From positions 682,001-746,000 of the forward strand of contig NZ_CP132957.1 in NCBI RefSeq assembly GCF_030863805.1: 64,000 bases of DNA, in the 5' to 3' direction. Shown piece by piece: positions 1 through 64,000 of the stretch; position 1 is the stretch's first letter; every line of letters starts with the position of its first letter. A program made the position numbers and the translations under genes. The notes beneath the pieces were generated by a model. That model saw nothing but the letters and a program-made list of their open reading frames with translations, searched no databases and was not told where the DNA came from. Origin of the DNA: Kineothrix sp. MB12-C1 (GTDB lineage: Bacteria > Bacillota > Clostridia > Lachnospirales > Lachnospiraceae).

Positions 1-599
1 TAGTAGCGGTTGTAGTTCGGCAGAATATACAGCCCATCCTCCACTTCTCCGCCTTTATAGCTTAGGTAATTCATATAAGGGTCTACGTGCTCTTTGAGTA
101 GAGGATAGTCGCCGCTATCAAGATAGTCATTCAGACGCAGCATCGCTCCGCCTGTCACCAAAGGGGCCTTAATCTCCGAAGGTGCGAGAATATCAGGATA
201 GGTTCCGCCGGCAAGTAACGTACCGGTACGCATTTCCTGATTGTCCGGAGTGGTTAATTCGTACTCCAGCGTAACGCCAAGCTCTTCCTTTAATAACTTG
301 GCAATCTTGTTGTCCGGTGAGGGCAATGCCTGATTGGTAACCAGCCATATCGAAATTGTTACCGGATCATCGGGTGAAAATACAACACCGTTGCTTGCAG
401 TTACGCCATTACCTGAATCCACATTACCTGAATTATCAGTATTCTCGGCACCTCCTTGCTGAATGTTGGATACTTCGTTGCTACTCCCTCCCACTCCTGC
501 ATCGTTACTTGCGCCGCATGCCGCAAGAACAGTAACAGACATGGCCATAGCCAGCAACAAAGCTATGGATTTTTTCAGTTTAATGTTCTTCATACTCAT
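1..599 (-). CDS. Extracellular solute-binding lipoprotein of a carbohydrate ABC transporter (N-terminal part, cut by window edge)
   Basis: About 199 residues are visible and the gene continues past position 1. The N-terminus has lysines, a hydrophobic stretch and a lipobox ending LAAC, so it should be a lipid-anchored surface protein. A Ser/Gly/Asn-rich linker follows, then a fold start (VTISIWLVTNQALP) typical of family 1 solute-binding proteins of polysaccharide or oligosaccharide transporters of the LplA type. A GGGAGG ribosome site lies upstream; ATG at 599 and ATG at 593 are both possible starts, the second being better spaced. The upstream region resembles the one before the SGNH hydrolase at 4944 and carries AraC-type repeats, so sugar-dependent activation is likely. 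The ligand cannot be told from this part. Confidence 0.85.
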   Translation of the reverse strand, partial: MSMKNIKLKKSIALLLAMAMSVTVLAACGASNDAGVGGSSNEVSNIQQGGAENTDNSGNVDSGNGVTASNGVVFSPDDPVTISIWLVTNQALPSPDNKIAKLLKEELGVTLEYELTTPDNQEMRTGTLLAGGTYPDILAPSEIKAPLVTGGAMLRLNDYLDSGDYPLLKEHVDPYMNYLSYKGGEVEDGLYILPNYNRY

Positions 600-689
600 T
601 TTACCTCCCTTTATACTACTATTTTTTAATTACTAACAGTGTCCTTACTCTTATAAGTATATAAAATTATTTTCTTTTTTGCTTATCAT

Positions 690-718
690 ATATTGCTTTT
701 GCATTTTCCACATATTGC
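690..718 (-). promoter_or_regulatory. AraC-type tandem half-sites upstream of the solute-binding protein gene
   Basis: Two direct copies of ATATTGC lie at 690-696 and 712-718, a 22-bp period or two helical turns, as expected for an AraC-family activator site. The same pair with the same period is at 5054-5082 before the SGNH hydrolase. The region between this gene and the AraC pseudogene (600-896) otherwise holds only AT-rich promoter-like sequence. Confidence 0.5.
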
Positions 719-896
719 TCAATTTTTATTTTATAATATTATCCATTTCGTCATATTGTTTTTTTCTCAAACACATTTCATTGTCTAACTATAAAACTAA
801 ACATTTATTACAGTATAATTTTTAATTAATTGTATGTTTTTTTATTACTCAATAAAAATTTTCGCAATTTCTACCAATCATAACATAGAGGCATTA

Positions 897-1075
897 ATGG
901 CAGGGAAATATTAGCAACCTATAGAAGGCTTCATCCGAATCGTAGAGGGAAACTGTGAAATTGTACATTTTTTGACGGGCTCCACACTTGACTATCTGGA
1001 TACTCACTACCCGAAAAACCTCACCTTAGATTGTGTAGCTGATATCGCAGAATTTTCAAATTTTCAATTTAATCT
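897..1075 (+). pseudogene. AraC-family regulator pseudogene, 5' part with large internal deletion
   Basis: This stretch is a close copy of the intact AraC gene at 5548-6447. It matches the first ~90 bases of that gene, jumps over about 500 bases (junction near 989), then matches the start of the helix-turn-helix region. Codon 6 is a stop (TAG at 912-914), so it cannot make a regulator. The upstream ~50 bases also match those before 5548. After 1075 the match ends where the 3' end of a chemotaxis receptor gene begins; the lost 3' tail of this copy reappears at 3206-3268 on the other side of the receptor. Confidence 0.85.
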
Positions 1076-3170
1076 ATTGTAAACTTGCAGATTAAGTACT
1101 CCAGCGCATCTGCATCTTCTTTTAGTAACTCCACATCCCTTACCAGATTATAAATAATTTTCACTTCCTCATCCAAAGCAGCAGTAACCTCCTCCGTGGC
1201 AATTGCCGTCTGTTCAGACACTACAGAAATATTTCGGATAGAGTCTTGTACCTCTTCCTTCTCTATACTGATTGTCTGTATGCTATCTGTGATACCCCTG
1301 AGACCGTTAACCAAAGCTTCTACACATTGGTTTATCTCTCCGAATATCTGGATTGTTTCTCCCAAGGCACCCGCCTGCTCGAATACAATATCTTCCGCCT
1401 CTTTTGCTGAATCAGTGGTTATCCTAGTCGTTTCGGCAATATTTCCTACAATATTCTTTATATTATTACCTGCCTGCATGGATTCATCTGCAAGTTTCCT
1501 GATTTCTTCCGCTACTACAGCAAAACCTCTGCCATTCTCTCCTGCTCTTGCTGCTTCTATCGAGGCATTCAAAGATAATAAATTCGTTTGTTTTGCGAGA
1601 TTATTGATGGTGTCAACAAATTTCTCAATTTCTGAGGAGCGCTCCTGCACATTGTTGATATTTTCCATAAGAATCTTTGTAATTGCCACTGTCGTCTCCG
1701 ATTTTCGATTTAACTCATCCACAATGACACGTCCTTGTTCCACTGCCGTAGTAGTTCTATGTATCGTATTGCCCATATGAGCAGTGCCTTCACATACAAT
1801 ATCAACTTTTTTTGCAAAACCCAACATTTTATTATTACTAATTTCTGCTTCCTTTGCCTGCGTCTGTGTACCTGCTGACACTTCATCCACTGCTGATGAT
1901 ATCTCACGGATGGAAGCATTGATCACCTCCGATTTAACTGCAACGTCATCCGACATTTCCTTTACTTTATTTCCAAACTTCTTCATATCTGTGAGGAGTG
2001 TCCGCATACCAAAAAGCATATCATTCATTCCATTTGCCAGCATATTGAACTCATCTTTGCGCTTCATGATAAAATTTAGTGTCAGATCCCCCTCTGCAAC
2101 CTTACCCATACCTTTCGTCATCACCTTTATGGATTTGCCCATATCTGCAGCAATCCTACTCCCTATTATAAAAGCAATCACACTCGCAAAAATCACCATC
2201 GCAATACAAATGTTACGAATAAAAGTAACTTCCTTTAGTATATTATCCTGAGGAATTAATCCGCAAAGCATGATGCCCGTCTCTCCTACTGGTGCATATA
2301 CATACAAATAAATGCCTCCATTATACTTCACGTACTGAGATCCTGCTTCTTTCTCCATCTTGCTTGTCGCATAAAAGTCTTTATTTGTAAATACAGAATC
2401 CGTACCCTCGTATGCTACGTCTTCCTCCCCTTGCTGTGCACGAATTATCTCACGTTCATCAAGTGTAACTAATGCCTTGATGCTGTTGCTGCCAAAATCC
2501 ATCGCTTTCAGCATATCTTCTACTGTCGTTGTCGTAATATCCACATAAGGTATGTATTTCCTTGCGGAAACTTCTGATAGAATACCAAGGCATAGCCATC
2601 TGGTGAGATTTGAAACTGCTTGTCAAGATAGGTATGATATCCAAACCATGCATTCTTCTGTGCATTGTTTTCCAGGAAATACTGCCCCTCCGGCGATTCC
2701 ATAAGGCCGGTATACGGATCATTCCCTATGCTGTAGGAGGCCGAAGTAATACTCTTTCCATGCTCCGATATAATATGGTAGCTGTCCACATATTTCACCG
2801 ACACCTGCATTCGCAGCAAATCTTTTTTCACATTGTTCCAATACTGAATGGATTTACTGTTATTTTGTGCATAATACGTTCCATAGTAACTGGAAAGATT
2901 CTCCCCTACTACCATTTCCAATGCTTTTGAGGACACACTTCCGGCCAGCATATCACAATACATGCTCATGGATGATATTGTGCTTTTTGAAGAATCCTCT
3001 ACTTTAGTTTTTATCGTATCGGAAGCCGTCTTATAGGAAACGAATCCCAGAATCATAATAAATGCAATCGGAACCAAAAAGGCGCTTATTAATCTCCCCA
3101 TTATGCTGGAGCTTTTCTTGATCTTTCTTTTTTCGACCTTTTTTATCTTTTTACGTTTTCCTATTTTCAT
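1069..3170 (-). pseudogene. Methyl-accepting chemotaxis protein, one frameshift
   Basis: Read through one frameshift, this encodes about 700 residues. In order: a basic N-terminus, membrane segment 1 (about residues 35-55), an extracellular dCache-like sensor, membrane segment 2 ([18 protein letters not shown]), a HAMP domain, and a long signalling coiled coil with the conserved hairpin tip ([20 protein letters not shown]). The start ATG at 3170 has GGGAGG six bases upstream. The frame breaks near 2571-2573, where AGAAGTTTCC needs one more A to continue as Y-Q-K-V-S-A-R-K-Y. The upstream half ends shortly after in a stop; the downstream half has GTG at 2544 but no clear ribosome site. It is either a recent pseudogene or a sequencing error. 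It lies inside an AraC pseudogene copy. Confidence 0.85.
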
Positions 3171-3205
3171 ATGCTTCCTCCCTCGTAAACTTATCAGATA
3201 CCATT

Positions 3206-3268
3206 CTTCAAAAAGTTTAAAACTGCACTCCCTCCGAATATAAGGCATTGTATTGTGCAAATTACTAA
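3206..3268 (+). pseudogene. AraC-family regulator pseudogene, 3' tail
   Basis: These 63 bases match the last ~60 bases of the intact AraC gene (6385-6447), including the stop codon context. They are the other end of the broken copy at 897-1075; the chemotaxis receptor lies between the two pieces and about 150 bases of the regulator are missing. The stop overlaps the stop of the convergent SGNH hydrolase. Confidence 0.8.
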
Positions 3269-4944
3269 ACCGTATATCCGAACCCCAATATGGTAAATTC
3301 CTTGTCCGGTTCTTTCATTTGAATCATAATCGTATGTTTTGCGGCCTCGTCATTATTATAAAGAATTTTGGAATTACAGTGCGTCCAGTTGTTGAAGTGA
3401 GGGTCTGCCTCTGCAAAAAACTCCCCGTCCACCCATATGTCTGCCGCTCCAGCTTGCGTTTCTCCGGAATCCTTAAAAACAAATATCAGATTCCTACTTA
3501 TCAGCTTTAGTACAAATGGGCTGCTGCTCCTTGCCGGTACATGCTGCCAGTTGTTGGGAAACTCCGGTGTCTGGAATGTATCCATATCTCTTTCTACCAT
3601 CTGTAGCTGTTCATCCGTTCCCGTAAATCCCCCCTCTTCTATTCTTATCTTTTCAGGGATTGTTTTTCTGTCAAAAAAGTGTATTTTTTCAAAAACATCC
3701 GAATATACAGGACTTCCTTCCGAAATTTGTTCGTCTGTATAGGGCAGGATATCCACCTTCTCTATCAGATGCAGCATACAATCTGCCATAATCCGGTGTC
3801 CCAGATTTGACGGATGGTAAATGTCATAAAAATATTGGTGTTTGGATAACACTCTTTGCTCTTTATCATAAAACTGTTCCACTATTGCATCTTGAATACT
3901 CACCATTGGCAGTCGATAACGCTCTCCTACGGGAATCATTCTCTTCTGCAAATTAAAATCATCTTCAAATACAGCAAAGAGCAATATAACGGCGGGCTTG
4001 TTTCCTGAATAGTATATCTTCCTCACAAGGCTTTCGTAGCAGCCGCCCTCCAGCTCATCCTCTGTATCGTTAACTGCAAATTCCACAATCACAATATCCG
4101 GCTGTACCTTGCCACCCTTTGTCACTTCCTCTTCATATCGCAGCAATCCCAGTTGAGATGGCGTTCCCCCTACTCCCGCTTTCACGAACCTAAGATTATC
4201 TTTATCCCCGTATTTTTTCTTGATTCCTTCATAAGTAAGCCGTGCATAGCATTTTTCTTGAATAGGTTTTGCACCTGCTCCCTGTGTAATGGAGCCACCA
4301 ATAAAAGCAATGGTCACTTCTTCTCCCCGTTTGACCTTTTCCAGTGCATTTTTCAGCCGAAGGGTATTACCCGGCGACACCAGAGAGCGTGCAATCATTT
4401 CATCATATTTTGACGAAGCAGTATCTACTTCTTCCTCTTGCATACTTTCTTCCACATAAAACCCGTCATTTAAGTAAAATCTCACTGTGACTGTGGCAAG
4501 CTCTCCTCTTTTTTGAAATATGAACTGTAGGCAGCCGGGAACATCATCATCCTTTGACCATAGCGTCTCCTGTAAGGAGATAAGTGTTTCACTTCCATCT
4601 GTTTTGCAGCCGCGGGAAAGAGCAGTACCTCCGTTATATACATCCTTTTTTCCGTAACACTTCAGTCGAAAATCAATCTTTCCCAAGCTTGCATCTGCTG
4701 CCGTAACCCGGACACCTATGCTGTGCACCAGTCTGCGAAATCCTTGACAGCTTTCCATCATATGGATGATTTCTGCATCCTCCACGCCTCCTGTATACTT
4801 CATGCAATGCCGGATTCTTCCCCTATCCAGATATATTTGCTGCATATATCCGCTTTCCTGATGGTCGGTACCTTCTATCTGCATATCTTTCATAATATAG
4901 AATCCGGGACGCTGCCCTACCGGATCAGTTGGGGATTTATACAT
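3265..4944 (-). CDS. SGNH/GDSL-family hydrolase with flanking beta-sandwich regions (probable carbohydrate esterase)
   Basis: The product has 559 residues when started at ATG 4944, which has GGAGG eight bases upstream. A central SGNH hydrolase domain shows the block I serine motif (AFIGGSITQGAG), the block II glycine (GVGGT), the block III asparagine (VEFAVND), and the block V aspartate and histidine (DIYHPSNLGH). The ~200 residues before and ~120 after look like beta-sandwich or carbohydrate-binding modules. No signal peptide is seen, so it probably acts in the cytoplasm, for example removing acetyl groups from imported oligosaccharides. The divergent AraC regulator at 5548 is the likely controller. 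An 85-base copy of its 3' end is present at 6448-6532, showing past duplication. Confidence 0.85.
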   Translation of the reverse strand: MYKSPTDPVGQRPGFYIMKDMQIEGTDHQESGYMQQIYLDRGRIRHCMKYTGGVEDAEIIHMMESCQGFRRLVHSIGVRVTAADASLGKIDFRLKCYGKKDVYNGGTALSRGCKTDGSETLISLQETLWSKDDDVPGCLQFIFQKRGELATVTVRFYLNDGFYVEESMQEEEVDTASSKYDEMIARSLVSPGNTLRLKNALEKVKRGEEVTIAFIGGSITQGAGAKPIQEKCYARLTYEGIKKKYGDKDNLRFVKAGVGGTPSQLGLLRYEEEVTKGGKVQPDIVIVEFAVNDTEDELEGGCYESLVRKIYYSGNKPAVILLFAVFEDDFNLQKRMIPVGERYRLPMVSIQDAIVEQFYDKEQRVLSKHQYFYDIYHPSNLGHRIMADCMLHLIEKVDILPYTDEQISEGSPVYSDVFEKIHFFDRKTIPEKIRIEEGGFTGTDEQLQMVERDMDTFQTPEFPNNWQHVPARSSSPFVLKLISRNLIFVFKDSGETQAGAADIWVDGEFFAEADPHFNNWTHCNSKILYNNDEAAKHTIMIQMKEPDKEFTILGFGYTV

Positions 4945-5053
4945 TCTCTTCACCTCCGAATATTACCGTAAACGTTGTATTACTAATTTTTAACTAGTAA
5001 CAGTGTCCTTACGCTTATAAATATATAGAATTATCTTCCTATTTGCCTATCAT

Positions 5054-5082
5054 ATATTGCTTTTACATTTTCCACATATTGC
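5054..5082 (-). promoter_or_regulatory. AraC-type tandem half-sites upstream of the SGNH hydrolase gene
   Basis: ATATTGC occurs at 5054-5060 and 5076-5082, a 22-bp period identical to the pair at 690-718. The surrounding ~120 bases are similar between the two promoters. The likely binder is the AraC protein encoded at 5548. Confidence 0.5.
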
Positions 5083-5104
5083 GCACTTTTCACTTGATAA
5101 TATT

Positions 5105-5400
5105 ACCTGTCGGGATAAGCTAATAAAGTTACAAAGATATTACAGGTATCATTAGAGAAGAGAATGGTCTTATCCCCTTCTTTTTTCTTTCCTTTTCTGA
5201 TATAATCGTTTTAACATTGGATATTTTGAAGAAGAAGTAGATGAATTTCGACGTGCAGCCCGTGGTCATTGGGGTGTGTAAGTAAATCTACGCTAGCACC
5301 TTGACTTTACATTTCGAGATGATAAAAACACAAGCTTTTGAACCGGTCTCAATAGATGCTGGTTCGGATAACCGTTTGTAAGTTTATCCTGGTTGCCTGT
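5105..5400. other. Inserted segment in the hydrolase/araC intergenic region, with a short coding remnant
   Basis: Relative to the sister promoter region at 600-896, about 290 extra bases are present here. On the plus strand, 5199-5279 reads as the tail of a protein ending in FEEEVDEFRRAARGHWGV and a stop, preceded by a stop codon. I do not recognise the family. It may be what is left of a mobile element or a gene that once lay here. No other gene is seen between 4945 and 5547. Confidence 0.4.
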
Positions 5401-5547
5401 TCCGTCATATTGCTTTTGTTCAAACATATGATATTATCCGACTATAAAATTAAACATTATTTATAGTAAAATTCTTAATTAATTATGTTTTTTAGTATTT
5501 ACTAAAAGTTTCGCAATTTTTACCAACCACAGCATAGAGGTATTAAT

Positions 5548-6447
5548 ATGGCAGAGAAATATCAGCAGCCTATAGAAGGCTTCAGCCGAATCGTAGAGGG
5601 AAACTATGAAATTGTACATTTTTTGACGGGCTCCACTATTCGAATATGGTATAACCAAGAGGCACAGGACTTTTCTTCCCATTGGCACCCTGCCATGGAA
5701 ATTATTATGCCTGTGGAAAATATCTATACCGTCACCATACACGAAACAAAGTTTGTATTGAACCCCAATGACATATTAATTATTCCCGCTGGAGAGCTGC
5801 ACCATCTGATGGCTCCGCCTTGCGGTGCACGACTTATTTATATGTTTGACTTTTCCGTTATTTCAAAGATAAAGGGTTTCTCTTCCCTGTTGCCCTTTTT
5901 GGCACAGCCTATACTGATCAATCAGGAAACTTATCCTTTGTATTATACGGATCATTATCAGCTTCTGCTTAAAATACGGGATGAATACTTTAGTGACAAC
6001 AATCTGCGGGAGCCTCTGATCTATTCCCACTTAATTAACTTCTTTGTCCATCTGGGACGCAGCCGCATCAATACCGACATGGCTTTTCCTTACATACATA
6101 CAACAAAGCGCAAGGATTTGATTGAGAAGCTGAACATCGTATTTGACTATCTGGATACTCACTACCGGGAAAACCTCACCTTAGATTCTGTAGCTGATAT
6201 TGCAGGATTTTCAAAATTTCACTTTACTCGCCTGTTTAAGCAATGCTCTGGACAGAACTTTTATGATTATTTATGCTATAAGCGGATTAAATCTGCGGAG
6301 CTTCTGTTGGTGCATCCGGAAATCACCATAACCGAAATAGCCCTGCAATCGGGCTTTTCCAGCATATCCACTTTTAACAGAACCTTCAAAAAGCTTAAAA
6401 ACTGCACTCCCTCCGAATATAGGGCATTGTATTGTGCAAATTATTAA
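5548..6447 (+). CDS. AraC-family transcriptional regulator with cupin sensor domain
   Basis: This 299-residue protein has an N-terminal cupin-like sugar-sensing domain (about residues 30-160; SSHWHPAMEIIMP, IIPAGELHHLM) and a C-terminal double helix-turn-helix (about 195-295) with the AraC signature region around GFSSISTFNRTFKKLKNCTP. It lies divergent to the SGNH hydrolase and probably activates it through the 22-bp-spaced direct repeats at 5054-5082. A broken second copy is at 897-1075 and 3206-3268. The sensor ligand is unknown; the neighbours suggest a plant or host polysaccharide fragment. Confidence 0.9.
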   Translation: MAEKYQQPIEGFSRIVEGNYEIVHFLTGSTIRIWYNQEAQDFSSHWHPAMEIIMPVENIYTVTIHETKFVLNPNDILIIPAGELHHLMAPPCGARLIYMFDFSVISKIKGFSSLLPFLAQPILINQETYPLYYTDHYQLLLKIRDEYFSDNNLREPLIYSHLINFFVHLGRSRINTDMAFPYIHTTKRKDLIEKLNIVFDYLDTHYRENLTLDSVADIAGFSKFHFTRLFKQCSGQNFYDYLCYKRIKSAELLLVHPEITITEIALQSGFSSISTFNRTFKKLKNCTPSEYRALYCANY

Positions 6448-6532
6448 GCCGTACACTCGAATCCCAATATGGTAAATTCCTTATCCGGTTCTTTCATTTG
6501 AATCATAATCGTATGTTTTGCGGCCTCGTCAT
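6448..6532 (-). pseudogene. 3'-end remnant of a second SGNH hydrolase gene
   Basis: These 85 bases match 3268-3352, the 3' end of the intact SGNH hydrolase gene, with a few substitutions. The match stops abruptly after the codons for NDEAA. It lies just after the intact AraC gene, the same arrangement as AraC tail and hydrolase at 3206-3352, so a hydrolase/AraC unit was once tandemly repeated. Confidence 0.8.
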
Positions 6533-6705
6533 TCGTTTCCGCAACCCATGAATAAGAACGCCTGAAAGAATAAGGCCAGCAGTGACTTTAAGCAATTCTG
6601 CCCATTGCCAACCGGAATCCCTCGGCCAGCTTTCCGAACAGGCAGACTATGTGATTGACTATACTTTATTTGTAAATAACCAACAACACCTTTAGCCACT
6701 AGAAA
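6533..6705 (+). other. Gene-free stretch with a possible C-terminal coding remnant
   Basis: No complete gene is seen. On the plus strand 6555-6695 is an open stretch of 46 codons ending in QLSEQADYVIDYTLFVNN and a few more residues, with a stop codon directly before it and no start. It could be the tail of a lost gene; I do not recognise it. Confidence 0.3.
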
Positions 6706-6741
6706 GCAGGATAATGCATTTATAAAGATGCACTACCCTGC
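6706..6741 (-). terminator. Probable terminator of ppdK
   Basis: A 14-bp stem (with G-U pairs when read on the minus strand) surrounds the loop between GTGCAT and ATGCATT, 24 bases after the ppdK stop. The following T tract is short, so termination may be partial. Confidence 0.6.
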
Positions 6742-6764
6742 TTACATTAATTATAGATGGGGAC

Positions 6765-9383
6765 TTAACCTTTTAACGCTGCTTGTGCGGCTGCCAACCT
6801 GGCAATCGGCACACGGAACGGTGAACAGGATACATAATCGAGACCTGCCTTATGACAGAATTCCACGGAAGAAGGATCTCCGCCATGCTCTCCACAGATT
6901 CCCAGCTTCAGGTTCGGGCGGGCCGCCCTTCCTCTCTGCGCCGCCATCTCGATTAATTGTCCTACGCCATTGTGATCTAGTTTCGCAAAAGGATCCGATT
7001 CATATATTTTACTTTTATAATATGCGGACAAGAACTTACCTGCATCATCTCTGGAAAAGCCGAAGGTCATCTGAGTCAAATCATTCGTTCCAAAGGAGAA
7101 GAATTCCGCTTCCTCCGCAATCTCATCAGCCAACAGAGCAGCACGCGGTATCTCAATCATCGTGCCTACCTGGTAATGGATGTCCGAATCCTTTTCCCGT
7201 TTCACAGCTTCTGCCGTTTCCACTACTACATCCTTTACATATTTCAATTCCTTCTTATCTCCTACCAAAGGAATCATAATCTCAGGTACCACATCAAAGC
7301 CTTTCTCTTTCTTCACTTCAATTGCCGCTTCCATTACAGCTCTCGTCTGCATTCTTGCAATTTCAGGATAGCTCACAGATAAACGACAGCCTCTATGTCC
7401 CATCATTGGGTTGAACTCATGAAGAGCATCACAAGCTTCCTTTACCTTTGCAACAGAAAGTCCCATTTCCTCAGCCATCTGCACGATGTCCTTTTCTTCC
7501 GTAGGCACGAACTCATGAAGTGGAGGATCTAAGAAACGAATCGTTACCGGTCGGCCTTCCATCACCTCATACAACCCTTTGAAATCGCCCTTTTGGAAAG
7601 GAATCAGCTCCGCCAGAGCTGCTTCTCTCGCTTCTACCGTTTCGGATAGAATCATCTTTCGAATCTTCGGGATTCTATCCGGCTCAAAGAACATATGCTC
7701 CGTCCGACAAAGTCCAATGCCTTCTGCACCTAATTTAATCGCATTCATCGCATCGGAAGGTGTATCCGCATTTGCGCGAACCTTCAACGTCCTATATTCA
7801 TCAGCCCAAGCCATAATACGCCTGAAATTGCCGGTGATTCCTGCTTCTACTGTCCGAATATCTCCTTTATATATCTTTCCGGTGGAACCATCCAAAGAGA
7901 TATAATCTCCTTCTGTGAAATGGTGTCCTCCGAGCTCGAACGTCTTAGCATCTTCGTTAATGTGAACTTCTGCGCAGCCCGATACACAGCAGGTTCCCAT
8001 CCCTCTCGCTACTACCGCTGCATGAGAGGTCATACCTCCCCGTACCGTAAGAATACCTTCTGCTGCATGCATTCCTTCGATGTCCTCCGGTGAGGTCTCC
8101 TGGCGTACCAGAATTACTCGTTCTCCTCTCTCGTGGGCAAGCACTGCATCTATCGCATGGAAATATACCTTACCCGCCGCTGCTCCGGGAGATGCCGGAA
8201 GAGCTTGTCCAATTACCTCACCTGCCTTTAACGCTTCCGTATCGAAGTTCGGATGAAGCAATTGATCCAAGGACTTCGCCTCAATTCTTGCAACTGCTGT
8301 GCGGGAATCAATCATCCCCTCATCCACAAGATCGCAAGCGATTTGCAAAGCTGCTCCCGCCGTACGCTTCCCGCTTCTCGTTTGCAGGAAGAACAACTTT
8401 CCTTCCTCAATTGTAAACTCCATATCCTGCATATCACGATAATGGTCTTCCAATCGGTTCGCCGTCTCCACAAATTGCTTATAACATTCCGGTAAATCCT
8501 CTTCTAATTTCGCAATTGGCTGCGGTGTGCGAATTCCTGCCACCACATCTTCTCCTTGCGCATTGATCAAATATTCTCCAAAAATCCCCTTCGCGCCTGT
8601 CGATGGATTCCTCGTAAAGGCCACACCGGTTCCCGAAGTATTTCCCATATTACCAAACACCATAGCCTGTACATTAACTGCAGTTCCCCAATCTCCGGGA
8701 ATATCGTTCATACGGCGATAAACAATTGCCCTATCATTATCCCAGGAACGAAATACTGCTTTTACAGCTTCCATTAACTGTTTCCTCGGCTCCTGTGGGA
8801 AGCCTTCTTTTTTACGTTCAAAATATAACTTCTTAAAGCGTTCCGTCGTTTCTTTTAAGTCTTCCGCCGTCAATTCAGAATCTGTCTGAACACCTCTACT
8901 CTCTTTCATTTCATCCAATATCTTTTCAAATAAGGGTTTCGGGATTTCCATTACTACATCGGAAAACATCTGGATAAATCGCCGATAGGAATCGTAAGCA
9001 AATCTGGGATTCCCTGTCTTTTTCGCAAAGCCTTCCACCGCTTCATCGTTAAGCCCCAGGTTCAATATGGTATCCATCATGCCCGGCATAGAAGCCCTGG
9101 CTCCGGAACGGACGGATACAAGTAACGGATTATCGGTATCGCCGAACTTTTTCCCTTGCTCTATCTCCAATTTCTCTAATGCTTCGAAGATCTGTGTCTC
9201 GATTTCCTGTGTAATCTGCCGCCCCTGCTTATAATAGTCTGTACATGCCTCCGTAGTCACTGTAAATCCCTGCGGAATCGGAAGTCCAAGCCTTGTCATC
9301 TCAGCCAAGTTCGCTCCCTTTCCTCCTAACAGGTTCTTCATGTCCGCACTACCTTCCTCAAATAAGTACACCCATTTCGCCAT
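6765..9383 (-). CDS. ppdK: Pyruvate, phosphate dikinase
   Basis: This enzyme interconverts pyruvate, ATP and Pi with PEP, AMP and PPi, and in anaerobes links glycolysis with PPi-driven energy saving. The product has 872 residues from ATG 9383 (MAKWVYLFEEG), the usual family length. Visible marks are the ATP-grasp start (LGGKGANLAEM), the phosphohistidine swivel domain (GGMTSHAAVVARGMGT, catalytic His), and the C-terminal PEP/pyruvate barrel (GICGEHGGDPSSVEFCHKAG). The frame stays open to 9473, but the extra 30 residues do not look like the family. It is a single gene with its own terminator. A malic enzyme at the far end of the window could feed it pyruvate. Confidence 0.97.
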   Translation of the reverse strand: MAKWVYLFEEGSADMKNLLGGKGANLAEMTRLGLPIPQGFTVTTEACTDYYKQGRQITQEIETQIFEALEKLEIEQGKKFGDTDNPLLVSVRSGARASMPGMMDTILNLGLNDEAVEGFAKKTGNPRFAYDSYRRFIQMFSDVVMEIPKPLFEKILDEMKESRGVQTDSELTAEDLKETTERFKKLYFERKKEGFPQEPRKQLMEAVKAVFRSWDNDRAIVYRRMNDIPGDWGTAVNVQAMVFGNMGNTSGTGVAFTRNPSTGAKGIFGEYLINAQGEDVVAGIRTPQPIAKLEEDLPECYKQFVETANRLEDHYRDMQDMEFTIEEGKLFFLQTRSGKRTAGAALQIACDLVDEGMIDSRTAVARIEAKSLDQLLHPNFDTEALKAGEVIGQALPASPGAAAGKVYFHAIDAVLAHERGERVILVRQETSPEDIEGMHAAEGILTVRGGMTSHAAVVARGMGTCCVSGCAEVHINEDAKTFELGGHHFTEGDYISLDGSTGKIYKGDIRTVEAGITGNFRRIMAWADEYRTLKVRANADTPSDAMNAIKLGAEGIGLCRTEHMFFEPDRIPKIRKMILSETVEAREAALAELIPFQKGDFKGLYEVMEGRPVTIRFLDPPLHEFVPTEEKDIVQMAEEMGLSVAKVKEACDALHEFNPMMGHRGCRLSVSYPEIARMQTRAVMEAAIEVKKEKGFDVVPEIMIPLVGDKKELKYVKDVVVETAEAVKREKDSDIHYQVGTMIEIPRAALLADEIAEEAEFFSFGTNDLTQMTFGFSRDDAGKFLSAYYKSKIYESDPFAKLDHNGVGQLIEMAAQRGRAARPNLKLGICGEHGGDPSSVEFCHKAGLDYVSCSPFRVPIARLAAAQAALKG

Positions 9384-9611
9384 AGCTTTGTTTCCCTTTC
9401 TCATTCCCTTTGTTAATAGTGCCGAAATGCTCTTTCGACCCTCTGTATATCTTTTCCATAATTGATAAGCCATTATATCATATATTCCCTAAAATGCACA
9501 GTTTTTTCACAAAACATCTTAAAATATCTAAAAAGTTAATACTTTTGTTCAAAATGTTAAATAATTAACATGTATTATCTCATTTTAATACATAATTTAT
9601 GTATATTCATA

Positions 9612-9659
9612 CAAAAAGAACTGCTGCGGTGCCGACTAAATTCGTAGCACCACAGCAGC
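9612..9659 (-). terminator. Intrinsic terminator after hypA
   Basis: An 11-12 bp GC-rich stem (CTGCTGCGGTGC with GCACCACAGCAG, one mismatch) is followed on the minus strand by TTCTTTTT. It ends the hypB-oxidoreductase-hypA operon. The 9474-9611 stretch beyond it is AT-rich and should carry the ppdK promoter; no clear hexamers were chosen. Confidence 0.85.
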
Positions 9660-9672
9660 TTTATTTCCTGTC

Positions 9673-10014
9673 TCAATAACAGACAATTTCTTTAATATAG
9701 AATTCTCTTCCGCTCAGCATTTCAAACTGCGTACCTCGGCAAGTAGGGCATGCCCCATGATGTTCAGGCACATGGAAAACAGTATGACAGCTTCCGCACC
9801 TCCCGTTTGCTGGGATAACCTCTATCTCCAGCTCGGCATTCTCCAAGGTAGTGCCATCCACTGCCGCAGGGTATACATCTTTGATGTATTTGGGAATCAT
9901 AGAGGAAAGCTCACCAACCTGTAATATAATCGTAGCAACTTCTTCTACTTCATTTTCTTGTGCAAATGCTTCCACAACCCGCACCACTTCCATTACAACG
10001 CCTAATTCGTGCAA
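9673..10014 (-). CDS. hypA: Hydrogenase/nickel maturation protein HypA
   Basis: The 113-residue protein is a nickel and zinc metallochaperone that works with HypB to deliver Ni(II). The start is TTG at 10014: this gives the obligatory MHE start (His2 binds nickel) and GGGGG lies seven bases upstream. The zinc loop is visible as CGSC and CPTC with the expected spacing (about residues 73-92). It is the last gene of an operon with the 912-residue flavoprotein and hypB. Other hyp genes (C, D, E, F) and hydrogenase subunits are absent from this window. Confidence 0.93.
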   Translation of the reverse strand: MHELGVVMEVVRVVEAFAQENEVEEVATIILQVGELSSMIPKYIKDVYPAAVDGTTLENAELEIEVIPANGRCGSCHTVFHVPEHHGACPTCRGTQFEMLSGREFYIKEIVCY

Positions 10015-10029
10015 CTCGATTCCCCCTTT

Positions 10030-12768
10030 TTATTTGCCTCTCGAAAGAGCTTTCTGCACCTTTCTGACCGCAATCTTACCTTTTCTCTTCAGGACGGTCT
10101 TCACTACGACAGGTTTCATATCTGTAAAGGCAACTCCTTCTCCGTTATAAACACGTTCCAAGGTGATTGCATCGAATTTACATTTGGTCGTGCACTGTCC
10201 GCAGCCTACACACATATAAGAATCCACCACTGTTACACCGCAGCCTAAGCAACGCTCTGTCTCCTTGCGCATCTGTTCTTCTGTAAGGGTTCCTCGTAAA
10301 TCCCTGAAACTTTCCTCTGCTTTTTTCTCAGAAGAAATATTCTCGGGGCACTGGCGGGGCGTATTGTCATAGGATTCGATAATCGCTGCTTCTTTGTCCA
10401 ACTCCTTGTAAATACGACGGTCACGTCCATATACAAGACTCTGTCCCGGATGTACGAAACGGTGAATAGAAATTGCTGCCTGCTTGCCCGCTGCAATAGC
10501 ATCGATGGCAAAACGAGGACCTGTATAAACATCACCACCTGTAAAAACATCCTCCTGCGCAGTCTGATAAGTGAAGGAATCTGCCTCCAGAGTTCCGTTA
10601 GGTCTTGTAACAGCCGCCGAACCTTGCAATAAGTCTCCCCAAAGGATGGACTGGCCTACAGAAAGAAGTATGTAATCTGCCTCTACCGTTATCGTATCAT
10701 CTTCATCATACTGAGGGCTAAATCTTCCCTCTGCATCGAAGACGCTTATACATCTCTTTAATTCAATACCGGTTACCTTACCATCTCTTGTAAGAATACG
10801 TTTCGGTCCCCATCCATTGCGAATATCGATATGCTCTTCCTCGGCCTCTTCAATTTCATCCTTGGAAGCCGGCATCTGGGCTCTGTTCTCAAGGCAGCAC
10901 TGCACTACAGAATCAGCACCCGCACGGACTGCAGTCCTTGCTACGTCTATCGCAACATTTCCACCGCCTACAACAACAGCCTTTCCATTAATCTTCGCCT
11001 CATTATCCTGATTTACCATACGAAGGAAATCGATACCGGACATAACACCCTGTGAATCTTCTCCCTCAATACCTACTTTTCTTCCTCCTTGAGCTCCGAT
11101 CGCAAGATAGAAGGCTTCATATCCCTGTTCTCTTAGTTCATCCAAAGTGATATCTTTTCCAACTTCTATGCCGGTCCTAAATTCCACTCCCATTTCTTTT
11201 ATAATCTCAATTTCAGCTTCTACCACATCTTTTTCCAAACGGAAACTCGGGATTCCCATGGTCAGCATCCCGCCAAGCTTCTTCTCTTTTTCAAATACGG
11301 TAATCGTATAACCATCGAGAGCCAAATAATACGCGCAAGAAAGTCCTGCCGGCCCCGCACCTACGATCGCAATTTTCTTATTGCTGTAATCACGACGCTT
11401 CTTCGGTATTACACGATTCTCTTTATCTAGCTCCTGCTGCGCGATAAATTTCTTGATTTCATCGATAGCGATAGGAGAATCGATATCCCCCCGCGTACAA
11501 GCATCCTCACAACGTCTGTTGCAGATACGTCCGCAAACTGCAGGAAGGGGATTCTCATGGCGAATCAACTCGAGCGCATCTTTATATTTTCCCTGTGAAG
11601 CCAACTTAATATATCCTTGCACACCGATATGTGCCGGGCAATTCGTCTTACAAGGTGCAGTTCCCGTCTCTACTACGTTCTCTTTATTAATACGGTAGTC
11701 AGGATTCCAATGTTCTTCTCCCCACTCCATATCGCGAGGTGTTTCCCTCGTCGTAATATCATCTACTATGGGCTTAGAGGAACATAATTTCTGTCCGAGT
11801 TTCAACGCGTTCACCGGGCAATTTTCTACACATTGTCCGCAAGCTACACACTTTTGCGAATCTACCTTTGCCACATAGTTAGAGCGAACCATATCATTGT
11901 TCTTAAACATTGCTGCAGTTCTTAAAGAAAGGCAGCCACAGCCACAGCAGTTACAAATCGCATGAGTCTTCCCTGATCCATCAATATTGGGAATCTGGTG
12001 CATCAAACCATTTTCTTCCGCACGCTTAATGATTTCAAAGGCTTCTTCCCTTGTAATCTGGCGGCCTCTTCCCGTTTTGATGTAATATTCTGCCGCGTGT
12101 CCCATCTGGATACACATGTCTTCTTTCAAGTGTCCGCAGCCCTCACCCATGATTTCACGGTCAGTACGGCAAGAACAAGCAGTAACGGTAAAAATATCAT
12201 TATCGTTCAGATACTTTGAAACCTCCTCATAGGAAGCACGACGGGTATTGCCGTCAATGGCAGTCTCAATAGGGATAACGCGCATCAATCCTACGCCCGG
12301 AGGGAAAGAGCCGGAACTCATAGGTCCCCTTACACGGCCATAGGCCTCCATGGCATATCCTATAATAGGATATTTCTCTACGTTCTCCAGATTGTTCACA
12401 ATCATCTCCATCGTTCCGGGAATCCATGTTTCTGCCCAGAATACGTCTTCTCCATCGATGGTATTAACAAAACATACACCATAAACAGCTAGTTTCATCA
12501 ACTGCTTGTGGCAATAATCCTCCGGCTTATTCAGAACCTTAGCAATTTCCTTCGTAGTACGTTTCTCACATACACCAAGTCCCATTCCTACTTCTGCCAT
12601 CTCATCATCAACCCCGGCTTCGAGAATAACATATTCGGGATCATCCCATTTATAAGCATTCTTGGCACCTGGCTTTTTACGTCCGATGTGATTGGCGAGC
12701 GCCAGCACCTTTTCATTATAGGTACATTCATACCAATCAGGGAATATCATTTTAGTAATGTCTTTCAT
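10030..12768 (-). CDS. Multi-cluster Fe-S flavoprotein, NfnB/GltD-like NAD(P)H oxidoreductase with N-terminal Cys-rich domain
   Basis: The 912-residue protein has several parts. Residues ~1-190 include a winged-helix-like segment. A Cys-rich region ~195-300 holds CSCR, CGH and CNCCGCGC motifs. A ferredoxin-type cluster motif (CVACGQCVENCP) is at ~313. A GltD-like module follows at ~375-800 with two Cys groups (CKTNCP; CGRICNRRCEDAC), an FAD dinucleotide motif (GAGPAGLS) and a second nucleotide motif (GGGNVAIDVA). The C-terminus carries more cluster motifs (CLGCG; CVGCGQCTTKC). It probably moves electrons between NAD(P)H and ferredoxin or an unknown partner. It sits between hypB and hypA, suggesting a tie to a nickel enzyme, but its substrate is unknown. 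Confidence 0.8.
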   Translation of the reverse strand: MKDITKMIFPDWYECTYNEKVLALANHIGRKKPGAKNAYKWDDPEYVILEAGVDDEMAEVGMGLGVCEKRTTKEIAKVLNKPEDYCHKQLMKLAVYGVCFVNTIDGEDVFWAETWIPGTMEMIVNNLENVEKYPIIGYAMEAYGRVRGPMSSGSFPPGVGLMRVIPIETAIDGNTRRASYEEVSKYLNDNDIFTVTACSCRTDREIMGEGCGHLKEDMCIQMGHAAEYYIKTGRGRQITREEAFEIIKRAEENGLMHQIPNIDGSGKTHAICNCCGCGCLSLRTAAMFKNNDMVRSNYVAKVDSQKCVACGQCVENCPVNALKLGQKLCSSKPIVDDITTRETPRDMEWGEEHWNPDYRINKENVVETGTAPCKTNCPAHIGVQGYIKLASQGKYKDALELIRHENPLPAVCGRICNRRCEDACTRGDIDSPIAIDEIKKFIAQQELDKENRVIPKKRRDYSNKKIAIVGAGPAGLSCAYYLALDGYTITVFEKEKKLGGMLTMGIPSFRLEKDVVEAEIEIIKEMGVEFRTGIEVGKDITLDELREQGYEAFYLAIGAQGGRKVGIEGEDSQGVMSGIDFLRMVNQDNEAKINGKAVVVGGGNVAIDVARTAVRAGADSVVQCCLENRAQMPASKDEIEEAEEEHIDIRNGWGPKRILTRDGKVTGIELKRCISVFDAEGRFSPQYDEDDTITVEADYILLSVGQSILWGDLLQGSAAVTRPNGTLEADSFTYQTAQEDVFTGGDVYTGPRFAIDAIAAGKQAAISIHRFVHPGQSLVYGRDRRIYKELDKEAAIIESYDNTPRQCPENISSEKKAEESFRDLRGTLTEEQMRKETERCLGCGVTVVDSYMCVGCGQCTTKCKFDAITLERVYNGEGVAFTDMKPVVVKTVLKRKGKIAVRKVQKALSRGK

Positions 12769-12824
12769 GTCGATTTTATACCTTTCTTATGCATTCATAT
12801 GTTGGCTATTAATTGATTCATTTG

Positions 12825-13496
12825 CTAAACGGACTGCCATGTTTTCGTTTCATTATAGAGCCAATCGGCAAATTCTTCTATTCCTTCACCCGTCTTGGCA
12901 CAGACCGGAATAACCTTAATATTGGGATTTAATTTCGTCACTCGATCTATGCAAGCCTGCAAATTGAAATTAAAGTACGGCATTACATCTATTTTATTCA
13001 CTAAAAGTACGTCGCAGATGGAAAACATCAAGGGATATTTCAATGGTTTATCATCGCCTTCCGGCACACTCAAAATCATAGCATTTTTCACAGAACCTGT
13101 ATCGAATTCTGCCGGACATACGAGATTTCCTACATTCTCCAAAATCACAAGATCCGTTCCCTCCGCTTCAAGGCCCTCCAATCCTTGCTTCGTCATATCC
13201 GCATCCAGGTGGCACATCCCCCCTGTATGGAGCTGTATCACCTTCACTCCTGTTTCAGAGATCGTCTTAGCATCCACGTCCGAATCGATATCTGCCTCCA
13301 TCACTCCGATGCGAAGCTTATCCTTCAGAAGCTCAATCGTACGTGTCAACGTTGTTGTCTTCCCCGCTCCGGGAGAAGACATTAAGTTCAGCAAAAATAT
13401 TTTATCTTCTTTTAATTGCTCTCTCAATAAATCTGCTTGTTTATTATTGTCCTCAAATACACTTTCCTTAATCTGAAGTATCTTGTATTCCTTCAT
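12825..13496 (-). CDS. hypB: Hydrogenase nickel incorporation GTPase HypB
   Basis: From ATG 13496 (MKEYKILQIKESVF) this gives 223 residues. It is a SIMIBI GTPase that, with HypA, inserts nickel into hydrogenase or another nickel enzyme. Visible motifs are the P-loop (SSPGAGKTTT), the switch aspartates (MEADIDSD), the metal-site region (HTGGMCHLDADM), ENVGNLVCP and the guanine-binding NKID. No His-rich nickel-storage stretch is seen at the N-terminus. AAAGGAG lies a little far upstream, so the start is likely rather than certain. First gene of the hypB-flavoprotein-hypA operon. Confidence 0.93.
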   Translation of the reverse strand: MKEYKILQIKESVFEDNNKQADLLREQLKEDKIFLLNLMSSPGAGKTTTLTRTIELLKDKLRIGVMEADIDSDVDAKTISETGVKVIQLHTGGMCHLDADMTKQGLEGLEAEGTDLVILENVGNLVCPAEFDTGSVKNAMILSVPEGDDKPLKYPLMFSICDVLLVNKIDVMPYFNFNLQACIDRVTKLNPNIKVIPVCAKTGEGIEEFADWLYNETKTWQSV

Positions 13497-13531
13497 TACT
13501 CGTGTCCTACTCCTTTCAAAGTACGGCATTT

Positions 13532-13808
13532 TAGATAATTGCGAAACTCATTAACTTTCACAATTTCATACACAATTCATAAGCTTTGAGGCAGAAAGAA
13601 TTGTATGAAAGATTTTTCAAGCGATTTTATGCTACGGAGCTGAGACATAAGAATCCTTGAAGCCCTTGCTGAAAAGGATTCCTGCTTTGGCTCAGCGAAG
13701 TGCACAGCATAACCAGAGCATGGAAAACTTTCATACAATCTTTCTTAGTTAAACACTGTATTTATTGTGTATGAAATTTTTACTACTTACCTGTTTCGTA
13801 ATTATCTA
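13532..13808. repeat. Long palindromic repeat element with terminal inverted repeats (MITE-like)
   Basis: The two ends are inverted copies: TAATTGCGAAAC with AATTTCATACACAAT at the left, and the same blocks in reverse at the right (ATTGTGTATGAAATT, GTTTCGTAATTA). Further inside, GAAAGATTTTTC/GAAAACTTTC, AGCTGAGACATAAG/CTTTGGCTCAG and GAATCCTT/AAGGATTC also pair, so almost the whole ~275 bp could fold into one long hairpin. There is no coding capacity. The right half recurs at 29961-30118. It fills the space between hypB and the membrane protein gene. Confidence 0.75.
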
Positions 13809-13822
13809 TACGGCATCATTTC

Positions 13823-14803
13823 TTATTCCGCTAAAGCTCTTATTTCTTTATATTTTGCAAGGTCTGTATATAATTCTGATTTATACGGATTGCGTTTCGT
13901 TGCTTTCACTTTATAAATCATATAAACTGCTACCACAACGTTAACTGCCAACGCAAGGAAGCTTACGATGAAGTAGATGGTCGTATTATAGGTGGAAGAA
14001 ACGGAGAATTTACCCACATCCTGAAATGTCGGGAATGTCTGCGCGAACATACACCAAAGAGCCAGTGTCTGTGCACGATGCTGCAGCCATGCGCCTTTTC
14101 CTACCGTAAATGCACAGAGCGTAGGAGCTAACAATAATGCAAATCCACAGTACCATGCATGCCCCGGAAGACAATTATATGTATATGCGAAGTTCCAAAG
14201 GTCATATGCAATAATCCAGAACCAGAGCATATCCGGCCAAATCATATCGCGGCTCTTATCTTTCGCTGTCTCTTTTCTTATTTTGATTCCAAGCCATCCG
14301 GTAATCGTTATGATATTCAAAATACCTGCAATCGCATTCATGTAGTTCCAAGGACCACCAATTACATACTGTGCATCATCCACAAGCATGGCACCGCCTA
14401 CATAATTCATTCCAACTTCCAAATCGCGGGCTACCGCCTCGGCAATATTAATGGCAAGTATCAAAGGCGGGAAACATAATGCGATCTTATTATCGGAAAG
14501 TCTCCACTCTTTTCCTGTCTTCTTGTTCGTTCCATGAAGATGACGAATGCACCAGAAACCAATACATCCCGCAGTAGCCGAATATACCTTTGCCAGATGG
14601 AACCAGTCCGTATAAGTCGTGTCCGCTAAAACAGTAAACCATAGAACCGATAAAACAGCGGGTAATACGACAAAGCACACGATTCCCAATACCTTATACC
14701 TTCTTGACACCTCATTCAGTGCAAATAAGGCTACAAAAATTGCCAGCCACATAAGCCACGAAGAAAGTCCCGTTGCCCCTGCCTCATAATTAAACGTAAA
14801 CAT
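13823..14803 (-). CDS. Polytopic membrane protein of unknown function (resembles DUF5692)
   Basis: From ATG 14803 (MFTFNYEAGATGLSSWL) the product has 326 residues, with AAAGGCGAG upstream. It is very hydrophobic, with eight to nine probable membrane helices, and carries Trp/His-rich loops (WFHLAKVYSATAG, GHAWYCGF). It resembles from memory the Clostridia family labelled DUF5692, whose role is unknown. A GntR regulator starts divergently at 15032 and may control it. No transporter or enzyme motif was recognised. Confidence 0.7.
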   Translation of the reverse strand: MFTFNYEAGATGLSSWLMWLAIFVALFALNEVSRRYKVLGIVCFVVLPAVLSVLWFTVLADTTYTDWFHLAKVYSATAGCIGFWCIRHLHGTNKKTGKEWRLSDNKIALCFPPLILAINIAEAVARDLEVGMNYVGGAMLVDDAQYVIGGPWNYMNAIAGILNIITITGWLGIKIRKETAKDKSRDMIWPDMLWFWIIAYDLWNFAYTYNCLPGHAWYCGFALLLAPTLCAFTVGKGAWLQHRAQTLALWCMFAQTFPTFQDVGKFSVSSTYNTTIYFIVSFLALAVNVVVAVYMIYKVKATKRNPYKSELYTDLAKYKEIRALAE

Positions 14804-15031
14804 ATCTCTCGCCTTTCTTTTTCTCGTGCTGGTCATACCAACACATATTCTTCTTATTATCTTTGATATAAATTTAACATTTTTAAAGAAAATAGTCAAT
14901 TATTCAATCATCTTTCTACATAGTATGGCAATAAACAGTCTTGATTTTAGTTATATCGTACAATATAATATAAGAATAATCACTTTTGGCCTGTGGTTGA
15001 ACCAGTATATGCATAGAAAGGAATTAATTTT

Positions 15032-15736
15032 ATGGAATTTCAGAAAATCAGCTCTCCTTCTTTAAGGGATTTATTTGTGGGACAACTGGAAAATATGATT
15101 CTATCCGGCAAGCTTCATATCGGGGAACAACTGCCGCCTGAACGTCATCTTGCAGAAGCCATGCAGGTTAGCCGCGCAGTTGTCAATAGCGGTATTGCGG
15201 AATTGGAGAAAAAGGGATTCCTTATCGTTAAGCCACGAGTTGGTACTTTTGTAGCGGATTATCGCCGAACCGGTACCTTGGATACCTTGATCTCTATTAT
15301 GCAATATAACGGGGGAAGATTGCGAAACGAAGAGATTCGCTCGATTCTTGAGGTTAGAATTGCTTTAGATACGCTTGCTGCGCAGCAATGCATCAATCGG
15401 ATTACCGATGATGAGATACAATTATTGTTAGAAAAGACGGAACGCATTAAAAACGCTGCGTCCATTGCAGCAGCTTCGCAGGCTGCTTTTGAATTCCAGC
15501 ATGAATTCGCCATTTTATCACAAAATGCTCTGATTCCTTTAATCTTCTACTCTTTCAAAGCTCCGGTACTCTCTCTCTGGGAACGTTTCTGTACTCTATA
15601 CGGAATACCGGCACTTTACCAGAATACTTATAAGCTCTGGTCCTTCATTCATGATCGGGATGTGGAAGGTGCCATTCATTGGATTCACCATTCCATAGGA
15701 GAAAGCATTAACGGCAGCAGAAAAATCTATTATTGA
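15032..15736 (+). CDS. GntR-family transcriptional regulator (FadR/FCD-type C-terminal domain)
   Basis: The 234-residue protein has an N-terminal winged helix (residues ~10-75; GEQLPPERHLAEAMQVSRAVV) typical of GntR, and an all-helical effector domain resembling FCD (EVRIALDTLAAQQC). AAAGGA lies upstream of ATG 15032. It is divergent from the DUF5692-like membrane protein across 228 bases, which suggests that gene is its target. The effector, probably a small carboxylate, is unknown. Confidence 0.85.
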   Translation: MEFQKISSPSLRDLFVGQLENMILSGKLHIGEQLPPERHLAEAMQVSRAVVNSGIAELEKKGFLIVKPRVGTFVADYRRTGTLDTLISIMQYNGGRLRNEEIRSILEVRIALDTLAAQQCINRITDDEIQLLLEKTERIKNAASIAAASQAAFEFQHEFAILSQNALIPLIFYSFKAPVLSLWERFCTLYGIPALYQNTYKLWSFIHDRDVEGAIHWIHHSIGESINGSRKIYY

Positions 15737-15791
15737 CCATAACACTTCTACGCCTTACTATAATAAGGTATTTCCTATAGATCCTATAGAA

Positions 15792-15832
15792 TAAAAAAAT
15801 CCCTATAGGCTAAATAAACAGCCTATAGGGAT
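15792..15832 (-). terminator. Intrinsic terminator of the flavodoxin gene
   Basis: A perfect 14-bp stem (AATCCCTATAGGC with GCCTATAGGGATT) around a 10-base loop is followed on the minus strand by seven T. It may also stop transcription from the GntR gene on the plus strand. Confidence 0.9.
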
Positions 15833-15841
15833 TTCATTATC

Positions 15842-16345
15842 TTATACCCAGTTCTCTATTGAAGCTTTCGCCTCACTCACGGACGCACCATGAATAGACA
15901 ATGCATTTTCCACTTTGGAATTGGGACATAGATTCCTAATGTCCTGCTCACTGCTCCCGATATCACTTCCTTCATGTGTACAGAAGGGTTTGATCGTCTT
16001 ACCCGAGAAATCATAACGCTCCATAAAGGTCCACACATGCATAGGCATCGTTCCCCAGTAGTTAGGGAATCCGATATAGACCGTATCGTATTCAGAAATA
16101 TCTGCCAAAGGATTCTTGAATTCCGGACGAATATTCGCCCCTTTATCTCTCTTCGCTTCTTCGATACATACGTTATAGTCGGTACTGTATTCCTGCACGG
16201 GCTCGATATGGAACATATCAGCTCCTGTTAATTCCTGTATCATCTGTGCCGCCACTTCCGTATTGCCTATCTCCAGACTCTTAATCTCCCCATTTACATA
16301 ATTTTCACCCTTCCTTGAAAAGTATGCAATCAATGCTTTTGTCAT
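15842..16345 (-). CDS. Flavodoxin family protein
   Basis: The 167-residue protein starts with a typical flavodoxin FMN-phosphate loop region (ALIAYFSRKGENY) and has the flavodoxin_4-like features YIGFPNYWGTMPMHVWTF and a GSDIGSSEQDI loop. It is a small FMN electron carrier or quinone-type reductase in the cytoplasm. AGGAGG sits directly before ATG 16345. The next gene upstream is a ferredoxin-type aldo/keto reductase on the same strand, 55 bases away, so the two may form a redox operon. Confidence 0.9.
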   Translation of the reverse strand: MTKALIAYFSRKGENYVNGEIKSLEIGNTEVAAQMIQELTGADMFHIEPVQEYSTDYNVCIEEAKRDKGANIRPEFKNPLADISEYDTVYIGFPNYWGTMPMHVWTFMERYDFSGKTIKPFCTHEGSDIGSSEQDIRNLCPNSKVENALSIHGASVSEAKASIENWV

Positions 16346-16400
16346 TTTATGACCTCCTGTTAATATATTTTATCCTTTTAATTTCCTTTTAATATAAGTC

Positions 16401-17513
16401 TTAACTTATCTTTTCAAACATTTCTCCAACCGCTTCTAAATAATCTCTAATCTGTATGTGCTGTGGGCAGATTTTCTCACACTTTCCGCATTTGATGCAA
16501 GCGAGAGCAGCGCCTCTATCCTTCGTATGTACGTTATAATAAACGTCGCTATTCCAATCATTGTACTGCTTTTTGGCATTATAGCACGCGAATAGATCAG
16601 GAATCGCTATTTTCACCGGACAGCCGTCTACACAATATTGGCAAGCTGTACACGGAATAATATCCTGTTCTTTCAAAATTCCTCTGACACCTTCTATTAA
16701 ACGGAATTCTTCCTCTGTAAAGGGAACAAAGTCCTTCATATAACTTATGTTATCTTCCATCTGCTCTATCGTACTCATTCCGCTAAGCACCATGAAAACC
16801 TTATCGAAGGAAGCTGTATAACGAATCGCGTAGCTGGCATAACTTGCACCGGTCCCTTGTCCATCGAAAAGAAGCTGCGCTGATTTAGGCAGGTTCACAA
16901 GTCCTCCGCCCTTAACCGGCTCCATTATAATGACAGGTTTATTATGCTTCTCGCACACCTCATAGCAAAGGCGGCTCTGAATACCGGGATCATCATAGTC
17001 TGCATAATTAAATTGTATCTGCACTACTTCAATATCCGGCTGTTCACTTAATATTTTATCAAGTACCTCCGCACTATCATGAAAGGACATGCCGATATGT
17101 TTAATTCTACCTTCTTCCTTAAGCTGCTTTACGGTTTCAAACGCACGGCATTCAATATATTTCTGGTAGTATTCCGCATTCATAGCATGCATCAGATAAT
17201 AATCGAAATACTCCACTCCCGTTCGTTCCAACTGCTTTTCAAAAAATGGGATAATATCTTCTTCCTTTTCGAAAAAGTTGGAGGTGAGTTTATCGGTAAG
17301 AATATAAGACTCTCTCGGGTACCGTTTCACAAGACAATCCCTAATAGCCGTCTCACTCTGGCCTCCGATATATCCATGAGCGGTATCAAAATAACAAAAG
17401 CCCGCTTCAAAAAAAGCATCGATCATTTGATTAAACTGCTCGTAATCAACTTCCAGTTCCTCTTTACCTTGTATCATAGGAAGTCTCATACAGCCAAAGC
17501 CCAGTTTCTTCAT
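16401..17513 (-). CDS. Aldo/keto reductase with C-terminal 4Fe-4S ferredoxin domain
   Basis: The 370-residue protein has a TIM-barrel aldo/keto reductase domain (residues ~1-270), with the conserved Asp and Tyr region FDTAHGYIGGQSE and Lys in ILTDKLTSNF. A C-terminal iron-sulfur part follows with CTACQYCVDGCP and CIKCGKCEKICP, that is, two 4Fe-4S motifs. This ferredoxin-fused type is common in Clostridia and probably reduces an aldehyde or ketone with ferredoxin as electron source; the substrate is unknown. AAAGGAG lies upstream of ATG 17513. Its upstream region holds three 78-bp repeats. Confidence 0.92.
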   Translation of the reverse strand: MKKLGFGCMRLPMIQGKEELEVDYEQFNQMIDAFFEAGFCYFDTAHGYIGGQSETAIRDCLVKRYPRESYILTDKLTSNFFEKEEDIIPFFEKQLERTGVEYFDYYLMHAMNAEYYQKYIECRAFETVKQLKEEGRIKHIGMSFHDSAEVLDKILSEQPDIEVVQIQFNYADYDDPGIQSRLCYEVCEKHNKPVIIMEPVKGGGLVNLPKSAQLLFDGQGTGASYASYAIRYTASFDKVFMVLSGMSTIEQMEDNISYMKDFVPFTEEEFRLIEGVRGILKEQDIIPCTACQYCVDGCPVKIAIPDLFACYNAKKQYNDWNSDVYYNVHTKDRGAALACIKCGKCEKICPQHIQIRDYLEAVGEMFEKIS

Positions 17514-17536
17514 CTTCGTTCTCCTTTATAGCTGTT

Positions 17537-17770
17537 AGTATACCTTGTCCGCAAGCGGCCACGGTATATTTTTTGCACACTCGCTTTGCTCGGCGCAGTA
17601 TAATATCGTTAAATATTATACCTTGTCCGCAAGCGGCCACGGTATATTTTTTGCACACTCGCTTTGCTCGGCGCAGTATAATATCGTTAAATATTATACC
17701 TTGTCCGCAAGCGGCCACGGTATGTTTTTTGCACACTCGCTTTGCTCGGCGCAGTATAAATATTATTAAA
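17537..17770. repeat. Three tandem 78-bp repeats
   Basis: Copies start at 17543, 17621 and 17699 (marker CCTTGTCCGCAAGCGGCC) and are almost identical; the third diverges after about 60 bases. Each copy can form a hairpin with outer arms TATACC/GGTATA and inner CCGC/GCGG. Neighbouring copies are joined by another inverted repeat (GTATAATAT/ATATTATAC), so alternative folds exist. The period is a multiple of three, so a spurious open frame runs through on the minus strand. The stretch lies between the aldo/keto reductase start and the DUF3788 gene; nothing else is seen in 17514-17833. Confidence 0.9.
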
Positions 17771-17833
17771 ATTTATCTTATCATTTTCTTCGCTAAAATA
17801 CTATACCCTGAGGCCATCTATGCATCAAAAATA

Positions 17834-18247
17834 TTATTTTTTATTAGGCTTTCGCTTAATTAATAATAATTTTTCCATATCGGGAAACAGTGAGATATCT
17901 GTCAATTCGAACATCATCCACTTTCCATCATGATAAGTCATAGATTCATCATAAACTCGTTGCACTTCTGCTGAATAATCATTTCTATTCGCTTCAAACT
18001 TAGCCCTCTCTTCTTTTCCGAAGATAACTAAGAAACCAAACACATTCTCTTTTGCATATAGCGTACATAAGGTTTTGCCGCCTCTGCGATATTTATACTC
18101 ATAGATCCATCTTTTCCCTCCGCTATTCCAAAGACAGTCCATATCATATTTTGATTCTATTAAATCAGTTAACTTACCCCACACCTCCAACAATGATTGT
18201 CCTATTAAAGCACTCATTTCTTCATTCGTTGGTATTTTTTTAAGCAT
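17834..18247 (-). CDS. DUF3788 family protein
   Basis: From ATG 18247, with GGAGGGG six bases upstream, the product has 137 residues (MLKKIPTNEEMSALIGQSL). The pattern KWIYEYKYRRGGKTLCTLY-like and FGFLVIFGKEERAKFE match small proteins labelled DUF3788, of unknown function, cytoplasmic. An ATG further upstream at 18262 is less well placed. It is a single gene. No functional inference is possible from its neighbours. Confidence 0.75.
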   Translation of the reverse strand: MLKKIPTNEEMSALIGQSLLEVWGKLTDLIESKYDMDCLWNSGGKRWIYEYKYRRGGKTLCTLYAKENVFGFLVIFGKEERAKFEANRNDYSAEVQRVYDESMTYHDGKWMMFELTDISLFPDMEKLLLIKRKPNKK

Positions 18248-18423
18248 AATATTCCCCTCCATCTTTCATTTCAGTTTCTCCTTATTTTATTAATATAAAA
18301 ATTATTATAGCATGAAAATATTTCTGGAAATAAAAAAATTAAAAAATATCTTGCATGTGACGTAACGTAATGAATTATAATCTAGGTAGAAGATATGACG
18401 TTGAAGGGGGTATATGCAGCAAT

Positions 18424-19224
18424 ATGGAAAAGTGTAAAACAACAGAAGCAAGATATATGACAGTCGGAGCAGTTGCGAAGAAAATGGGCGTCACCGTCCG
18501 CACCTTACAATATTACGATAAGGAAGGCCTTTTTTCACCATCTTTAGAAAGCGAAGGTGGGCGTAGGCTTTATACCGACAAAGATGTTATTAATCTCTAT
18601 CAGATCCTTTCCCTGAAACATCTGGGCTTTTCATTGGATGATATTAAAAATCGTCTGATTTCTCTTGACACTCCAGACGATGTCGCTAAAGCACTCACAG
18701 AGCAAGCTACCGCTATACGGGAAAAGATAGAAGCCTTATCGGAATCGTTAAAAGCAATAGAGACATTACGTGCAGAAGTGTTGCAAATGCAAGCGGTAGA
18801 TTTTAAGAAATATGCTGACATTATCACAAATCTGCAAATGAAAAATGAGTTCTACTGGCTTATCAAGCATTTCGACGACAACCTTCTCGATCATTTTCGA
18901 AGCCGATTCAATAAAGATAGCAGCTTAGAGATGATGGATACTTTCGCACGACTGCAAGATGAAGCAATCCGGCTGCAAGAAGACGGGATATCGCCCGAAA
19001 GTGAACAGGGGCAGAACTTTGCCGAGGCTTTCTGGGATATGATCATAACGTTTACAGGCGGGGATATGAGCATGCTGCCTAAACTTATGGAGGCTTCGAA
19101 CTATGGCGATTCGGATACCGAATGGAATCAAAAGCAAGCTGCTGCTAACAAGTTTATCGAACCAGCCTTAGGTGCCTATTTTACAACCTTAGGTTACAAT
19201 CCGCTGGAGGGGGAATCAACATGA
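18424..19224 (+). CDS. MerR-family transcriptional regulator controlling an ABC exporter
   Basis: The product has about 266 residues from ATG 18424. An N-terminal MerR winged helix (MTVGAVAKKMGVTVRTLQYYD) is followed by a coiled coil and a long C-terminal domain that may sense a hydrophobic compound, as in TipAS-like or antibiotic-sensing MerR proteins. GGGGG lies 13 bases upstream of the chosen ATG; ATG 18457 is an alternative. The stop overlaps the ABC ATPase start (ATGA), so the regulator heads a three-gene drug- or peptide-exporter operon and likely controls it. Confidence 0.88.
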   Translation: MEKCKTTEARYMTVGAVAKKMGVTVRTLQYYDKEGLFSPSLESEGGRRLYTDKDVINLYQILSLKHLGFSLDDIKNRLISLDTPDDVAKALTEQATAIREKIEALSESLKAIETLRAEVLQMQAVDFKKYADIITNLQMKNEFYWLIKHFDDNLLDHFRSRFNKDSSLEMMDTFARLQDEAIRLQEDGISPESEQGQNFAEAFWDMIITFTGGDMSMLPKLMEASNYGDSDTEWNQKQAAANKFIEPALGAYFTTLGYNPLEGEST

Positions 19225-20036
19225 ATTATGCAATACAAATCGATGATCTAAAAAAAAGTTATGGTGAGCATACCGTATTAAAAGGCTTACATTTCCATGT
19301 GATAAAAGGTGAAATTTTCGCATTGCTCGGTGTGAATGGCGCCGGCAAAACTACCGCACTTGAATGCATCGAGAATTTACGCAAATATGACAGCGGTAAA
19401 ATCGTGGTGAATGGCAGAATGGGTATTCAGTTACAATCGGCATCTCTTCCGGCACATATTAGACCGATGGAAGCTGTACATTTATTTGCAAAATGGAATA
19501 AAACAAAAATAGACAATTCTATGCTTACCTGCCTTGGGATTGATAAATTGGCCAAAAAGCTATACGCAGATATGTCAACCGGGCAAAAACGCCGGTTACA
19601 TCTCGCACTCGCCCTAATCAGCGACCCTGATATTGTGTTCCTTGATGAGCCAACTGCCGGGCTTGATGTAGAAGGCCGAATATCACTCCACGAGCAAATC
19701 CGAAAACTAAAAATGCAGGGAAAAACTATTATTTTAGCCAGCCACGATATGGCTGAGGTCGAAAGCTTATGTGACCGCATTGCTATTTTAAATGATGGTA
19801 ATATTGTTTTCATGGGTACCGTGGCAGAGTTAACCGCTAAGCTCGGCAAACGCTACACACTTCATATCAAGACCGATCAAGGGAATGAAACCTTTGAATC
19901 CGATAATATTGCAGATACTATGCTGACTTTACTCGAAAGCTTCAAGAAAAGGGGAATTGAAATATTAGACATCAAAATAGATCGGGGTACATTAGAACAA
20001 CATTTTATCGATATAGCGAGGGGGAATAAGAAATGA
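19221..20036 (+). CDS. ABC transporter ATP-binding protein (ABC-2 exporter type)
   Basis: The 271-residue protein shows Walker A (GVNGAGKTTALE), signature (MSTGQKRRLHLAL), Walker B (IVFLDEPTAGLD) and the H-loop (ILASHDMAE). The order and the C-terminal ~60-residue extension fit ATPases of ABC-2 type exporters for drugs or peptides. Its start overlaps the MerR stop and its stop overlaps the permease start by four bases, so the three genes are translated as a coupled operon. Confidence 0.95.
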   Translation: MNYAIQIDDLKKSYGEHTVLKGLHFHVIKGEIFALLGVNGAGKTTALECIENLRKYDSGKIVVNGRMGIQLQSASLPAHIRPMEAVHLFAKWNKTKIDNSMLTCLGIDKLAKKLYADMSTGQKRRLHLALALISDPDIVFLDEPTAGLDVEGRISLHEQIRKLKMQGKTIILASHDMAEVESLCDRIAILNDGNIVFMGTVAELTAKLGKRYTLHIKTDQGNETFESDNIADTMLTLLESFKKRGIEILDIKIDRGTLEQHFIDIARGNKK

Positions 20037-20749
20037 GTGCATTTTTGTATGGAGCAGCATTACAATGGAAACTGGATATACGAAGCAAATCGTTGCTGAT
20101 TACTTGTTATGTAGTTCCTCTTTTGTTCTTTGCCGTAATGGGAGGAATCTTTACATCCATTAACCCAGAAGCGAAAAATACGCTAATACCATCTATGACA
20201 ATACTGGGCGTATCGACCGGTGCGTTAATCGGCCTGCCGCCTTCTCTTGTGGAAATATACGGAAGTGATATAAAGAAAGTATACAAGGCTAACGGAGTAC
20301 CTATGTACCTCGGCATAATTTCAACATTTTTATCAGCTTTTATCCATCTATTCATTATGTGTACAGTAATATATATCGTTGCACCTATCGCTTTTAACGC
20401 AGTACCGCCGGCAAACTTACCGTTATATTTCTGTTCACTCACCTTTTTTATCGCAGTATCCTTAAGTGTGGGAAGTTTTCTCGGGCTGGCATTAAAAAAT
20501 CAGGCAAAACTTATCATGATTTCACAGATGATATTTCTACCCTCCATTATGCTGTCAGGAATTATGTTCCCCGTAGATTTCCTTCCCAAGGGATTTCAAA
20601 TTGCAAGCAAAGCACTCCCCGCGACTTGGGGATATCAATTGATGACAGACAATAGCTTTCATTGGGAAAACCTATGGCCTCTGGCTGCTATCCTTCTGGT
20701 CGCGGTCATACTGTGCCATCTTTTATTGAAGAGACTTCAATCAGCCTAA
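20033..20749 (+). CDS. ABC-2 type transporter permease
   Basis: The 238-residue protein has six probable membrane helices, starting with LLITCYVVPLLFFAVMGGIF and ending near LWPLAAILLVAVILCHLLL, and the ABC-2 permease motif region SQMIFLPSIMLSGIMFPVDFLP. It pairs with the ATPase at 19221 to form an exporter; the cargo is unknown. Its 3' end overlaps the convergent aroE gene by nine bases. Confidence 0.92.
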   Translation: MSAFLYGAALQWKLDIRSKSLLITCYVVPLLFFAVMGGIFTSINPEAKNTLIPSMTILGVSTGALIGLPPSLVEIYGSDIKKVYKANGVPMYLGIISTFLSAFIHLFIMCTVIYIVAPIAFNAVPPANLPLYFCSLTFFIAVSLSVGSFLGLALKNQAKLIMISQMIFLPSIMLSGIMFPVDFLPKGFQIASKALPATWGYQLMTDNSFHWENLWPLAAILLVAVILCHLLLKRLQSA

Positions 20750-21601
20750 TAAATTAAATTCTTCCTTTAATACTCGTTTCATCACATCCACAGGCGCTTT
20801 CACACCGGTCCACATCTCGAAATTGAGAGCGCCTTGATTTACCAGCATCCCTAATCCATTAATCACCTTTGCACCACGCTTCTTAGCTTCTGCCAAGAAC
20901 TGCGTATTAGGATCATTGAATATAACGTCTGCTACTGCCATCCTGCTCGTTATCGTATCATAATTAATATCCGGTTTCTGATCACAATCAGGATACAATC
21001 CTATAGAAGTAGCATTTACCAGAATATCAGTCTCCTGTGCAATATCTACACCAGATAGAAACGGGATAAATTGCGCTTCTGCACGGGTCTTATTTTTCAG
21101 TAAATCAACCAGTTCTTTCCCTCTTTCCTCTTCTCTGTTAATAATAGTGACCTTCACAGCTCCTGCAAGCGCACATTCCACTGCGATTGCCCTTGCCGCA
21201 CCTCCTGCACCTATTACCGTCACCCTTTTTCCAGAAGGAGAGATGCCTTCTTCCTCCAGCGATTGGATAAATCCTTTTCCATCCGTGTTCTCTCCATACA
21301 GTCTTCCTTCCCGGTTAATTACCGTATTGACTGCCCCTATAATTTCTGCTGCCGGAGAAAGCTCATCGAGATACTTAAGCACTTCCACCTTATGCGGAAT
21401 GGTCAGATTAATTCCTTTCATCTGAAAGGCTTTCATACCTTCCATCGCCGCCTGTAAATCGCCGGGATTTACTTTTACCGTTAAATATCTGTAATCCAAA
21501 TTTTTTTCACGAAACGCCGCCTCTTCCATTACTCCCGTAGGATTTTCATCAATGGGACACCCGAAAGCTCCGACTAATTCCGAACGATAACATTTTGACA
21601 T
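20741..21601 (-). CDS. aroE: Shikimate dehydrogenase (NADP+)
   Basis: The enzyme reduces 3-dehydroshikimate to shikimate in aromatic amino acid synthesis. From ATG 21601 it has 286 residues (MSKCYRSELVGAFGCPI); AGGAAGAG lies eight bases upstream, making this better than ATG 21607. Visible are the substrate-binding start, the catalytic lysine and nearby residues (NLTIPHKVEVLKYLD), ENTDGKGF, and the Rossmann motif GAGGAARA. The N-terminus differs from the usual SPSLHN form (FGCPIDENPTG), seen in a subgroup of Clostridial paralogs that may act on quinate or other substrates. Confidence 0.9.
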   Translation of the reverse strand: MSKCYRSELVGAFGCPIDENPTGVMEEAAFREKNLDYRYLTVKVNPGDLQAAMEGMKAFQMKGINLTIPHKVEVLKYLDELSPAAEIIGAVNTVINREGRLYGENTDGKGFIQSLEEEGISPSGKRVTVIGAGGAARAIAVECALAGAVKVTIINREEERGKELVDLLKNKTRAEAQFIPFLSGVDIAQETDILVNATSIGLYPDCDQKPDINYDTITSRMAVADVIFNDPNTQFLAEAKKRGAKVINGLGMLVNQGALNFEMWTGVKAPVDVMKRVLKEEFNLLG

Positions 21602-21652
21602 AAGCATCTCTTCCTTTCTTCAGCAGCACGATAATTTTCTGTTATTACCGCG

Positions 21653-23020
21653 TTATAACTCGATTTCATAGATTTCAATACTAGCTTTTTCCACATTATT
21701 TTTCGATAAAAAGCTCATATTCTTCCCTTCCAGCGAAGGATAAATGCGCAGTGCCATAGCGGAGTTATCATCTACAAATATCTCTGCCACCGAACCATCG
21801 AGGAGAATATCAATTGCAACTTCATGATTCTCACTCTTCTTAAAGTATCCGAGGATCGGTCTCTTGTCCACTTCCTTCAGCAGGCTGCTCTCCTCCATGG
21901 GCGCATAGTAAGTGCCTTCTCTCGGATTGAATACTACATCAGTATATTCCCTTCCATCATCGGATGCAAGCATGCGTATCGTAAATACTTCATCACTTTT
22001 TATGACTGCTTTGATTTCTGCCGTATTGCTTTTTGTTTCGAATATCCTTTCCCCCGAAAAATTTTCCAAGGTAATGGCTTCCTTTTCTCTTCTTAAGTTC
22101 TCAAATTCAGGAAGACGCTGCATAACGAGTTCATTATCCTCATTAATCGATATCACTCGCGGAATCGCCTGAACGCCTGCCCATTCTCCATCCGTATATA
22201 AGCCTCTGCGCGGATCTTCTCTCAGCCATCCCCACAGATAGGTTCTGCCTTTATCATCGAAAGAAATCTGTGATGCGAAGAAATCTCCGTAGTCTACGTC
22301 TCCTTTATTATATACTTCCAACTGGCAATCTTCATTAATCGTTCCTACGTAATAGTGGAGTACACGTAAGTCCCAATAGGAATGTATAAATAATACTTTA
22401 TCTCCAAAAACAACTAAATTGGGACACTCCATAACTTCCTTAGCACAGTTATTACGAAAAAACTCATTCACGTAAGTCCACTGCCGCATATCTTCCGACG
22501 TGTAAATATGCACTGCACTATATTTATTGTCCACAATACCTGCTACCAGCGCATATGTTTTGCCTTTCCACTGGAAAACAAAGGGATCGCGCCACTCTGT
22601 CAGCTTCTTACCGCCGTTGAATTCCGGTTCTATTTTCATTACCGGGTTATCTTTTATCTGCTTCCACCGGACTCCATCTTCTGTAACAGCCACCCATTGC
22701 TGAGAACCATCATGCTGACAGTGATCTTCTTTTCCTACACTAGTATAAAAAAGTTCAATTTTCCCATTATGTATATAGCTGCATCCCGAATAACAATCCG
22801 TCTCTTTGTTCTCCATATCAGGTGTTAATGCGATGGGCTGATGTTCCCAGTGGAGTAAATCTTTACTCGTCGCATGTCCCCAGTGAAGATTACCCCAATG
22901 CCAATCTGTAGGATTATATTGATAAAATAGATGATGTGTACCTTCGAAAAAAATAGTTGCATTTGGATCGTTCATCCAGTTTTTTTCAGGTAAAAAATGA
23001 TATTTAGGTCTGTGCTGCAT
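21653..23020 (-). CDS. Glycoside hydrolase family 32 (beta-fructosidase / sucrose-6-phosphate hydrolase type)
   Basis: The 455-residue protein has all three GH32 landmarks: the nucleophile motif WMNDPN (residues ~15-20), the transition-state stabiliser WRDPF (~143) and the acid/base motif ECPNL (~198). A C-terminal beta-sandwich follows. There is no signal peptide, so it cleaves imported sucrose or short fructans inside the cell. It is the last gene of the LacI-SBP-permease-permease-GH32 operon, which fixes its role as the hydrolase for sugar taken up by that ABC transporter. Confidence 0.95.
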   Translation of the reverse strand: MQHRPKYHFLPEKNWMNDPNATIFFEGTHHLFYQYNPTDWHWGNLHWGHATSKDLLHWEHQPIALTPDMENKETDCYSGCSYIHNGKIELFYTSVGKEDHCQHDGSQQWVAVTEDGVRWKQIKDNPVMKIEPEFNGGKKLTEWRDPFVFQWKGKTYALVAGIVDNKYSAVHIYTSEDMRQWTYVNEFFRNNCAKEVMECPNLVVFGDKVLFIHSYWDLRVLHYYVGTINEDCQLEVYNKGDVDYGDFFASQISFDDKGRTYLWGWLREDPRRGLYTDGEWAGVQAIPRVISINEDNELVMQRLPEFENLRREKEAITLENFSGERIFETKSNTAEIKAVIKSDEVFTIRMLASDDGREYTDVVFNPREGTYYAPMEESSLLKEVDKRPILGYFKKSENHEVAIDILLDGSVAEIFVDDNSAMALRIYPSLEGKNMSFLSKNNVEKASIEIYEIEL

Positions 23021-23041
23021 TTTATTTTCCTCCGTTTAGTA

Positions 23042-23872
23042 TTATCCTTTTACCGCTCCTGCCGTCAATCCACCCACAATATATTTTTGGAAAAATCCGT
23101 AGAAAACAAGCTGCGGTATTAATATAAGAAGGGTTCCGGCAATCAAGCCGCCGTAGTCCACCGCATATTTTCCGCGGAACATGGATACACCCATAGAAAT
23201 TGTCCGCATCGCAGGATTTTGTATTAACGTCACCTCCAGCGGAAATTCATTCCAGACATACAGAACATTGAATACAGTTACCGTGGCAATGATCGGCTTT
23301 ATAAGAGGAACCGTTATCCTCGTGCAAAGCTGCCACAGGGAACATCCATCGATGACTGCCGCTTCTTCCACCTCCGAGGGAAAACCCTTTAAAAAACCTA
23401 CAAATAATAACGTATTAAAGGAAATCGACGAGGCTGCCAAGGGCAGTATAACCGATATATAGGTTCCTACCAAACCGAACACAATGTTGATTCTGTAAAT
23501 CGGAAACAATAGAATATATGTAGGAATCATCAGTCCGAATAAAATGAACAGATATATCCCATTTTGTAATTTTTTTGACTTAAACATTAATCTTGTTAAT
23601 GCAAAAGAACTCATAAACGTTACGAGCAAGCAAATCATCTGCGTAAATACAACGATGATAATTGTATTCTTGTACATGCTCCCTAATGGTAAAATATTAA
23701 GAGCATGCTCGTAATTGGCGAAGTTAAGCGACTGCGGCAGGGCGAAAGGATTTCCCATAATCTCCGCATCCATTTTAAAGGATAAAAAGAACATCCATAT
23801 AAAAGGAATTGTTATAATAATTGTAAAAATCCATGTTAGAATAGTTAAAATTCTATTTCCCATCTTTTCCAT
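23042..23872 (-). CDS. Carbohydrate ABC transporter permease, MalG type
   Basis: From ATG 23872, with GGGAGAG six bases upstream, it has 276 residues. About six membrane helices are visible, along with the EAA loop that contacts the ATPase (EVEEAAVIDGCSLWQLCTRITVP). It ends in GGLTAGAVKG, a common end of MalG-type permeases. It partners with the permease at 23875. No ATPase is encoded here, so a shared MsmK-type ATPase elsewhere is probably used. Confidence 0.94.
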   Translation of the reverse strand: MEKMGNRILTILTWIFTIIITIPFIWMFFLSFKMDAEIMGNPFALPQSLNFANYEHALNILPLGSMYKNTIIIVVFTQMICLLVTFMSSFALTRLMFKSKKLQNGIYLFILFGLMIPTYILLFPIYRINIVFGLVGTYISVILPLAASSISFNTLLFVGFLKGFPSEVEEAAVIDGCSLWQLCTRITVPLIKPIIATVTVFNVLYVWNEFPLEVTLIQNPAMRTISMGVSMFRGKYAVDYGGLIAGTLLILIPQLVFYGFFQKYIVGGLTAGAVKG

Positions 23873-23874
23873 CG

Positions 23875-24756
23875 TCAACTCTCCCGTCCAATCTGCTCTT
23901 TTGTTACCTTAATATAAATAACGGCAAAAATTGCTGTAAGTAAAAATGTAACTACTGCTATACTCATACCATACCCAAATCTTGAAGAATTGAATGTTGA
24001 GAAATACATATATGTCACCAACAAGTCTGAAACATGGTTCGGACCGCCATTTGTCAACTGGTATACCGTTTCGAAGATCTTGAAGCAGCCTGTGATCACT
24101 AAGAGCATAATAATGACAAAGGTTTGTTTAATCATCGGAAGCGTTATATATACTAATCTCTGTACCTTGTCAGCTCCATCAATCTCACTGGCCTCATACA
24201 ACTCATGAGGAACCATCTTCAGTCCCGCCAGGAAGATCGTAGCGTTATATCCAATTGTCTGCCATGTAAACACAAATGCTACCGCATAAGGGGTAAGCAC
24301 TTGCCCTCCTATCCATTCAGGCTGGAAATAATCGAACCCCATTCCTCTGAGTGCCGCATTGATCAGCCCCATCTTCGGGTCCAAAATAAATACCCATATC
24401 AACCCCACCAAGATAGGCGAAATAATATTCGGCGAAAAGTTCAACGCTTTCGCCAGCTTATTGGCCTTAAAATTTCTATCTAACAGCAATGCCAAAAAGA
24501 AAGAGCCCGGTACCACCATTAAAACAGTCATGGTAAGTACAATTACAGTATTTTTTAAGGCAATGTAGAATATTTTGTCATGGAACAAGGTCCAAAAATT
24601 CTGTAATCCGACAAATTGAGGTTTCCCGATTCCTGTGAAATTAGTAAAGCTATAATAAAACGCAATCAGAACCGGTATGATGACGTAAGTTAAATAAAGT
24701 AACATAGTTGGTGCTATCATCCCTATTTTCGTATATCGTTTACTAAACCAATACAT
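23875..24756 (-). CDS. Carbohydrate ABC transporter permease, MalF type
   Basis: The 293-residue protein has six probable membrane helices and the EAA loop (ELYEASEIDGADKVQRLVYITLP). It forms the channel with the MalG-type protein downstream, and its stop lies directly at the next start. The operon context points to sucrose or fructo-oligosaccharides as substrate. Confidence 0.94.
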   Translation of the reverse strand: MYWFSKRYTKIGMIAPTMLLYLTYVIIPVLIAFYYSFTNFTGIGKPQFVGLQNFWTLFHDKIFYIALKNTVIVLTMTVLMVVPGSFFLALLLDRNFKANKLAKALNFSPNIISPILVGLIWVFILDPKMGLINAALRGMGFDYFQPEWIGGQVLTPYAVAFVFTWQTIGYNATIFLAGLKMVPHELYEASEIDGADKVQRLVYITLPMIKQTFVIIMLLVITGCFKIFETVYQLTNGGPNHVSDLLVTYMYFSTFNSSRFGYGMSIAVVTFLLTAIFAVIYIKVTKEQIGRES

Positions 24757-24789
24757 ATGGCAAAGGCCCTTTCTTTTGGATTATATGGA

Positions 24790-26157
24790 CTATTGGATAA
24801 TGCTCTGCTGTTCGTCCATAAATTTAAGTGCTTCCTCCGGTGTGTAAGTTCCGTTCACAACACCTATCATACTTTCTCTATACTGATTGATGAGCTGACC
24901 GGAAATATACATATCAGGACATACTGCCGGGCTTGCCCAATCATCATTCATTCTCTCCATAACACGAGCGAATACCGGATACTTCTCAGAATCGATCTCA
25001 CCGGAATACTTCGTTACCGGGATACTTTGATTATCTCTTGCAATGATTGTCGTTCCTTCTTCACTATAGAAGAATTTCAAGAAATCGATAATCGCTGCAT
25101 ACACTTCCGGTTGTTCCTCTTTCACCTTAGCGGAAACAACATACGGATGTGCCGGCGCCTTCATAGAAACTTCCTGTGTGCCGACTCCATCGGAGAAAGT
25201 CGGTCCCCACCAGTAATATACATCATTCGCCAGATCGCTTTGGTCGAATTTCTTCGTATCCCATACGCCGGAATTGAGCATTGCTGCTTCTCCTGCCAGG
25301 AATTCCTCCACTGACTGAGCATAATTCAAATTAGAAACATTGGGTGAAAATACGTTGTTGTTCCTCATGTCTTCAAGCTTTTCATAGAACTTCAGGTAAT
25401 CCGGATTGTTCCACTGATCACTTCCTTCGATAATGCCATCGATATGATCGAAGAAACCGAATCTGCAATGCATATTTTCAAATGCCCAAGCAGTAAAGGT
25501 ATCTTTGGCTCCCTGCGCCAGAGGAATAATCCCATTGTCATTAAATACCTTCGCACAATTTAAGAATTCTTCATATGTCGCGGGCATTTCCAAGCCGTAT
25601 TCATCGAATAATGCTTTGTTCATCCATATACCATTGGATTGAAGCTCACAGGGAATTCCATATATCTTTCCATCAATCTTCATAGAATCCAAAACACCCG
25701 GAAGGAAATTATCCACCCATGCCTGATCTCCGGTTATGTCTTCCGTGATATCTGCCAATATTCCTGCATTTGCCATCTCAACAGCGCCTCCCTGCTCCAT
25801 CCAGAAAAGTTCGGGAAGGGAATTGCTCTGGGCTGCCATTTTCATATTTCTAATATGCTCATCGGTCGTTGTTCCCTGGAGCGTAATCGTTACATTCGGA
25901 TGCTGCTTCATATATTCCTGTACGACTGCGTAAACTGCCGGTGATTGCTCTTCCACATTCGCAACATGCTCCGCGAACACAAAGCTAACCTGTGCGTCCG
26001 TCGTCTCCTGAGCGGGTGAAGACGTTTCTCCCGCGCCGGCAGAATCACTATCAGCTACCGGTTCACTACTGACGCCGCTTCCGCAGCCTGCCAATGAAAA
26101 CATCATAATTCCTGCAAGTACAATTGCTAATAATCTTTTTTGTTTTCTACTTTTCAT
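24790..26157 (-). CDS. Extracellular sugar-binding lipoprotein (family 1), probable fructoside binding
   Basis: The 455-residue protein has a lipoprotein signal with the lipobox LAGC near residue 24, then a Ser/Ala-rich linker and a periplasmic-binding-protein fold. It is anchored to the outer face of the membrane and hands sugar to the MalF/MalG pair. The start overlaps the lacI stop by four bases. Substrate inference comes only from the GH32 gene in the same operon. Confidence 0.93.
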   Translation of the reverse strand: MKSRKQKRLLAIVLAGIMMFSLAGCGSGVSSEPVADSDSAGAGETSSPAQETTDAQVSFVFAEHVANVEEQSPAVYAVVQEYMKQHPNVTITLQGTTTDEHIRNMKMAAQSNSLPELFWMEQGGAVEMANAGILADITEDITGDQAWVDNFLPGVLDSMKIDGKIYGIPCELQSNGIWMNKALFDEYGLEMPATYEEFLNCAKVFNDNGIIPLAQGAKDTFTAWAFENMHCRFGFFDHIDGIIEGSDQWNNPDYLKFYEKLEDMRNNNVFSPNVSNLNYAQSVEEFLAGEAAMLNSGVWDTKKFDQSDLANDVYYWWGPTFSDGVGTQEVSMKAPAHPYVVSAKVKEEQPEVYAAIIDFLKFFYSEEGTTIIARDNQSIPVTKYSGEIDSEKYPVFARVMERMNDDWASPAVCPDMYISGQLINQYRESMIGVVNGTYTPEEALKFMDEQQSIIQ

Positions 26158-27158
26158 TCTTCCTGCCTCCCTATAATTTTAACTGAGTTTCTGGAAATCA
26201 AGTACGGGTCTAAGATCAAACGTTCCGCGGATTTCCTCTTCTTCTCTCCCATATCCATGAATCGTGCATGCATCATCTGTGCCGCTAATCTTCCTATCGA
26301 TTCATAAGAATGGGCAATTGCCGTAATACCATAGGTAGCTGTCCAAGCAAAGTCATCATAGCTAATCAAGCTTACATCTTCTGGAATTGAAAGATTCATT
26401 TCATTCAGAGATTGAATGACGTTCGTACCGATATTCTCTCCTACGGAAAGAATTGCCGTGGGGCTTATCTCCTGTATCTTCTGCTTAATCATCGATTTGG
26501 TACAATTGTCATAATTCATTAGGTAGAGCCATTCACTTTCATAGGATATCCCCGCCTCCTCAAAAGCTTTCATATAGCCTTTCTCACGTCTGACCAATGA
26601 TGGATGTGTCTTCGCTATAAGCATAATCTTCCGATGCCCATTTTGAATCAAATATTGAACCGCTAAGTAAGCGCCAAGTTCATCATCGATCAATAAGGTA
26701 TCTACCCCTTCATATACATCCCTAAATAGTTGGAGCATGGGGAATTTACTCACAATCATATGCCTGATAATATCTTCATTCGTCTCAAATGAAGGAATAA
26801 AAATTGCCCCATTAATCTTATGCTTTAGGATCATCTCGAAATCAGCTTTCTCACATGCCTGATTATTATTGCTATACATTACAATCAGCCGATATCCCAG
26901 ATTCTCGAATTCCTTTGACATTTCCTTTATCATATTGCTGTAAAATGGGTTAATGATCTCATCCAGTACAATAGCTATTACCTTATCTGAATTGTCTCCA
27001 TTTATCTTTGAAGCCTTATGTACATAACCTAATTCTTCTGCCGCTTCAAAAACCTTATTACGAATCTCCGGACTCGTATAGTAGGTTCCTCCTAATGCTT
27101 TGTAAGCCGTCGGTATCGATACTCCTGCTCTTTGTGCTACTTCTTTGATATTACTCAT
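26154..27158 (-). CDS. LacI-family transcriptional repressor of the fructoside operon
   Basis: The 334-residue protein has the LacI helix-turn-helix (NIKEVAQRAGVSIPTAYKALGG, with YK in place of the common SR/SN) and a periplasmic-binding-like effector domain. It is the first gene of the operon for uptake and cleavage of fructosides. Five copies of ATAATTAT, 21-22 bases apart in two groups, lie upstream (27189-27418) and are the likely operators, so the gene probably represses itself and the operon until sugar binds. Confidence 0.92.
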   Translation of the reverse strand: MSNIKEVAQRAGVSIPTAYKALGGTYYTSPEIRNKVFEAAEELGYVHKASKINGDNSDKVIAIVLDEIINPFYSNMIKEMSKEFENLGYRLIVMYSNNNQACEKADFEMILKHKINGAIFIPSFETNEDIIRHMIVSKFPMLQLFRDVYEGVDTLLIDDELGAYLAVQYLIQNGHRKIMLIAKTHPSLVRREKGYMKAFEEAGISYESEWLYLMNYDNCTKSMIKQKIQEISPTAILSVGENIGTNVIQSLNEMNLSIPEDVSLISYDDFAWTATYGITAIAHSYESIGRLAAQMMHARFMDMGEKKRKSAERLILDPYLISRNSVKIIGRQEE

Positions 27159-27185
27159 ATTCTTCCTTTGCCTTTCATCAAAGGT

Positions 27186-27240
27186 GGGATAATTATTCCG
27201 ACTTTATGAAATAATTATTTCACTTATTGAGATAATTATA
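27186..27240 (-). promoter_or_regulatory. Operator cluster 1 for the LacI regulator
   Basis: Three copies of ATAATTAT begin at 27189, 27211 and 27232. The middle one lies in a perfect 16-bp palindrome (TGAAATAATTATTTCA, 27207-27222) and the first in a near palindrome (GGGATAATTATTCC). The spacing of 22 and 21 bp places them on one face of the helix just before the lacI start. Confidence 0.6.
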
Positions 27241-27385
27241 TTTCCACCCGTTATTTTTGTCAATATTCTTTCACGATTTTATTATTCTTTGTACAACATG
27301 TGCAATATTATGACTTTTTTTCACTCTGAATCCTTTTTATTTTGTTACTTTTTCTAATATTATATTTTACTCCCCTCTATATTCT

Positions 27386-27420
27386 AAAATAATTATATCA
27401 TCTTTCAAGAATAATTATAT
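27386..27420 (-). promoter_or_regulatory. Operator cluster 2 for the LacI regulator
   Basis: Two more copies of ATAATTAT begin at 27389 and 27411, again 22 bp apart, about 157 bp (15 helical turns) from cluster 1. Together they could support repression by looping. Between 27421 and 27520 there are two small inverted repeats (GTGCGCGTAGCTGCGCAT; AATAGGA/TCCTATT) and no gene. Confidence 0.45.
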
Positions 27421-27514
27421 ATCCTTCTTCGAAACTTTACTAGTAAATTAAGGGCTTTTATTCCGTGCGCGTAGCTGCGCATCTATTTTCTGTAATAGGA
27501 GCACTTTCCTATTA

Positions 27515-27544
27515 TTAAAAAAGCCTGACCACTAGGCCAGGCTT
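27515..27544 (-). terminator. Intrinsic terminator of the deoR-oxidoreductase-HbpS operon
   Basis: A stem of AAGCCTG with CAGGCTT, extended by CC/GG inside, has a four-base loop and is followed on the minus strand by TTTTTT. It lies 17 bases after the stop of the gene at 27561. Confidence 0.9.
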
Positions 27545-27560
27545 AAAACTTAACAACTTA

Positions 27561-28034
27561 TTATTTTAGATTTAAAAACTCCTTAATAACGGATACGACT
27601 AGCGCATGGTCTTCCTGCTGGGGAAGCCCCGATACAGTAATGGTACCTACCACACCAACATTTCTTATAATAATTGGGAAGGCCCCCCCATGAGCTGCAT
27701 ATTCGAAACTACTCAACAGACTTCTCTCCTCCATAGTCTTACCTGCACCTCTCAGTTCAGTCCCAACATGATAGGAGCTTTTATTAAATTGGTTAACGAC
27801 TCTATTCTTCCGAATGATCCACTGGTCGTTATCCGGTCCTGTACCATCAAATGCATAGTGAAATAGCTGATGTCCATTACGGGTAATATCCATCGTTATA
27901 GCGAGATTATTTTCTTTGGCCTTCTTAATAATAAGCATTCCAATCTCCAAAGCAGTTTCACTCGTAAATTCATTAAACTGTAGTTCTCGTTCCTGTTGTT
28001 CCAGTTCATCCAATAATTCTTTCAAATCATCCAT
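27561..28034 (-). CDS. Heme-degrading-domain / UPF0303 family protein (GlcG/HbpS-like)
   Basis: The 157-residue protein has the GlcG/HbpS-like fold of the UPF0303 family ([46 protein letters not shown]). It is cytoplasmic and its true ligand is uncertain; a number of relatives bind small cofactors or heme. It is the last gene of an operon with a DeoR regulator and a Gfo/Idh/MocA dehydrogenase, which makes a role in sugar or polyol metabolism more likely than one in heme use. Confidence 0.8.
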
Positions 28035-28112
28035 AGAAATCTCCGTTCCGCCGCTGACACTGCGGCTCTAAGTTTTTCTTAGCAGTAACATTATTAAATA
28101 TGTAAACTGTAT

Positions 28113-29177
28113 TTATTCGAATCTCATCCAACGCTTTTCTTCACTGCTTTGCTCCGCTAATTCAATAATCCGAATGGTATTACGCGCTTGCTGAGCCGTT
28201 ACTGCAAGTTCCTCCCCTTCCGTCAGCACTCCGTATACATTGCGGTAGAGTTCACGATAATCACCGGCTTCACTTTCTATTATTCCGGTGACATGCAGTC
28301 CTTCTATGTCTGTATTGATTTTTCCATACATTACTTCAGGCTCCAGTCCCCAGTCTTTGCATTCTTTTGGAATCTTCCCATTATTAAGTTCCTCTTCCTG
28401 AATATCTACTCCATATTTTATAAAGGAGCCCTTTCTTCCATGAATGCTGAAATGAGGTGCTGCTTCCCGAATCATCATACCGGATTTCAATGTAACTTTC
28501 TTATCGGGATATCTTAGAATCACTTCAAAACTATCCACAGCCTCGGCATTCTTCCTCTGCACATCAATATATCCGAATACCTCCTCCGGTAAGCCGAATA
28601 AACACTGAGCCTGATCGATCAAATGAGAACCTAGATCATACAATGTTCCCGATGCCTGTGATGCCTTTTGGTATTTCCAGCTAACCCCAGGCTCCGGTCT
28701 GAACTTATCAAAATGAGCTTCGTATTCCACAATTTCTCCCAGCAGATTACTCTTTATTACCTTTTCGACCGTTCTAAAGTCACCATCCCAACGCCGGTTA
28801 TGGTTTACAGTTAATACTTTACCTATCTTCTTTGCAATAGAAATCAGCTCATCGGCTTCCTCACTCGTACAGGTGAATGGTTTCTCCACCAGAACATTCT
28901 TACCGCTTTCCAGCGCTTTCTTAGCGTAGCTGAAATGAACATGGTTCGGAGTCGCTACGATAACTAATTCAATATTCTCATTTCGAAAAATCTCATCGGT
29001 ATCAGCGACTACCTTAGCTTCGGGATAGCGCTTATTAATTAAAGCAATATTTTCAGGCCTGGTTTCATACACCGTATGAAGATGAAATCCAGGAACACTC
29101 GTTAATATGGGGGCATGGAAAACCCGACCACTAAGCCCATATCCGATAAGACCAACGTTAATAATTGTCTGATTCAT
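28113..29177 (-). CDS. Gfo/Idh/MocA family oxidoreductase
   Basis: The 354-residue NAD(P)-dependent dehydrogenase has an N-terminal Rossmann fold (VGLIGYGLSGRVFHAPIL), the catalytic region VEKPFTCTSEEADEL with the conserved Lys, and the C-terminal beta-sheet domain with YDLGSHLIDQA carrying the conserved His. Similar proteins (YdgJ/YvaA type) act on inositol-like or sugar substrates. It is transcribed with deoR (10 bases upstream) and the UPF0303 gene. Confidence 0.92.
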   Translation of the reverse strand: MNQTIINVGLIGYGLSGRVFHAPILTSVPGFHLHTVYETRPENIALINKRYPEAKVVADTDEIFRNENIELVIVATPNHVHFSYAKKALESGKNVLVEKPFTCTSEEADELISIAKKIGKVLTVNHNRRWDGDFRTVEKVIKSNLLGEIVEYEAHFDKFRPEPGVSWKYQKASQASGTLYDLGSHLIDQAQCLFGLPEEVFGYIDVQRKNAEAVDSFEVILRYPDKKVTLKSGMMIREAAPHFSIHGRKGSFIKYGVDIQEEELNNGKIPKECKDWGLEPEVMYGKINTDIEGLHVTGIIESEAGDYRELYRNVYGVLTEGEELAVTAQQARNTIRIIELAEQSSEEKRWMRFE

Positions 29178-29187
29178 TCTAACACTC

Positions 29188-29943
29188 CTATTCTACTATT
29201 ATTGTATTGATTTGATACTTCTTCAGAATCCCGGCGGCTCTCGGAGGAATATCCTTGTCCGAAATAACCGTATTTATCTTTGAAAACTCTGCTACTGTAG
29301 TCAGCCCTACATTTTCAAATTTCGAAGATTCTGAAAGAACAAATACCTTCCGTGCTCTATCACACATTTCTTTTCCAACTTCCGCCCTCATAAAATCACC
29401 ACAAGTAAATCCTAACTGCTCTGAGAAACCATCCATACCGATAAATGCTTTGTCAACAGAAAGATTACTCAATAGAAGCTTTGTAAGAGGACCGACCATA
29501 GCCTCCGCTTCTGCCTGGAAATATCCGCCCAATACCGTAATATGAACGTTACGTCTGTCCTTTAGCATTTTGGGAATATACAGTGAATTGGTTATAATTT
29601 TAACTTCCTTTTGTTCCGTCAGTTCCCTTGCAAACAGTGCATTGGTAGAACCTGCCTCTAGCAATATACAGTCTCCGTCTTCAACGAGCTTCACTGCTTC
29701 CTTCGCTATCTTAAGCTTTTCATTATAACGAAACTGTAATCTCTTCTCTATGGAATCTGAGGAAACTTGAGCAATACCTCCATGAGTACGCCGTAAAACT
29801 CCGCTATTCTCAAGTGCAGAAAGGTCTTTTCGGACAGTGACTTCAGATACATTGAGAAGTGCAGCCAACTCCTTCACTGTGATATTCGGGCGATCAGCAA
29901 AGATAGCAAAAATTTTATCCTGCCGTTCCTTCAACCTTACCAC
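29188..29943 (-). CDS. DeoR/GlpR-family transcriptional regulator
   Basis: The 251-residue protein has an N-terminal DeoR winged helix (NITVKELAALLNVSEVTVRKDL) followed by RRTHGG and the sugar-phosphate isomerase-like sensor domain (EAGSTNALFA). It is probably inactivated by a phosphorylated sugar. It is the first gene of the operon it likely controls. The half-copy of a repeat element lies right in front of its start. Confidence 0.92.
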   Translation of the reverse strand: MVRLKERQDKIFAIFADRPNITVKELAALLNVSEVTVRKDLSALENSGVLRRTHGGIAQVSSDSIEKRLQFRYNEKLKIAKEAVKLVEDGDCILLEAGSTNALFARELTEQKEVKIITNSLYIPKMLKDRRNVHITVLGGYFQAEAEAMVGPLTKLLLSNLSVDKAFIGMDGFSEQLGFTCGDFMRAEVGKEMCDRARKVFVLSESSKFENVGLTTVAEFSKINTVISDKDIPPRAAGILKKYQINTIIVE

Positions 29944-29960
29944 CTCCTTTCGCCCTATAT

Positions 29961-30118
29961 AGGAATACTTGAAGCCCTTGCTGAAAAGGATTTCTTCTCT
30001 GGCTCAGCGTAGTGCTTGGCATAACCAGAGTATGGAAAGCTTTCATACCATCTTTCTTCACAATCTGTATTTATTGTGTATGAAATTTTCACAACTAATC
30101 TGTTTCGCAATTACTTAT
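29961..30118. repeat. Second copy (right half only) of the palindromic repeat element
   Basis: This matches 13650-13805 with scattered changes (GAAGCCCTTGCTGAAAAGGA; GGCTCAGCG; TTATTGTGTATGAAATTTT; CTGTTTCGCAATTA). The left arm of the full element is missing, the break being near its centre of symmetry. It fills the space before the deoR gene, so the promoter of that operon may lie inside it. Confidence 0.8.
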
Positions 30119-30178
30119 ATATTCGATTATACATTTATCTTCATTCAAAATCAATATACTTTCATATGAAACTAATTG

Positions 30179-30541
30179 TTATTCTGCCTTTGTATATAAC
30201 CTCAACCCCACCAATAAACATCCTTGAATATAGGGGATCCTATTTTGTTCCAAATATTCCAATAATGCTTCACTTTCAGCTCCGGGTTGTATCACAACAC
30301 ATTTACACTGCTTCTTACTCTCCTTCATTAGCTCTAACCCTCTTATCGGATTGATACACAAATCGACAATATCGATGTCTTCCGGTATCTCATTGATAGA
30401 ACTCAACTCTTTTCCTACCGCATATACTTTATATCCATGCTCAATTAAACCTTCTTTTATTTTGCAGGCATATTTCTCTTTATTAGTTGTATCTCCAATA
30501 ACAACAAATATATTTTCCTGCATAATCTCCTTTAAATCCAT
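30179..30541 (-). CDS. CoA-binding domain protein (YccU-like)
   Basis: The 120-residue protein is a single CoA_binding_2 Rossmann domain (IFVVIGDTTNKEKYACKIKE ... YKVYAVGKEL), ending in the typical LVGLRLY region. Such proteins bind CoA or a nucleotide but their role is not known. It appears to be a single gene. Confidence 0.75.
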   Translation of the reverse strand: MDLKEIMQENIFVVIGDTTNKEKYACKIKEGLIEHGYKVYAVGKELSSINEIPEDIDIVDLCINPIRGLELMKESKKQCKCVVIQPGAESEALLEYLEQNRIPYIQGCLLVGLRLYTKAE

Positions 30542-30727
30542 CTACGTGCCTCCTCTACAACTGCTTTTTCTCTTTAGTGTAGCCACTATCATATTTAAAT
30601 TCATTGATTTTACTATATCTTAGCAATAAACTTTTTACAAGGTTATAGGAATCATTACATCAAAAGATACGAGGGCTACCATTTAGTAGACTTCATATAT
30701 CTAAATTATAAATTATGAAATTTATTA

Positions 30728-30780
30728 TTGACAAGTACACTTGGCATGAATATTATATAGATAACAAGTATACTTGGCAT
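30728..30780 (+). promoter_or_regulatory. Promoter with two operator copies for the XRE regulator pair
   Basis: TTGACA (30728-30733), a 17-base spacer and TATTAT (30751-30756) form a good promoter. A 17-base element, ACAAGTAYACTTGGCAT, occurs at 30731-30747 (inside the spacer) and again at 30764-30780 (over the start). Its core AAGTATACTT is a perfect palindrome in the second copy. The layout predicts direct self-repression by the XRE protein at 31159. Confidence 0.65.
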
Positions 30781-30828
30781 ATCAATCTATGTTAATTATG
30801 CTATCTTAAATTCTGAAGGGGATATCAT

Positions 30829-31134
30829 ATGAAAAAGGAAGAAATCTTAAAAATGAGCAGAGATGAAAGAAAAGATGAAGGAAAGTTGTACATTCATGCT
30901 TACGGAAGAAAATATGGCGTTTGGGGTATGCTTTTCATATTTATCATTCTTTCTGTTTACCATCTGTATACGGAAACATATGAGGAAATCTATTCGTTAT
31001 TAGCTGTAATCTTCGGATATCTAAGCTGTGAAAGTCTAGGAATATTTGTAATCACCAAAAGGAAAACAGAATTATTCAAAATTATTATCGGCACTGTTGT
31101 TTGTATCACATTTCTAACCCTGGCTTTGCAGTAA
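30829..31134 (+). CDS. Small membrane protein (DUF6442-like) paired with an XRE regulator
   Basis: The 101-residue protein has a charged, helical N-terminus (KKEEILKMSRDERKDEGKL) and three hydrophobic segments. It resembles, from memory, small membrane proteins labelled DUF6442 that are found with XRE regulators. GGGG lies before ATG 30829. It is co-transcribed with the regulator 24 bases downstream. Function unknown; a sensor partner or toxin-like role are both guesses. Confidence 0.7.
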   Translation: MKKEEILKMSRDERKDEGKLYIHAYGRKYGVWGMLFIFIILSVYHLYTETYEEIYSLLAVIFGYLSCESLGIFVITKRKTELFKIIIGTVVCITFLTLALQ

Positions 31135-31158
31135 CCTTTTTAAAATAGGCGGTGAATC

Positions 31159-31365
31159 ATGAATGAACAATTAATTCTAAAAAACAGATTACGGGAAATA
31201 CGTACCAAGCAACATTTATCCCAAAAACAATTGGCCGAGTTAGTAGGTGTTTCAAGAAATACTATTAGTTCTATCGAAACCGGACAATATAATCCTACTG
31301 CAAAACTTGCTTTGATTTTATGTATTGCTTTAGAAACGGATTTTGAAAAGATGTTCTATTTCTAG
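31159..31365 (+). CDS. XRE-family transcriptional regulator (YozG/Cro-like, single domain)
   Basis: The 68-residue protein is one helix-turn-helix (LREIRTKQHLSQKQLAELVG followed by VSRNTISSIETGQYNPTAKL). It has a ribosome site AGGCGGTG. It probably represses its own operon by binding the two AAGTAYACTT elements in the promoter at 30728-30780. It has no sensor domain, so a partner such as the membrane protein may set its activity. Confidence 0.92.
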   Translation: MNEQLILKNRLREIRTKQHLSQKQLAELVGVSRNTISSIETGQYNPTAKLALILCIALETDFEKMFYF

Positions 31366-31405
31366 ATTATATAATAACTGCACATCGGGGAGGTATGAAA
31401 ACTAT

Positions 31406-32053
31406 ATGACTATTTTAATTGCGGATGACGAGATGGACATCCGAAATCTGATAAAAATCAGTCTTGAGGAAAATGGATACGATGTCTTAACAGCACGAAA
31501 CGGCAAGGAGGCATGGGACATCCTGATGTCTCAGAATATAGATTTAGCAATTCTTGACGTCATGATGCCAGTGATGGACGGCTTTAATCTGCTTCGCAAA
31601 ATACGGGAATGCAGCACTATCCCCGTTATCTTTTTGACCGCAAGGACGGAGGACATGGACAAGGTATTAGGACTTGGACTAGGCGCGGACGACTACCTCT
31701 CTAAGCCGTTTTCTGTTGCTGAGTTAATAGCGCGTGTAGGTGCACAGTTACGCCGGAGTAATGAATATCTGCAACCTAGAGAAAAGGTCACTACAAGCAT
31801 TACATATGGAAACCTATCTATCAATAAAGAAAAATGCTGTGTCTTTAAAGATGGAGAACTTATTGAACTCGGCGCAAAGGAGTATAAACTACTTCTGTAT
31901 TTTATGGAAAACCCAGAGCGAGTTTTCACAAAACGGCAGCTTTATCAAGCAGTTTGGGATGATGAATTCTATTATGACGATAACACTGTGATGGTTCATA
32001 TCAGCCGCATCCGAAGTCGGATCGAAGATGAGCCGCACTTGTTTTTGCTGTAG
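31406..32053 (+). pseudogene. OmpR-family response regulator, C-terminus lost by deletion
   Basis: From ATG 31406 (MTILIADDEMDIRN) the product has 215 residues. The receiver domain is intact, with acidic residues DD, phospho-acceptor Asp in AILDVMMPVMDG and Lys in YLSKPFS. The winged helix is complete up to HISRIRSRIEDEP, but the last hairpin with the family's usual G-Y-R/K-F ending is missing and the frame runs into HLFLL and a stop. The sequence after the junction is the membrane segment of the kinase next door. One deletion thus took the end of this gene and the start of the next. DNA binding is probably impaired. Confidence 0.8.
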
Positions 32054-32955
32054 CTGTTGCCGTGTATCTTTTGTTACTCGCCATTCTAACAATGATCTAT
32101 TCCAGAATCACTGCTGCGCAAATTACAGACCCTTTGCAAAAGCTCTGTTATGGTACAAGGCTTTTACGTGAGGGTGATTATTCCGCACGGGTGGATTTGC
32201 ACCTGAAAAATGAGTTTGCTGAGTTGCAGAATACTTTTAACGATATGGCAGCCCGGATCGAGAGTGAGATTTCTCTTCGTAAAAAGTCAGAGGAGGATAG
32301 ACGGCGGTTGATTCTCGATATCTCTCACGACCTCAAGAATCCGCTGTCCAGTATACAGGGGTATACAGAATTACTTATGCAAAAATCTGAATTTCCCGAA
32401 CTAAAGATCATTCATCAAAACAGTCAGAGGGCGAACCGTCTGCTCAATGAGCTATTTGAGCTTTCCAAAATGGACAGCCCGGAGTTTTCCTTAAAGACAG
32501 AAGAAACTGATTTAAGTGAAACCCTCCGCCAGCTATGCGGCGAGCTTGTGCCCCAGTTAGAACAGGCGGGCTTTGAATATGAATTCCATATTCCCGAAGA
32601 CGGTATTTTTGTCCTGCTGGATACAAACCATTTCGGGCGAATCATTCAGAACCTTGCAAGCAATGCGTTACGATATAACTTACAGGGAACAAAAGTTACC
32701 GTAAGTCTGACAGTAAAAAATCATCAAGCAGTAATCGATTTTGGCGATGATGGAATTGGAATTCCTACCCATCTCGTACAGGATATTTTCAAGCCTTTTG
32801 TCCGGGCGGATGATTCCCGCAACTCCGAAACCGGCGGCAGCGGGTTGGGCCTTTCTATTGCGAAGAAAATCGCCGAGGCACACGGAGGCAATTTGACATT
32901 GTCCCAAGGCGGCGATAAGGGCTGTGCCTTTAGAATTACGATTTCTACGATTTAA
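32040..32955 (+). pseudogene. Sensor histidine kinase, N-terminus lost by deletion
   Basis: What remains is the second membrane helix (LVFAVAVAVYLLLLAILTMIYS), a HAMP domain, the phosphoacceptor region (LDISHDLKNPLSSIQGYTE, His), N box (QNLASNALRY) and the ATP lid (DDGIGIP, GGSGLGLSIAKK). The first membrane helix and the sensor domain are gone. The kinase frame runs from the deletion junction with the response regulator; the only start is GTG 32062, without a ribosome site. The catalytic core looks intact, so a constitutive or unregulated product is possible, but loss of function is more likely. Confidence 0.8.
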
Positions 32956-33024
32956 GGTAGATTTAAGATTGGATTAAGCTGTATGACAGATTCGATTGCT
33001 ATGATAGCAATGAGTCTGTCATAC
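32951..33024 (+). promoter_or_regulatory. OmpR-type direct repeats and a large palindrome before the hydrolase gene
   Basis: TTTAAG, TTTAAG and ATTAAG start at 32951, 32962 and 32973, an exact 11-bp period typical of OmpR/PhoB-family sites. The first overlaps the kinase stop codon. A perfect 15-bp inverted repeat follows (AAGCTGTATGACAGA with TCTGTCATACAGCTT), enclosing a smaller one (ATTGCTAT/ATAGCAAT) that contains a -10-like TATGAT. The likely regulated gene is the hydrolase at 33064. Confidence 0.6.
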
Positions 33025-33063
33025 AGCTTATTTGATAACCCATAAAATAATGGAGGCCTTATC

Positions 33064-34269
33064 ATGATTCAAACAATCCTATTTCTTATTATGACCGCAC
33101 TATCCGTCATCGCACTTGCAGGGCTATTGCTCCTGTTAGTACATCGCATCATCGCACGACTCCTCGGCAAGCCGAATCCAAGGCAGATCACACGCCTGAA
33201 AAAGATGGCACTGTTCTTTTCCGGGGTGATGGTTTTTAACCTAATCTTTGTCGCTTTCACACAATTAACTGCATCCACCCCACGCATTATCGACGAGAAT
33301 GGAAACATGCCCGAAAACAGTATTGCAGAACTGACAGGGCTTGAGCTCAACGGCAGAAAACAGTGGGTCAGCCTGAGAGGTTGGGATAAGAGCAAACCTG
33401 TGCTGCTCTTTCTGGCGGGAGGCCCCGGCGGCACGCAGATGGCTGCAGTACGCCATGAGTTGGCAGAACTGGAAAAACACTTTGTCGTTGTGAACTGGGA
33501 TCAGCCCGGTTCCGGCAAATCCTACTATGCCGAGAAAACGAAGGACATCACCGTAGATACCTACCTTCAAGATGGCCGCGCGTTGACGGAGTATTTAAAG
33601 GAACGTTTTTCACAAGAAAAAATATATTTAATAGGCGAATCTTGGGGCAGTGCATTGGGAATTTTCCTGATTGACAAAGATCCTGAATCCTACCACGCCT
33701 TAATCGGCACAGGACAGATGATTGATTTTGTCGAAACCGAATGCATGGACTACGCAAAGGCGATGGAAATCGCTAGAGATAATGGCAATACTGCTCTCAT
33801 AGAACAGCTTGTGGAAAACGGTGAACCGCCCTATTACGGCAAAGATGTCACGTGGAAAAGCGCAGCATACATTAATTACCTAAACAGCTACATGACAAGC
33901 AATCCAAGTATCCAGAACCCCGGTTACAATACCTTACGGGATATCGGTTCTTCCGAATATGGGCTGCTCGATAAAATAAACTATGCCCGCGGCGTTATCA
34001 ATACGTTTGGCCATGTGTACCAGCAGCTTTATGATATCGACATGAGGACGGATTACACCGAACTGAACGTTCCCGTCTACTTCTTTCTGGGGCGGCATGA
34101 TATCAACGCACCTACCGTGCTGGTCGAGGAATACGAGCGGCTACTGAATGCACCCGATAAAAGAATTGTATGGTTTGAACATTCCGGCCACAATCCGTGG
34201 ATCAATGAACGGGAAAGGTTTGTAGATGAGGTATTATCCTGCTTTCTAAAAAGCGAACCGCGGCAATAA
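33064..34269 (+). CDS. Membrane-anchored alpha/beta hydrolase (proline iminopeptidase-like)
   Basis: The 401-residue protein starts with two hydrophobic segments (residues ~2-27 and ~47-70), so the catalytic domain is probably outside the cell, tethered to the membrane. The hydrolase shows the oxyanion motif (FLAGGPGGTQ), the nucleophile elbow (GESWGSALG), the acid region (FFLGRHDINAP) and catalytic His (HSGHNPW). The pattern fits the prolyl aminopeptidase subgroup. It follows the broken two-component pair and has an 11-bp repeat site in front, so it was probably that system's target. GGAGG lies before ATG 33064. Confidence 0.88.
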   Translation: MIQTILFLIMTALSVIALAGLLLLLVHRIIARLLGKPNPRQITRLKKMALFFSGVMVFNLIFVAFTQLTASTPRIIDENGNMPENSIAELTGLELNGRKQWVSLRGWDKSKPVLLFLAGGPGGTQMAAVRHELAELEKHFVVVNWDQPGSGKSYYAEKTKDITVDTYLQDGRALTEYLKERFSQEKIYLIGESWGSALGIFLIDKDPESYHALIGTGQMIDFVETECMDYAKAMEIARDNGNTALIEQLVENGEPPYYGKDVTWKSAAYINYLNSYMTSNPSIQNPGYNTLRDIGSSEYGLLDKINYARGVINTFGHVYQQLYDIDMRTDYTELNVPVYFFLGRHDINAPTVLVEEYERLLNAPDKRIVWFEHSGHNPWINERERFVDEVLSCFLKSEPRQ

Positions 34270-34306
34270 TATGGTATTTTAATGAGGAGTAACTGTACGA
34301 TACACT

Positions 34307-34858
34307 TTATATCTCATCATAAATCAGTGTTAAGATCATCTGCGCCGTTTCCACCATATTAGTGGCGCTGTCCATACTGCATTTCTGTATATAGCTATAT
34401 GCTTCCTCTTCTGTCAGATGGTTCCTTTCCATCAAAAGAAGTTTTGCATTTTTAATATAATTTTCATCCTGCTCGCTACGTATCTTTCCTTTTTTCTTTT
34501 CTTTTTTTAACCTTCGCCCAATTTGACGAAGTTGCATTTCCACGGTATTTATTAACTCAAAAGTACGAATTGGGATTGTCACGGCCATAACGCTTATTTC
34601 TGCAGAACTGACCACACTGGGAGAACCTATGAGCAATAGTTCAAAGAATTCGGGCAAAAGATCGTTCAGTTCTCCATAATACATATCTGGAAGCTTATAG
34701 CTGCTTATAACCAGTCCTGATAGGCCTTTATTGACTTCACTCAGGACTTGAGCGGCGGTCGTACATGCTACGGTATTTTCGAATCCATGCTGAATCAGTA
34801 TTTTCCGTATCTTTTTTGCATCTTCAATTTTCGGTAAAGCGACGATAATGATGCTCAT
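34307..34858 (-). CDS. nitR: ANTAR-domain antiterminator response regulator (NitR-like)
   Basis: The 183-residue protein has a degenerate receiver domain (~1-120; the region around LSGLVISSYKLPDMYYGEL lacks a clear acidic pocket), a coiled linker and a C-terminal ANTAR domain (ENYIKNAKLLLMERNHLTEE ... EAYSYIQKCSMDSATNMVETAQ), which binds RNA stem-loops to prevent termination. It lies 56 bases after glnA on the same strand, as NitR does in Clostridium saccharobutylicum, where glnA-nitR controls nitrogen genes. Candidate RNA targets are the glnN and pyrG leaders at 44021-44230. AGGAGG precedes ATG 34858. Confidence 0.85.
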   Translation of the reverse strand: MSIIIVALPKIEDAKKIRKILIQHGFENTVACTTAAQVLSEVNKGLSGLVISSYKLPDMYYGELNDLLPEFFELLLIGSPSVVSSAEISVMAVTIPIRTFELINTVEMQLRQIGRRLKKEKKKGKIRSEQDENYIKNAKLLLMERNHLTEEEAYSYIQKCSMDSATNMVETAQMILTLIYDEI

Positions 34859-34914
34859 GTACTACCTCCTATTTTATTTATTATTAGACAATTGCAAAAC
34901 TAAATAATCAGCAT

Positions 34915-36246
34915 TTATACACGGTACAAATACTGTTCAATTTCCCATTCAGAAACTTGCTCCATGTATCTTTCCCACTCTTTCTGCTTAGCTTTCAGGT
35001 AGCAGTTTACAAAAGTCTCCCCCAGAACAGCTTTTATAAGCGGATCTTTGGCGAATTCATCCAGAGCCTCGCTCAGATTTTCCGGCAGAGTATCGATACC
35101 TGCCTGCTTCTTTTCTTCTTTTGAGAATCTTCGAATATTCTCTTTCAGCTCCTTAGTTATCCGCATATTCTTTTCTATTCCATCCAGACCTGCTGCCAGA
35201 CATAAAGCAAATACCAGATATGGATTCGATGCGGAATCCGGGCTTCTCAGTTCCAATCTTGCCCCCTCTTCCCTCTGTGTCTGTACGCGAACGAGTGCCG
35301 TACGCTGCTTCGTTGACCAAGTAATATCAGAAGGTGCTTCGAATCCCGGTGCCAGTCTTTTATACGAGTTCACAAGAGGGTTACACACCGCAGTCATTCC
35401 TTTAATATGTGCCAGAATCCCTGCCATAAAGGAATACCCTTCTTTACTCAATCCAATCTCATCTTCGGCGTCTGATAAAATATTTTTTCCATCTTTCATA
35501 AGATACATATTGATATGCATACCGGAACCATTTACTCCTGCTTTGGGCTTTGGCATGAAGGTAGCGTGAAGGCCGTGTCTCTTAGCAATAGTACGCACTG
35601 CCACCTTGAAGGTCATTACTTTATCGGCTGTCTCTCGTACATCGGAAAATTGAAAATCAATTTCTTGCTGTCCCGGAGCGATCTCATGATGAGATGATTC
35701 GATTTCATATCCCATTTCTTCCAGTGTCAGCACCATATCTCTTCTGGCATTTTCACCCAAATCAACCGGGCTTAAATCCATATATCCTGCTTTTTCATGA
35801 GTTGTTGTTGTCGGCATTCCATTATCATCCGTATGAAAAAGGAAAAATTCACACTCCGGGTTTACCATCAACGTATATCCTGCACTCACAGCTTTTGCCA
35901 CAACCTGGTCGAGAATGAAACGCGGGCTCTCCTTATAAGCTGTACCGTCTTCCTGATAGATATCACAGATAAATCGGGCAACCTTCCCTTGTTGCGGCCG
36001 CCACGGTAGAATCGTAAAGGTTGACAGATCCGGATGCAGATACATATCAACTTCCTCATCGCGTATAGATCCTCCGATGGAGGACGCATCTATGACACAG
36101 CGGTTATCCATAGCCTTCTCCAGTTTAGTGGAGGGAATCGCAATGTTTTTTAACGTACCGAACATATCCGTAAACTGCAGGCGGATAAATTCCACATCCT
36201 CTTCCTCAGCCATACGCAGTATTGCTTCTCTCGTATAGTTCTCCAT
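34915..36246 (-). CDS. glnA: Glutamine synthetase type I
   Basis: This enzyme makes glutamine from glutamate, ammonia and ATP. From ATG 36246, with AGAGGAG eight bases upstream, it has 443 residues, the length of the short GSI-alpha type found in Firmicutes, which is controlled by feedback rather than adenylylation. Metal- and substrate-binding regions are visible (NPECEFFLF, HHEIAPGQQEIDF, NGSGMHINMYL, RLAPGFEAPS). It has its own near-perfect promoter and is followed by nitR. A second, unrelated type III enzyme is encoded at 44281. Confidence 0.97.
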   Translation of the reverse strand: MENYTREAILRMAEEEDVEFIRLQFTDMFGTLKNIAIPSTKLEKAMDNRCVIDASSIGGSIRDEEVDMYLHPDLSTFTILPWRPQQGKVARFICDIYQEDGTAYKESPRFILDQVVAKAVSAGYTLMVNPECEFFLFHTDDNGMPTTTTHEKAGYMDLSPVDLGENARRDMVLTLEEMGYEIESSHHEIAPGQQEIDFQFSDVRETADKVMTFKVAVRTIAKRHGLHATFMPKPKAGVNGSGMHINMYLMKDGKNILSDAEDEIGLSKEGYSFMAGILAHIKGMTAVCNPLVNSYKRLAPGFEAPSDITWSTKQRTALVRVQTQREEGARLELRSPDSASNPYLVFALCLAAGLDGIEKNMRITKELKENIRRFSKEEKKQAGIDTLPENLSEALDEFAKDPLIKAVLGETFVNCYLKAKQKEWERYMEQVSEWEIEQYLYRV

Positions 36247-36286
36247 TGTATTATCTCCTCTCTTAATACCATAAAATTTTGGTTGC

Positions 36287-36315
36287 ATTATAGCAATGGA
36301 CTTTCATATTGTCAA
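36287..36315 (-). promoter_or_regulatory. Consensus sigma-A promoter of glnA
   Basis: TTGACA (36315-36310) and TATAAT (36292-36287) are separated by exactly 17 bases. The predicted 5' leader is only about 35 bases and holds no terminator hairpin, unlike glnN and pyrG. Confidence 0.85.
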
Positions 36316-36333
36316 TAGAATCGCTCTAGAAGT

Positions 36334-37818
36334 TTATGGGTTCGAATAGCCCATTAGCGAGGCATCTACCGCTTCCGCAGACTTTTGCCCTTCCCGAATC
36401 GCCCATACTACCAGAGACTGCCCTCTACGCACATCCCCTGCCGCAAAAATACCGGGGACACTAGTCTCATATTCCTCCGGCTTAGTCTCCACATTATCTC
36501 TCTCATTCACAGACACCTTAAAAGCTTCCGTCACATATTTCTCACTGCCCAAAAAACCAGCCGCAATCAGAACGAGCTGCGCATCAATGATCTCTTCGGA
36601 TCCTTCTACCGGCACCATGTTCATACGTCCCGTCTTTTCATCTTTTTTGCTCTCTAATTTCACAATCTTAGCTTTCTGAACATTTCCTCTTTCATCCTTT
36701 ATGAACTCTGTCACCGTAGTCTGATAAATCCTTGGATCATGGCCGAATACTTCAATTGCCTCCTCCTGGCCGTAATCCGTCTTGGAAACACGGGGCCACT
36801 GAGGCCATGGGTTATTGTCCGCTCTCGTGTCGGGAGCCTTCGGCATCATCTCGAGTTGGATTACGGATTTGGCTCCCAAACGAACCGCCGTACCGACACA
36901 ATCGTTTCCTGTATCGCCGCCGCCGATGACCAATACATGCTTTCCTTTGACCGGTGCGAGCTTCTGCGCCTTAAAATCAGGATCGAAAACGCTCTTTGTC
37001 ACCGCTGTGAGAAAATCTACCGCAAAAAAGATATGATTGGCATCTCTTCCGGGAACCTTCAAATCTCTCGGATTGGAAGCTCCGCAACAAAGTATAATTC
37101 TATCAAACTCTTTCTTCAGTTCAGAGACCTTTATGTCCTTACCTACATCCATCCCTGTTTTAAAAATAACACCTTCCTCCTCCATCAGCCGTACCCTTCG
37201 GTCAATTACCGCTTTATCCAGCTTCATGTTGGGGATTCCGTAGCGCAGAAGTCCTCCGATCCGGTCACTCCTTTCAAATACAGTTACCTGATGCCCTCTT
37301 CTGTTAAGCTGCTGCGCCGCTGCCAGACCGGCGGGACCGCTGCCGATTATGGCAACTTTCTTCCCTGTCCTTATCTCGGGAATCTGTGGCTTTACCCATC
37401 CCATTTCAAAAGCAGTTTCGATGATAGCATGTTCATTGTCCTTGATAGCTACCGGTTCTCCGTTCAGTCCGCAGGTGCAGGATGCCTCACAGGGAGCCGG
37501 ACATACTCTGCCGGTAAATTCCGGCAGGCTATGGGTCTTGGAAAGGCGCAGATAAGCCTGTTCCCAATTTCCTGTATATACCAAATCGTTGGTTTCCGGC
37601 ACCAGATTGTGCAGCGGGCATCCCAAAGCCATTCCTCCCAGCAGGATTCCTGACTGGCAGAACGGAACGCCGCATTCCATGCAGCGGGCTCCCTGCTTCT
37701 GTTGCTCTTCTTTGGATAAATACTTCTTAATTTCTCCAAAGTGTCCGATTCTTTGTCTCGGCTCCTCCTGCTTAGCACTTTCCCTCTTATACTCTAAAAA
37801 TCCTGTCGGCTTTCCCAT
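36334..37818 (-). CDS. gltD: Glutamate synthase small subunit
   Basis: The 494-residue flavoprotein passes electrons from NADPH to the large subunit. Visible are the two N-terminal Cys groups for 4Fe-4S clusters (CMECGVPFC; CPLHN, CPAPCEASCTCG), the FAD motif (GSGPAGLAAAQ) and NADPH motif (GGGDTGNDCVGTA). It starts two bases after the gltB stop, so translation is coupled. Part of pyrG-gltB-gltD. Confidence 0.97.
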   Translation of the reverse strand: MGKPTGFLEYKRESAKQEEPRQRIGHFGEIKKYLSKEEQQKQGARCMECGVPFCQSGILLGGMALGCPLHNLVPETNDLVYTGNWEQAYLRLSKTHSLPEFTGRVCPAPCEASCTCGLNGEPVAIKDNEHAIIETAFEMGWVKPQIPEIRTGKKVAIIGSGPAGLAAAQQLNRRGHQVTVFERSDRIGGLLRYGIPNMKLDKAVIDRRVRLMEEEGVIFKTGMDVGKDIKVSELKKEFDRIILCCGASNPRDLKVPGRDANHIFFAVDFLTAVTKSVFDPDFKAQKLAPVKGKHVLVIGGGDTGNDCVGTAVRLGAKSVIQLEMMPKAPDTRADNNPWPQWPRVSKTDYGQEEAIEVFGHDPRIYQTTVTEFIKDERGNVQKAKIVKLESKKDEKTGRMNMVPVEGSEEIIDAQLVLIAAGFLGSEKYVTEAFKVSVNERDNVETKPEEYETSVPGIFAAGDVRRGQSLVVWAIREGQKSAEAVDASLMGYSNP

Positions 37819-37820
37819 TC

Positions 37821-40800
37821 TTACTCAGCTCCTTTACTAAAATTCTCATTGAACGCTTCCAGCTGTGCCTGTTCCTGAGACATACCCTGCTCTTCCAATC
37901 TCGCTGCAAGAGTGGTCATTTTCTTATAATCCTCAGGAACAATTTTCTTGAATTTGGGCAGGTACTCCTGAAAATGCGCTAATATCTCCTGTCCCTTCTC
38001 AGAGCCGACAGCTTCCACATGAGCTGCAATCATATCATAAAGCTCCTGAATATCAGGCTTTGTCTCCACTTTCTCAACGAATACCATCTCTTTATTCAGA
38101 TTCTTATACAGATCATTTTTCTCATCCAGCACATAAGCGATACCTCCGCTCATTCCGGCTGCGAAGTTCTTTCCTATTCTGCCAAGCACAACTACACGTC
38201 CGCCGGTCATGTATTCGCAGCCATGTTCTCCTAAGCCCTCTACAACCGCATGAGCCCCTGAGTTACGGACTGCAAAACGCTCTCCTGCTACCCCACATAT
38301 GTAGGCGGTTCCGCTGGTAGCACCATAAAGTGCAACATTTCCTGTAATTACATTTTCCTCCGCTTTATAATTCCTCTCCTTCGGCGGATACACCACAATC
38401 TTTCCGCCGGACAAGCCCTTGCCCATATAATCATTACAGTCACCGCAAAGAGTCAAAGTGAGACCTTTCGGTATAAATGCGCCGAAGCTCTGTCCACCCG
38501 CTCCTGTACAGGAAACAGTAATGGTATCCTCCGGCAGCCCTTCCTTATGTTTTCTTGTAATCTCTGCGCCGAGAATTGTTCCGAATGCCCTGTCTGTATT
38601 GCTAACAGAAACTTCAAGTTTGGATCTCTTTCCCTTTTCCACTGCTGTTTTCAGCTCTTTGAGAAGTACATTTTCGTCCTTTGTCTCTTCCAGTCGGAAA
38701 TCATATTCCTGAGCAGGGTCAAAAGTAACTTTCGTGTCTGCTCCCACATAAGGATTATTTAAAACTGCGCTCAAATCCATCTGGAAAGCCATAGAACTTT
38801 CCGGAGTTTCCTTTTGCCTCAGCAGATCGGTACGCCCAACCATCTCATCCAATGTGCGTATACCCAGCTTCGCCATATATTCACGCAGCTCCTGCGCGAT
38901 AAAGCGCATAAAATTAATTACGTATTCCGGTTTCCCAGCGAAACGCTTTCGCAGCTCTGGATTCTGGGTTGCCACACCCACCGGACAGGTATCCAGATTA
39001 CAAACCCGCATCATAACACAGCCTACCGTCACCAGAGGTGCTGTCGCAAAACCGAACTCCTCCGCACCCAGCAAAGCAGCCACAGCCACATCACGACCGC
39101 TCATCAACTTACCGTCTGTCTCGATCATAACACGACTGCGAAGTCCGTTCTTCAAAAGTGTCTGATGAGTCTCGGCCAAACCGAGCTCCCACGGAAGCCC
39201 TGCATTATGAATCGAACTTTGAGGCGCTGCTCCGGTACCTCCATCATATCCTGAAATCAAAATAACCTGTGCTCCGGCTTTTGCGACACCGGCAGCAACC
39301 GTACCCACTCCGGCTTCTGAAACGAGCTTCACCGAAATCCTCGCATATTTATTTGCGTTTTTCAGGTCATAAATAAGTTCTGCCAAGTCCTCGATAGAAT
39401 AAATATCATGATGAGGAGGCGGTGAAATAAGACTTACACCTGGTGTGGAATGTCTCGTTTTCGCAATCCACGGATAAACCTTCTTAGCGGGCAGGTGACC
39501 GCCTTCACCGGGTTTTGCCCCTTGCGCCATCTTAATTTGAATTTCTTTTGCACTGACCAAATAGCGACTCGTAACACCAAAGCGTCCGGAAGCCACCTGC
39601 TTAATTGCGGAACAGCGATCCACAGCACCTCCTGCACTGTCCAGACGCTCATCGCTCTCACCACCCTCGCCGGCATTAGACTTACCATGCAGCATATTCA
39701 TGGCGGTAGCAAGTGTCTCGTGAGCCTCCTGGGAAATAGAACCATAGGACATAGCACCGGTCTTAAAACGCTTTACAATCTCATCCACACTCTCCACTTC
39801 CTCGATGGAGATTCCTTTTTCCGGGTATTTAAAGTCCATCAAGCTTCTCAGATAACCGCTCTGTTCCCTGTCCACCAGCTCCGTATACTGCTTGAACATA
39901 CTATAATCCCCATGCTTTGTGGACTCCTGCAGCATATGGATCGTCTGCGGATTATAGCGGTGTTTTTCTCCTTCACTTCGCAGCTTATGGATACCCATGC
40001 TTTCCAGCTCCAAATTGGTCGGCAGACCGAGGGGATCGAAAGCTTTGGAGTGACGCACATCCACATCATTAGCAATATCCTTTAAAGTAATGCCGCCCAC
40101 ACGGCTCACAGTTCCCGCGAAATATTTATCAATTACTTCTTCAGAGATACCAAGAGCTTCAAATATTTTCGATCCCTGATAAGACTGAATCGTAGAAATT
40201 CCCATCTTGGATGCAATTTTTACGATTCCGTGTAAAATAGCACTGTTATAGTCATCCACAGCCGCATAGTAATCTTTATCGAGCAGCTTACTGCCGATCA
40301 GTTCTTTTATCGTATCCTGTGCCAAATATGGATTGATGGCACAAGCTCCATATCCCAGCAGTGTTGCAAAATGATGCACCTCTCTCGGTTCCCCTGATTC
40401 CAGGAGCATCGCAAGCGAAGTTCTCTTTTTTGTCTTTACCAAATATTGATGTACTGCAGACACGGCCAGAAGAGATGGAATCGGCATATGATTCTCATCC
40501 ACACCCCTGTCGGAGAGTACAAGAATGTTTGCGCCATCCTTATAAGCCTTATCCACTTCCACAAACAGTCTGTCAATCGCCCGGTCCAGGCGTGTGCTTT
40601 TATAATACGCAATAGGAACTACGGCGACCTTAAATCCTTTCACTTTCATATTCTTAATTTTCAGCATATCCGTGTTGGTCAGAATCGGATTATTCACCTT
40701 CAATACCTGACAGTTCTCCGGCTGTTCCTTCAATAGGTTTCCATCTTTTCCTACATAGACTGTCGTACTTGTGACAATCTCCTCGCGGATAGCATCGATG

Positions 40801-42359
40801 GGGGGATTCGTCACCTGCGCAAACAGTTGCTTGAAATAATTGAATAAGGGTTGATGCTTTTGGGAAAGCACGGCAAGGGGGATATCCGTTCCCATGGATA
40901 CAATCTCCTCAGAACCGTTCAACGCCATATTATAAATGGACTTTCTATATTCCTCATAAGTATATCCGAATGTCTTCTGCATTCTCCGAAGCGCTTCTCC
41001 TTCGTACTCTTCCACTCGGATATTGGGAATCTTCAGATTATGCAGCTCCACCAAATTGCTATCCAGCCATTCTCCATAGGGTTGCTTTCCGGCATAGAGT
41101 TCTTTTAATTCATCATCATTGAAAATCTGCCCCTTCACCGTATCCACAAGCAGAATTTTCCCGGGATGCAAACGTTCCTTAAGTATAATGTCCTTCTCCG
41201 GTATAGGAATAACTCCCACCTCCGAAGCGAGAATTACATCACCATCCACCGTAATATAATATCTGGATGGACGCAGACCATTTCTGTCAAGAACTGCTCC
41301 CATCACATCGCCGTCAGAAAATAAAATAGAGGCAGGCCCATCCCAAGGCTCCATCATGGTCGCATAATATTGGTAGAAGTCTCTTCGTTCCTGAGAAAGT
41401 GTACTATTATTCGCCCATGGCTCCGGAATTGTAAGCATAACGCTCAACGGCAGATCCATTCCGTTCATCGTCAAGAATTCAAGCGTATTATCTAACATGG
41501 CGGAATCAGAACCTCTGGTATCCACGACCGGAAGCACCTTATGAAGCTGATCCTTCAGATAATCGGAAACCATAGTTTCCTCCCTTGCCAGCATTTTATC
41601 CGCATTTCCCCGTATCGTATTAATTTCTCCGTTATGTACGATAAAACGGTTGGGGTGGGCCCGTTCCCAACTTGGATTGGTATTAGTACTGAAACGAGAA
41701 TGTACCATAGCAATAGCAGATTCATAGTGAGCATCCTGCAGATCGGTAAAGAATGTGCGAAGCTGATTTACGAGAAACATCCCTTTATATACGATGGTGC
41801 GGCTGGACATGGACACCACATAAGTATTGTCGTTGCTCTGTTCGAATACGCGTCTGGCAATATACAGCCTTCTATCAAAGGAAAGTCCCTTTTCCACATT
41901 TTCCGGCTTCTTAATAAATGCCTGCACGATATTGGGCATACACTCTAACGCCTTATGTCCCAGCACCTCCGGGCATACAGGCACCTTTCGATATCCTAAG
42001 AACTCCAGCCCTTCCTTCTCCACAATAATCTCGAACATTTTTCTCGCCTGATTGTATTTCAATTCATCCTGAGGAAAGAACAGTACGGCAATTCCATATT
42101 CCCGTTCTCCCCCTATGGAGATACCTTCTTCTTGACATATCTTCGAAAAAAACTTATGAGAAATCTGAAGCAGGATTCCAACACCGTCACCCGTCTTTCC
42201 CTCTGCATCCTTTCCCGCCCTATGCTCCAGATTTTCCACAATCTTCAGAGCATTCTCCACGGTTTTATGGCTTTTAATACCTTTGCTATTCACCACAGCT
42301 CCGATACCACAGTTATCATGTTCAAATTGCTGTCGATACAATCCTTCTTCTATTCTCAT
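37821..42359 (-). CDS. gltB: Glutamate synthase large subunit
   Basis: The 1512-residue enzyme makes two glutamates from glutamine and 2-oxoglutarate. A 16-residue propeptide ([16 protein letters not shown]) precedes Cys17, the class II amidotransferase nucleophile. Then follow a central domain, the FMN-binding synthase domain ([19 protein letters not shown]), the 3Fe-4S motif ([15 protein letters not shown]) and the C-terminal GXGXG beta-helix. Its start overlaps the pyrG stop (ATGA), joining glutamate supply to CTP synthesis, which uses glutamine. Confidence 0.98.
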
Positions 42360-43978
42360 AATCGAAAACCTCTTTCTTTCTTATATTCAACGGCTGCACA
42401 CACAAGTCCCGCAAATAGCGGATGTGAATGATTGGGTCTGGACTTTAATTCCGGATGTCCCTGTGTTCCTATGAAGAACGGATGATCCGCAATTTCAATC
42501 ATCTCCACAATCCTGTCATCCGGGGAGAGACCGGCAAGAATCATCCCTCTCTCCTCTAACTTCTCCCTATAATTGTTATTCACTTCATAGCGGTGTCTGT
42601 GACGCTCCGAAATTTCCTCTGTTCCATATAATTCATAAGATCTTGTTCCTTTTTTCAACTTACAAGGATAGGAACCAAGTCTTAAAGTGCCTCCCAAGTT
42701 CTCCACCCCATTCTGTTCCGGCATAAGGTCAATGACAGGATGCGGCGTATTAGGATTTATCTCTATGCTGTCCGCATCATGATATGCGAGCACATTACGG
42801 GCAAATTCTATGATCGCCACCTGCATTCCAAGACAAATTCCCAAAAATGGAATGCGATTCTCCCTCGCATATTTTACTGCCAGAACCTTCCCTGCCGTTC
42901 CTCTTGTTCCGAAACCGCCCGGAACCAGTATCCCACTCAAACCGCCTAACAGTTCTTCATAATTATCTTCCGTAAGCAATTCGGAATCTATCCAGCGAAT
43001 CTTTACACTGGCATGACAGGCAATTCCACCGTGTTTTAATGCTTCCACAACACTTAAATAGGCATCATGAAGCTGTATATATTTTCCTACGACAGCTATT
43101 TCAACCTCCGCTTCCGGATGCCGCAGGTCATTCACCATACGCTTCCAATCTTCCAAATCAGGTTCCGGACATGGTAAACGAAGACATTCACACACTACCT
43201 GTGCCAAGTTCTCTCTCTCCATTGCCAAGGGTGCTTCGTAAAGATATTCTACATCCAAATTCTGCAATACATGGCTTTTTGGCACATTACAAAACAGGGC
43301 GATCTTATCTTTTATTTCAGAGGAGATGGGGTATTCCGACCGACAGACCAAGATATCAGGCTGCAGCCCCATTCCCTGAAGCTCTTTCACACTAGCCTGT
43401 GTAGGCTTTGTCTTTAATTCCCCCGATGCTTTCAAATAAGGAATCAGAGTAACATGAATTAAAATAGCATTCTCATGCCCCACATCATGCTGAAACTGCC
43501 GGATGGCCTCCAAAAAGGGCTGACTCTCAATATCGCCCACCGTACCTCCCACCTCGATGATTGCAATTCGTTCCTCATCCTGCGTCTTCGCCTGATAAAA
43601 ACATCCTTTTATCTCATTGGTAATATGCGGAATGACCTGTACCGTTCCTCCGCCGTAGTCTCCGCGGCGCTCTTTGTGAAGTACAGACCAATATATTTTA
43701 CCCGTTGTCACGTTGGAGTTCTTATCCAGACTTTCATCTATAAATCTCTCGTAATGTCCCAGGTCCAGATCCGTTTCCGTACCGTCATCTGTTACAAAGA
43801 CCTCCCCATGCTGAATCGGATTCATTGTGCCGGGATCTACATTAATATAGGGATCAAGTTTCTGCATCGTTACCTTATAACCTCTCGCCTTTAAAAGACG
43901 GCCGAGCGATGCTGCGGTAATTCCCTTTCCAAGTCCTGATACCACACCGCCTGTAACAAAAACATATTTTACTGCCAT
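42356..43978 (-). CDS. pyrG: CTP synthase
   Basis: From ATG 43978 ([15 protein letters not shown]), with AGGAGG eight bases upstream, the product has 540 residues. The N-terminal synthase domain shows [11 protein letters not shown], and the glutaminase domain the nucleophile Cys (FLGICLGMQ) and the His/Glu pair ([11 protein letters not shown]). It converts UTP to CTP with ammonia from glutamine. It is the first gene of pyrG-gltB-gltD, an uncommon pairing, and its leader carries an intrinsic terminator, pointing to attenuation of the operon. Confidence 0.97.
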
Positions 43979-44018
43979 CACATCTTCCTCCTGTACCACT
44001 TTAAATAATATAAAACAC

Positions 44019-44062
44019 AAAAAAGGCGTCGGATTCCCTAATATATAAGGGTAACCGACGCC
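44019..44062 (-). terminator. Leader terminator (attenuator) of pyrG-gltB-gltD
   Basis: On the minus strand GGCGUCGG (44062-44055) pairs with CCGACGCC (44032-44025), with an inner CCCU/AGGG stem, and six U follow (44024-44019). It lies between the predicted promoter and the pyrG start, 41 bases before the ATG, so it should stop most transcription unless an antiterminator forms. Confidence 0.88.
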
Positions 44063-44069
44063 ATTGCCG
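44056..44069 (-). promoter_or_regulatory. Hexaloop hairpin overlapping the pyrG attenuator (ANTAR-target-like)
   Basis: On the minus strand CGGC (44069-44066) pairs with GUCG (44059-44056), closing the loop AAUGGC. The loop has A at position 1 and G at position 4, the conserved loop bases of ANTAR target hairpins. Loop bases GGC and the 3' arm are also the first bases of the terminator stem, so the two structures exclude each other. The stem is short (4 bp, one G-U). Confidence 0.5.
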
Positions 44070-44093
44070 TTAATCGTAAAAAACCATAGAATT

Positions 44094-44122
44094 ACTATAT
44101 CTTATTTTTCCTTGTTTGTAAA
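44094..44122 (-). promoter_or_regulatory. Promoter of pyrG-gltB-gltD
   Basis: TTTACA (44122-44117) and TATAGT (44099-44094) are separated by 17 bases. Transcription should start near 44087, giving a leader of about 110 bases that includes the hexaloop hairpin and the terminator. It lies back to back with the glnN promoter. Confidence 0.65.
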
Positions 44123-44149
44123 TCCCCCAAATAATTTTTCCAAAAATAC

Positions 44150-44178
44150 TTGACAATTCTTTTTCTTCGTGTAATACT
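44150..44178 (+). promoter_or_regulatory. Promoter of glnN-purF
   Basis: TTGACA (44150-44155) and AATACT (44173-44178) are separated by 17 bases. Transcription should start near 44185, just before the hexaloop hairpin and the leader terminator. Confidence 0.65.
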
Positions 44179-44186
44179 CACTCCAT

Positions 44187-44202
44187 AAAGCAAAGGCGCT
44201 TT
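44187..44202 (+). promoter_or_regulatory. Hexaloop hairpin overlapping the glnN attenuator (ANTAR-target-like)
   Basis: AAAGC (44187-44191) pairs with GCUUU (44198-44202) and closes the six-base loop AAAGGC, with A at position 1 and G at position 4 as in ANTAR-binding hairpins. Loop bases GGC plus the 3' arm form the start of the terminator's 5' arm, the same arrangement as in the pyrG leader. The usual first hairpin of the two-hairpin ANTAR motif was not found upstream. Confidence 0.55.
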
Positions 44203-44230
44203 GGATGGACGCATCCGAAGTGCCTTTTTT
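44195..44230 (+). terminator. Leader terminator (attenuator) of glnN
   Basis: A 13-bp stem (GGCGCTTTGGATG with CATCCGAAGTGCC, two G-U pairs) with loop GACG is followed by six T. It lies 50 bases before the glnN start, so glnN-purF expression should need antitermination. Confidence 0.9.
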
Positions 44231-44280
44231 ATTTTGTAGAAAAGCACCCTGTTACATTTTTTTGAGAGGAGAATTATGAC

Positions 44281-46380
44281 ATGCCAAAAGATATCCCTAC
44301 TTTATACGGAAGCCTGGTTTTTAATGACAAAGTAATGCGCAACAAACTCCCGAAGGACGTATATGAAGCCCTCCGCAAGACAACTGAAAACGGGACCCAT
44401 CTGGAATTGGATATTGCCAATTCAGTAGCGGTTGCTATGAAAGAATGGGCGGTTGAAAATGGTGCAACACACTTTACCCATTGGTTCCAGCCTATGACTG
44501 GATTTACCGCTGAGAAACACGACAGCTTTATCTCTCCGGACGGAAATGGTGAGATTATTATGGAATTTTCCGGTAAGGAACTGATAAAAGGAGAACCGGA
44601 TGCATCCAGCTTCCCTTCCGGCGGCCTGCGTGCCACCTTTGAAGCGAGGGGATATACAAACTGGGACCCCACTTCACCGGCCTTTATTAAAGATCGTACT
44701 CTTTGTATTCCGACAGCCTTTTGTTCCTTTAGCGGCGAAGCACTCGATAAAAAGACGCCGCTTCTTCGTTCCATGGAGACCCTAAACAAAGAAGCGGTAA
44801 AAATGCTTCATCTTCTGGGAAATAAAGAGGTAACGAGTGTCAACACCACCGTAGGTCCTGAACAGGAGTACTTTTTGATACCGAAGGACTTATACAAGAA
44901 GCGCCGTGACCTTATTTTCACGGGAAGAACTCTGTTCGGTGCCCAGGCTCCGAAAGGTCAGGAAATGGAAGATCACTATTTCGGTGCTCTAAAGCCAACA
45001 GTTGCCTCTTACATGCACGATCTGGACGATGAATTGTGGAAACTTGGCATTCCCTCCAAAACAAAACATAACGAAGTTGCTCCCGCGCAGCATGAGCTTG
45101 CACCTATTTTCGATACTACCAACGTAGCTGTCGATCATAATCAGCTTGTCATGGAAGTCATGAAAAAGACGGCTGAAAAACATAACCTTGTCTGCCTATT
45201 GCATGAAAAACCTTTTGACGGTATTAACGGAAGCGGAAAGCACAATAACTGGTCCATCTCTACGAACACCGGAATAAACCTATTAGATCCCAGCAAAACC
45301 CCTGCGGAAAATACTCAGTTCCTTGTATTTCTGATGGCAGTCATTAAAGCAGTGGATGATTATGCGGATCTTATGAGAGTAGCCGCTGCCGGTGCCGGTA
45401 ACGATCATCGCCTTGGCGGCAATGAAGCACCTCCGGCAATCGTTTCCATTTTCATCGGGGATGAATTGGAAGCCATCTTAACATCGATTGAAGAGGATTC
45501 CTACTTTGGAAAAGCACATCCGGTACAGCTGGAAACCGGCGCACATGTACTTCCCCACTTCATTAAAGATACCACCGACAGAAACAGGACCTCACCATTT
45601 GCCTTTACCGGCAATAAATTCGAATTCCGTATGCTCGGCTCTTCCGCCTCCGTGGCAAACCCGAATATGGTACTGAACACTGCCGTAGCTGAATCACTGT
45701 CACAATTCTACGATGAACTGAAGGATACCACTCCGGAAGAGATGGAACATGCGGTGCACGAATTATTGAAGCGAGCAATCAAAAAACATAAAAAAGTAAT
45801 CTTCAACGGCAATGGCTATACCGAGGAATGGGTGAAGGAGGCCAAGGAAAGAGGTCTTTACAATCTGGTTTCCACTCCGGAGGCTCTCCCACATTTTATT
45901 GCTAACAAAAATGTGGATTTATTTACGAAACATGGCGTCTTTACGAAAGGAGAGATTTTCTCCCGCTATGAAGTTCTACTGGAAAACTATGCAAAGACAA
46001 TTGCCATCGAATCGAAAACCATGCAGGAAATGCTCGTAAAAGACTTCCTTCCTGCCGTTAACAACTATTCCGCTTCCATCGCTAAAAATGCTGCAGAGAA
46101 AAAGGCCTTAATTCCTAACCTCTCCACCGCTTCGGAAGAAACCCTTGTGAAAAGCCTGACCGAAGCTTCCAATGCCCTCTCTTTCAAGATAGAAGAACTG
46201 AAAGAAGTCACTATAGAAGCCGAATCGGTGAAGGATATACAAAAACGGGCCGATTTATTCCATGAAAAGGTTCTTCCTATCATGAACGAATTAAAAGAGG
46301 TAGCTAATAAGATAGAGACAGAAATTCCCGATATGCTGCTTCCTTATCCGACCTACGGCCAACTGCTATTTTACATCTAA
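44281..46380 (+). CDS. glnN: Glutamine synthetase type III
   Basis: The 699-residue enzyme belongs to the large GSIII group found in Bacteroides, cyanobacteria and Clostridia, unrelated in length to GlnA (443 residues) but with the same reaction. GSIII marks are the region FEARGYTNWDPTSPAF, the active-site strands GPEQEYFLI and KHNEVAPAQHELAPIF, and NGSGKHNNWSI. A GAGAGGAG ribosome site precedes ATG 44281. The gene is divergent from pyrG and has an attenuator leader. purF follows 12 bases later, so newly made glutamine and its use in purine synthesis are linked. Confidence 0.97.
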   Translation: MPKDIPTLYGSLVFNDKVMRNKLPKDVYEALRKTTENGTHLELDIANSVAVAMKEWAVENGATHFTHWFQPMTGFTAEKHDSFISPDGNGEIIMEFSGKELIKGEPDASSFPSGGLRATFEARGYTNWDPTSPAFIKDRTLCIPTAFCSFSGEALDKKTPLLRSMETLNKEAVKMLHLLGNKEVTSVNTTVGPEQEYFLIPKDLYKKRRDLIFTGRTLFGAQAPKGQEMEDHYFGALKPTVASYMHDLDDELWKLGIPSKTKHNEVAPAQHELAPIFDTTNVAVDHNQLVMEVMKKTAEKHNLVCLLHEKPFDGINGSGKHNNWSISTNTGINLLDPSKTPAENTQFLVFLMAVIKAVDDYADLMRVAAAGAGNDHRLGGNEAPPAIVSIFIGDELEAILTSIEEDSYFGKAHPVQLETGAHVLPHFIKDTTDRNRTSPFAFTGNKFEFRMLGSSASVANPNMVLNTAVAESLSQFYDELKDTTPEEMEHAVHELLKRAIKKHKKVIFNGNGYTEEWVKEAKERGLYNLVSTPEALPHFIANKNVDLFTKHGVFTKGEIFSRYEVLLENYAKTIAIESKTMQEMLVKDFLPAVNNYSASIAKNAAEKKALIPNLSTASEETLVKSLTEASNALSFKIEELKEVTIEAESVKDIQKRADLFHEKVLPIMNELKEVANKIETEIPDMLLPYPTYGQLLFYI

Positions 46381-46392
46381 GGAGTTTATCAC

Positions 46393-47829
46393 ATGGAATC
46401 AGAGTACGATTTGAAGATAAAAGAAGCTTGCGGCGTGTTCGGTATTTTCAATCCTAATGGAGAGGATGTAACATCTTCCATTTACTATGGACTTTGTTCT
46501 TTACAACACCGCGGTCAAGAATCCTGTGGTATTGCAGTATGTAATACAGGGGGGCCGAAAGGCAATATGAATTTCCATAAAGGAATGGGGTTGGTAAGTG
46601 AAGTATTCAAGGAGGAGATTCTCTCTACACTTCATGGCAATCTCGGTATCGGCCACGTCCGTTACTCCACCACAGGTGCTGCTGTTCTATCAAATGCACA
46701 ACCTCTTGTACTAAACTACATAAAAGGAACGCTTGCTCTGGCCCATAATGGGAACCTAATAAATACACAGGAACTCAGAAGTGAGCTGGAACGAGTAGGG
46801 GCAATCTTCCATACAACCACAGATTCAGAGGTAATCGCTTACTACATTGCCAGGGAAAGAGTTAACACCAACAATGTGGAGGAGGCAATTCTTCGTACGG
46901 CGAGAAAAATACGCGGAGCCTATGGGCTGGTCATTGCCAGCCCTCGCAAGTTAATAGGCGTCCGCGATCCCCTGGGTCTAAAACCTCTTTGCCTTGGCAG
47001 GCACGGCGCCTCTTACATCCTCGCTTCCGAGAGCTGCGCCCTTGCTGCGATCGGCGCCGAATTCATCCGCGATATCCGTCCCGGAGAAATTATTACCATA
47101 ACAGCAACAGGGATTACCTCTAACTGCCAGCTATATCAAGATACACACGCACACTGTATTTTCGAGTACATTTATTTTGCGAGGCTGGACAGCACACTCG
47201 ATGGCATTAATATCTATGATGCCCGTATTCATGCCGGAGCTGCCCTTGCCGCAGCCAATCCTGTGGAGGCCGATCTTGTAACCGGCGTTCCAGACTCCGG
47301 TATCCCTGCTGCGAAAGGTTATTCGGAAGCATCCGGGATTCCCTTCGCACTTACCTTTTATAAGAACAGTTATGTCGGAAGAACCTTTATTAAACCGACA
47401 CAAAAAGAGCGGGAATTCGGTGTACGGATGAAATTAAGTGTCCTAGAGTCTGTAGTACGCGGCAAGCGTATTATCCTTGTCGATGATTCCATTGTTCGAG
47501 GGACTACTATCGCAAACCTCATCTGTATGCTGAAAAATGCCGGAGCGAAAAGCGTTCATGTCCGCATCAGTTCGCCGCCTTTTCTATATCCTTGTTACTT
47601 TGGAACGGACATTCCCTCCAACAAACAGTTAATTGCTTCTTCCCATACGGTTGATGAAATCTGTACCATGATCGGCGCGGACTCGCTAGATTATATGAAG
47701 CTTGAAGCTTTGCAATCTATGGTAGGAGACCTCCCGTTATGCAAAGCTTGTTTTGATAACCATTATCCAATGGATATCTCAAGTTGCACGGAAAATAAGA
47801 ATAACGATTCAAGATCCCTTCGGCTTTGA
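46393..47829 (+). CDS. purF: Amidophosphoribosyltransferase
   Basis: The enzyme commits PRPP and glutamine to purine synthesis. It has 478 residues; a 12-residue propeptide (MESEYDLKIKEA) precedes the catalytic Cys13 of the glutaminase domain. The PRPP loop is ILVDDSIVRGTT. Cysteines around HAHCIFEY, YPCYFG and LCKACFD match the 4Fe-4S cluster type known from Bacillus subtilis. It is co-transcribed with glnN; other pur genes are not in the window. Confidence 0.95.
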   Translation: MESEYDLKIKEACGVFGIFNPNGEDVTSSIYYGLCSLQHRGQESCGIAVCNTGGPKGNMNFHKGMGLVSEVFKEEILSTLHGNLGIGHVRYSTTGAAVLSNAQPLVLNYIKGTLALAHNGNLINTQELRSELERVGAIFHTTTDSEVIAYYIARERVNTNNVEEAILRTARKIRGAYGLVIASPRKLIGVRDPLGLKPLCLGRHGASYILASESCALAAIGAEFIRDIRPGEIITITATGITSNCQLYQDTHAHCIFEYIYFARLDSTLDGINIYDARIHAGAALAAANPVEADLVTGVPDSGIPAAKGYSEASGIPFALTFYKNSYVGRTFIKPTQKEREFGVRMKLSVLESVVRGKRIILVDDSIVRGTTIANLICMLKNAGAKSVHVRISSPPFLYPCYFGTDIPSNKQLIASSHTVDEICTMIGADSLDYMKLEALQSMVGDLPLCKACFDNHYPMDISSCTENKNNDSRSLRL

Positions 47830-47837
47830 GCAACATA

Positions 47838-47888
47838 AAAAGGGGGATTCCTCAAATCATTTCATGACTTTTGGGACACCCCCTTAAA
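47838..47888 (+). terminator. Weak terminator-like hairpin after purF
   Basis: AAGGGGG (47840-47846) pairs with CCCCCTT (47879-47885) across a 32-base interior that can fold partly on itself. There is no T tract, so the assignment is tentative. Confidence 0.4.
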
Positions 47889-47932
47889 CTATAAACAAAC
47901 AATTATATCAGAAATGAAAAGAGGAATCCTAT

Positions 47933-48160
47933 TTCATATCTTCTTCAATTATTTTTATTCTCTCTTCAAAACTCAAGACTTGATATATTTGATGCAGCAT
48001 CCACATGTACCCGAACGGATCGACGAATATGGAATTGCTGACTGCTCCCTCCAGGGTATTCTGTTGCCTCTACCACCTTAATATCAAATATCTCTTTGTA
48101 TAATTCCAATGCCTTTAAACTATTCCTTACCACAAAATCAATTTCAGTTCCTTTAATCAC
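47933..48160 (-). pseudogene. VOC-family (glyoxalase-like) protein gene with internal deletion and frameshift
   Basis: The first ~38 codons (MIKGTEIDFVVRNSLKALEL ...) are the start of a small VOC protein. After EATEYPGG the frame changes and the next ~38 codons (VSNSIFVDPFGYMWMLHQIY ...) are the end of the same family. The middle, about half of a ~140-residue protein, is missing. It is a clear gene remnant. Confidence 0.8.
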
Positions 48161-48183
48161 TGGTTCTCCCTCCTTTAACAGTT

Positions 48184-48500
48184 TTAGTTCTCCTTCAATT
48201 TTTTTATCTTTTGCTGTTCAATATAGATATTATTATAAGGCTGCTCCAGTTTTCTCTCTAAAATGGTTTCCAAAAACTTGAAGTCATTGATACGTTTCAG
48301 AGCATCATTAATTTCTTCTATCTTAAAACCAGAATCACGCAATGACAGTATCTGATTCAAATGAGGGATTTGATGCATATTATACATACGATATCCGCTA
48401 GCTGCATCTACATGGGCAGGGCTAAAGATACCGCATTGATCATAGGCAGTATTCGTGTCGATACCTTTATAAATTTTGAAAATTCTCCGATTTTATACAT
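48184..48500 (-). pseudogene. MerR-family regulator pseudogene
   Basis: The gene starts at ATG 48500 (MYKIGEFSKFIKVSTRIL), shifts frame after a few lost bases near 48452, then continues as YDQCGIFSPAHVDAASGYRM and the rest of a MerR DNA-binding domain and linker (NQILSLRDSGFKIEEINDAL). It stops at 48184, before any effector domain. It lies next to two other remnants. Confidence 0.8.
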
Positions 48501-48590
48501 CTTTTCACACCATTTTAATGTCAATAGGATTATTCTAATCTTCCATTCTCTGTTTACTTAATTGACTTTACTACAGCTTGGATTGATTAA

Positions 48591-48927
48591 AAATAATATC
48601 TTTATATATTTTTATTTTTCTGTAACTCCATTATATATGAATTCCATTTCGCATCTTTACTCTGATGGTATTCTTTTACTAAAAACCCTGCTTTTTCATA
48701 ACAGCGAATAGCCCCAACGTTAAAACAAAATACAGATAATGTTAATTTACTTTTCTTAATTCCTTCTCATTCACTCTCATTTTAACTTGTTCTACGGATA
48801 TAGGATAATAATATACTTTGTGTCCTGCCCATTGATAAAGATAATCTTCTCCTTTTCCTTCATTCCATTCTATAATTTTCTGATAGGAATCTTCTTCTAC
48901 AGGTTTTATACCTATCACAATCATCAC
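48591..48927 (-). pseudogene. GNAT acetyltransferase pseudogene with internal deletion
   Basis: The N-terminal part (IKPVEEDSYQKIIEWNEGKG ... MRVNEKELRKVN) ends in a stop at 48742. The C-terminal part of the same fold (LTLSVFCFNVGAIRCYEKAG ... WNSYIMELQKN) follows directly in another frame. The central acetyl-CoA-binding segment (RGxGxG/A) is missing. No gene is seen in 48928-49202. Confidence 0.8.
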
Positions 48928-49202
48928 TCCTTATAAAACAATTCTTATTTTCACCTTCACACAAATAGATTATATATACTCATTAATACTCTTAATTAAA
49001 AGTTTTTTAATATAGATCCCTAGGATACAACACAAGCAAATTCACATAAAAATTGGACTAAACTCATGGAATTCCTATAATGACTGATTTTATAAAGATT
49101 AGACTTACAAGAAATAAAGGTAATGTCATATCCATCATATCTTAAATAGTACCAATTACCATAGCGGCATTTCAATCATAATTGGAGAATACCATTATAT
49201 AT

Positions 49203-49970
49203 CTATTTTTTATAAGCTAAGACTAGTTCCAAGCCAAAATCAACATTTATCATTTCATTATTGCTGACTTCATAAATTTTTTGGGAAATCTCATCAAGGT
49301 AATCTTGTGGGTTTGATAACGTTTTTATAAAGGAACTTACATAAGAGGTAGATGCAAAAAAACCTATCAATGAACTAATTGATAATTGAACTATGTTTTC
49401 AATTTTACTGACACGTACATTATTAAAACACGGAGAACTGCAAATATTACGATATGTATATTCAGTATCTTTTAATCTGTCATGGCGAAACACATCCCAC
49501 TTTTCTTCGAGCTCATTCAGTATAATTTTATTTATATTATTATTATCCGTCATCGGAAGATTATAGCGATATGCTGCTAATATTCCCTTATCTGTCAACC
49601 ATTCACTAATTAAGGGTAATACCTGCACCGCATCCATCCAATAAAAGGCATTTCCTACTGTTACCAAATCAAATTCGCCTTTCGGCAATTGTACATTTTC
49701 CGCACAATCATTTATTAGAGTAACTCGATCGGGAAACAATCCAACACTTATCATCTTTTCATCAGGTTCAATCGCAATCACATTATTAAAATATTCTGCT
49801 AATATCTCAGTTGATATCCCCGTACCAGCTCCTATATCTATCGCTTTATGATACGGACTTTCTACATTGGATAAAATAACATCAAATAACTCTTTGGGAT
49901 AGCCGGGTCTGAATTTTTTGTAATTTAAATTAGCCTCTCCGAACTTTGTCGTTAGCTTTACATTGTTCAT
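49203..49970 (-). CDS. Class I SAM-dependent methyltransferase
   Basis: The 255-residue protein has the SAM-binding motif I (AIDIGAGTGISTEILAEYF), acidic motif II (VIAIEPDEKMI) and motif post-II (FDLVTVGNAFYWMD). It resembles the methyltransferase_11/UbiE-like group of small cytoplasmic enzymes. The substrate is not indicated. It is a single gene; a 24-bp direct repeat (GACATTTATTAC at 50089 and 50113) lies in front. Confidence 0.88.
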   Translation of the reverse strand: MNNVKLTTKFGEANLNYKKFRPGYPKELFDVILSNVESPYHKAIDIGAGTGISTEILAEYFNNVIAIEPDEKMISVGLFPDRVTLINDCAENVQLPKGEFDLVTVGNAFYWMDAVQVLPLISEWLTDKGILAAYRYNLPMTDNNNINKIILNELEEKWDVFRHDRLKDTEYTYRNICSSPCFNNVRVSKIENIVQLSISSLIGFFASTSYVSSFIKTLSNPQDYLDEISQKIYEVSNNEMINVDFGLELVLAYKK

Positions 49971-50133
49971 AAAGATTACACCTCTAATCTCCCTTTTACA
50001 TTCTAATTCCCACTTTTATCATTCTCTTTGATGCATAAACTCTTCTTTATACTCATAATTCTTCACTTTTATCTATGACATTATAAGTGACATTTATTAC
50101 GACACAACTTACGACATTTATTACGACATTCTT

Positions 50134-51111
50134 TTATTCTAATACAATCCATGAACCATTTCTGTTGGAACCAACTCTCTCAATTTTACCTTCATCTTTC
50201 ATTATTTTAAGCAATCGCTGAATCTGTCTCTCAGATAAATCCAACTTGGCAGCTGCACTTTTTGCCGATATCTTATTATTCGCCTTTAACAATTCTAAAA
50301 GTTTATCCCGAACAGAACTATTATTGCTCTTATCATCTTCGTTGACATTCTGAATTAATTCCTCCAATGCCATTTTAATAATCTCCAGCATAAATTTTAC
50401 AAATACTGTAGACTCTCCATCTGTATTAGCAGCATTAATTACTGCATAGTATTCTTCTTGCTGTTCATGAATCAGTGTTTCTATTGGTAACCACAAAAAA
50501 AATTTCTTCCATTTTGCAAGAATTAGAGTATGCCACATTCTTCCAACCCTGCCATTACCATCAATAAAAGGATGAATGAATTCAAATTCATAATGAAAAA
50601 TACAAGACTTAATCAGCGGATGCAAGGTTGATTCCTTAAGCCACTTGAATAATTCTGAAATCAAATCCGGCACATACTGTGGCGGTGTACCAGCATGGAT
50701 TAAATCTTTGCCTGCATAAACACCCACTCCTCCACTTCTAAAAATACCGGATTCTTTTACCAAATCCAGCATTATGATTTTATGAGCTGTAAGCAAATCC
50801 TTAATGGAATATGGATTCAATTTTGTCAGCATTTCATAAGCATCATATGCGTTTTGGACTTCTCTAATATCCTTGGGCGGTCCTAACACTCTCTTACCAT
50901 CAATGACATCACTAACCTGATCAATGGTCAGTGAGTTTCTTTCAATTGCTAACGAAGAGTGAATGGAATGAATTCGATTTTCTCTTCGAAGTGTTGGATT
51001 CTTAGAAAGATTATCCGTCAGTGCAATCATACCTGTCATCTCGGCTATTTCAATTACCAAATTGGTAATTTCCTCTGTAATTGTAAAAGGTGGTTTGTAT
51101 CCCTCTGACAC
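50134..51111 (-). CDS. Fic-family protein (AMP transferase) with C-terminal winged helix
   Basis: The 325-residue protein has a full Fic motif (HPFIDGNGRVGR, ~residue 190) for AMP or other nucleotide transfer to proteins. An N-terminal helix carries SLAIERN, close to the inhibitory S/T-x-x-x-E-G/N motif of class II Fic proteins, though R replaces G. A C-terminal winged helix (SAAAKLDLSERQIQRLLKIM) suggests DNA binding or regulation. No separate antitoxin gene is next to it. Its start codon region lacks a strong ribosome site. Confidence 0.9.
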   Translation of the reverse strand: MSEGYKPPFTITEEITNLVIEIAEMTGMIALTDNLSKNPTLRRENRIHSIHSSLAIERNSLTIDQVSDVIDGKRVLGPPKDIREVQNAYDAYEMLTKLNPYSIKDLLTAHKIIMLDLVKESGIFRSGGVGVYAGKDLIHAGTPPQYVPDLISELFKWLKESTLHPLIKSCIFHYEFEFIHPFIDGNGRVGRMWHTLILAKWKKFFLWLPIETLIHEQQEEYYAVINAANTDGESTVFVKFMLEIIKMALEELIQNVNEDDKSNNSSVRDKLLELLKANNKISAKSAAAKLDLSERQIQRLLKIMKDEGKIERVGSNRNGSWIVLE

Positions 51112-51136
51112 GTTCTGTCCACCATCCTCTCTTTTA

Positions 51137-51250
51137 AACTAATTATCTGGTAAAGATTGTTTTGAAGTTGTCCCAAACAAACTCCACTAAATCAGGCGCA
51201 TTCAGCGCTCTTGCTATTATCTCATATTCTTCCTCATTATCAAGTTCTTA
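51137..51250 (-). pseudogene. Short coding remnant upstream of the Fic gene
   Basis: A 34-codon tail (ELDNEEEYEIIARALNAPDL and onwards, ending FKTIFTR and stop) has good coding character but a stop codon directly before it and no start. It looks like the end of a lost gene; the family is not recognised. Nothing else is seen in 51112-51366. Confidence 0.35.
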
Positions 51251-51366
51251 ATTAATTTATATTATACACCGTACACAATGAAAAAGACAGCCATCATCCT
51301 ACTCTGCTACAAGAATCAGACTGTCCCTTACTCGTTCAAATCGGAAAACTCCCCCTAATCCAAACC

Positions 51367-53136
51367 CTACAACGGTAAACTCTGGCTCAAACATAATGCC
51401 CCATACCCTACCCGTGGATTGGGATATATAGCTTCTCCCCGAAGAGGTCTTGCCCCTCTTCTCAGATAGGCCTTCACTTTCTCTCCATATAAATAAGGGT
51501 CGTTTCCTCTCACGATACCCCATTCCATCATAAGAGCCGCGGAACCGGTCACAAAAGGGGTGGCAAAGGAGGTGCCTGTCACAAACTGAGTTCCTCCCAT
51601 CCCATTACTGATAGAGATATCCACTCCCGGAGCTACGATATCGGGCTTCACCCATCCGCTCGCCACCCCGGCCTCTAAACTATTTTCCAACAAAATTCCT
51701 CTGCCGGAAAAATCCGCATAGGCATCGTAAATACTGCTGTAAGCACCCACTGTAATAACCTTCTGCGAGGTAGAAGGGATGGTAAACGTTATCTCCGGTG
51801 TGGGAGAATAGAACCGCGTTGCACTATTTAACACCACACTGCTTGGCAGATAAAAGTAAAAGTTCCCTGTCACAATCTTGACCGGCTGCAGCATAAAGGT
51901 CCACACACCCGAGTTAATATATGTTTGCTGCGGGAGAAAATCGAAGTAAATCTCCTGATTGATGCTATAAGGAGATGGCTCGCCTATATAAATAAGAACT
52001 TCCGTCTGCTCCATCCGAAGCCGTATCGTTCCCGTCCTTGCCGTCTCTACAATCTGCTGCTCCCCTCCCGGTGAAATCAACGTAATCCTGAAAATATCCG
52101 CATATTCCTTCCACAGCTGTACGTTTAATGCCCGTTCATAGGGAGCCACTGCTAATTCTACTCTCGTTTCTCCGCTCACAATTCCGGCCGTATGTCCACC
52201 GGCAGCCCCTTCATTACCGCTTCCTACACAAATTACACTTCTTCCGATTTCGGAAACATTATCCATAAATCGTTCGATTAAGGAAGTGCCGTCATGCGCA
52301 CCGTAAGTATTACCGAAGCTTAAGTTGATGGAAATCGGCTTGGCAAGTTCCACCGACTTTTGCACTACATAAGTTAATGCCCGCATGAGTTCCGTTGTTC
52401 TCGGAAAGGAAAGTTGCTGCGGTACACCCAGCTTCACAATAATCAGTTCGCTTTCCGGTGCCACTCCAACATATCTTCCATCGGACGACAACCCATTCCC
52501 TGCTGCTATCGCTGCCACCGACGTGCCATGTCCGCTGGTATCAATGCTCGGAAGCATACGAAACCGCTCCTCAGGACTGCTTTCAGCCAATGCTTCATTA
52601 ATCTGCATATTATTGAATTCCACTCCGGTCAAGAAGCCTTCCGGCGGATAAAATCCTCTGCTTTCATCCGGTTGAAGGGCCTGATCCCATAAGTAGGCAA
52701 TACGGCTGCTTCCATCTGCCCTTCTAAAATCCATTCTTTCATAGTCAATGCCGGAATCGATGACTGCTACTAACGTATCCCGTCCTGTCAGATATGGTTC
52801 CCTTACGGTCACCGGCAAGATGCAAGATGCCTCCTTTCCCTGCTGTAAATGAAAAAATAAGCGTTTAGGCATCTCCACATATTCTATCTCTTCCAGTTCC
52901 ACTAATGACTGAATCAAACTCTGCGGAATCGTGACAATTGCATAGCCGGCAATCAATTCTTCTACCCCAATAATAGGATTGTTAAGACGGGCCAAATCCC
53001 CGTTATATTTTACAATTAGTTCCCATACATTCGTCTCAGCGTCGTACCCAACATCCAGATCCAGAGATTTTTCTCTCTCCTGCATGGAAGCATTCAATGC
53101 CAGATTCAAAAGGTTTTCCAATTTTTGTGAATCCAT
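51367..53136 (-). CDS. Subtilisin-like (S8) serine protease, Csp/Clostridial type
   Basis: The 589-residue protein has the full S8 triad: Asp127 (VAVIDSGID), His near 205 (DTSGHGTSVA) and Ser near 530 (GTSFATPFVTG). An insert of ~180 residues between His and Ser forms the jelly-roll region typical of Csp-type proteases. The first ~100 residues look like a prodomain (GYAIVTIPQSLIQSLVELEE). No signal peptide is visible. Csp proteases act in spore germination, but many Lachnospiraceae have several paralogs with unknown roles, so the function is open. Confidence 0.9.
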   Translation of the reverse strand: MDSQKLENLLNLALNASMQEREKSLDLDVGYDAETNVWELIVKYNGDLARLNNPIIGVEELIAGYAIVTIPQSLIQSLVELEEIEYVEMPKRLFFHLQQGKEASCILPVTVREPYLTGRDTLVAVIDSGIDYERMDFRRADGSSRIAYLWDQALQPDESRGFYPPEGFLTGVEFNNMQINEALAESSPEERFRMLPSIDTSGHGTSVAAIAAGNGLSSDGRYVGVAPESELIIVKLGVPQQLSFPRTTELMRALTYVVQKSVELAKPISINLSFGNTYGAHDGTSLIERFMDNVSEIGRSVICVGSGNEGAAGGHTAGIVSGETRVELAVAPYERALNVQLWKEYADIFRITLISPGGEQQIVETARTGTIRLRMEQTEVLIYIGEPSPYSINQEIYFDFLPQQTYINSGVWTFMLQPVKIVTGNFYFYLPSSVVLNSATRFYSPTPEITFTIPSTSQKVITVGAYSSIYDAYADFSGRGILLENSLEAGVASGWVKPDIVAPGVDISISNGMGGTQFVTGTSFATPFVTGSAALMMEWGIVRGNDPYLYGEKVKAYLRRGARPLRGEAIYPNPRVGYGALCLSQSLPL

Positions 53137-53221
53137 AACTGTCCTTTAAAGGTTCTATCATCTTTATTGTATGCACGATTCCCTTTCTCTTTACCATTCC
53201 GCCATATTCTTTTTCTACCCC

Positions 53222-53698
53222 TTAACGAACAAGTATCTTCTCCATACCTATCTTCTGCACAGCAAGTCCGCACTTTTCATAAAATTTCATTGCGCTTTCA
53301 TTACAGCTCCATACATTTAGCGTAACATTATAGCAGCCTTCTTCCTTTGCGAATTCAACAACTGCATCATAAAGCGTTTTTCCTACGTGCTGTCCTCTTA
53401 TCGTTTCGTCCACACAAAGGTCATCGATATACAAGGTCTTAACGTCTGTTAGAATGTTATCCCCCACATGCTGTTGGAACATGCAAAAAGCATACCCCAT
53501 CATGTATCCCGCTTCATCTACCGCCACTAAAATGGGTTTGCTTCCATCGAGAATAATCTCTCGAATCTGCTCATCCGAATACTTCCTGCTATCCCCTTTA
53601 AATAAATCAGGACGCCCTTTATGATGGACCATCCCAACCTGTAACAGAAGCCGTTTAATACCTTCTATATCCTGTTCTTTTACTTTTCTGATCTCCAT
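53222..53698 (-). CDS. GNAT-family N-acetyltransferase
   Basis: The 158-residue protein has the whole GNAT fold, with the acetyl-CoA loop CVDETIRGQHVGKTLYDAV and the C-terminal motif NVWSCNESAMKFYEKCGL. The substrate is unknown. It lies four bases after the next upstream gene, also a GNAT protein, and forms an operon with it and an epimerase gene. Confidence 0.93.
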   Translation of the reverse strand: MEIRKVKEQDIEGIKRLLLQVGMVHHKGRPDLFKGDSRKYSDEQIREIILDGSKPILVAVDEAGYMMGYAFCMFQQHVGDNILTDVKTLYIDDLCVDETIRGQHVGKTLYDAVVEFAKEEGCYNVTLNVWSCNESAMKFYEKCGLAVQKIGMEKILVR

Positions 53699-53702
53699 TA
53701 TA

Positions 53703-54458
53703 CTATCCTCTGTTTACTGTCAATTTGGCTTCGGCAAATTCAACTATCTCATTTTCAATCCCTTTTTCCTGAAATAAAGGTTCTACAAATAACACTTTTT
53801 CATTGGAACCAATTACATACATACCTACTGCCCGCGTTTTTCTCTTTGCAACAAAAGCGTGGAGCTGCCTTTGCTCTATCCGTTGTATTAACGCTTCCCC
53901 TGCCTCTTCCGATAAAAAATCACCTGATATATGCGCCTGATATCCATTCCATAGATTCAGAATCTGCCAATTATCCTCTTCTTTTAATTCTTCACAAATA
54001 ATTCCCCCAAGCGCTTCTTCCATTAAGGTGTATAGAATACTTCCATGAGCATCATATCCATTGTATGTAAAGCCCAGAGACATCCAAAATCTTCTGTTTT
54101 TTTCATCGGATAAATTCAATTCATAGTATTCAGCCTCTTTCACCGTTTCCTTGAGCTGTAAGAAACAAGTCTTTCCATATCCTTTTCCCCGGTATTCCGG
54201 ATAGATGCAATAATCGAGGATAAAACACTTTCCATCCTCCGAAGCATAAACACAATACATGCAAAATCCAAATTGCCTCCCATTTTCTTCGAAGAATATC
54301 CTCTGTGCCCTATCAACTTCCCTGTCGCAAAGCCCATCTAAGGCAGACCGATAGTCATCCGAAAGAAAATATTTCTTATCTTCATCGGTGAGAGGACTTC
54401 TGTTTTCCCATCTTTTATAATTACTTATACATAAATTATAAAGCCTTTTCAAGTCCAT
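53703..54458 (-). CDS. Double-domain GNAT-like acetyltransferase
   Basis: The 251-residue protein has an N-terminal GNAT domain (acetyl-CoA loop YPEYRGKGYGKTCFLQL; FWMSLGFTYNGYD). The C-terminal ~100 residues look like a second, degenerate GNAT half (LKEEDNWQILNLWNGYQ; AVGMYVIGSNEKVLFVEPL). The start overlaps the epimerase gene by 23 bases. The substrate is unknown. Confidence 0.85.
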   Translation of the reverse strand: MDLKRLYNLCISNYKRWENRSPLTDEDKKYFLSDDYRSALDGLCDREVDRAQRIFFEENGRQFGFCMYCVYASEDGKCFILDYCIYPEYRGKGYGKTCFLQLKETVKEAEYYELNLSDEKNRRFWMSLGFTYNGYDAHGSILYTLMEEALGGIICEELKEEDNWQILNLWNGYQAHISGDFLSEEAGEALIQRIEQRQLHAFVAKRKTRAVGMYVIGSNEKVLFVEPLFQEKGIENEIVEFAEAKLTVNRG

Positions 54459-55266
54459 GGATCGTAGTCAAAAAATCTATTCCGCATCTTCGTATCTTAC
54501 TGATATCCATACGAAGATTTCTCGGATTATCGGAAAAAGCTTCCTTATTTTCTTCCACACCAGCATCTGCCGCACCCATTAAGGTAAGAAGATGCTTCAC
54601 GACTTCATAAGTAGAAAGGCCGTTTTCACTGCCAAAATTATAAATTCCGGGAGAAAGCTCGAATACCTTTTCCACATTAGTTACAACTTCCCATACATTG
54701 GTAATACTTCTGAAATCATAAACCGGATATCTGATTTCTTCTTTCTTCTCCAAAGCCTCTCGTATATTCGTGATTAAGTTGCCATGCTCAGCACCGATTC
54801 TTATCTCCTTATCATACATCCAGCTTAATCGCAGACAGACACTGTCTTTATTATGCTCCAGACACTTTTGCTCGGCTTGCAGCTTATGTATGCCATAGGT
54901 ATGCGGAGGACTAAGTTGCTCCTCCTCCAAATGCGGAGCTTGTCCGGGATGCCCCAGATAAACTTGATCTGAACTGCAAAATATTAGCTTCACACCATAA
55001 CTGCCGCATGCTTTTGCTATATTTTCCGTTCCTCCTACATTTACCCTGTAGGACAACTCCGGGTTCCGCTCACAAGCACCCACATCCGATATCGCTCCGC
55101 AATGAATTACAATATCGGGCTTCGTCTCTTCCATCCGGCTTACCACCTCTTCATCATTCGTAAAATCCATCTGTTCACGAGTAAATGCCGATATTTCATG
55201 ATTTTTCAGAGCCTTACATAATCTCGATGCTAAAAATCCATTAGCTCCCGTTATCAATATTTTCAT
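54436..55266 (-). CDS. NAD-dependent epimerase/dehydrogenase (RmlD-like SDR)
   Basis: The 276-residue protein has the extended SDR Rossmann motif (ITGANGFLASRLC), the catalytic YxxxK (YGIHKLQAE), Ser in FCSSDQVYLG and the RmlD-type ending. Related proteins reduce dTDP-4-keto-rhamnose or edit sugar nucleotides. Here the neighbours are two acetyltransferases, not a rhamnose cluster, so a role in modifying a small sugar compound is only a guess. A strong AGGAAGGGGGAG lies before ATG 55266. Confidence 0.88.
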   Translation of the reverse strand: MKILITGANGFLASRLCKALKNHEISAFTREQMDFTNDEEVVSRMEETKPDIVIHCGAISDVGACERNPELSYRVNVGGTENIAKACGSYGVKLIFCSSDQVYLGHPGQAPHLEEEQLSPPHTYGIHKLQAEQKCLEHNKDSVCLRLSWMYDKEIRIGAEHGNLITNIREALEKKEEIRYPVYDFRSITNVWEVVTNVEKVFELSPGIYNFGSENGLSTYEVVKHLLTLMGAADAGVEENKEAFSDNPRNLRMDISKIRRCGIDFLTTIHGLEKAL

Positions 55267-55380
55267 ATATAACTCCCCCTTCCTCTCTAACTATCAATTT
55301 ATTCCATCTATATAAATATATCATTTCGTTGCGATATTTCATATATAATACTCAATATTCTTATAGATAATTTCTATTCC

Positions 55381-55455
55381 GCATAGTTACTATTCTTTTC
55401 GAAGCTTAGGATTTTTATGTACAGAAAAGGAACTATGCACTAATCACTTAGTGCA
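55381..55455 (-). terminator. Terminator of the chitinase gene with an overlapping alternative hairpin
   Basis: TGCACTAA/TTAGTGCA forms a perfect 8-bp stem (55436-55455) 35 bases after the chitinase stop, with a T-rich tail on the minus strand. Its arm overlaps a second, larger inverted repeat (GCATAGTT 55381-55388 with AACTATGC 55431-55438). The rest of 55267-55489 holds the AT-rich promoter region of the epimerase operon. Confidence 0.6.
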
Positions 55456-55489
55456 CAGCCCCATTATTGTTCATTATACGAAGAAGTTC

Positions 55490-57496
55490 TTATACCAGAC
55501 TCCATGAACTATCGCTTCCGGGAACAGTGTCGGTCCACCAGTTGGCACGCCATGTCTGTCCTTCATATACAACAGTATCGCCGCCTAAGTAAGCCTTGCC
55601 CGGTACATATTCATTGGAATCACTCTGAAGCTCCCATGGACCGCCCTTAGATGGAATATCTCCCTTTGTCCACCATTTACACAGATAGGTCTGACCTTCA
55701 AATACTACAGTCTGTCCGGCAGTGTACTCGGTATCGGCATTCCATGTATCACCTTCGGACGGCACATTTACCGTTACAGAGACTGCATTGCTCGTCGCTG
55801 TTGCAGTTTTGTTACCTGTAGCCGAGTCGTCTGTGTTAGTAATCACACAGTAATAATAGTTTGTACCGGCTGTATCAGTGGGAGCATCGTAGGATGCGTT
55901 TACTGCGCCGTTGATAGCGGTACCGTCGGTATTAACTTTGCTGGAAACAGTATACCACTGATAGCTGAGCGTACCCTGCGAAACATCAGCAGCTACTGAG
56001 AGAGTTGCTGCAGTACCCACATTGACCGTTTTATCAGAAGGCTGAGCGGTGATGTTCGGGACAGCGGCATCAATCAGCGGATTATCGCTGACTTCAACGG
56101 ATACCGCCTTGCTTGTTGATGTTGCAGTTTTATTACCGGTAGCCGAGTTGTCTGTGTTGGTGACAACACAGTAGTAATAGTTTATGCCGGCTGTGTCTGT
56201 GGGAGCCTCATAGGTCACGCTTGTCGCTCCGCTGATAGCGGTACCGCCGGTGTTGACCTTGTCGGGAACCGAGTACCACTGATAGCTTAGTGTACCTTTA
56301 GATACAGTAGCTCCTACTGTCAGAGTTGCCGTGTCGTTTATAGCTGCCGATTTATCTGACGGCTGTTGGTTAATAACAGGCGTTTGTGCATCTGTAATCG
56401 GAGTGGTTTGACCGTTTGCTGCCGCTATGATCGGAGCAATTGCATTAACAAAATTGTCGCCGCCGCTTTCATCCCAACCGATAGACCAAGTCATAATTCC
56501 ACGGTAAGAGGGATATTTTTCAATCAGAGCATTAAGGGCCGAAGCATAAACAGAGACATTTTGCGCACCATTGCCTGCACCGGTACGGGCAGGGACCCCG
56601 AAAGCTACCTGATCAGGCCTTAATCCTGCAAAGGTTCCTTTGTCCATAGTTACGAAGCCCGTTATAAGCATCTCGGAAAGACGGATATATCCTTCTTCAG
56701 AATAGACCTGAGAAAAAGGAGCACCGGCATTGGCTGATTCCTGAAGCCATGCGAAATCGCCGTTAAATCCGTTATAATACTGGGGATGAATATAAGTTAA
56801 GATATCGCGGCAGGCATCGAGAACAGGCAGGAAAGCACCGGAATTCCCCGCACCGATAGCGCCGCTTTGAACGTAGCAGTATTCCGGAGCGGCCGAAATT
56901 ATAAAATTAGGACCGTATGTCGTTTTTAAGTCACGCAAGATATATTCCAGATTTATAGACTGCTGTGTAACGAGGTTGCCGATTTTGTCAGTGTTCATAC
57001 AGGCAATGGAACTGCCCTCAAAGTCAACATCAAAGCCATCAAAGTCATATTCATCAATAATTGCCTTCACCCCGTTAAGGAAGATATCTCGTTGTTCAGC
57101 ATTGTCAAGGTGAACAACTCCATTTTGCCCACCGCAGGATATTACAATCTTTTTACCTTGTGCCTTCAAGGTTTGGATATCGGCTTTAAAGGCTTCTGTT
57201 TGCTGCGCTTCAGATCCGGTATAAACAGCCGAAAGATCCATGGTAAGATTTGGTGTGTAATAGTTTCCTCTTGTTTCTATAAATGAGACGTTTATAACAT
57301 CCCATCCCTGGCTTGCCTGAGCCAGCGTTTTGTTGCTTCCGCCATTTCCGCCAAGCCAATAACCTATATTGAGATGCGGTTTGAGCGGTGTGTTCGATGC
57401 GGCATTTACAGATACTTCCGATACCACCGTAGAGAAAAGCAGAATCACTGCGGCAAAAATTATTGCCGGAATACGCTTTCGGGTTAATGTGTTCAT
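55490..57496 (-). CDS. Secreted chitinase, GH18 with two Ig-like domains and two chitin-binding modules
   Basis: The 668-residue protein has a signal peptide (residues ~1-32, IIFAAVILLFSTVVSEVSVNA), a GH18 catalytic barrel (~36-360) with the active-site motif FDGFDVDFEG (Glu is the acid/base), two near-identical Ig-like repeats (~375-475 and ~480-575, marker LSYQWYTVSSKVNTDG-like) and two C-terminal CBM5/12 modules (YTAGQTVVFEGQTYLCKWW; GDTVVYEGQTWRANWW). It degrades chitin or related glycans outside the cell. AAAGGAGG is seven bases before ATG 57496. It is a single gene with its own terminator; 57497-57645 carries only AT-rich promoter-like sequence. Confidence 0.95.
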   Translation of the reverse strand: MNTLTRKRIPAIIFAAVILLFSTVVSEVSVNAASNTPLKPHLNIGYWLGGNGGSNKTLAQASQGWDVINVSFIETRGNYYTPNLTMDLSAVYTGSEAQQTEAFKADIQTLKAQGKKIVISCGGQNGVVHLDNAEQRDIFLNGVKAIIDEYDFDGFDVDFEGSSIACMNTDKIGNLVTQQSINLEYILRDLKTTYGPNFIISAAPEYCYVQSGAIGAGNSGAFLPVLDACRDILTYIHPQYYNGFNGDFAWLQESANAGAPFSQVYSEEGYIRLSEMLITGFVTMDKGTFAGLRPDQVAFGVPARTGAGNGAQNVSVYASALNALIEKYPSYRGIMTWSIGWDESGGDNFVNAIAPIIAAANGQTTPITDAQTPVINQQPSDKSAAINDTATLTVGATVSKGTLSYQWYSVPDKVNTGGTAISGATSVTYEAPTDTAGINYYYCVVTNTDNSATGNKTATSTSKAVSVEVSDNPLIDAAVPNITAQPSDKTVNVGTAATLSVAADVSQGTLSYQWYTVSSKVNTDGTAINGAVNASYDAPTDTAGTNYYYCVITNTDDSATGNKTATATSNAVSVTVNVPSEGDTWNADTEYTAGQTVVFEGQTYLCKWWTKGDIPSKGGPWELQSDSNEYVPGKAYLGGDTVVYEGQTWRANWWTDTVPGSDSSWSLV

Positions 57497-57642
57497 AAAA
57501 TTCCTCCTTTAATATTGGTAATTTTTTACCCCTTTTGGTGAATATTACCATTTATATTTTTTTACGACAACCCGCAACATAAAAAACGCACAAAAATATA
57601 CAAAAATGAACAAAAATCTATTTGGTTTTCCACCAATATAAC

Positions 57643-57682
57643 AAAAAACCTTCCGAAGACTTCAATCAATCTTGGAAGGTTT
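57643..57682 (-). terminator. Intrinsic terminator of prfA
   Basis: A 9-bp stem (AAACCTTCC with GGAAGGTTT) around a 19-base loop is followed on the minus strand by a run of six T, 11 bases after the prfA stop. Confidence 0.9.
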
Positions 57683-57692
57683 ATGTTCTATC

Positions 57693-58766
57693 TTATTGTT
57701 CATTCATTTTCACTAGTTTCGCCGTCTGATCGGCTGCAATGAGGCTATCCAACAATTCATCAATATCCCCATCCATAATGCTATCGAGCTTATATAAAGT
57801 CAGCTTAATTCTATGATCGGTCACTCTGCCCTGGGGAAAGTTATAAGTTCTGATTTTCTCAGAGCGGTCTCCGGTACCAATCTGGCTTCTTCTGAGTTCA
57901 GCCTCTGCATTATGCTGCTTTTGCTGTTCGATATCATATAATTTAGCACGAAGGAGGGCAAATGCCTTTGCTTTATTTTGAAGCTGTGACTTCTCCGTCT
58001 GGCTATATACAATAATTCCTGTAGGATAATGTGTTAAACGAACGGCTGAGTCTGTCGTATTGACGCACTGTCCTCCGTTTCCGGAAGCGCGCATAACGTC
58101 GATACGGATATCTTTATCATCGATAACTACATCCACATCCTCTACCTCCGGCATAACTGCCACGGTTATGGTAGAAGTATGAATTCTGCCCCCGGACTCT
58201 GTTTCGGGAACACGCTGTACACGATGTACACCACTTTCATATTTCAGCTTGGAATATGCATTGTTTCCCGATATCATGAAGTTCACTTCCTTCATACCGC
58301 CGATACCGATTTCATCCACGTTCATCGTCTCCACTTTCCAGCGCTGACGCTCCGCATAGTGTACATACAGACGATACATCTGTGCCGCAAATAACGCGGC
58401 TTCATCTCCGCCGGCACCTGCTCTGATTTCCACGATAACATTTTTATCATCATTAGGGTCCTTAGGAAGGAGAAGAATCTTCAATCTTTCTTCCAATTCT
58501 TCCACGCTCTTTTTCGAGGAGTTCAGCTCCTCTTTCAGCATATCCCGCATATCTTCATCAGATTCTTCTTCCAACATAGACAGACTGTCTTCAATCGCCT
58601 GCTTACTCTTTTTATATTCCCGATAGGCTTCCACAAGGGGAGTCAAATCGCTCTGTTCCTTCATCAGCGCACGAAAACGCTCCTGATTACTCGTTACGTT
58701 AGGCTCACCGAGTTCTCCCATAATTTCCTCGAACCGAATGAGTAAATCTTCTAACCTATCAAACAT
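57693..58766 (-). CDS. prfA: Peptide chain release factor 1
   Basis: RF1 ends translation at UAA and UAG. The 357-residue protein has the catalytic GGQ ([18 protein letters not shown]) and the stop-codon-reading region with the P-x-T equivalent ([15 protein letters not shown]). GGQ is methylated by PrmC, encoded 74 bases upstream in the same operon. A shift to CVN after GGQ, in place of the usual HVN, is a small variation seen in this lineage. Confidence 0.97.
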
Positions 58767-58840
58767 CTTTACACCTTTCTATCACTTCTGCGGGCTCTCT
58801 TATTTTCTGCCGCTTTTCCCATTTTCAAAGTTACCGCTCC

Positions 58841-59674
58841 TTAGCTTATATATCCGTATACTACCCGGTCAAGCCCTGCGAAATCCTTTACAACTGTCAC
58901 TCCAAGATAACCGGCATTCTCCATCCGCTGCATAACGGCACTCGCCTGATCATGCCCGATTTCAAAGAAAAGATAACCGCCGCCATTTAGATGCTTCGGC
59001 GCCTCCTGAATGATTCTATCATAAAAGAAAAGCCCATTTCCCTTACCGTCAAGTGCACCTATCGGTTCGTATTTCCTTACCTCTTCCATTAAACCCGGAA
59101 TAACTTCCGTCGGAATATAAGGAGGATTGGATACGATTAAATCAAATTGACCCTCTACTGATGCAAACAAATCACTTATAATAAAAGCAGAATCATTAAT
59201 CTGCAATTTTTCTGCATTTCTTCTTGCCGTTTCCACCGCTTCTTGCGAGATATCCACTCCCAAGCCTACACAATCATTGGAGTAATGAAGCAAGCTTAAG
59301 AGAATGCATCCCGATCCTGTACACATGTCGAGTACGTGCATCCCATCATGCAGATGAATCATCGCCTCTTCTACCAGAACCTCCGTATCCTGCCTCGGAA
59401 TGAGAACATGGGGATTCACCTCGAACGTAAGCCCCATGAATTCCTGCTCTCCGGTGATGTGCTGCAATGGCTCGCGCGTTTTCCTCCGCTCGATACAATT
59501 AATATAAGCTTCCTTGCACTCTTCTGCTACTTCCTTTTCTCCATGGACCAGCAAATCGTGCCTGCTCGTATGGCAGATAAACTCAAGAAGCAAACGGGCA
59601 TCCAAATCCGCCTCAGCAATTCCCACTTCTTTCAGTGCCGAAGTGCCGAAATTATATAATTCTTTATATTTCAT
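58841..59674 (-). CDS. prmC: Release factor glutamine methyltransferase PrmC
   Basis: From ATG 59674 (MKYKELYNFGTSALKE) the product has 277 residues. The N-terminal helical domain binds the release factor. The SAM domain has VLDMCTGSGCILLSLLH and the catalytic NPPYIP. It methylates the GGQ glutamine of RF1 and RF2, and lies directly before prfA, as is usual in Firmicutes. A GTG at 59689 gives a five-residue longer form. Confidence 0.95.
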   Translation of the reverse strand: MKYKELYNFGTSALKEVGIAEADLDARLLLEFICHTSRHDLLVHGEKEVAEECKEAYINCIERRKTREPLQHITGEQEFMGLTFEVNPHVLIPRQDTEVLVEEAMIHLHDGMHVLDMCTGSGCILLSLLHYSNDCVGLGVDISQEAVETARRNAEKLQINDSAFIISDLFASVEGQFDLIVSNPPYIPTEVIPGLMEEVRKYEPIGALDGKGNGLFFYDRIIQEAPKHLNGGGYLFFEIGHDQASAVMQRMENAGYLGVTVVKDFAGLDRVVYGYIS

Positions 59675-59698
59675 CACTTTACCATTCACCTTGTCAGG

Positions 59699-60700
59699 CT
59701 ATTCCGCGTCATCCTCATCTTCATGCCCATCTTTTAACCAAGATTCATCCACTTCATAGCCAAATGTATCCTTCAGATATGCTTTCCAATCAAAAATTGC
59801 GTCCACCGATGCAATGGCAACTTCTACCATAGACTCATCCGGTTCCTTCGTCGTAAGACGCTGCAACCACATTCCCGGCAAAGAAAGTATTTGAACTATT
59901 ATATTATCACTTCTTCCCGCTAAGCGAATTAACTCATAGGAGATGCCTGCAATTACAGGAATTAACAAAATACGAATTAATACACGGAGCAAGGGAGTTT
60001 CCACTCTGATAAAAAAGAATACGATAATACTTACAAAAATAACAAAGAATAGAAAGCTGGTTCCGCATCTTTTATGAAGTCTGGAACTTCTCATTACATT
60101 ATGCACAGTAAGAGGGCGCCCTTTTTCAATACAATTAATACATTTATGTTCAGCACCATGATATTGATACAGTCTCTTAATATCCTTCATCATCGTAATG
60201 GCTACAATGTAACCGATAAAGATGAGAATACGCATAATACCTTCGATAATTGCCATAACAGATGCATTTCTTATATATCCTTCGAACAACGACGCAATAT
60301 AATAAGGAAGCACCATAAAAATAGCAATAGCTAATACGATGGAGAGCAAAGTAACCATTCCCAGCATAATGCTTTCTGCCCTATCCTTGAACACTCTTTG
60401 AAATACCTTATCCGTTGCCGTCTCCTTAGCTTCCTCATCTTCATAGAAGGCCACGGAATGATTGAGTGTTTTCATTCCTAATATCATGGAATCTAAGAAG
60501 TTAAAAATACCACGGATAAACGGTATCTCCTTTAACTTACTTCCATGAAGAACTCCCTGATATACATCGACCTCTATATCGATTTCACCATCAGGCTTGC
60601 GAACAGCAATCGCATACTGTTCTTTATTTTTCATCATAACGCCTTCCAGCACTGCCTGCCCGCCTACGCCGGAATAACGAGAGCATTTACTCTTTTTCAT
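59699..60700 (-). CDS. DUF1385 family membrane protein (YqhQ-like)
   Basis: The 333-residue protein has the family signature GGQAVLEGVMMKNKEQYAIA near the start, a soluble N-terminal part, and four probable membrane helices (~115-145, ~150-180, ~215-240, ~240-265). The region YQYHGAEHKCINCIEKGRP has the conserved His/Cys pattern. Function unknown; it is conserved next to rpmE and prmC in Clostridia. The stop is just before the prmC start. Confidence 0.92.
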   Translation of the reverse strand: MKKSKCSRYSGVGGQAVLEGVMMKNKEQYAIAVRKPDGEIDIEVDVYQGVLHGSKLKEIPFIRGIFNFLDSMILGMKTLNHSVAFYEDEEAKETATDKVFQRVFKDRAESIMLGMVTLLSIVLAIAIFMVLPYYIASLFEGYIRNASVMAIIEGIMRILIFIGYIVAITMMKDIKRLYQYHGAEHKCINCIEKGRPLTVHNVMRSSRLHKRCGTSFLFFVIFVSIIVFFFIRVETPLLRVLIRILLIPVIAGISYELIRLAGRSDNIIVQILSLPGMWLQRLTTKEPDESMVEVAIASVDAIFDWKAYLKDTFGYEVDESWLKDGHEDEDDAE

Positions 60701-60821
60701 AGATTAACCTCATATTCATAACTTCCGCAATAATTTGAAATCACAGTTACCATGTTACTGTTCACTCCGTGACCGGCAACAATACAATAATTATAACATA
60801 TAAATACTTATGTATTTAAAT

Positions 60822-60849
60822 AAGGTTGAGATATCGATACCTCAACCTT
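60822..60849 (-). terminator. Hairpin after rpmE
   Basis: AAGGTTGAG pairs with CTCAACCTT around a 10-base loop, 29 bases after the rpmE stop. The T tract on the minus strand is weak (TTATTT), so rpmE transcription may partly continue into DUF1385-prmC-prfA. Confidence 0.6.
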
Positions 60850-60877
60850 TTTCAACACATAACTATTTACGGAAAAA

Positions 60878-61084
60878 TTATTTGCTTTCGACACCGTATT
60901 TCTTGTTGAACTTATCAATACGTCCATCAGCTCTTACAGATTTCTGCTGACCTGTGTAGAACGAATGACATTTCGAGCAAACTTCAACGTGAATCTCGGA
61001 TTTCGTTGAACCGGTTACAAACGCATTGCCGCAGTTACAAGTTACATTCGCCTGATAATAATTAGGATGGATTCCTTCTTTCAT
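60878..61084 (-). CDS. rpmE: 50S ribosomal protein L31 (zinc form)
   Basis: From ATG 61084, with GAGAGGTG seven bases upstream, it has 68 residues ([19 protein letters not shown]). The Cys pairs (CNC and CSKC, four ligands in all) identify the zinc-binding form. A GTG at 61093 in frame is less likely. Its promoter and a short folded leader lie upstream. Confidence 0.97.
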
Positions 61085-61094
61085 CTTTTTCACC

Positions 61095-61172
61095 TCTCTA
61101 TAATAAAGTCAATTTGTTCTCATCCGCTCGCTTGTTAAGCCTTCGCTGTAGTTTTACCCAAACAGCTTTTTT
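61095..61172 (-). promoter_or_regulatory. Folded leader of rpmE (possible L31 autoregulatory leader)
   Basis: The ~80-base leader contains a hairpin GCUGU/ACAGC and a second GCUU/AAGC, before the ribosome site. L31 genes in Firmicutes are known to have autoregulatory leaders; whether this matches that motif cannot be judged by eye. Confidence 0.35.
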
Positions 61173-61201
61173 ATTGTATCATAGCTTATCTTCCCTTGCA
61201 A
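61173..61201 (-). promoter_or_regulatory. Promoter of rpmE
   Basis: TTGCAA (61201-61196) and TACAAT (61178-61173) are separated by 17 bases on the minus strand, ending 34 bases after the rho stop. Confidence 0.65.
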
Positions 61202-61232
61202 GTATTTTTTCTTAAAACTCTCATCCACTTTC

Positions 61233-62654
61233 TTAGAAAAATTTGATTTTTTTCACCATTTGAACGAATTCCGCATTATTTTTCGTCTTTGAGAACATAT
61301 CCAGAATCTTGTCCACAGCTTCTTCTGTCTTAAGTCCATTCAGCGCCTTGCGCATAATACCGATCGCTTCCTGCTCTTCCACCGATAAAAGCAAGTCTTC
61401 ACGCCTTGTTCCTGACTTGGGAATATCAATCGCCGGGAACACTCTGCGCTCTGAAAGCTTGCGGTCAAGCACCATCTCCATATTACCGGTACCCTTGAAT
61501 TCCTCATATACTACATCGTCCATCTTGCTTCCCGTATCCACAAGTGCCGTAGCGAGAATTGTCAAACTACCGCCGCCTCTCATATTTCTCGCGGCACCGA
61601 AGAAGCGCTTCGGCATGTATAAAGCTGCCGGATCAAGACCGCCGGAAAGCGTTCTTCCGCTCGGGGGAACCGTAAGGTTATAAGCCCTTGTCAAGCGAGT
61701 AATGCTATCCAACAATATCATAACGTCTTTTTTATGTTCCACGAGGCGTTTCGCCCTTTCGATGACCATTTCAGAAACTCTTTTATGGTGTTCCGGCATT
61801 TCATCAAAGGTGGAATAAATCACTTCCACATTCGGTCCCTCTATCGCTTCCTTAATATCGGTCACTTCTTCCGGACGTTCATCGATCAGAAGAATAATAA
61901 GATGAATATCAGGGGAGTTCTTCTTCACCGATTTCGCGACTTCCTTTAATAAGGTTGTCTTTCCCGCTTTCGGAGGAGATACGATCATACCTCTTTGCCC
62001 CTTGCCTACCGGACTCATCAAATCCATAACGCGCATCGCTACTGAAGCTCCCGGAGTCTCAAGGCGCATTCTTTCATCCGGGAAAATAGGGGTCATATCC
62101 TCGAAATTGCATCTGCGCGCCGCCACCTCAGGATGATAACCATTAATACTTTTTACATATAATAAAGCGCTGAACTTCTCGCTTTGCGACTTAACTCTCG
62201 TATTGCCTTCCAGGATATCTCCGGTCTTTAAATTAAAACGTCTGATCTGACTGGGCGCAACATAAACATCATTCTCTCCCGGAAGATAGTTCTCACAGCG
62301 AATAAAACCATAACCATCCGGCATCACTTCCAGAATACCATGTGCCATAATGCCGCTATCCAAATCGGAAGGGAACTTCTCATCCTCAGACCGTCCTGCT
62401 GCCTGTCGATTATTTTCTAAAGCAGGTCTATTATCTTCCTGTGCTTTCGGAGCACTTACCTGACGATTGTCCGCATTCTTTTCTGCCTTTTCACTTCCTT
62501 TGGCTTCTAATGCAACAGTTTTCTCTTTTTCATCCTCTAAAAGCATCGCTTCCACCAGCTCCGCTTTTTTCATAGTAGAAGCACCTTTAATTTTCCTTGT
62601 TTTAGCAATTTCTTTTAAGTCAACAAGTGCCAACGATTCATATTTCTCTCTCAT
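61233..62654 (-). CDS. rho: Transcription termination factor Rho
   Basis: The 473-residue RNA helicase has an N-terminal Rho_N helical domain (~1-45; LVDLKEIAKTRKIKGASTMK), a low-complexity Lys/Glu/Asn-rich insert (~46-100), the cold-shock RNA-binding domain (GYGFIRCENYLPGENDVYV), Walker A (PPKAGKTTLLKEVA), Walker B (VMILLDSITRL) and the R and Q loops. The insert is common in Clostridia and may change RNA choice or condensate formation. GGAGGAG precedes ATG 62654 and the leader is highly folded. Confidence 0.97.
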   Translation of the reverse strand: MREKYESLALVDLKEIAKTRKIKGASTMKKAELVEAMLLEDEKEKTVALEAKGSEKAEKNADNRQVSAPKAQEDNRPALENNRQAAGRSEDEKFPSDLDSGIMAHGILEVMPDGYGFIRCENYLPGENDVYVAPSQIRRFNLKTGDILEGNTRVKSQSEKFSALLYVKSINGYHPEVAARRCNFEDMTPIFPDERMRLETPGASVAMRVMDLMSPVGKGQRGMIVSPPKAGKTTLLKEVAKSVKKNSPDIHLIILLIDERPEEVTDIKEAIEGPNVEVIYSTFDEMPEHHKRVSEMVIERAKRLVEHKKDVMILLDSITRLTRAYNLTVPPSGRTLSGGLDPAALYMPKRFFGAARNMRGGGSLTILATALVDTGSKMDDVVYEEFKGTGNMEMVLDRKLSERRVFPAIDIPKSGTRREDLLLSVEEQEAIGIMRKALNGLKTEEAVDKILDMFSKTKNNAEFVQMVKKIKFF

Positions 62655-62696
62655 AAACTCCTCCGCTTTGAGTTATATTGCCATACAACAACTTAT

Positions 62697-62785
62697 ATGA
62701 AAATCCATTAAAATCACCTTCGGTGATGGGACTTTCACTTATCTTTCCACGCATTCTTACGGTCAGCGCGGTAAATGCGCAGACC
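62697..62785 (-). promoter_or_regulatory. Structured 5' leader of rho
   Basis: On the minus strand two separate folds are visible before the ribosome site. One is GUGAAAGUCC (62738-62729) paired with GGAUUUUCAU (62706-62697), enclosing AUCACC/GGUGAU. The other is CGCAU/AUGCG plus UUAC/GUAA (62750-62779), followed by possible GGUC/GACC pairing. No match to a known riboswitch was recognised. Confidence 0.5.
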
Positions 62786-62915
62786 TGCTGAATAATTACA
62801 ATTTATCATAAAATAAAAGTCTTATAACTTTTCTTGCATATCTCTTAAATTGTGTATTTTATCTTGGGGGGTATTGCTGATATGTTAACTGATTTGATGA
62901 TAAACGCTATCTGTT

Positions 62916-62944
62916 TTAACATTATACAACAGCTTTTGTAAAAT
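62916..62944 (+). promoter_or_regulatory. Probable promoter of the malic enzyme gene
   Basis: TTAACA (62916-62921) and TAAAAT (62939-62944) are 17 bases apart, about 130 bases before the start. The stretch 62786-63072 holds this promoter and the divergent rho promoter region and no gene. Confidence 0.6.
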
Positions 62945-63072
62945 AGAAAGCCTTTTTTTCATTGTTACTGTTCACACAGAAACTTTTCATTTCCTTATCT
63001 TGCAGACTCCACGCAAATATTATATGATTACTTCAATAGAATACACAAAATCAAAAACCAAAGTGAGGATAT

Positions 63073-64000
63073 ATGATGAATACAAGCGAAAAGGCATTAG
63101 AACTCCACAAGCAATGGAATGGGAAGTTAGAGATTGTTTCCAAGTCTCCCGTAAAATCACGCGAGGCGCTCTCTCTCGCCTATACCCCGGGCGTTGCAGA
63201 ACCTTGTAAGGTCATCGCCGATGATAAAGAAGCTTCCTATATATATACGATGAAAGCGAATACAGTGGCTGTCATATCCGACGGCAGCGCAGTGCTTGGT
63301 CTCGGTAATATCGGCCCCTATGCCGCTATGCCTGTTATGGAAGGAAAAGCGGTACTCTTCAAGGAATTCGGCGGAGTCAACGCAATTCCTATTTGCCTGG
63401 ACACTCAAGATACGGAAGAACTCATCAAGACTATCACTTATCTCGCTCCCGGCTTCGGCGGCATCAATCTGGAGGATATCAGCGCACCACGGTGCTTTGA
63501 AATCGAAGAACGCCTGAAAGAAATATTGGATATTCCCGTATTCCATGACGATCAGCACGGTACGGCAATCGTTGTGTTAGCCGGTATCATCAATGCGCTA
63601 AAGGTGACAGGTAAGACGAAGGAAGAATGCAAAGTGGTCGTAAACGGTGCCGGAAGTGCAGGTATCGCCATTACGAAATTACTTCTCACCTACGGTTTTC
63701 CCAATATTACTTTGTGCGATCGAGTAGGAATTATCTCTGCTAAGACAGAAGGCCTTAACTGGATGCAGGAGAAAATGGCCGAAGTTACCAACCTTAACGG
63801 AGAAACCGGAACCCTCGCTGACGCACTAAAAGGTGCTGATATTTTTGTCGGCGTATCCGCTCCCGGTATCGTAACAAAAGAAATGGTCGCTTCCATGAAC
63901 AGCAATTCCATTCTTTTTGCTATGGCAAATCCCGTTCCCGAAATTATGCCGGACTTGGCAAAAGAGGCCGGAGCCATGGTCGTTGGAACCGGACGCAGCG
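63073..64000 (+). CDS. Malic enzyme (NAD(P)-dependent malate dehydrogenase, decarboxylating), 3' end beyond window
   Basis: About 309 residues are seen. The N-terminal malic domain has the conserved YTPGVAEPC and [22 protein letters not shown], and [17 protein letters not shown] with metal ligands. DDQHGTAIV follows, then the NAD domain (GAGSAGIAI). It converts malate to pyruvate and CO2 with reduction of NAD(P)+, in step with ppdK in the PEP-pyruvate-malate node. GAGG lies before ATG 63073 (63076 is also possible). Confidence 0.95.

Follow-up and report, generated by a model that had tools for sequence, protein, structure and literature searches.

Target RNAs of ANTAR proteins are described as leaders with two hexaloop hairpins in PMC8934654, PMC3369936, PMC3369931 and PMC8164766. 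The window analysed here, a stretch of 64,000 nucleotides, contains two divergent leaders in which only one such hairpin is visible, each overlapping an intrinsic terminator. The question raised by this locus is whether a leader with a single hexaloop can serve an ANTAR protein, or whether a first hairpin has escaped notice. We find that each leader is very probably an ANTAR-type attenuator of transcription, under the control of a protein and with one hexaloop, to which the product of the linked nitR-type gene would bind. Functionally, the most likely reading is an ANTAR-like antitermination of nitrogen assimilation, although formally the leaders lie outside the dual-hexaloop definition.

Gene arrangement

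Between pyrG and glnN lie two divergent promoters, and behind each come a hexaloop hairpin and a terminator with sequence in common (Table 1). On the reverse strand, pyrG overlaps gltB by 4 nt, and the gaps gltB-gltD, gltD-glnA and glnA-nitR measure 2, 87 and 56 nt; with this spacing, the five genes are likely to form one operon. The nitR-type ANTAR gene is located 9 kb away after glnA, as the initial annotation stated, and probably belongs to this same run. It is the single match to PF03861 in the whole genome of 3.94 Mb (G000), of which the window occupies C1:682001-746000.

Table 1. Positions of genes and leader elements in the window
Feature	Positions	Strand	Basis or remark
nitR-type ANTAR protein with pseudo-receiver	34307..34858	-	PF03861
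glnA, type I glutamine synthetase	34915..36246	-	start placed at 36246
gltD, glutamate synthase small subunit	36334..37818	-	Fer4_20 + Pyr_redox_2; function by position and family
gltB, glutamate synthase large subunit	37821..42359	-	NCBIfam NF008730
pyrG, CTP synthase	42356..43978	-	
pyrG intrinsic terminator with U run	44019..44062	-	sequence and fold
pyrG antiterminator hairpin (putative), CGGC[AAUGGC]GUCG, 4-bp stem	44056..44069	-	scan, fold, relatives
pyrG promoter, TTTACA (44122-44117)-N17-TATAGT (44099-44094)	44094..44122	-	promoter match
glnN promoter, TTGACA (44150-44155)-N17-AATACT (44173-44178), TG-extended	44150..44178	+	promoter match; same layout in relatives
glnN antiterminator hairpin (putative), UAAAGC[AAAGGC]GCUUUG	44186..44203	+	A1 and G4 in loop; covariation
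glnN intrinsic terminator with U run	44192..44232	+	5' arm = hairpin loop + 3' arm
glnN, type III glutamine synthetase	44281..46380	+	Pfam GSIII_N, E 7e-81
purF-type amidophosphoribosyltransferase, 12 nt 3' of glnN	46393..47829	+	GATase_7 + Pribosyltran

The glnA-nitR part is preceded directly by an extended promoter that matches at 12 of 12 positions (TTGACA-N17-TATAAT, 36287-36315, reverse strand), and the start of the glnA open reading frame at 36288 overlaps a promoter -10, which is why the gene start is placed at 36246. No terminator is called in the 40 nt 5' of the glnA start in the window, nor is an attenuator called there. In four other loci (L010, L155, L156, L160), a hexaloop attenuator is seen before glnA, for example GAAC[AAGGAC]GTTC or GAAAC[AAGGGC]GTTTC. 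Among named records, the best matches of GlnN come from Lachnospiraceae drafts, namely uncultured Blautia (78%) and uncultured Eisenbergiella (73%), so that the window probably stems from a member of this family.

Structure of the two leaders

In the glnN leader, the hairpin begins 7 nt past the -10, at or near the predicted +1. Its 6-bp stem folds with -4.5 kcal/mol, moderately better than shuffled sequence (z -2.2; as good in 6 of 200 shuffles), and the terminator, called at 44192-44227, with -25.8 kcal/mol. The leader (44186-44227, forward strand) is strongly conserved in relatives. Tandem pairs of hexaloop attenuators apparently precede glnN in four loci (L054, L079, L059, L038).

The evidence is weaker for the pyrG leader. 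Its hairpin begins 24 nt past the -10, so that about 17 nt of RNA would precede it from the predicted start; the proposal that both promoters lead at once into their hairpins therefore holds for glnN but not for pyrG. The hairpin folds with -4.1 kcal/mol (z 0.37), which is no better than shuffled sequence, and for this reason the case for it rests on conservation in relatives. By eye the stem is extendable as UAAC/GUUA with one bulged G, an extension absent from the computed fold. The pyrG terminator, called at 44062-44025, folds with -23.3 kcal/mol. In both leaders the terminator is far stronger than the hairpin, so the hairpins would need a protein or other factor to be favoured.

The pyrG leader was compared with those of ten relatives. 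The scan finds a hexaloop with G4 and a terminator in six of the ten (L002, L008, L010, L030, L154, L156) as well as in the window, and related hairpins are visible by eye in L004 (TGAC[GAGGGC]GTCA), L009 (CGAC[AAAGGG]GTCG) and L014 (GAC[GAAGGT]GTC); in L013, no related hairpin is found by scan or eye. The distance from the called promoter to the hairpin is 9 nt in L030, 12 nt in L154, 24 nt in the window and 33 nt in L010, while L002 and L008 lack a good promoter call before pyrG and L156 has too little upstream sequence. Both leader loops of the window have A1 and G4, the two bases that ANTAR recognition is known to require. However, A1 is not strict in pyrG-type leaders, since the loops of L002 (GAAGGC, by scan), L004 (GAGGGC) and L014 (GAAGGU, both by eye) start with G.

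In Bacillus subtilis, pyrG is controlled by a CTP-sensing attenuator based on reiterative transcription, with the transcript start GGGC; that pyrG has an attenuator there too is what speaks for the same control here, but we reject it as scarcely credible because the start region given by promoter prediction is AUGGUUUUUU, not GGGC, and because relatives too have a G4 hexaloop before pyrG.

Conservation of the element

A scan of both strands of the 64-kb window for an A1/G4 hexaloop that overlaps a terminator gives four matches: the glnN and pyrG leaders, with stems of 6 and 4 bp, and two sites with 3-bp stems. The divergent hairpin and terminator structures and their positions, as first described, are thus confirmed by sequence and scans. 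An Rfam scan of the window gives no match above the gathering score. A DNA-level search with the intergenic region in 16 genomes from the genus recovers nothing but the window and a single weak match in G009; what is conserved is therefore the element and not the spacer as a whole.

For the comparison among relatives, 80 loci were collected by one scan with the GlnN protein. Most of the 28 listed regions upstream of glnN contain TTGACA, 16-18 nt, a TATACT-like -10 and a short gap, and then continue with AAAGC[AAAGGC]GCTTT, a variable terminator loop and a T run; L006 and L021-L024 are exceptions. The 80 loci and the window were also scanned with no loop rule, for any hexaloop (stem of at least 5 bp) that overlaps a terminator. 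This yields 93 hexaloop hairpins, 47 directly behind a promoter and 46 without an adjacent promoter. Among the former, A1 is present in 47/47 and G4 in 45/47; among the latter, A1 is present in 30/46 and G4 in 25/46.

A loss of the hexaloop from terminators that persist, which according to the initial annotation would speak against the switch, was checked for, and the idea withstands this check. When terminators within 500 nt before glnN are picked with no condition on hairpins, 52 are obtained, from 49 of 79 loci, and 43 of the 52 carry an A1/G4 hexaloop (stem of at least 4 bp), as against 36 of 290 control terminators, which still include true elements before other genes. The remaining nine comprise L012 without G4, L026 with G1, L014 with a 3-bp stem, L041 and L064 with AAAGGC but no stem, and L060, L067, L076 and L081 with nothing similar or a different register. 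In 30 loci, L021-L024 included, there is no terminator within this distance of glnN. The exceptions to the loop rule are AAGAGC in L012 and G1 in L026, in three pyrG leaders and at one site in the own genome.

Elsewhere among Clostridia (L027, L028, L029, L034, L037, L039, L068, L078 and others), a region matching parts of GltB is preceded by a divergent hexaloop leader of another stem family. On this side the stems are GAAC/GTTC or AATGAGC/GTTCATT, as against, for example, CAGC/GCTG for glnN. The choice of stem may be gene-specific.

Covariation of hairpin and terminator

Covariation was evaluated on a plain MAFFT alignment (A1) of 40 elements. In the hairpin stem 89.9% of cells are paired, a value inflated by the origin of all 40 elements in scans that demand a stem of at least 4 bp. 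The number of stem cells changed on both sides is 34, compared with 11.5 in shuffled alignments and at most 9 in slid controls, and the covariation score is 0.456 against 0.215. Two further measures do not exceed the shuffles: 5 pairs show a double change against 4.0 (136 of 500 shuffles), and 9 pair types occur against 9.4 (411 of 500). Covariation of the stem is therefore seen by three of five measures, but not by these two counts. In the terminator, 98.6% of cells are paired and 82 are changed on both sides against 18.5, and all five measures exceed the shuffles. Since hairpin and terminator both stay paired and covary, the same bases serve two structures that are both maintained. Note that the loop rule (47/47 and 45/47) and the count of 43/52 terminators are independent of the stem selection in the alignment.

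Stem types are swapped with pairing kept, for example AAAGC/GCUUU, ACAGC/GCUGU, UUUGAC/GUCAAA and AAUGAGC/GUUCAUU. These changes bear on the alternative that the near-palindrome at the predicted start site is a DNA operator of a nitrogen repressor or activator, in which case the hairpin would be incidental. The position of the near-palindrome would suit an operator. However, the stem sequences vary widely while pairing is kept, G-U wobbles occur in the stem (8 of 40 at one pair and 11 UG at another), the loop and 3' arm also serve as the 5' arm of the terminator, and the element co-occurs with ANTAR proteins (see below). The wobble pairs and the covariation disfavour an operator, and we give it very little weight.

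One hairpin at the promoter

The space upstream of the hairpin is mostly occupied by a promoter. In 91 of 138 distinct elements, a promoter matching at least 10 of 12 positions has its -10 ending 5-13 nt before the hairpin, compared with 0.8 in shuffled upstream sequence; 29 loci in this count were supplied by a model with the promoter built in, and the figure from the scan with no loop rule is the cleaner one.

This arrangement leaves little room for the possibility that these are ordinary dual-hexaloop ANTAR leaders in which the first hairpin is hidden by an imperfect stem or by a start further upstream. Such a possibility would agree with published target sets, which consist of dual stem-loops with linkers in the excerpt of PMC8164766. 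In the 32 nt upstream, a hexaloop with G4 and no other loop condition is found for 9 of 162 elements where 4.0 are expected; this roughly two-fold excess is still near chance. However, judged by linker length and promoter distance, seven of these nine overlap the called -10 or sit upstream of it (those in L016 and L147 do not), and with the A1/G4 rule a second hexaloop in the 45 nt upstream is found in 3 of 138 elements against 2.05 expected. A hidden first hairpin is thus not found above a near-chance level, in agreement with the early impression of one hairpin per leader.

As a positive control, loci with response-regulator ANTAR genes and eutP from the same order were scanned with a looser terminator score of 12 instead of 16. 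Classical dual hexaloops with linkers of 5-6 nt are found in 3 of 14 elements against 0.46 expected, so that the control rests on three leaders: GAUUACAC[AACGGC]GUGUAAUC-6 nt-GAGC[AAUGAG]GCUC in L163 (G025), AACAC[GAUGAG]GUGUU-6 nt-GAGC[AUUGGA]GCUC in L165 (G032), and GAAAACAC[AACGCA]GUGUUUUU-5 nt-AGGC[AAAGUA]GCCU in L181 (G134). All three lie near ANTAR genes of the response-regulator type; eutP adjoins L163 and L181, and L165 has no strong eutP match. Most eutP loci (L172-L176, L179) show no dual hexaloop within their 3.4 kb. On this evidence, we consider a hidden first hairpin improbable.

Measured against the published definition of an ANTAR target, the leaders of the window show mutual exclusion of the last hairpin and an intrinsic terminator, a loop with A1 and G4, and an ANTAR protein encoded in the genome; two hexaloops (P1 and P2) joined by a short linker are not present.

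Genes behind the element

A covariance model was trained mostly on glnN leaders, and no amtB was identified among its training genes. Searches with the model covered the order sample and, a second time, nine genomes from it; they gave 55 best-hit loci (L096-L150), and 52 of these contain a recognisable hairpin and a reading frame. The gene was taken as the longest reading frame starting within 600 nt, the hits are the best-scoring ones, and near-identical species are included. According to Pfam, the 52 loci lead to 18 ammonium transporters, 14 type III glutamine synthetases and one of type I (GlnA), four class-II amidotransferase/GltB proteins, four asparagine synthases, two AsnA, two glutamate dehydrogenases, one PyrG, one SAICAR synthetase (PurC) and five others (ATP-grasp, binding protein, sodium symporter, DAO oxidoreductase and AraC regulator). 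One gdhA-type gene is counted twice, since L127 and L142 are tandem elements before it. The genes behind the element, which the model finds before amtB, glnN, gltB, glnA, gdhA, asnA and asnB, are mostly those of nitrogen assimilation.

In the own genome, the model gives 12 matches at E<=10. The candidates are glnN (4.9e-8), pyrG (0.010), amtB (0.005) and a gene with a PPDK_N domain (0.0038). The amtB element has a 3-bp stem, and its best promoter matches at 8 of 12 positions. The site before the PPDK_N-domain gene (L085, G000:C1:1072505-1072562, reverse strand) shows TTGACA-N18-TACAAT and the loop GAAGGC, with G1. The other eight matches (E of 0.06 and weaker) were dropped; two were inspected and show no convincing element.

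Co-occurrence with ANTAR proteins

In a sample of 245 genomes of the order, an ANTAR protein is found in 199 and the element, at E<=0.01, in 146; the element search uses strict filters and rough E-values, and both counts are assumed to cover one and the same set of genomes. At E<=1e-3, an ANTAR protein is present in 116 element-positive genomes and absent from 2, while the element-negative genomes divide into 83 with and 44 without (Fisher p 2e-12, ignoring phylogeny). At E<=0.01, the corresponding numbers are 139 and 7, and 60 and 39. In a sample of 195 genomes of the class, which shares some genomes with the order sample, they are, at E<=1e-3, 66 and 10, and 41 and 78 (p 1.5e-13, again ignoring phylogeny). 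ANTAR genomes with no element at 1e-3 amount to 83 of 199 in the order, and G010 of the same genus is among them. The element lies within 25 kb of an ANTAR gene in 26 of the 54 genomes that have a strong match and a listed ANTAR position. The original idea of a one-hairpin ANTAR switch is supported by this linkage, by the co-occurrence, which has exceptions, and by the predominance of nitrogen-assimilation genes behind the element.

The exceptions are 12 element-positive genomes (E<=1e-3; 2 of the order and 10 of the class samples) with no detectable ANTAR protein, some of them with strong matches (G288, 5e-7). A direct search with NitR in these 12 gives only a doubtful match, in G419. They suggest that another RNA-binding regulator or a metabolite-sensing machinery might read the hexaloop, and that co-occurrence with ANTAR proteins might reflect a shared lifestyle. 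However, five of them (G288, G347, G419, G091, G096) have congeners with an ANTAR protein, so that missing assembly is possible, and 8 of these 12 assemblies are drafts in at least 100 contigs. Furthermore, A1 and G4 match the known ANTAR rule, and dual leaders of the same order have similar loops (AACGGC, AATGAG). A reader other than an ANTAR protein has, in our estimation, a slim chance.

The NitR protein

The C-terminal domain of NitR matches the ANTAR family PF03861 with 52 bits. By sequence the protein matches EutV (6wsh), Rv1626, NasR and AmiR, and the fold of its AlphaFold model (pLDDT 89, pTM 0.62) matches EutV-RNA, Rv1626 and AmiR. There is no Pfam match to a receiver domain, though the model has the receiver fold. 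The phospho-acceptor position carries Ser in place of the Asp of two-component regulators of the EutV type. Among 20 ANTAR loci across families, glnA is directly beside the ANTAR gene in 16; the phospho-acceptor position, read by eye, is S, G, N, T or V in the 12 of these 16 glnA-linked relatives that were readable, and Asp is kept in the four loci with no glnA (L161, L163, L165, L170).

EutV contacts RNA through Tyr164, stacked on G4, and through Met172. NitR of the window reads EEAY..SM and has Tyr and Met at these positions (pairwise alignment, numbering by eye). The glnA-linked relatives that were aligned have Tyr, Phe or His at the position of Tyr164, plus Met. Residues R142, K143 and K147 of EutV correspond to E, N and N in NitR, with a Lys one position off (pairwise alignment, by eye). 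In the glnA-linked ANTAR proteins of L151-L169, the motif AHRYIxKxxM recurs, and 13 of 15 aligned relatives have His at the position of Tyr164, with Tyr in L156 and the window and Phe in L154.

Since the receiver domain of NitR has no phospho-acceptor, the signal probably arrives through a protein partner or a ligand; NitR is AmiR-like in this respect, with phosphorylation unlikely. By analogy with glutamine synthetase and a Bacillus regulator (excerpt of PMC6316151), GlnA, the product of the adjoining gene, is a candidate for this partner.

Proposed mechanism

On the preferred reading, a single-hexaloop attenuator under ANTAR control, RNA polymerase would start the glnN transcript at the hairpin or a few bases upstream of it. 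With nothing bound, the weak hairpin would yield to the stronger terminator, and transcription would end before the gene. When nitrogen is short, NitR would keep the hexaloop hairpin closed and the terminator blocked, and glnN-purF and pyrG-gltBD (possibly with glnA-nitR) would be transcribed. Because both hexaloops are required in vivo in Enterococcus faecalis (excerpts of PMC3369931 and PMC8934654), a leader with one hexaloop may fail unless NitR differs from EutV; EutV itself is reported to bind each hexaloop alone.

We tentatively suggest, at somewhat less than even odds, that single-hexaloop antiterminators anchored at the promoter form a widespread class, to which these leaders belong, and that in these Clostridia a pseudo-receiver ANTAR protein needs just one hairpin because it is the first RNA to be made. 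The 'recruitment hairpin' required by the EutV model would then be replaced by the position at +1, or by a contact between NitR and the polymerase as it initiates. If so, one order would contain two ANTAR sub-mechanisms, one with response regulators and dual hexaloops and the other with pseudo-receivers and one hexaloop for nitrogen. The candidate attenuators form a natural conserved class, with covariation, a linked regulator and a coherent nitrogen gene set that covers ammonium uptake, both glutamine synthetases, GOGAT, GDH, asparagine, and CTP and purine synthesis. These Clostridia may rely on the element as a main nitrogen switch, and the class gives a direct test of the role of the first hairpin.

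Comparison with known systems

The AmiR/amiE system of Pseudomonas controls amide catabolism through a dual hexaloop leader, and to our knowledge a glnA neighbour is no part of it. AmiR, like NitR, is a pseudo-receiver ANTAR protein, and its signal comes via the partner AmiC (excerpt of PMC3369936). The NasR/nasF system of Klebsiella, in which the A1/G4 rule was first found (excerpt of PMC3369936), likewise controls nitrogen genes; it differs in having a NIT sensor domain and two hairpins.

The EutV/eutP type, known from Enterococcus and others (excerpts of PMC3369931 and PMC8934654), shares with the leaders described here an A1/G4 hexaloop with a short stem and a last hairpin that overlaps an intrinsic terminator, and EutV, like NitR, is an ANTAR protein with a receiver-type domain and a coiled coil. 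Instead of P1 and P2, the leaders of the window have one hexaloop, with the hairpin at or near the predicted +1, and they are associated with a pseudo-receiver with no phospho-acceptor and with genes of nitrogen assimilation.

Non-dual ANTAR targets are already on record: in the excerpt of PMC8934654, the sRNA EutX has an extra single hexaloop, targets in Mycobacterium tuberculosis do not always follow the dual motif, and work on single hexaloops is called for. In the parts of the literature compared, they do not appear as transcription attenuators, and in the open PMC literature we found no report of single-hexaloop ANTAR attenuators before Clostridial nitrogen genes.

A close precedent is NitR of Clostridium saccharobutylicum, whose antitermination was reportedly described by Stutz in 2007. 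According to the excerpt of PMC6316151, this protein is reported to act by antitermination on GS/GOGAT genes under nitrogen limitation. Beyond that system, glnN (GSIII) and pyrG-gltBD are candidate targets in the window, as are amtB, asnA/B and gdhA in relatives.
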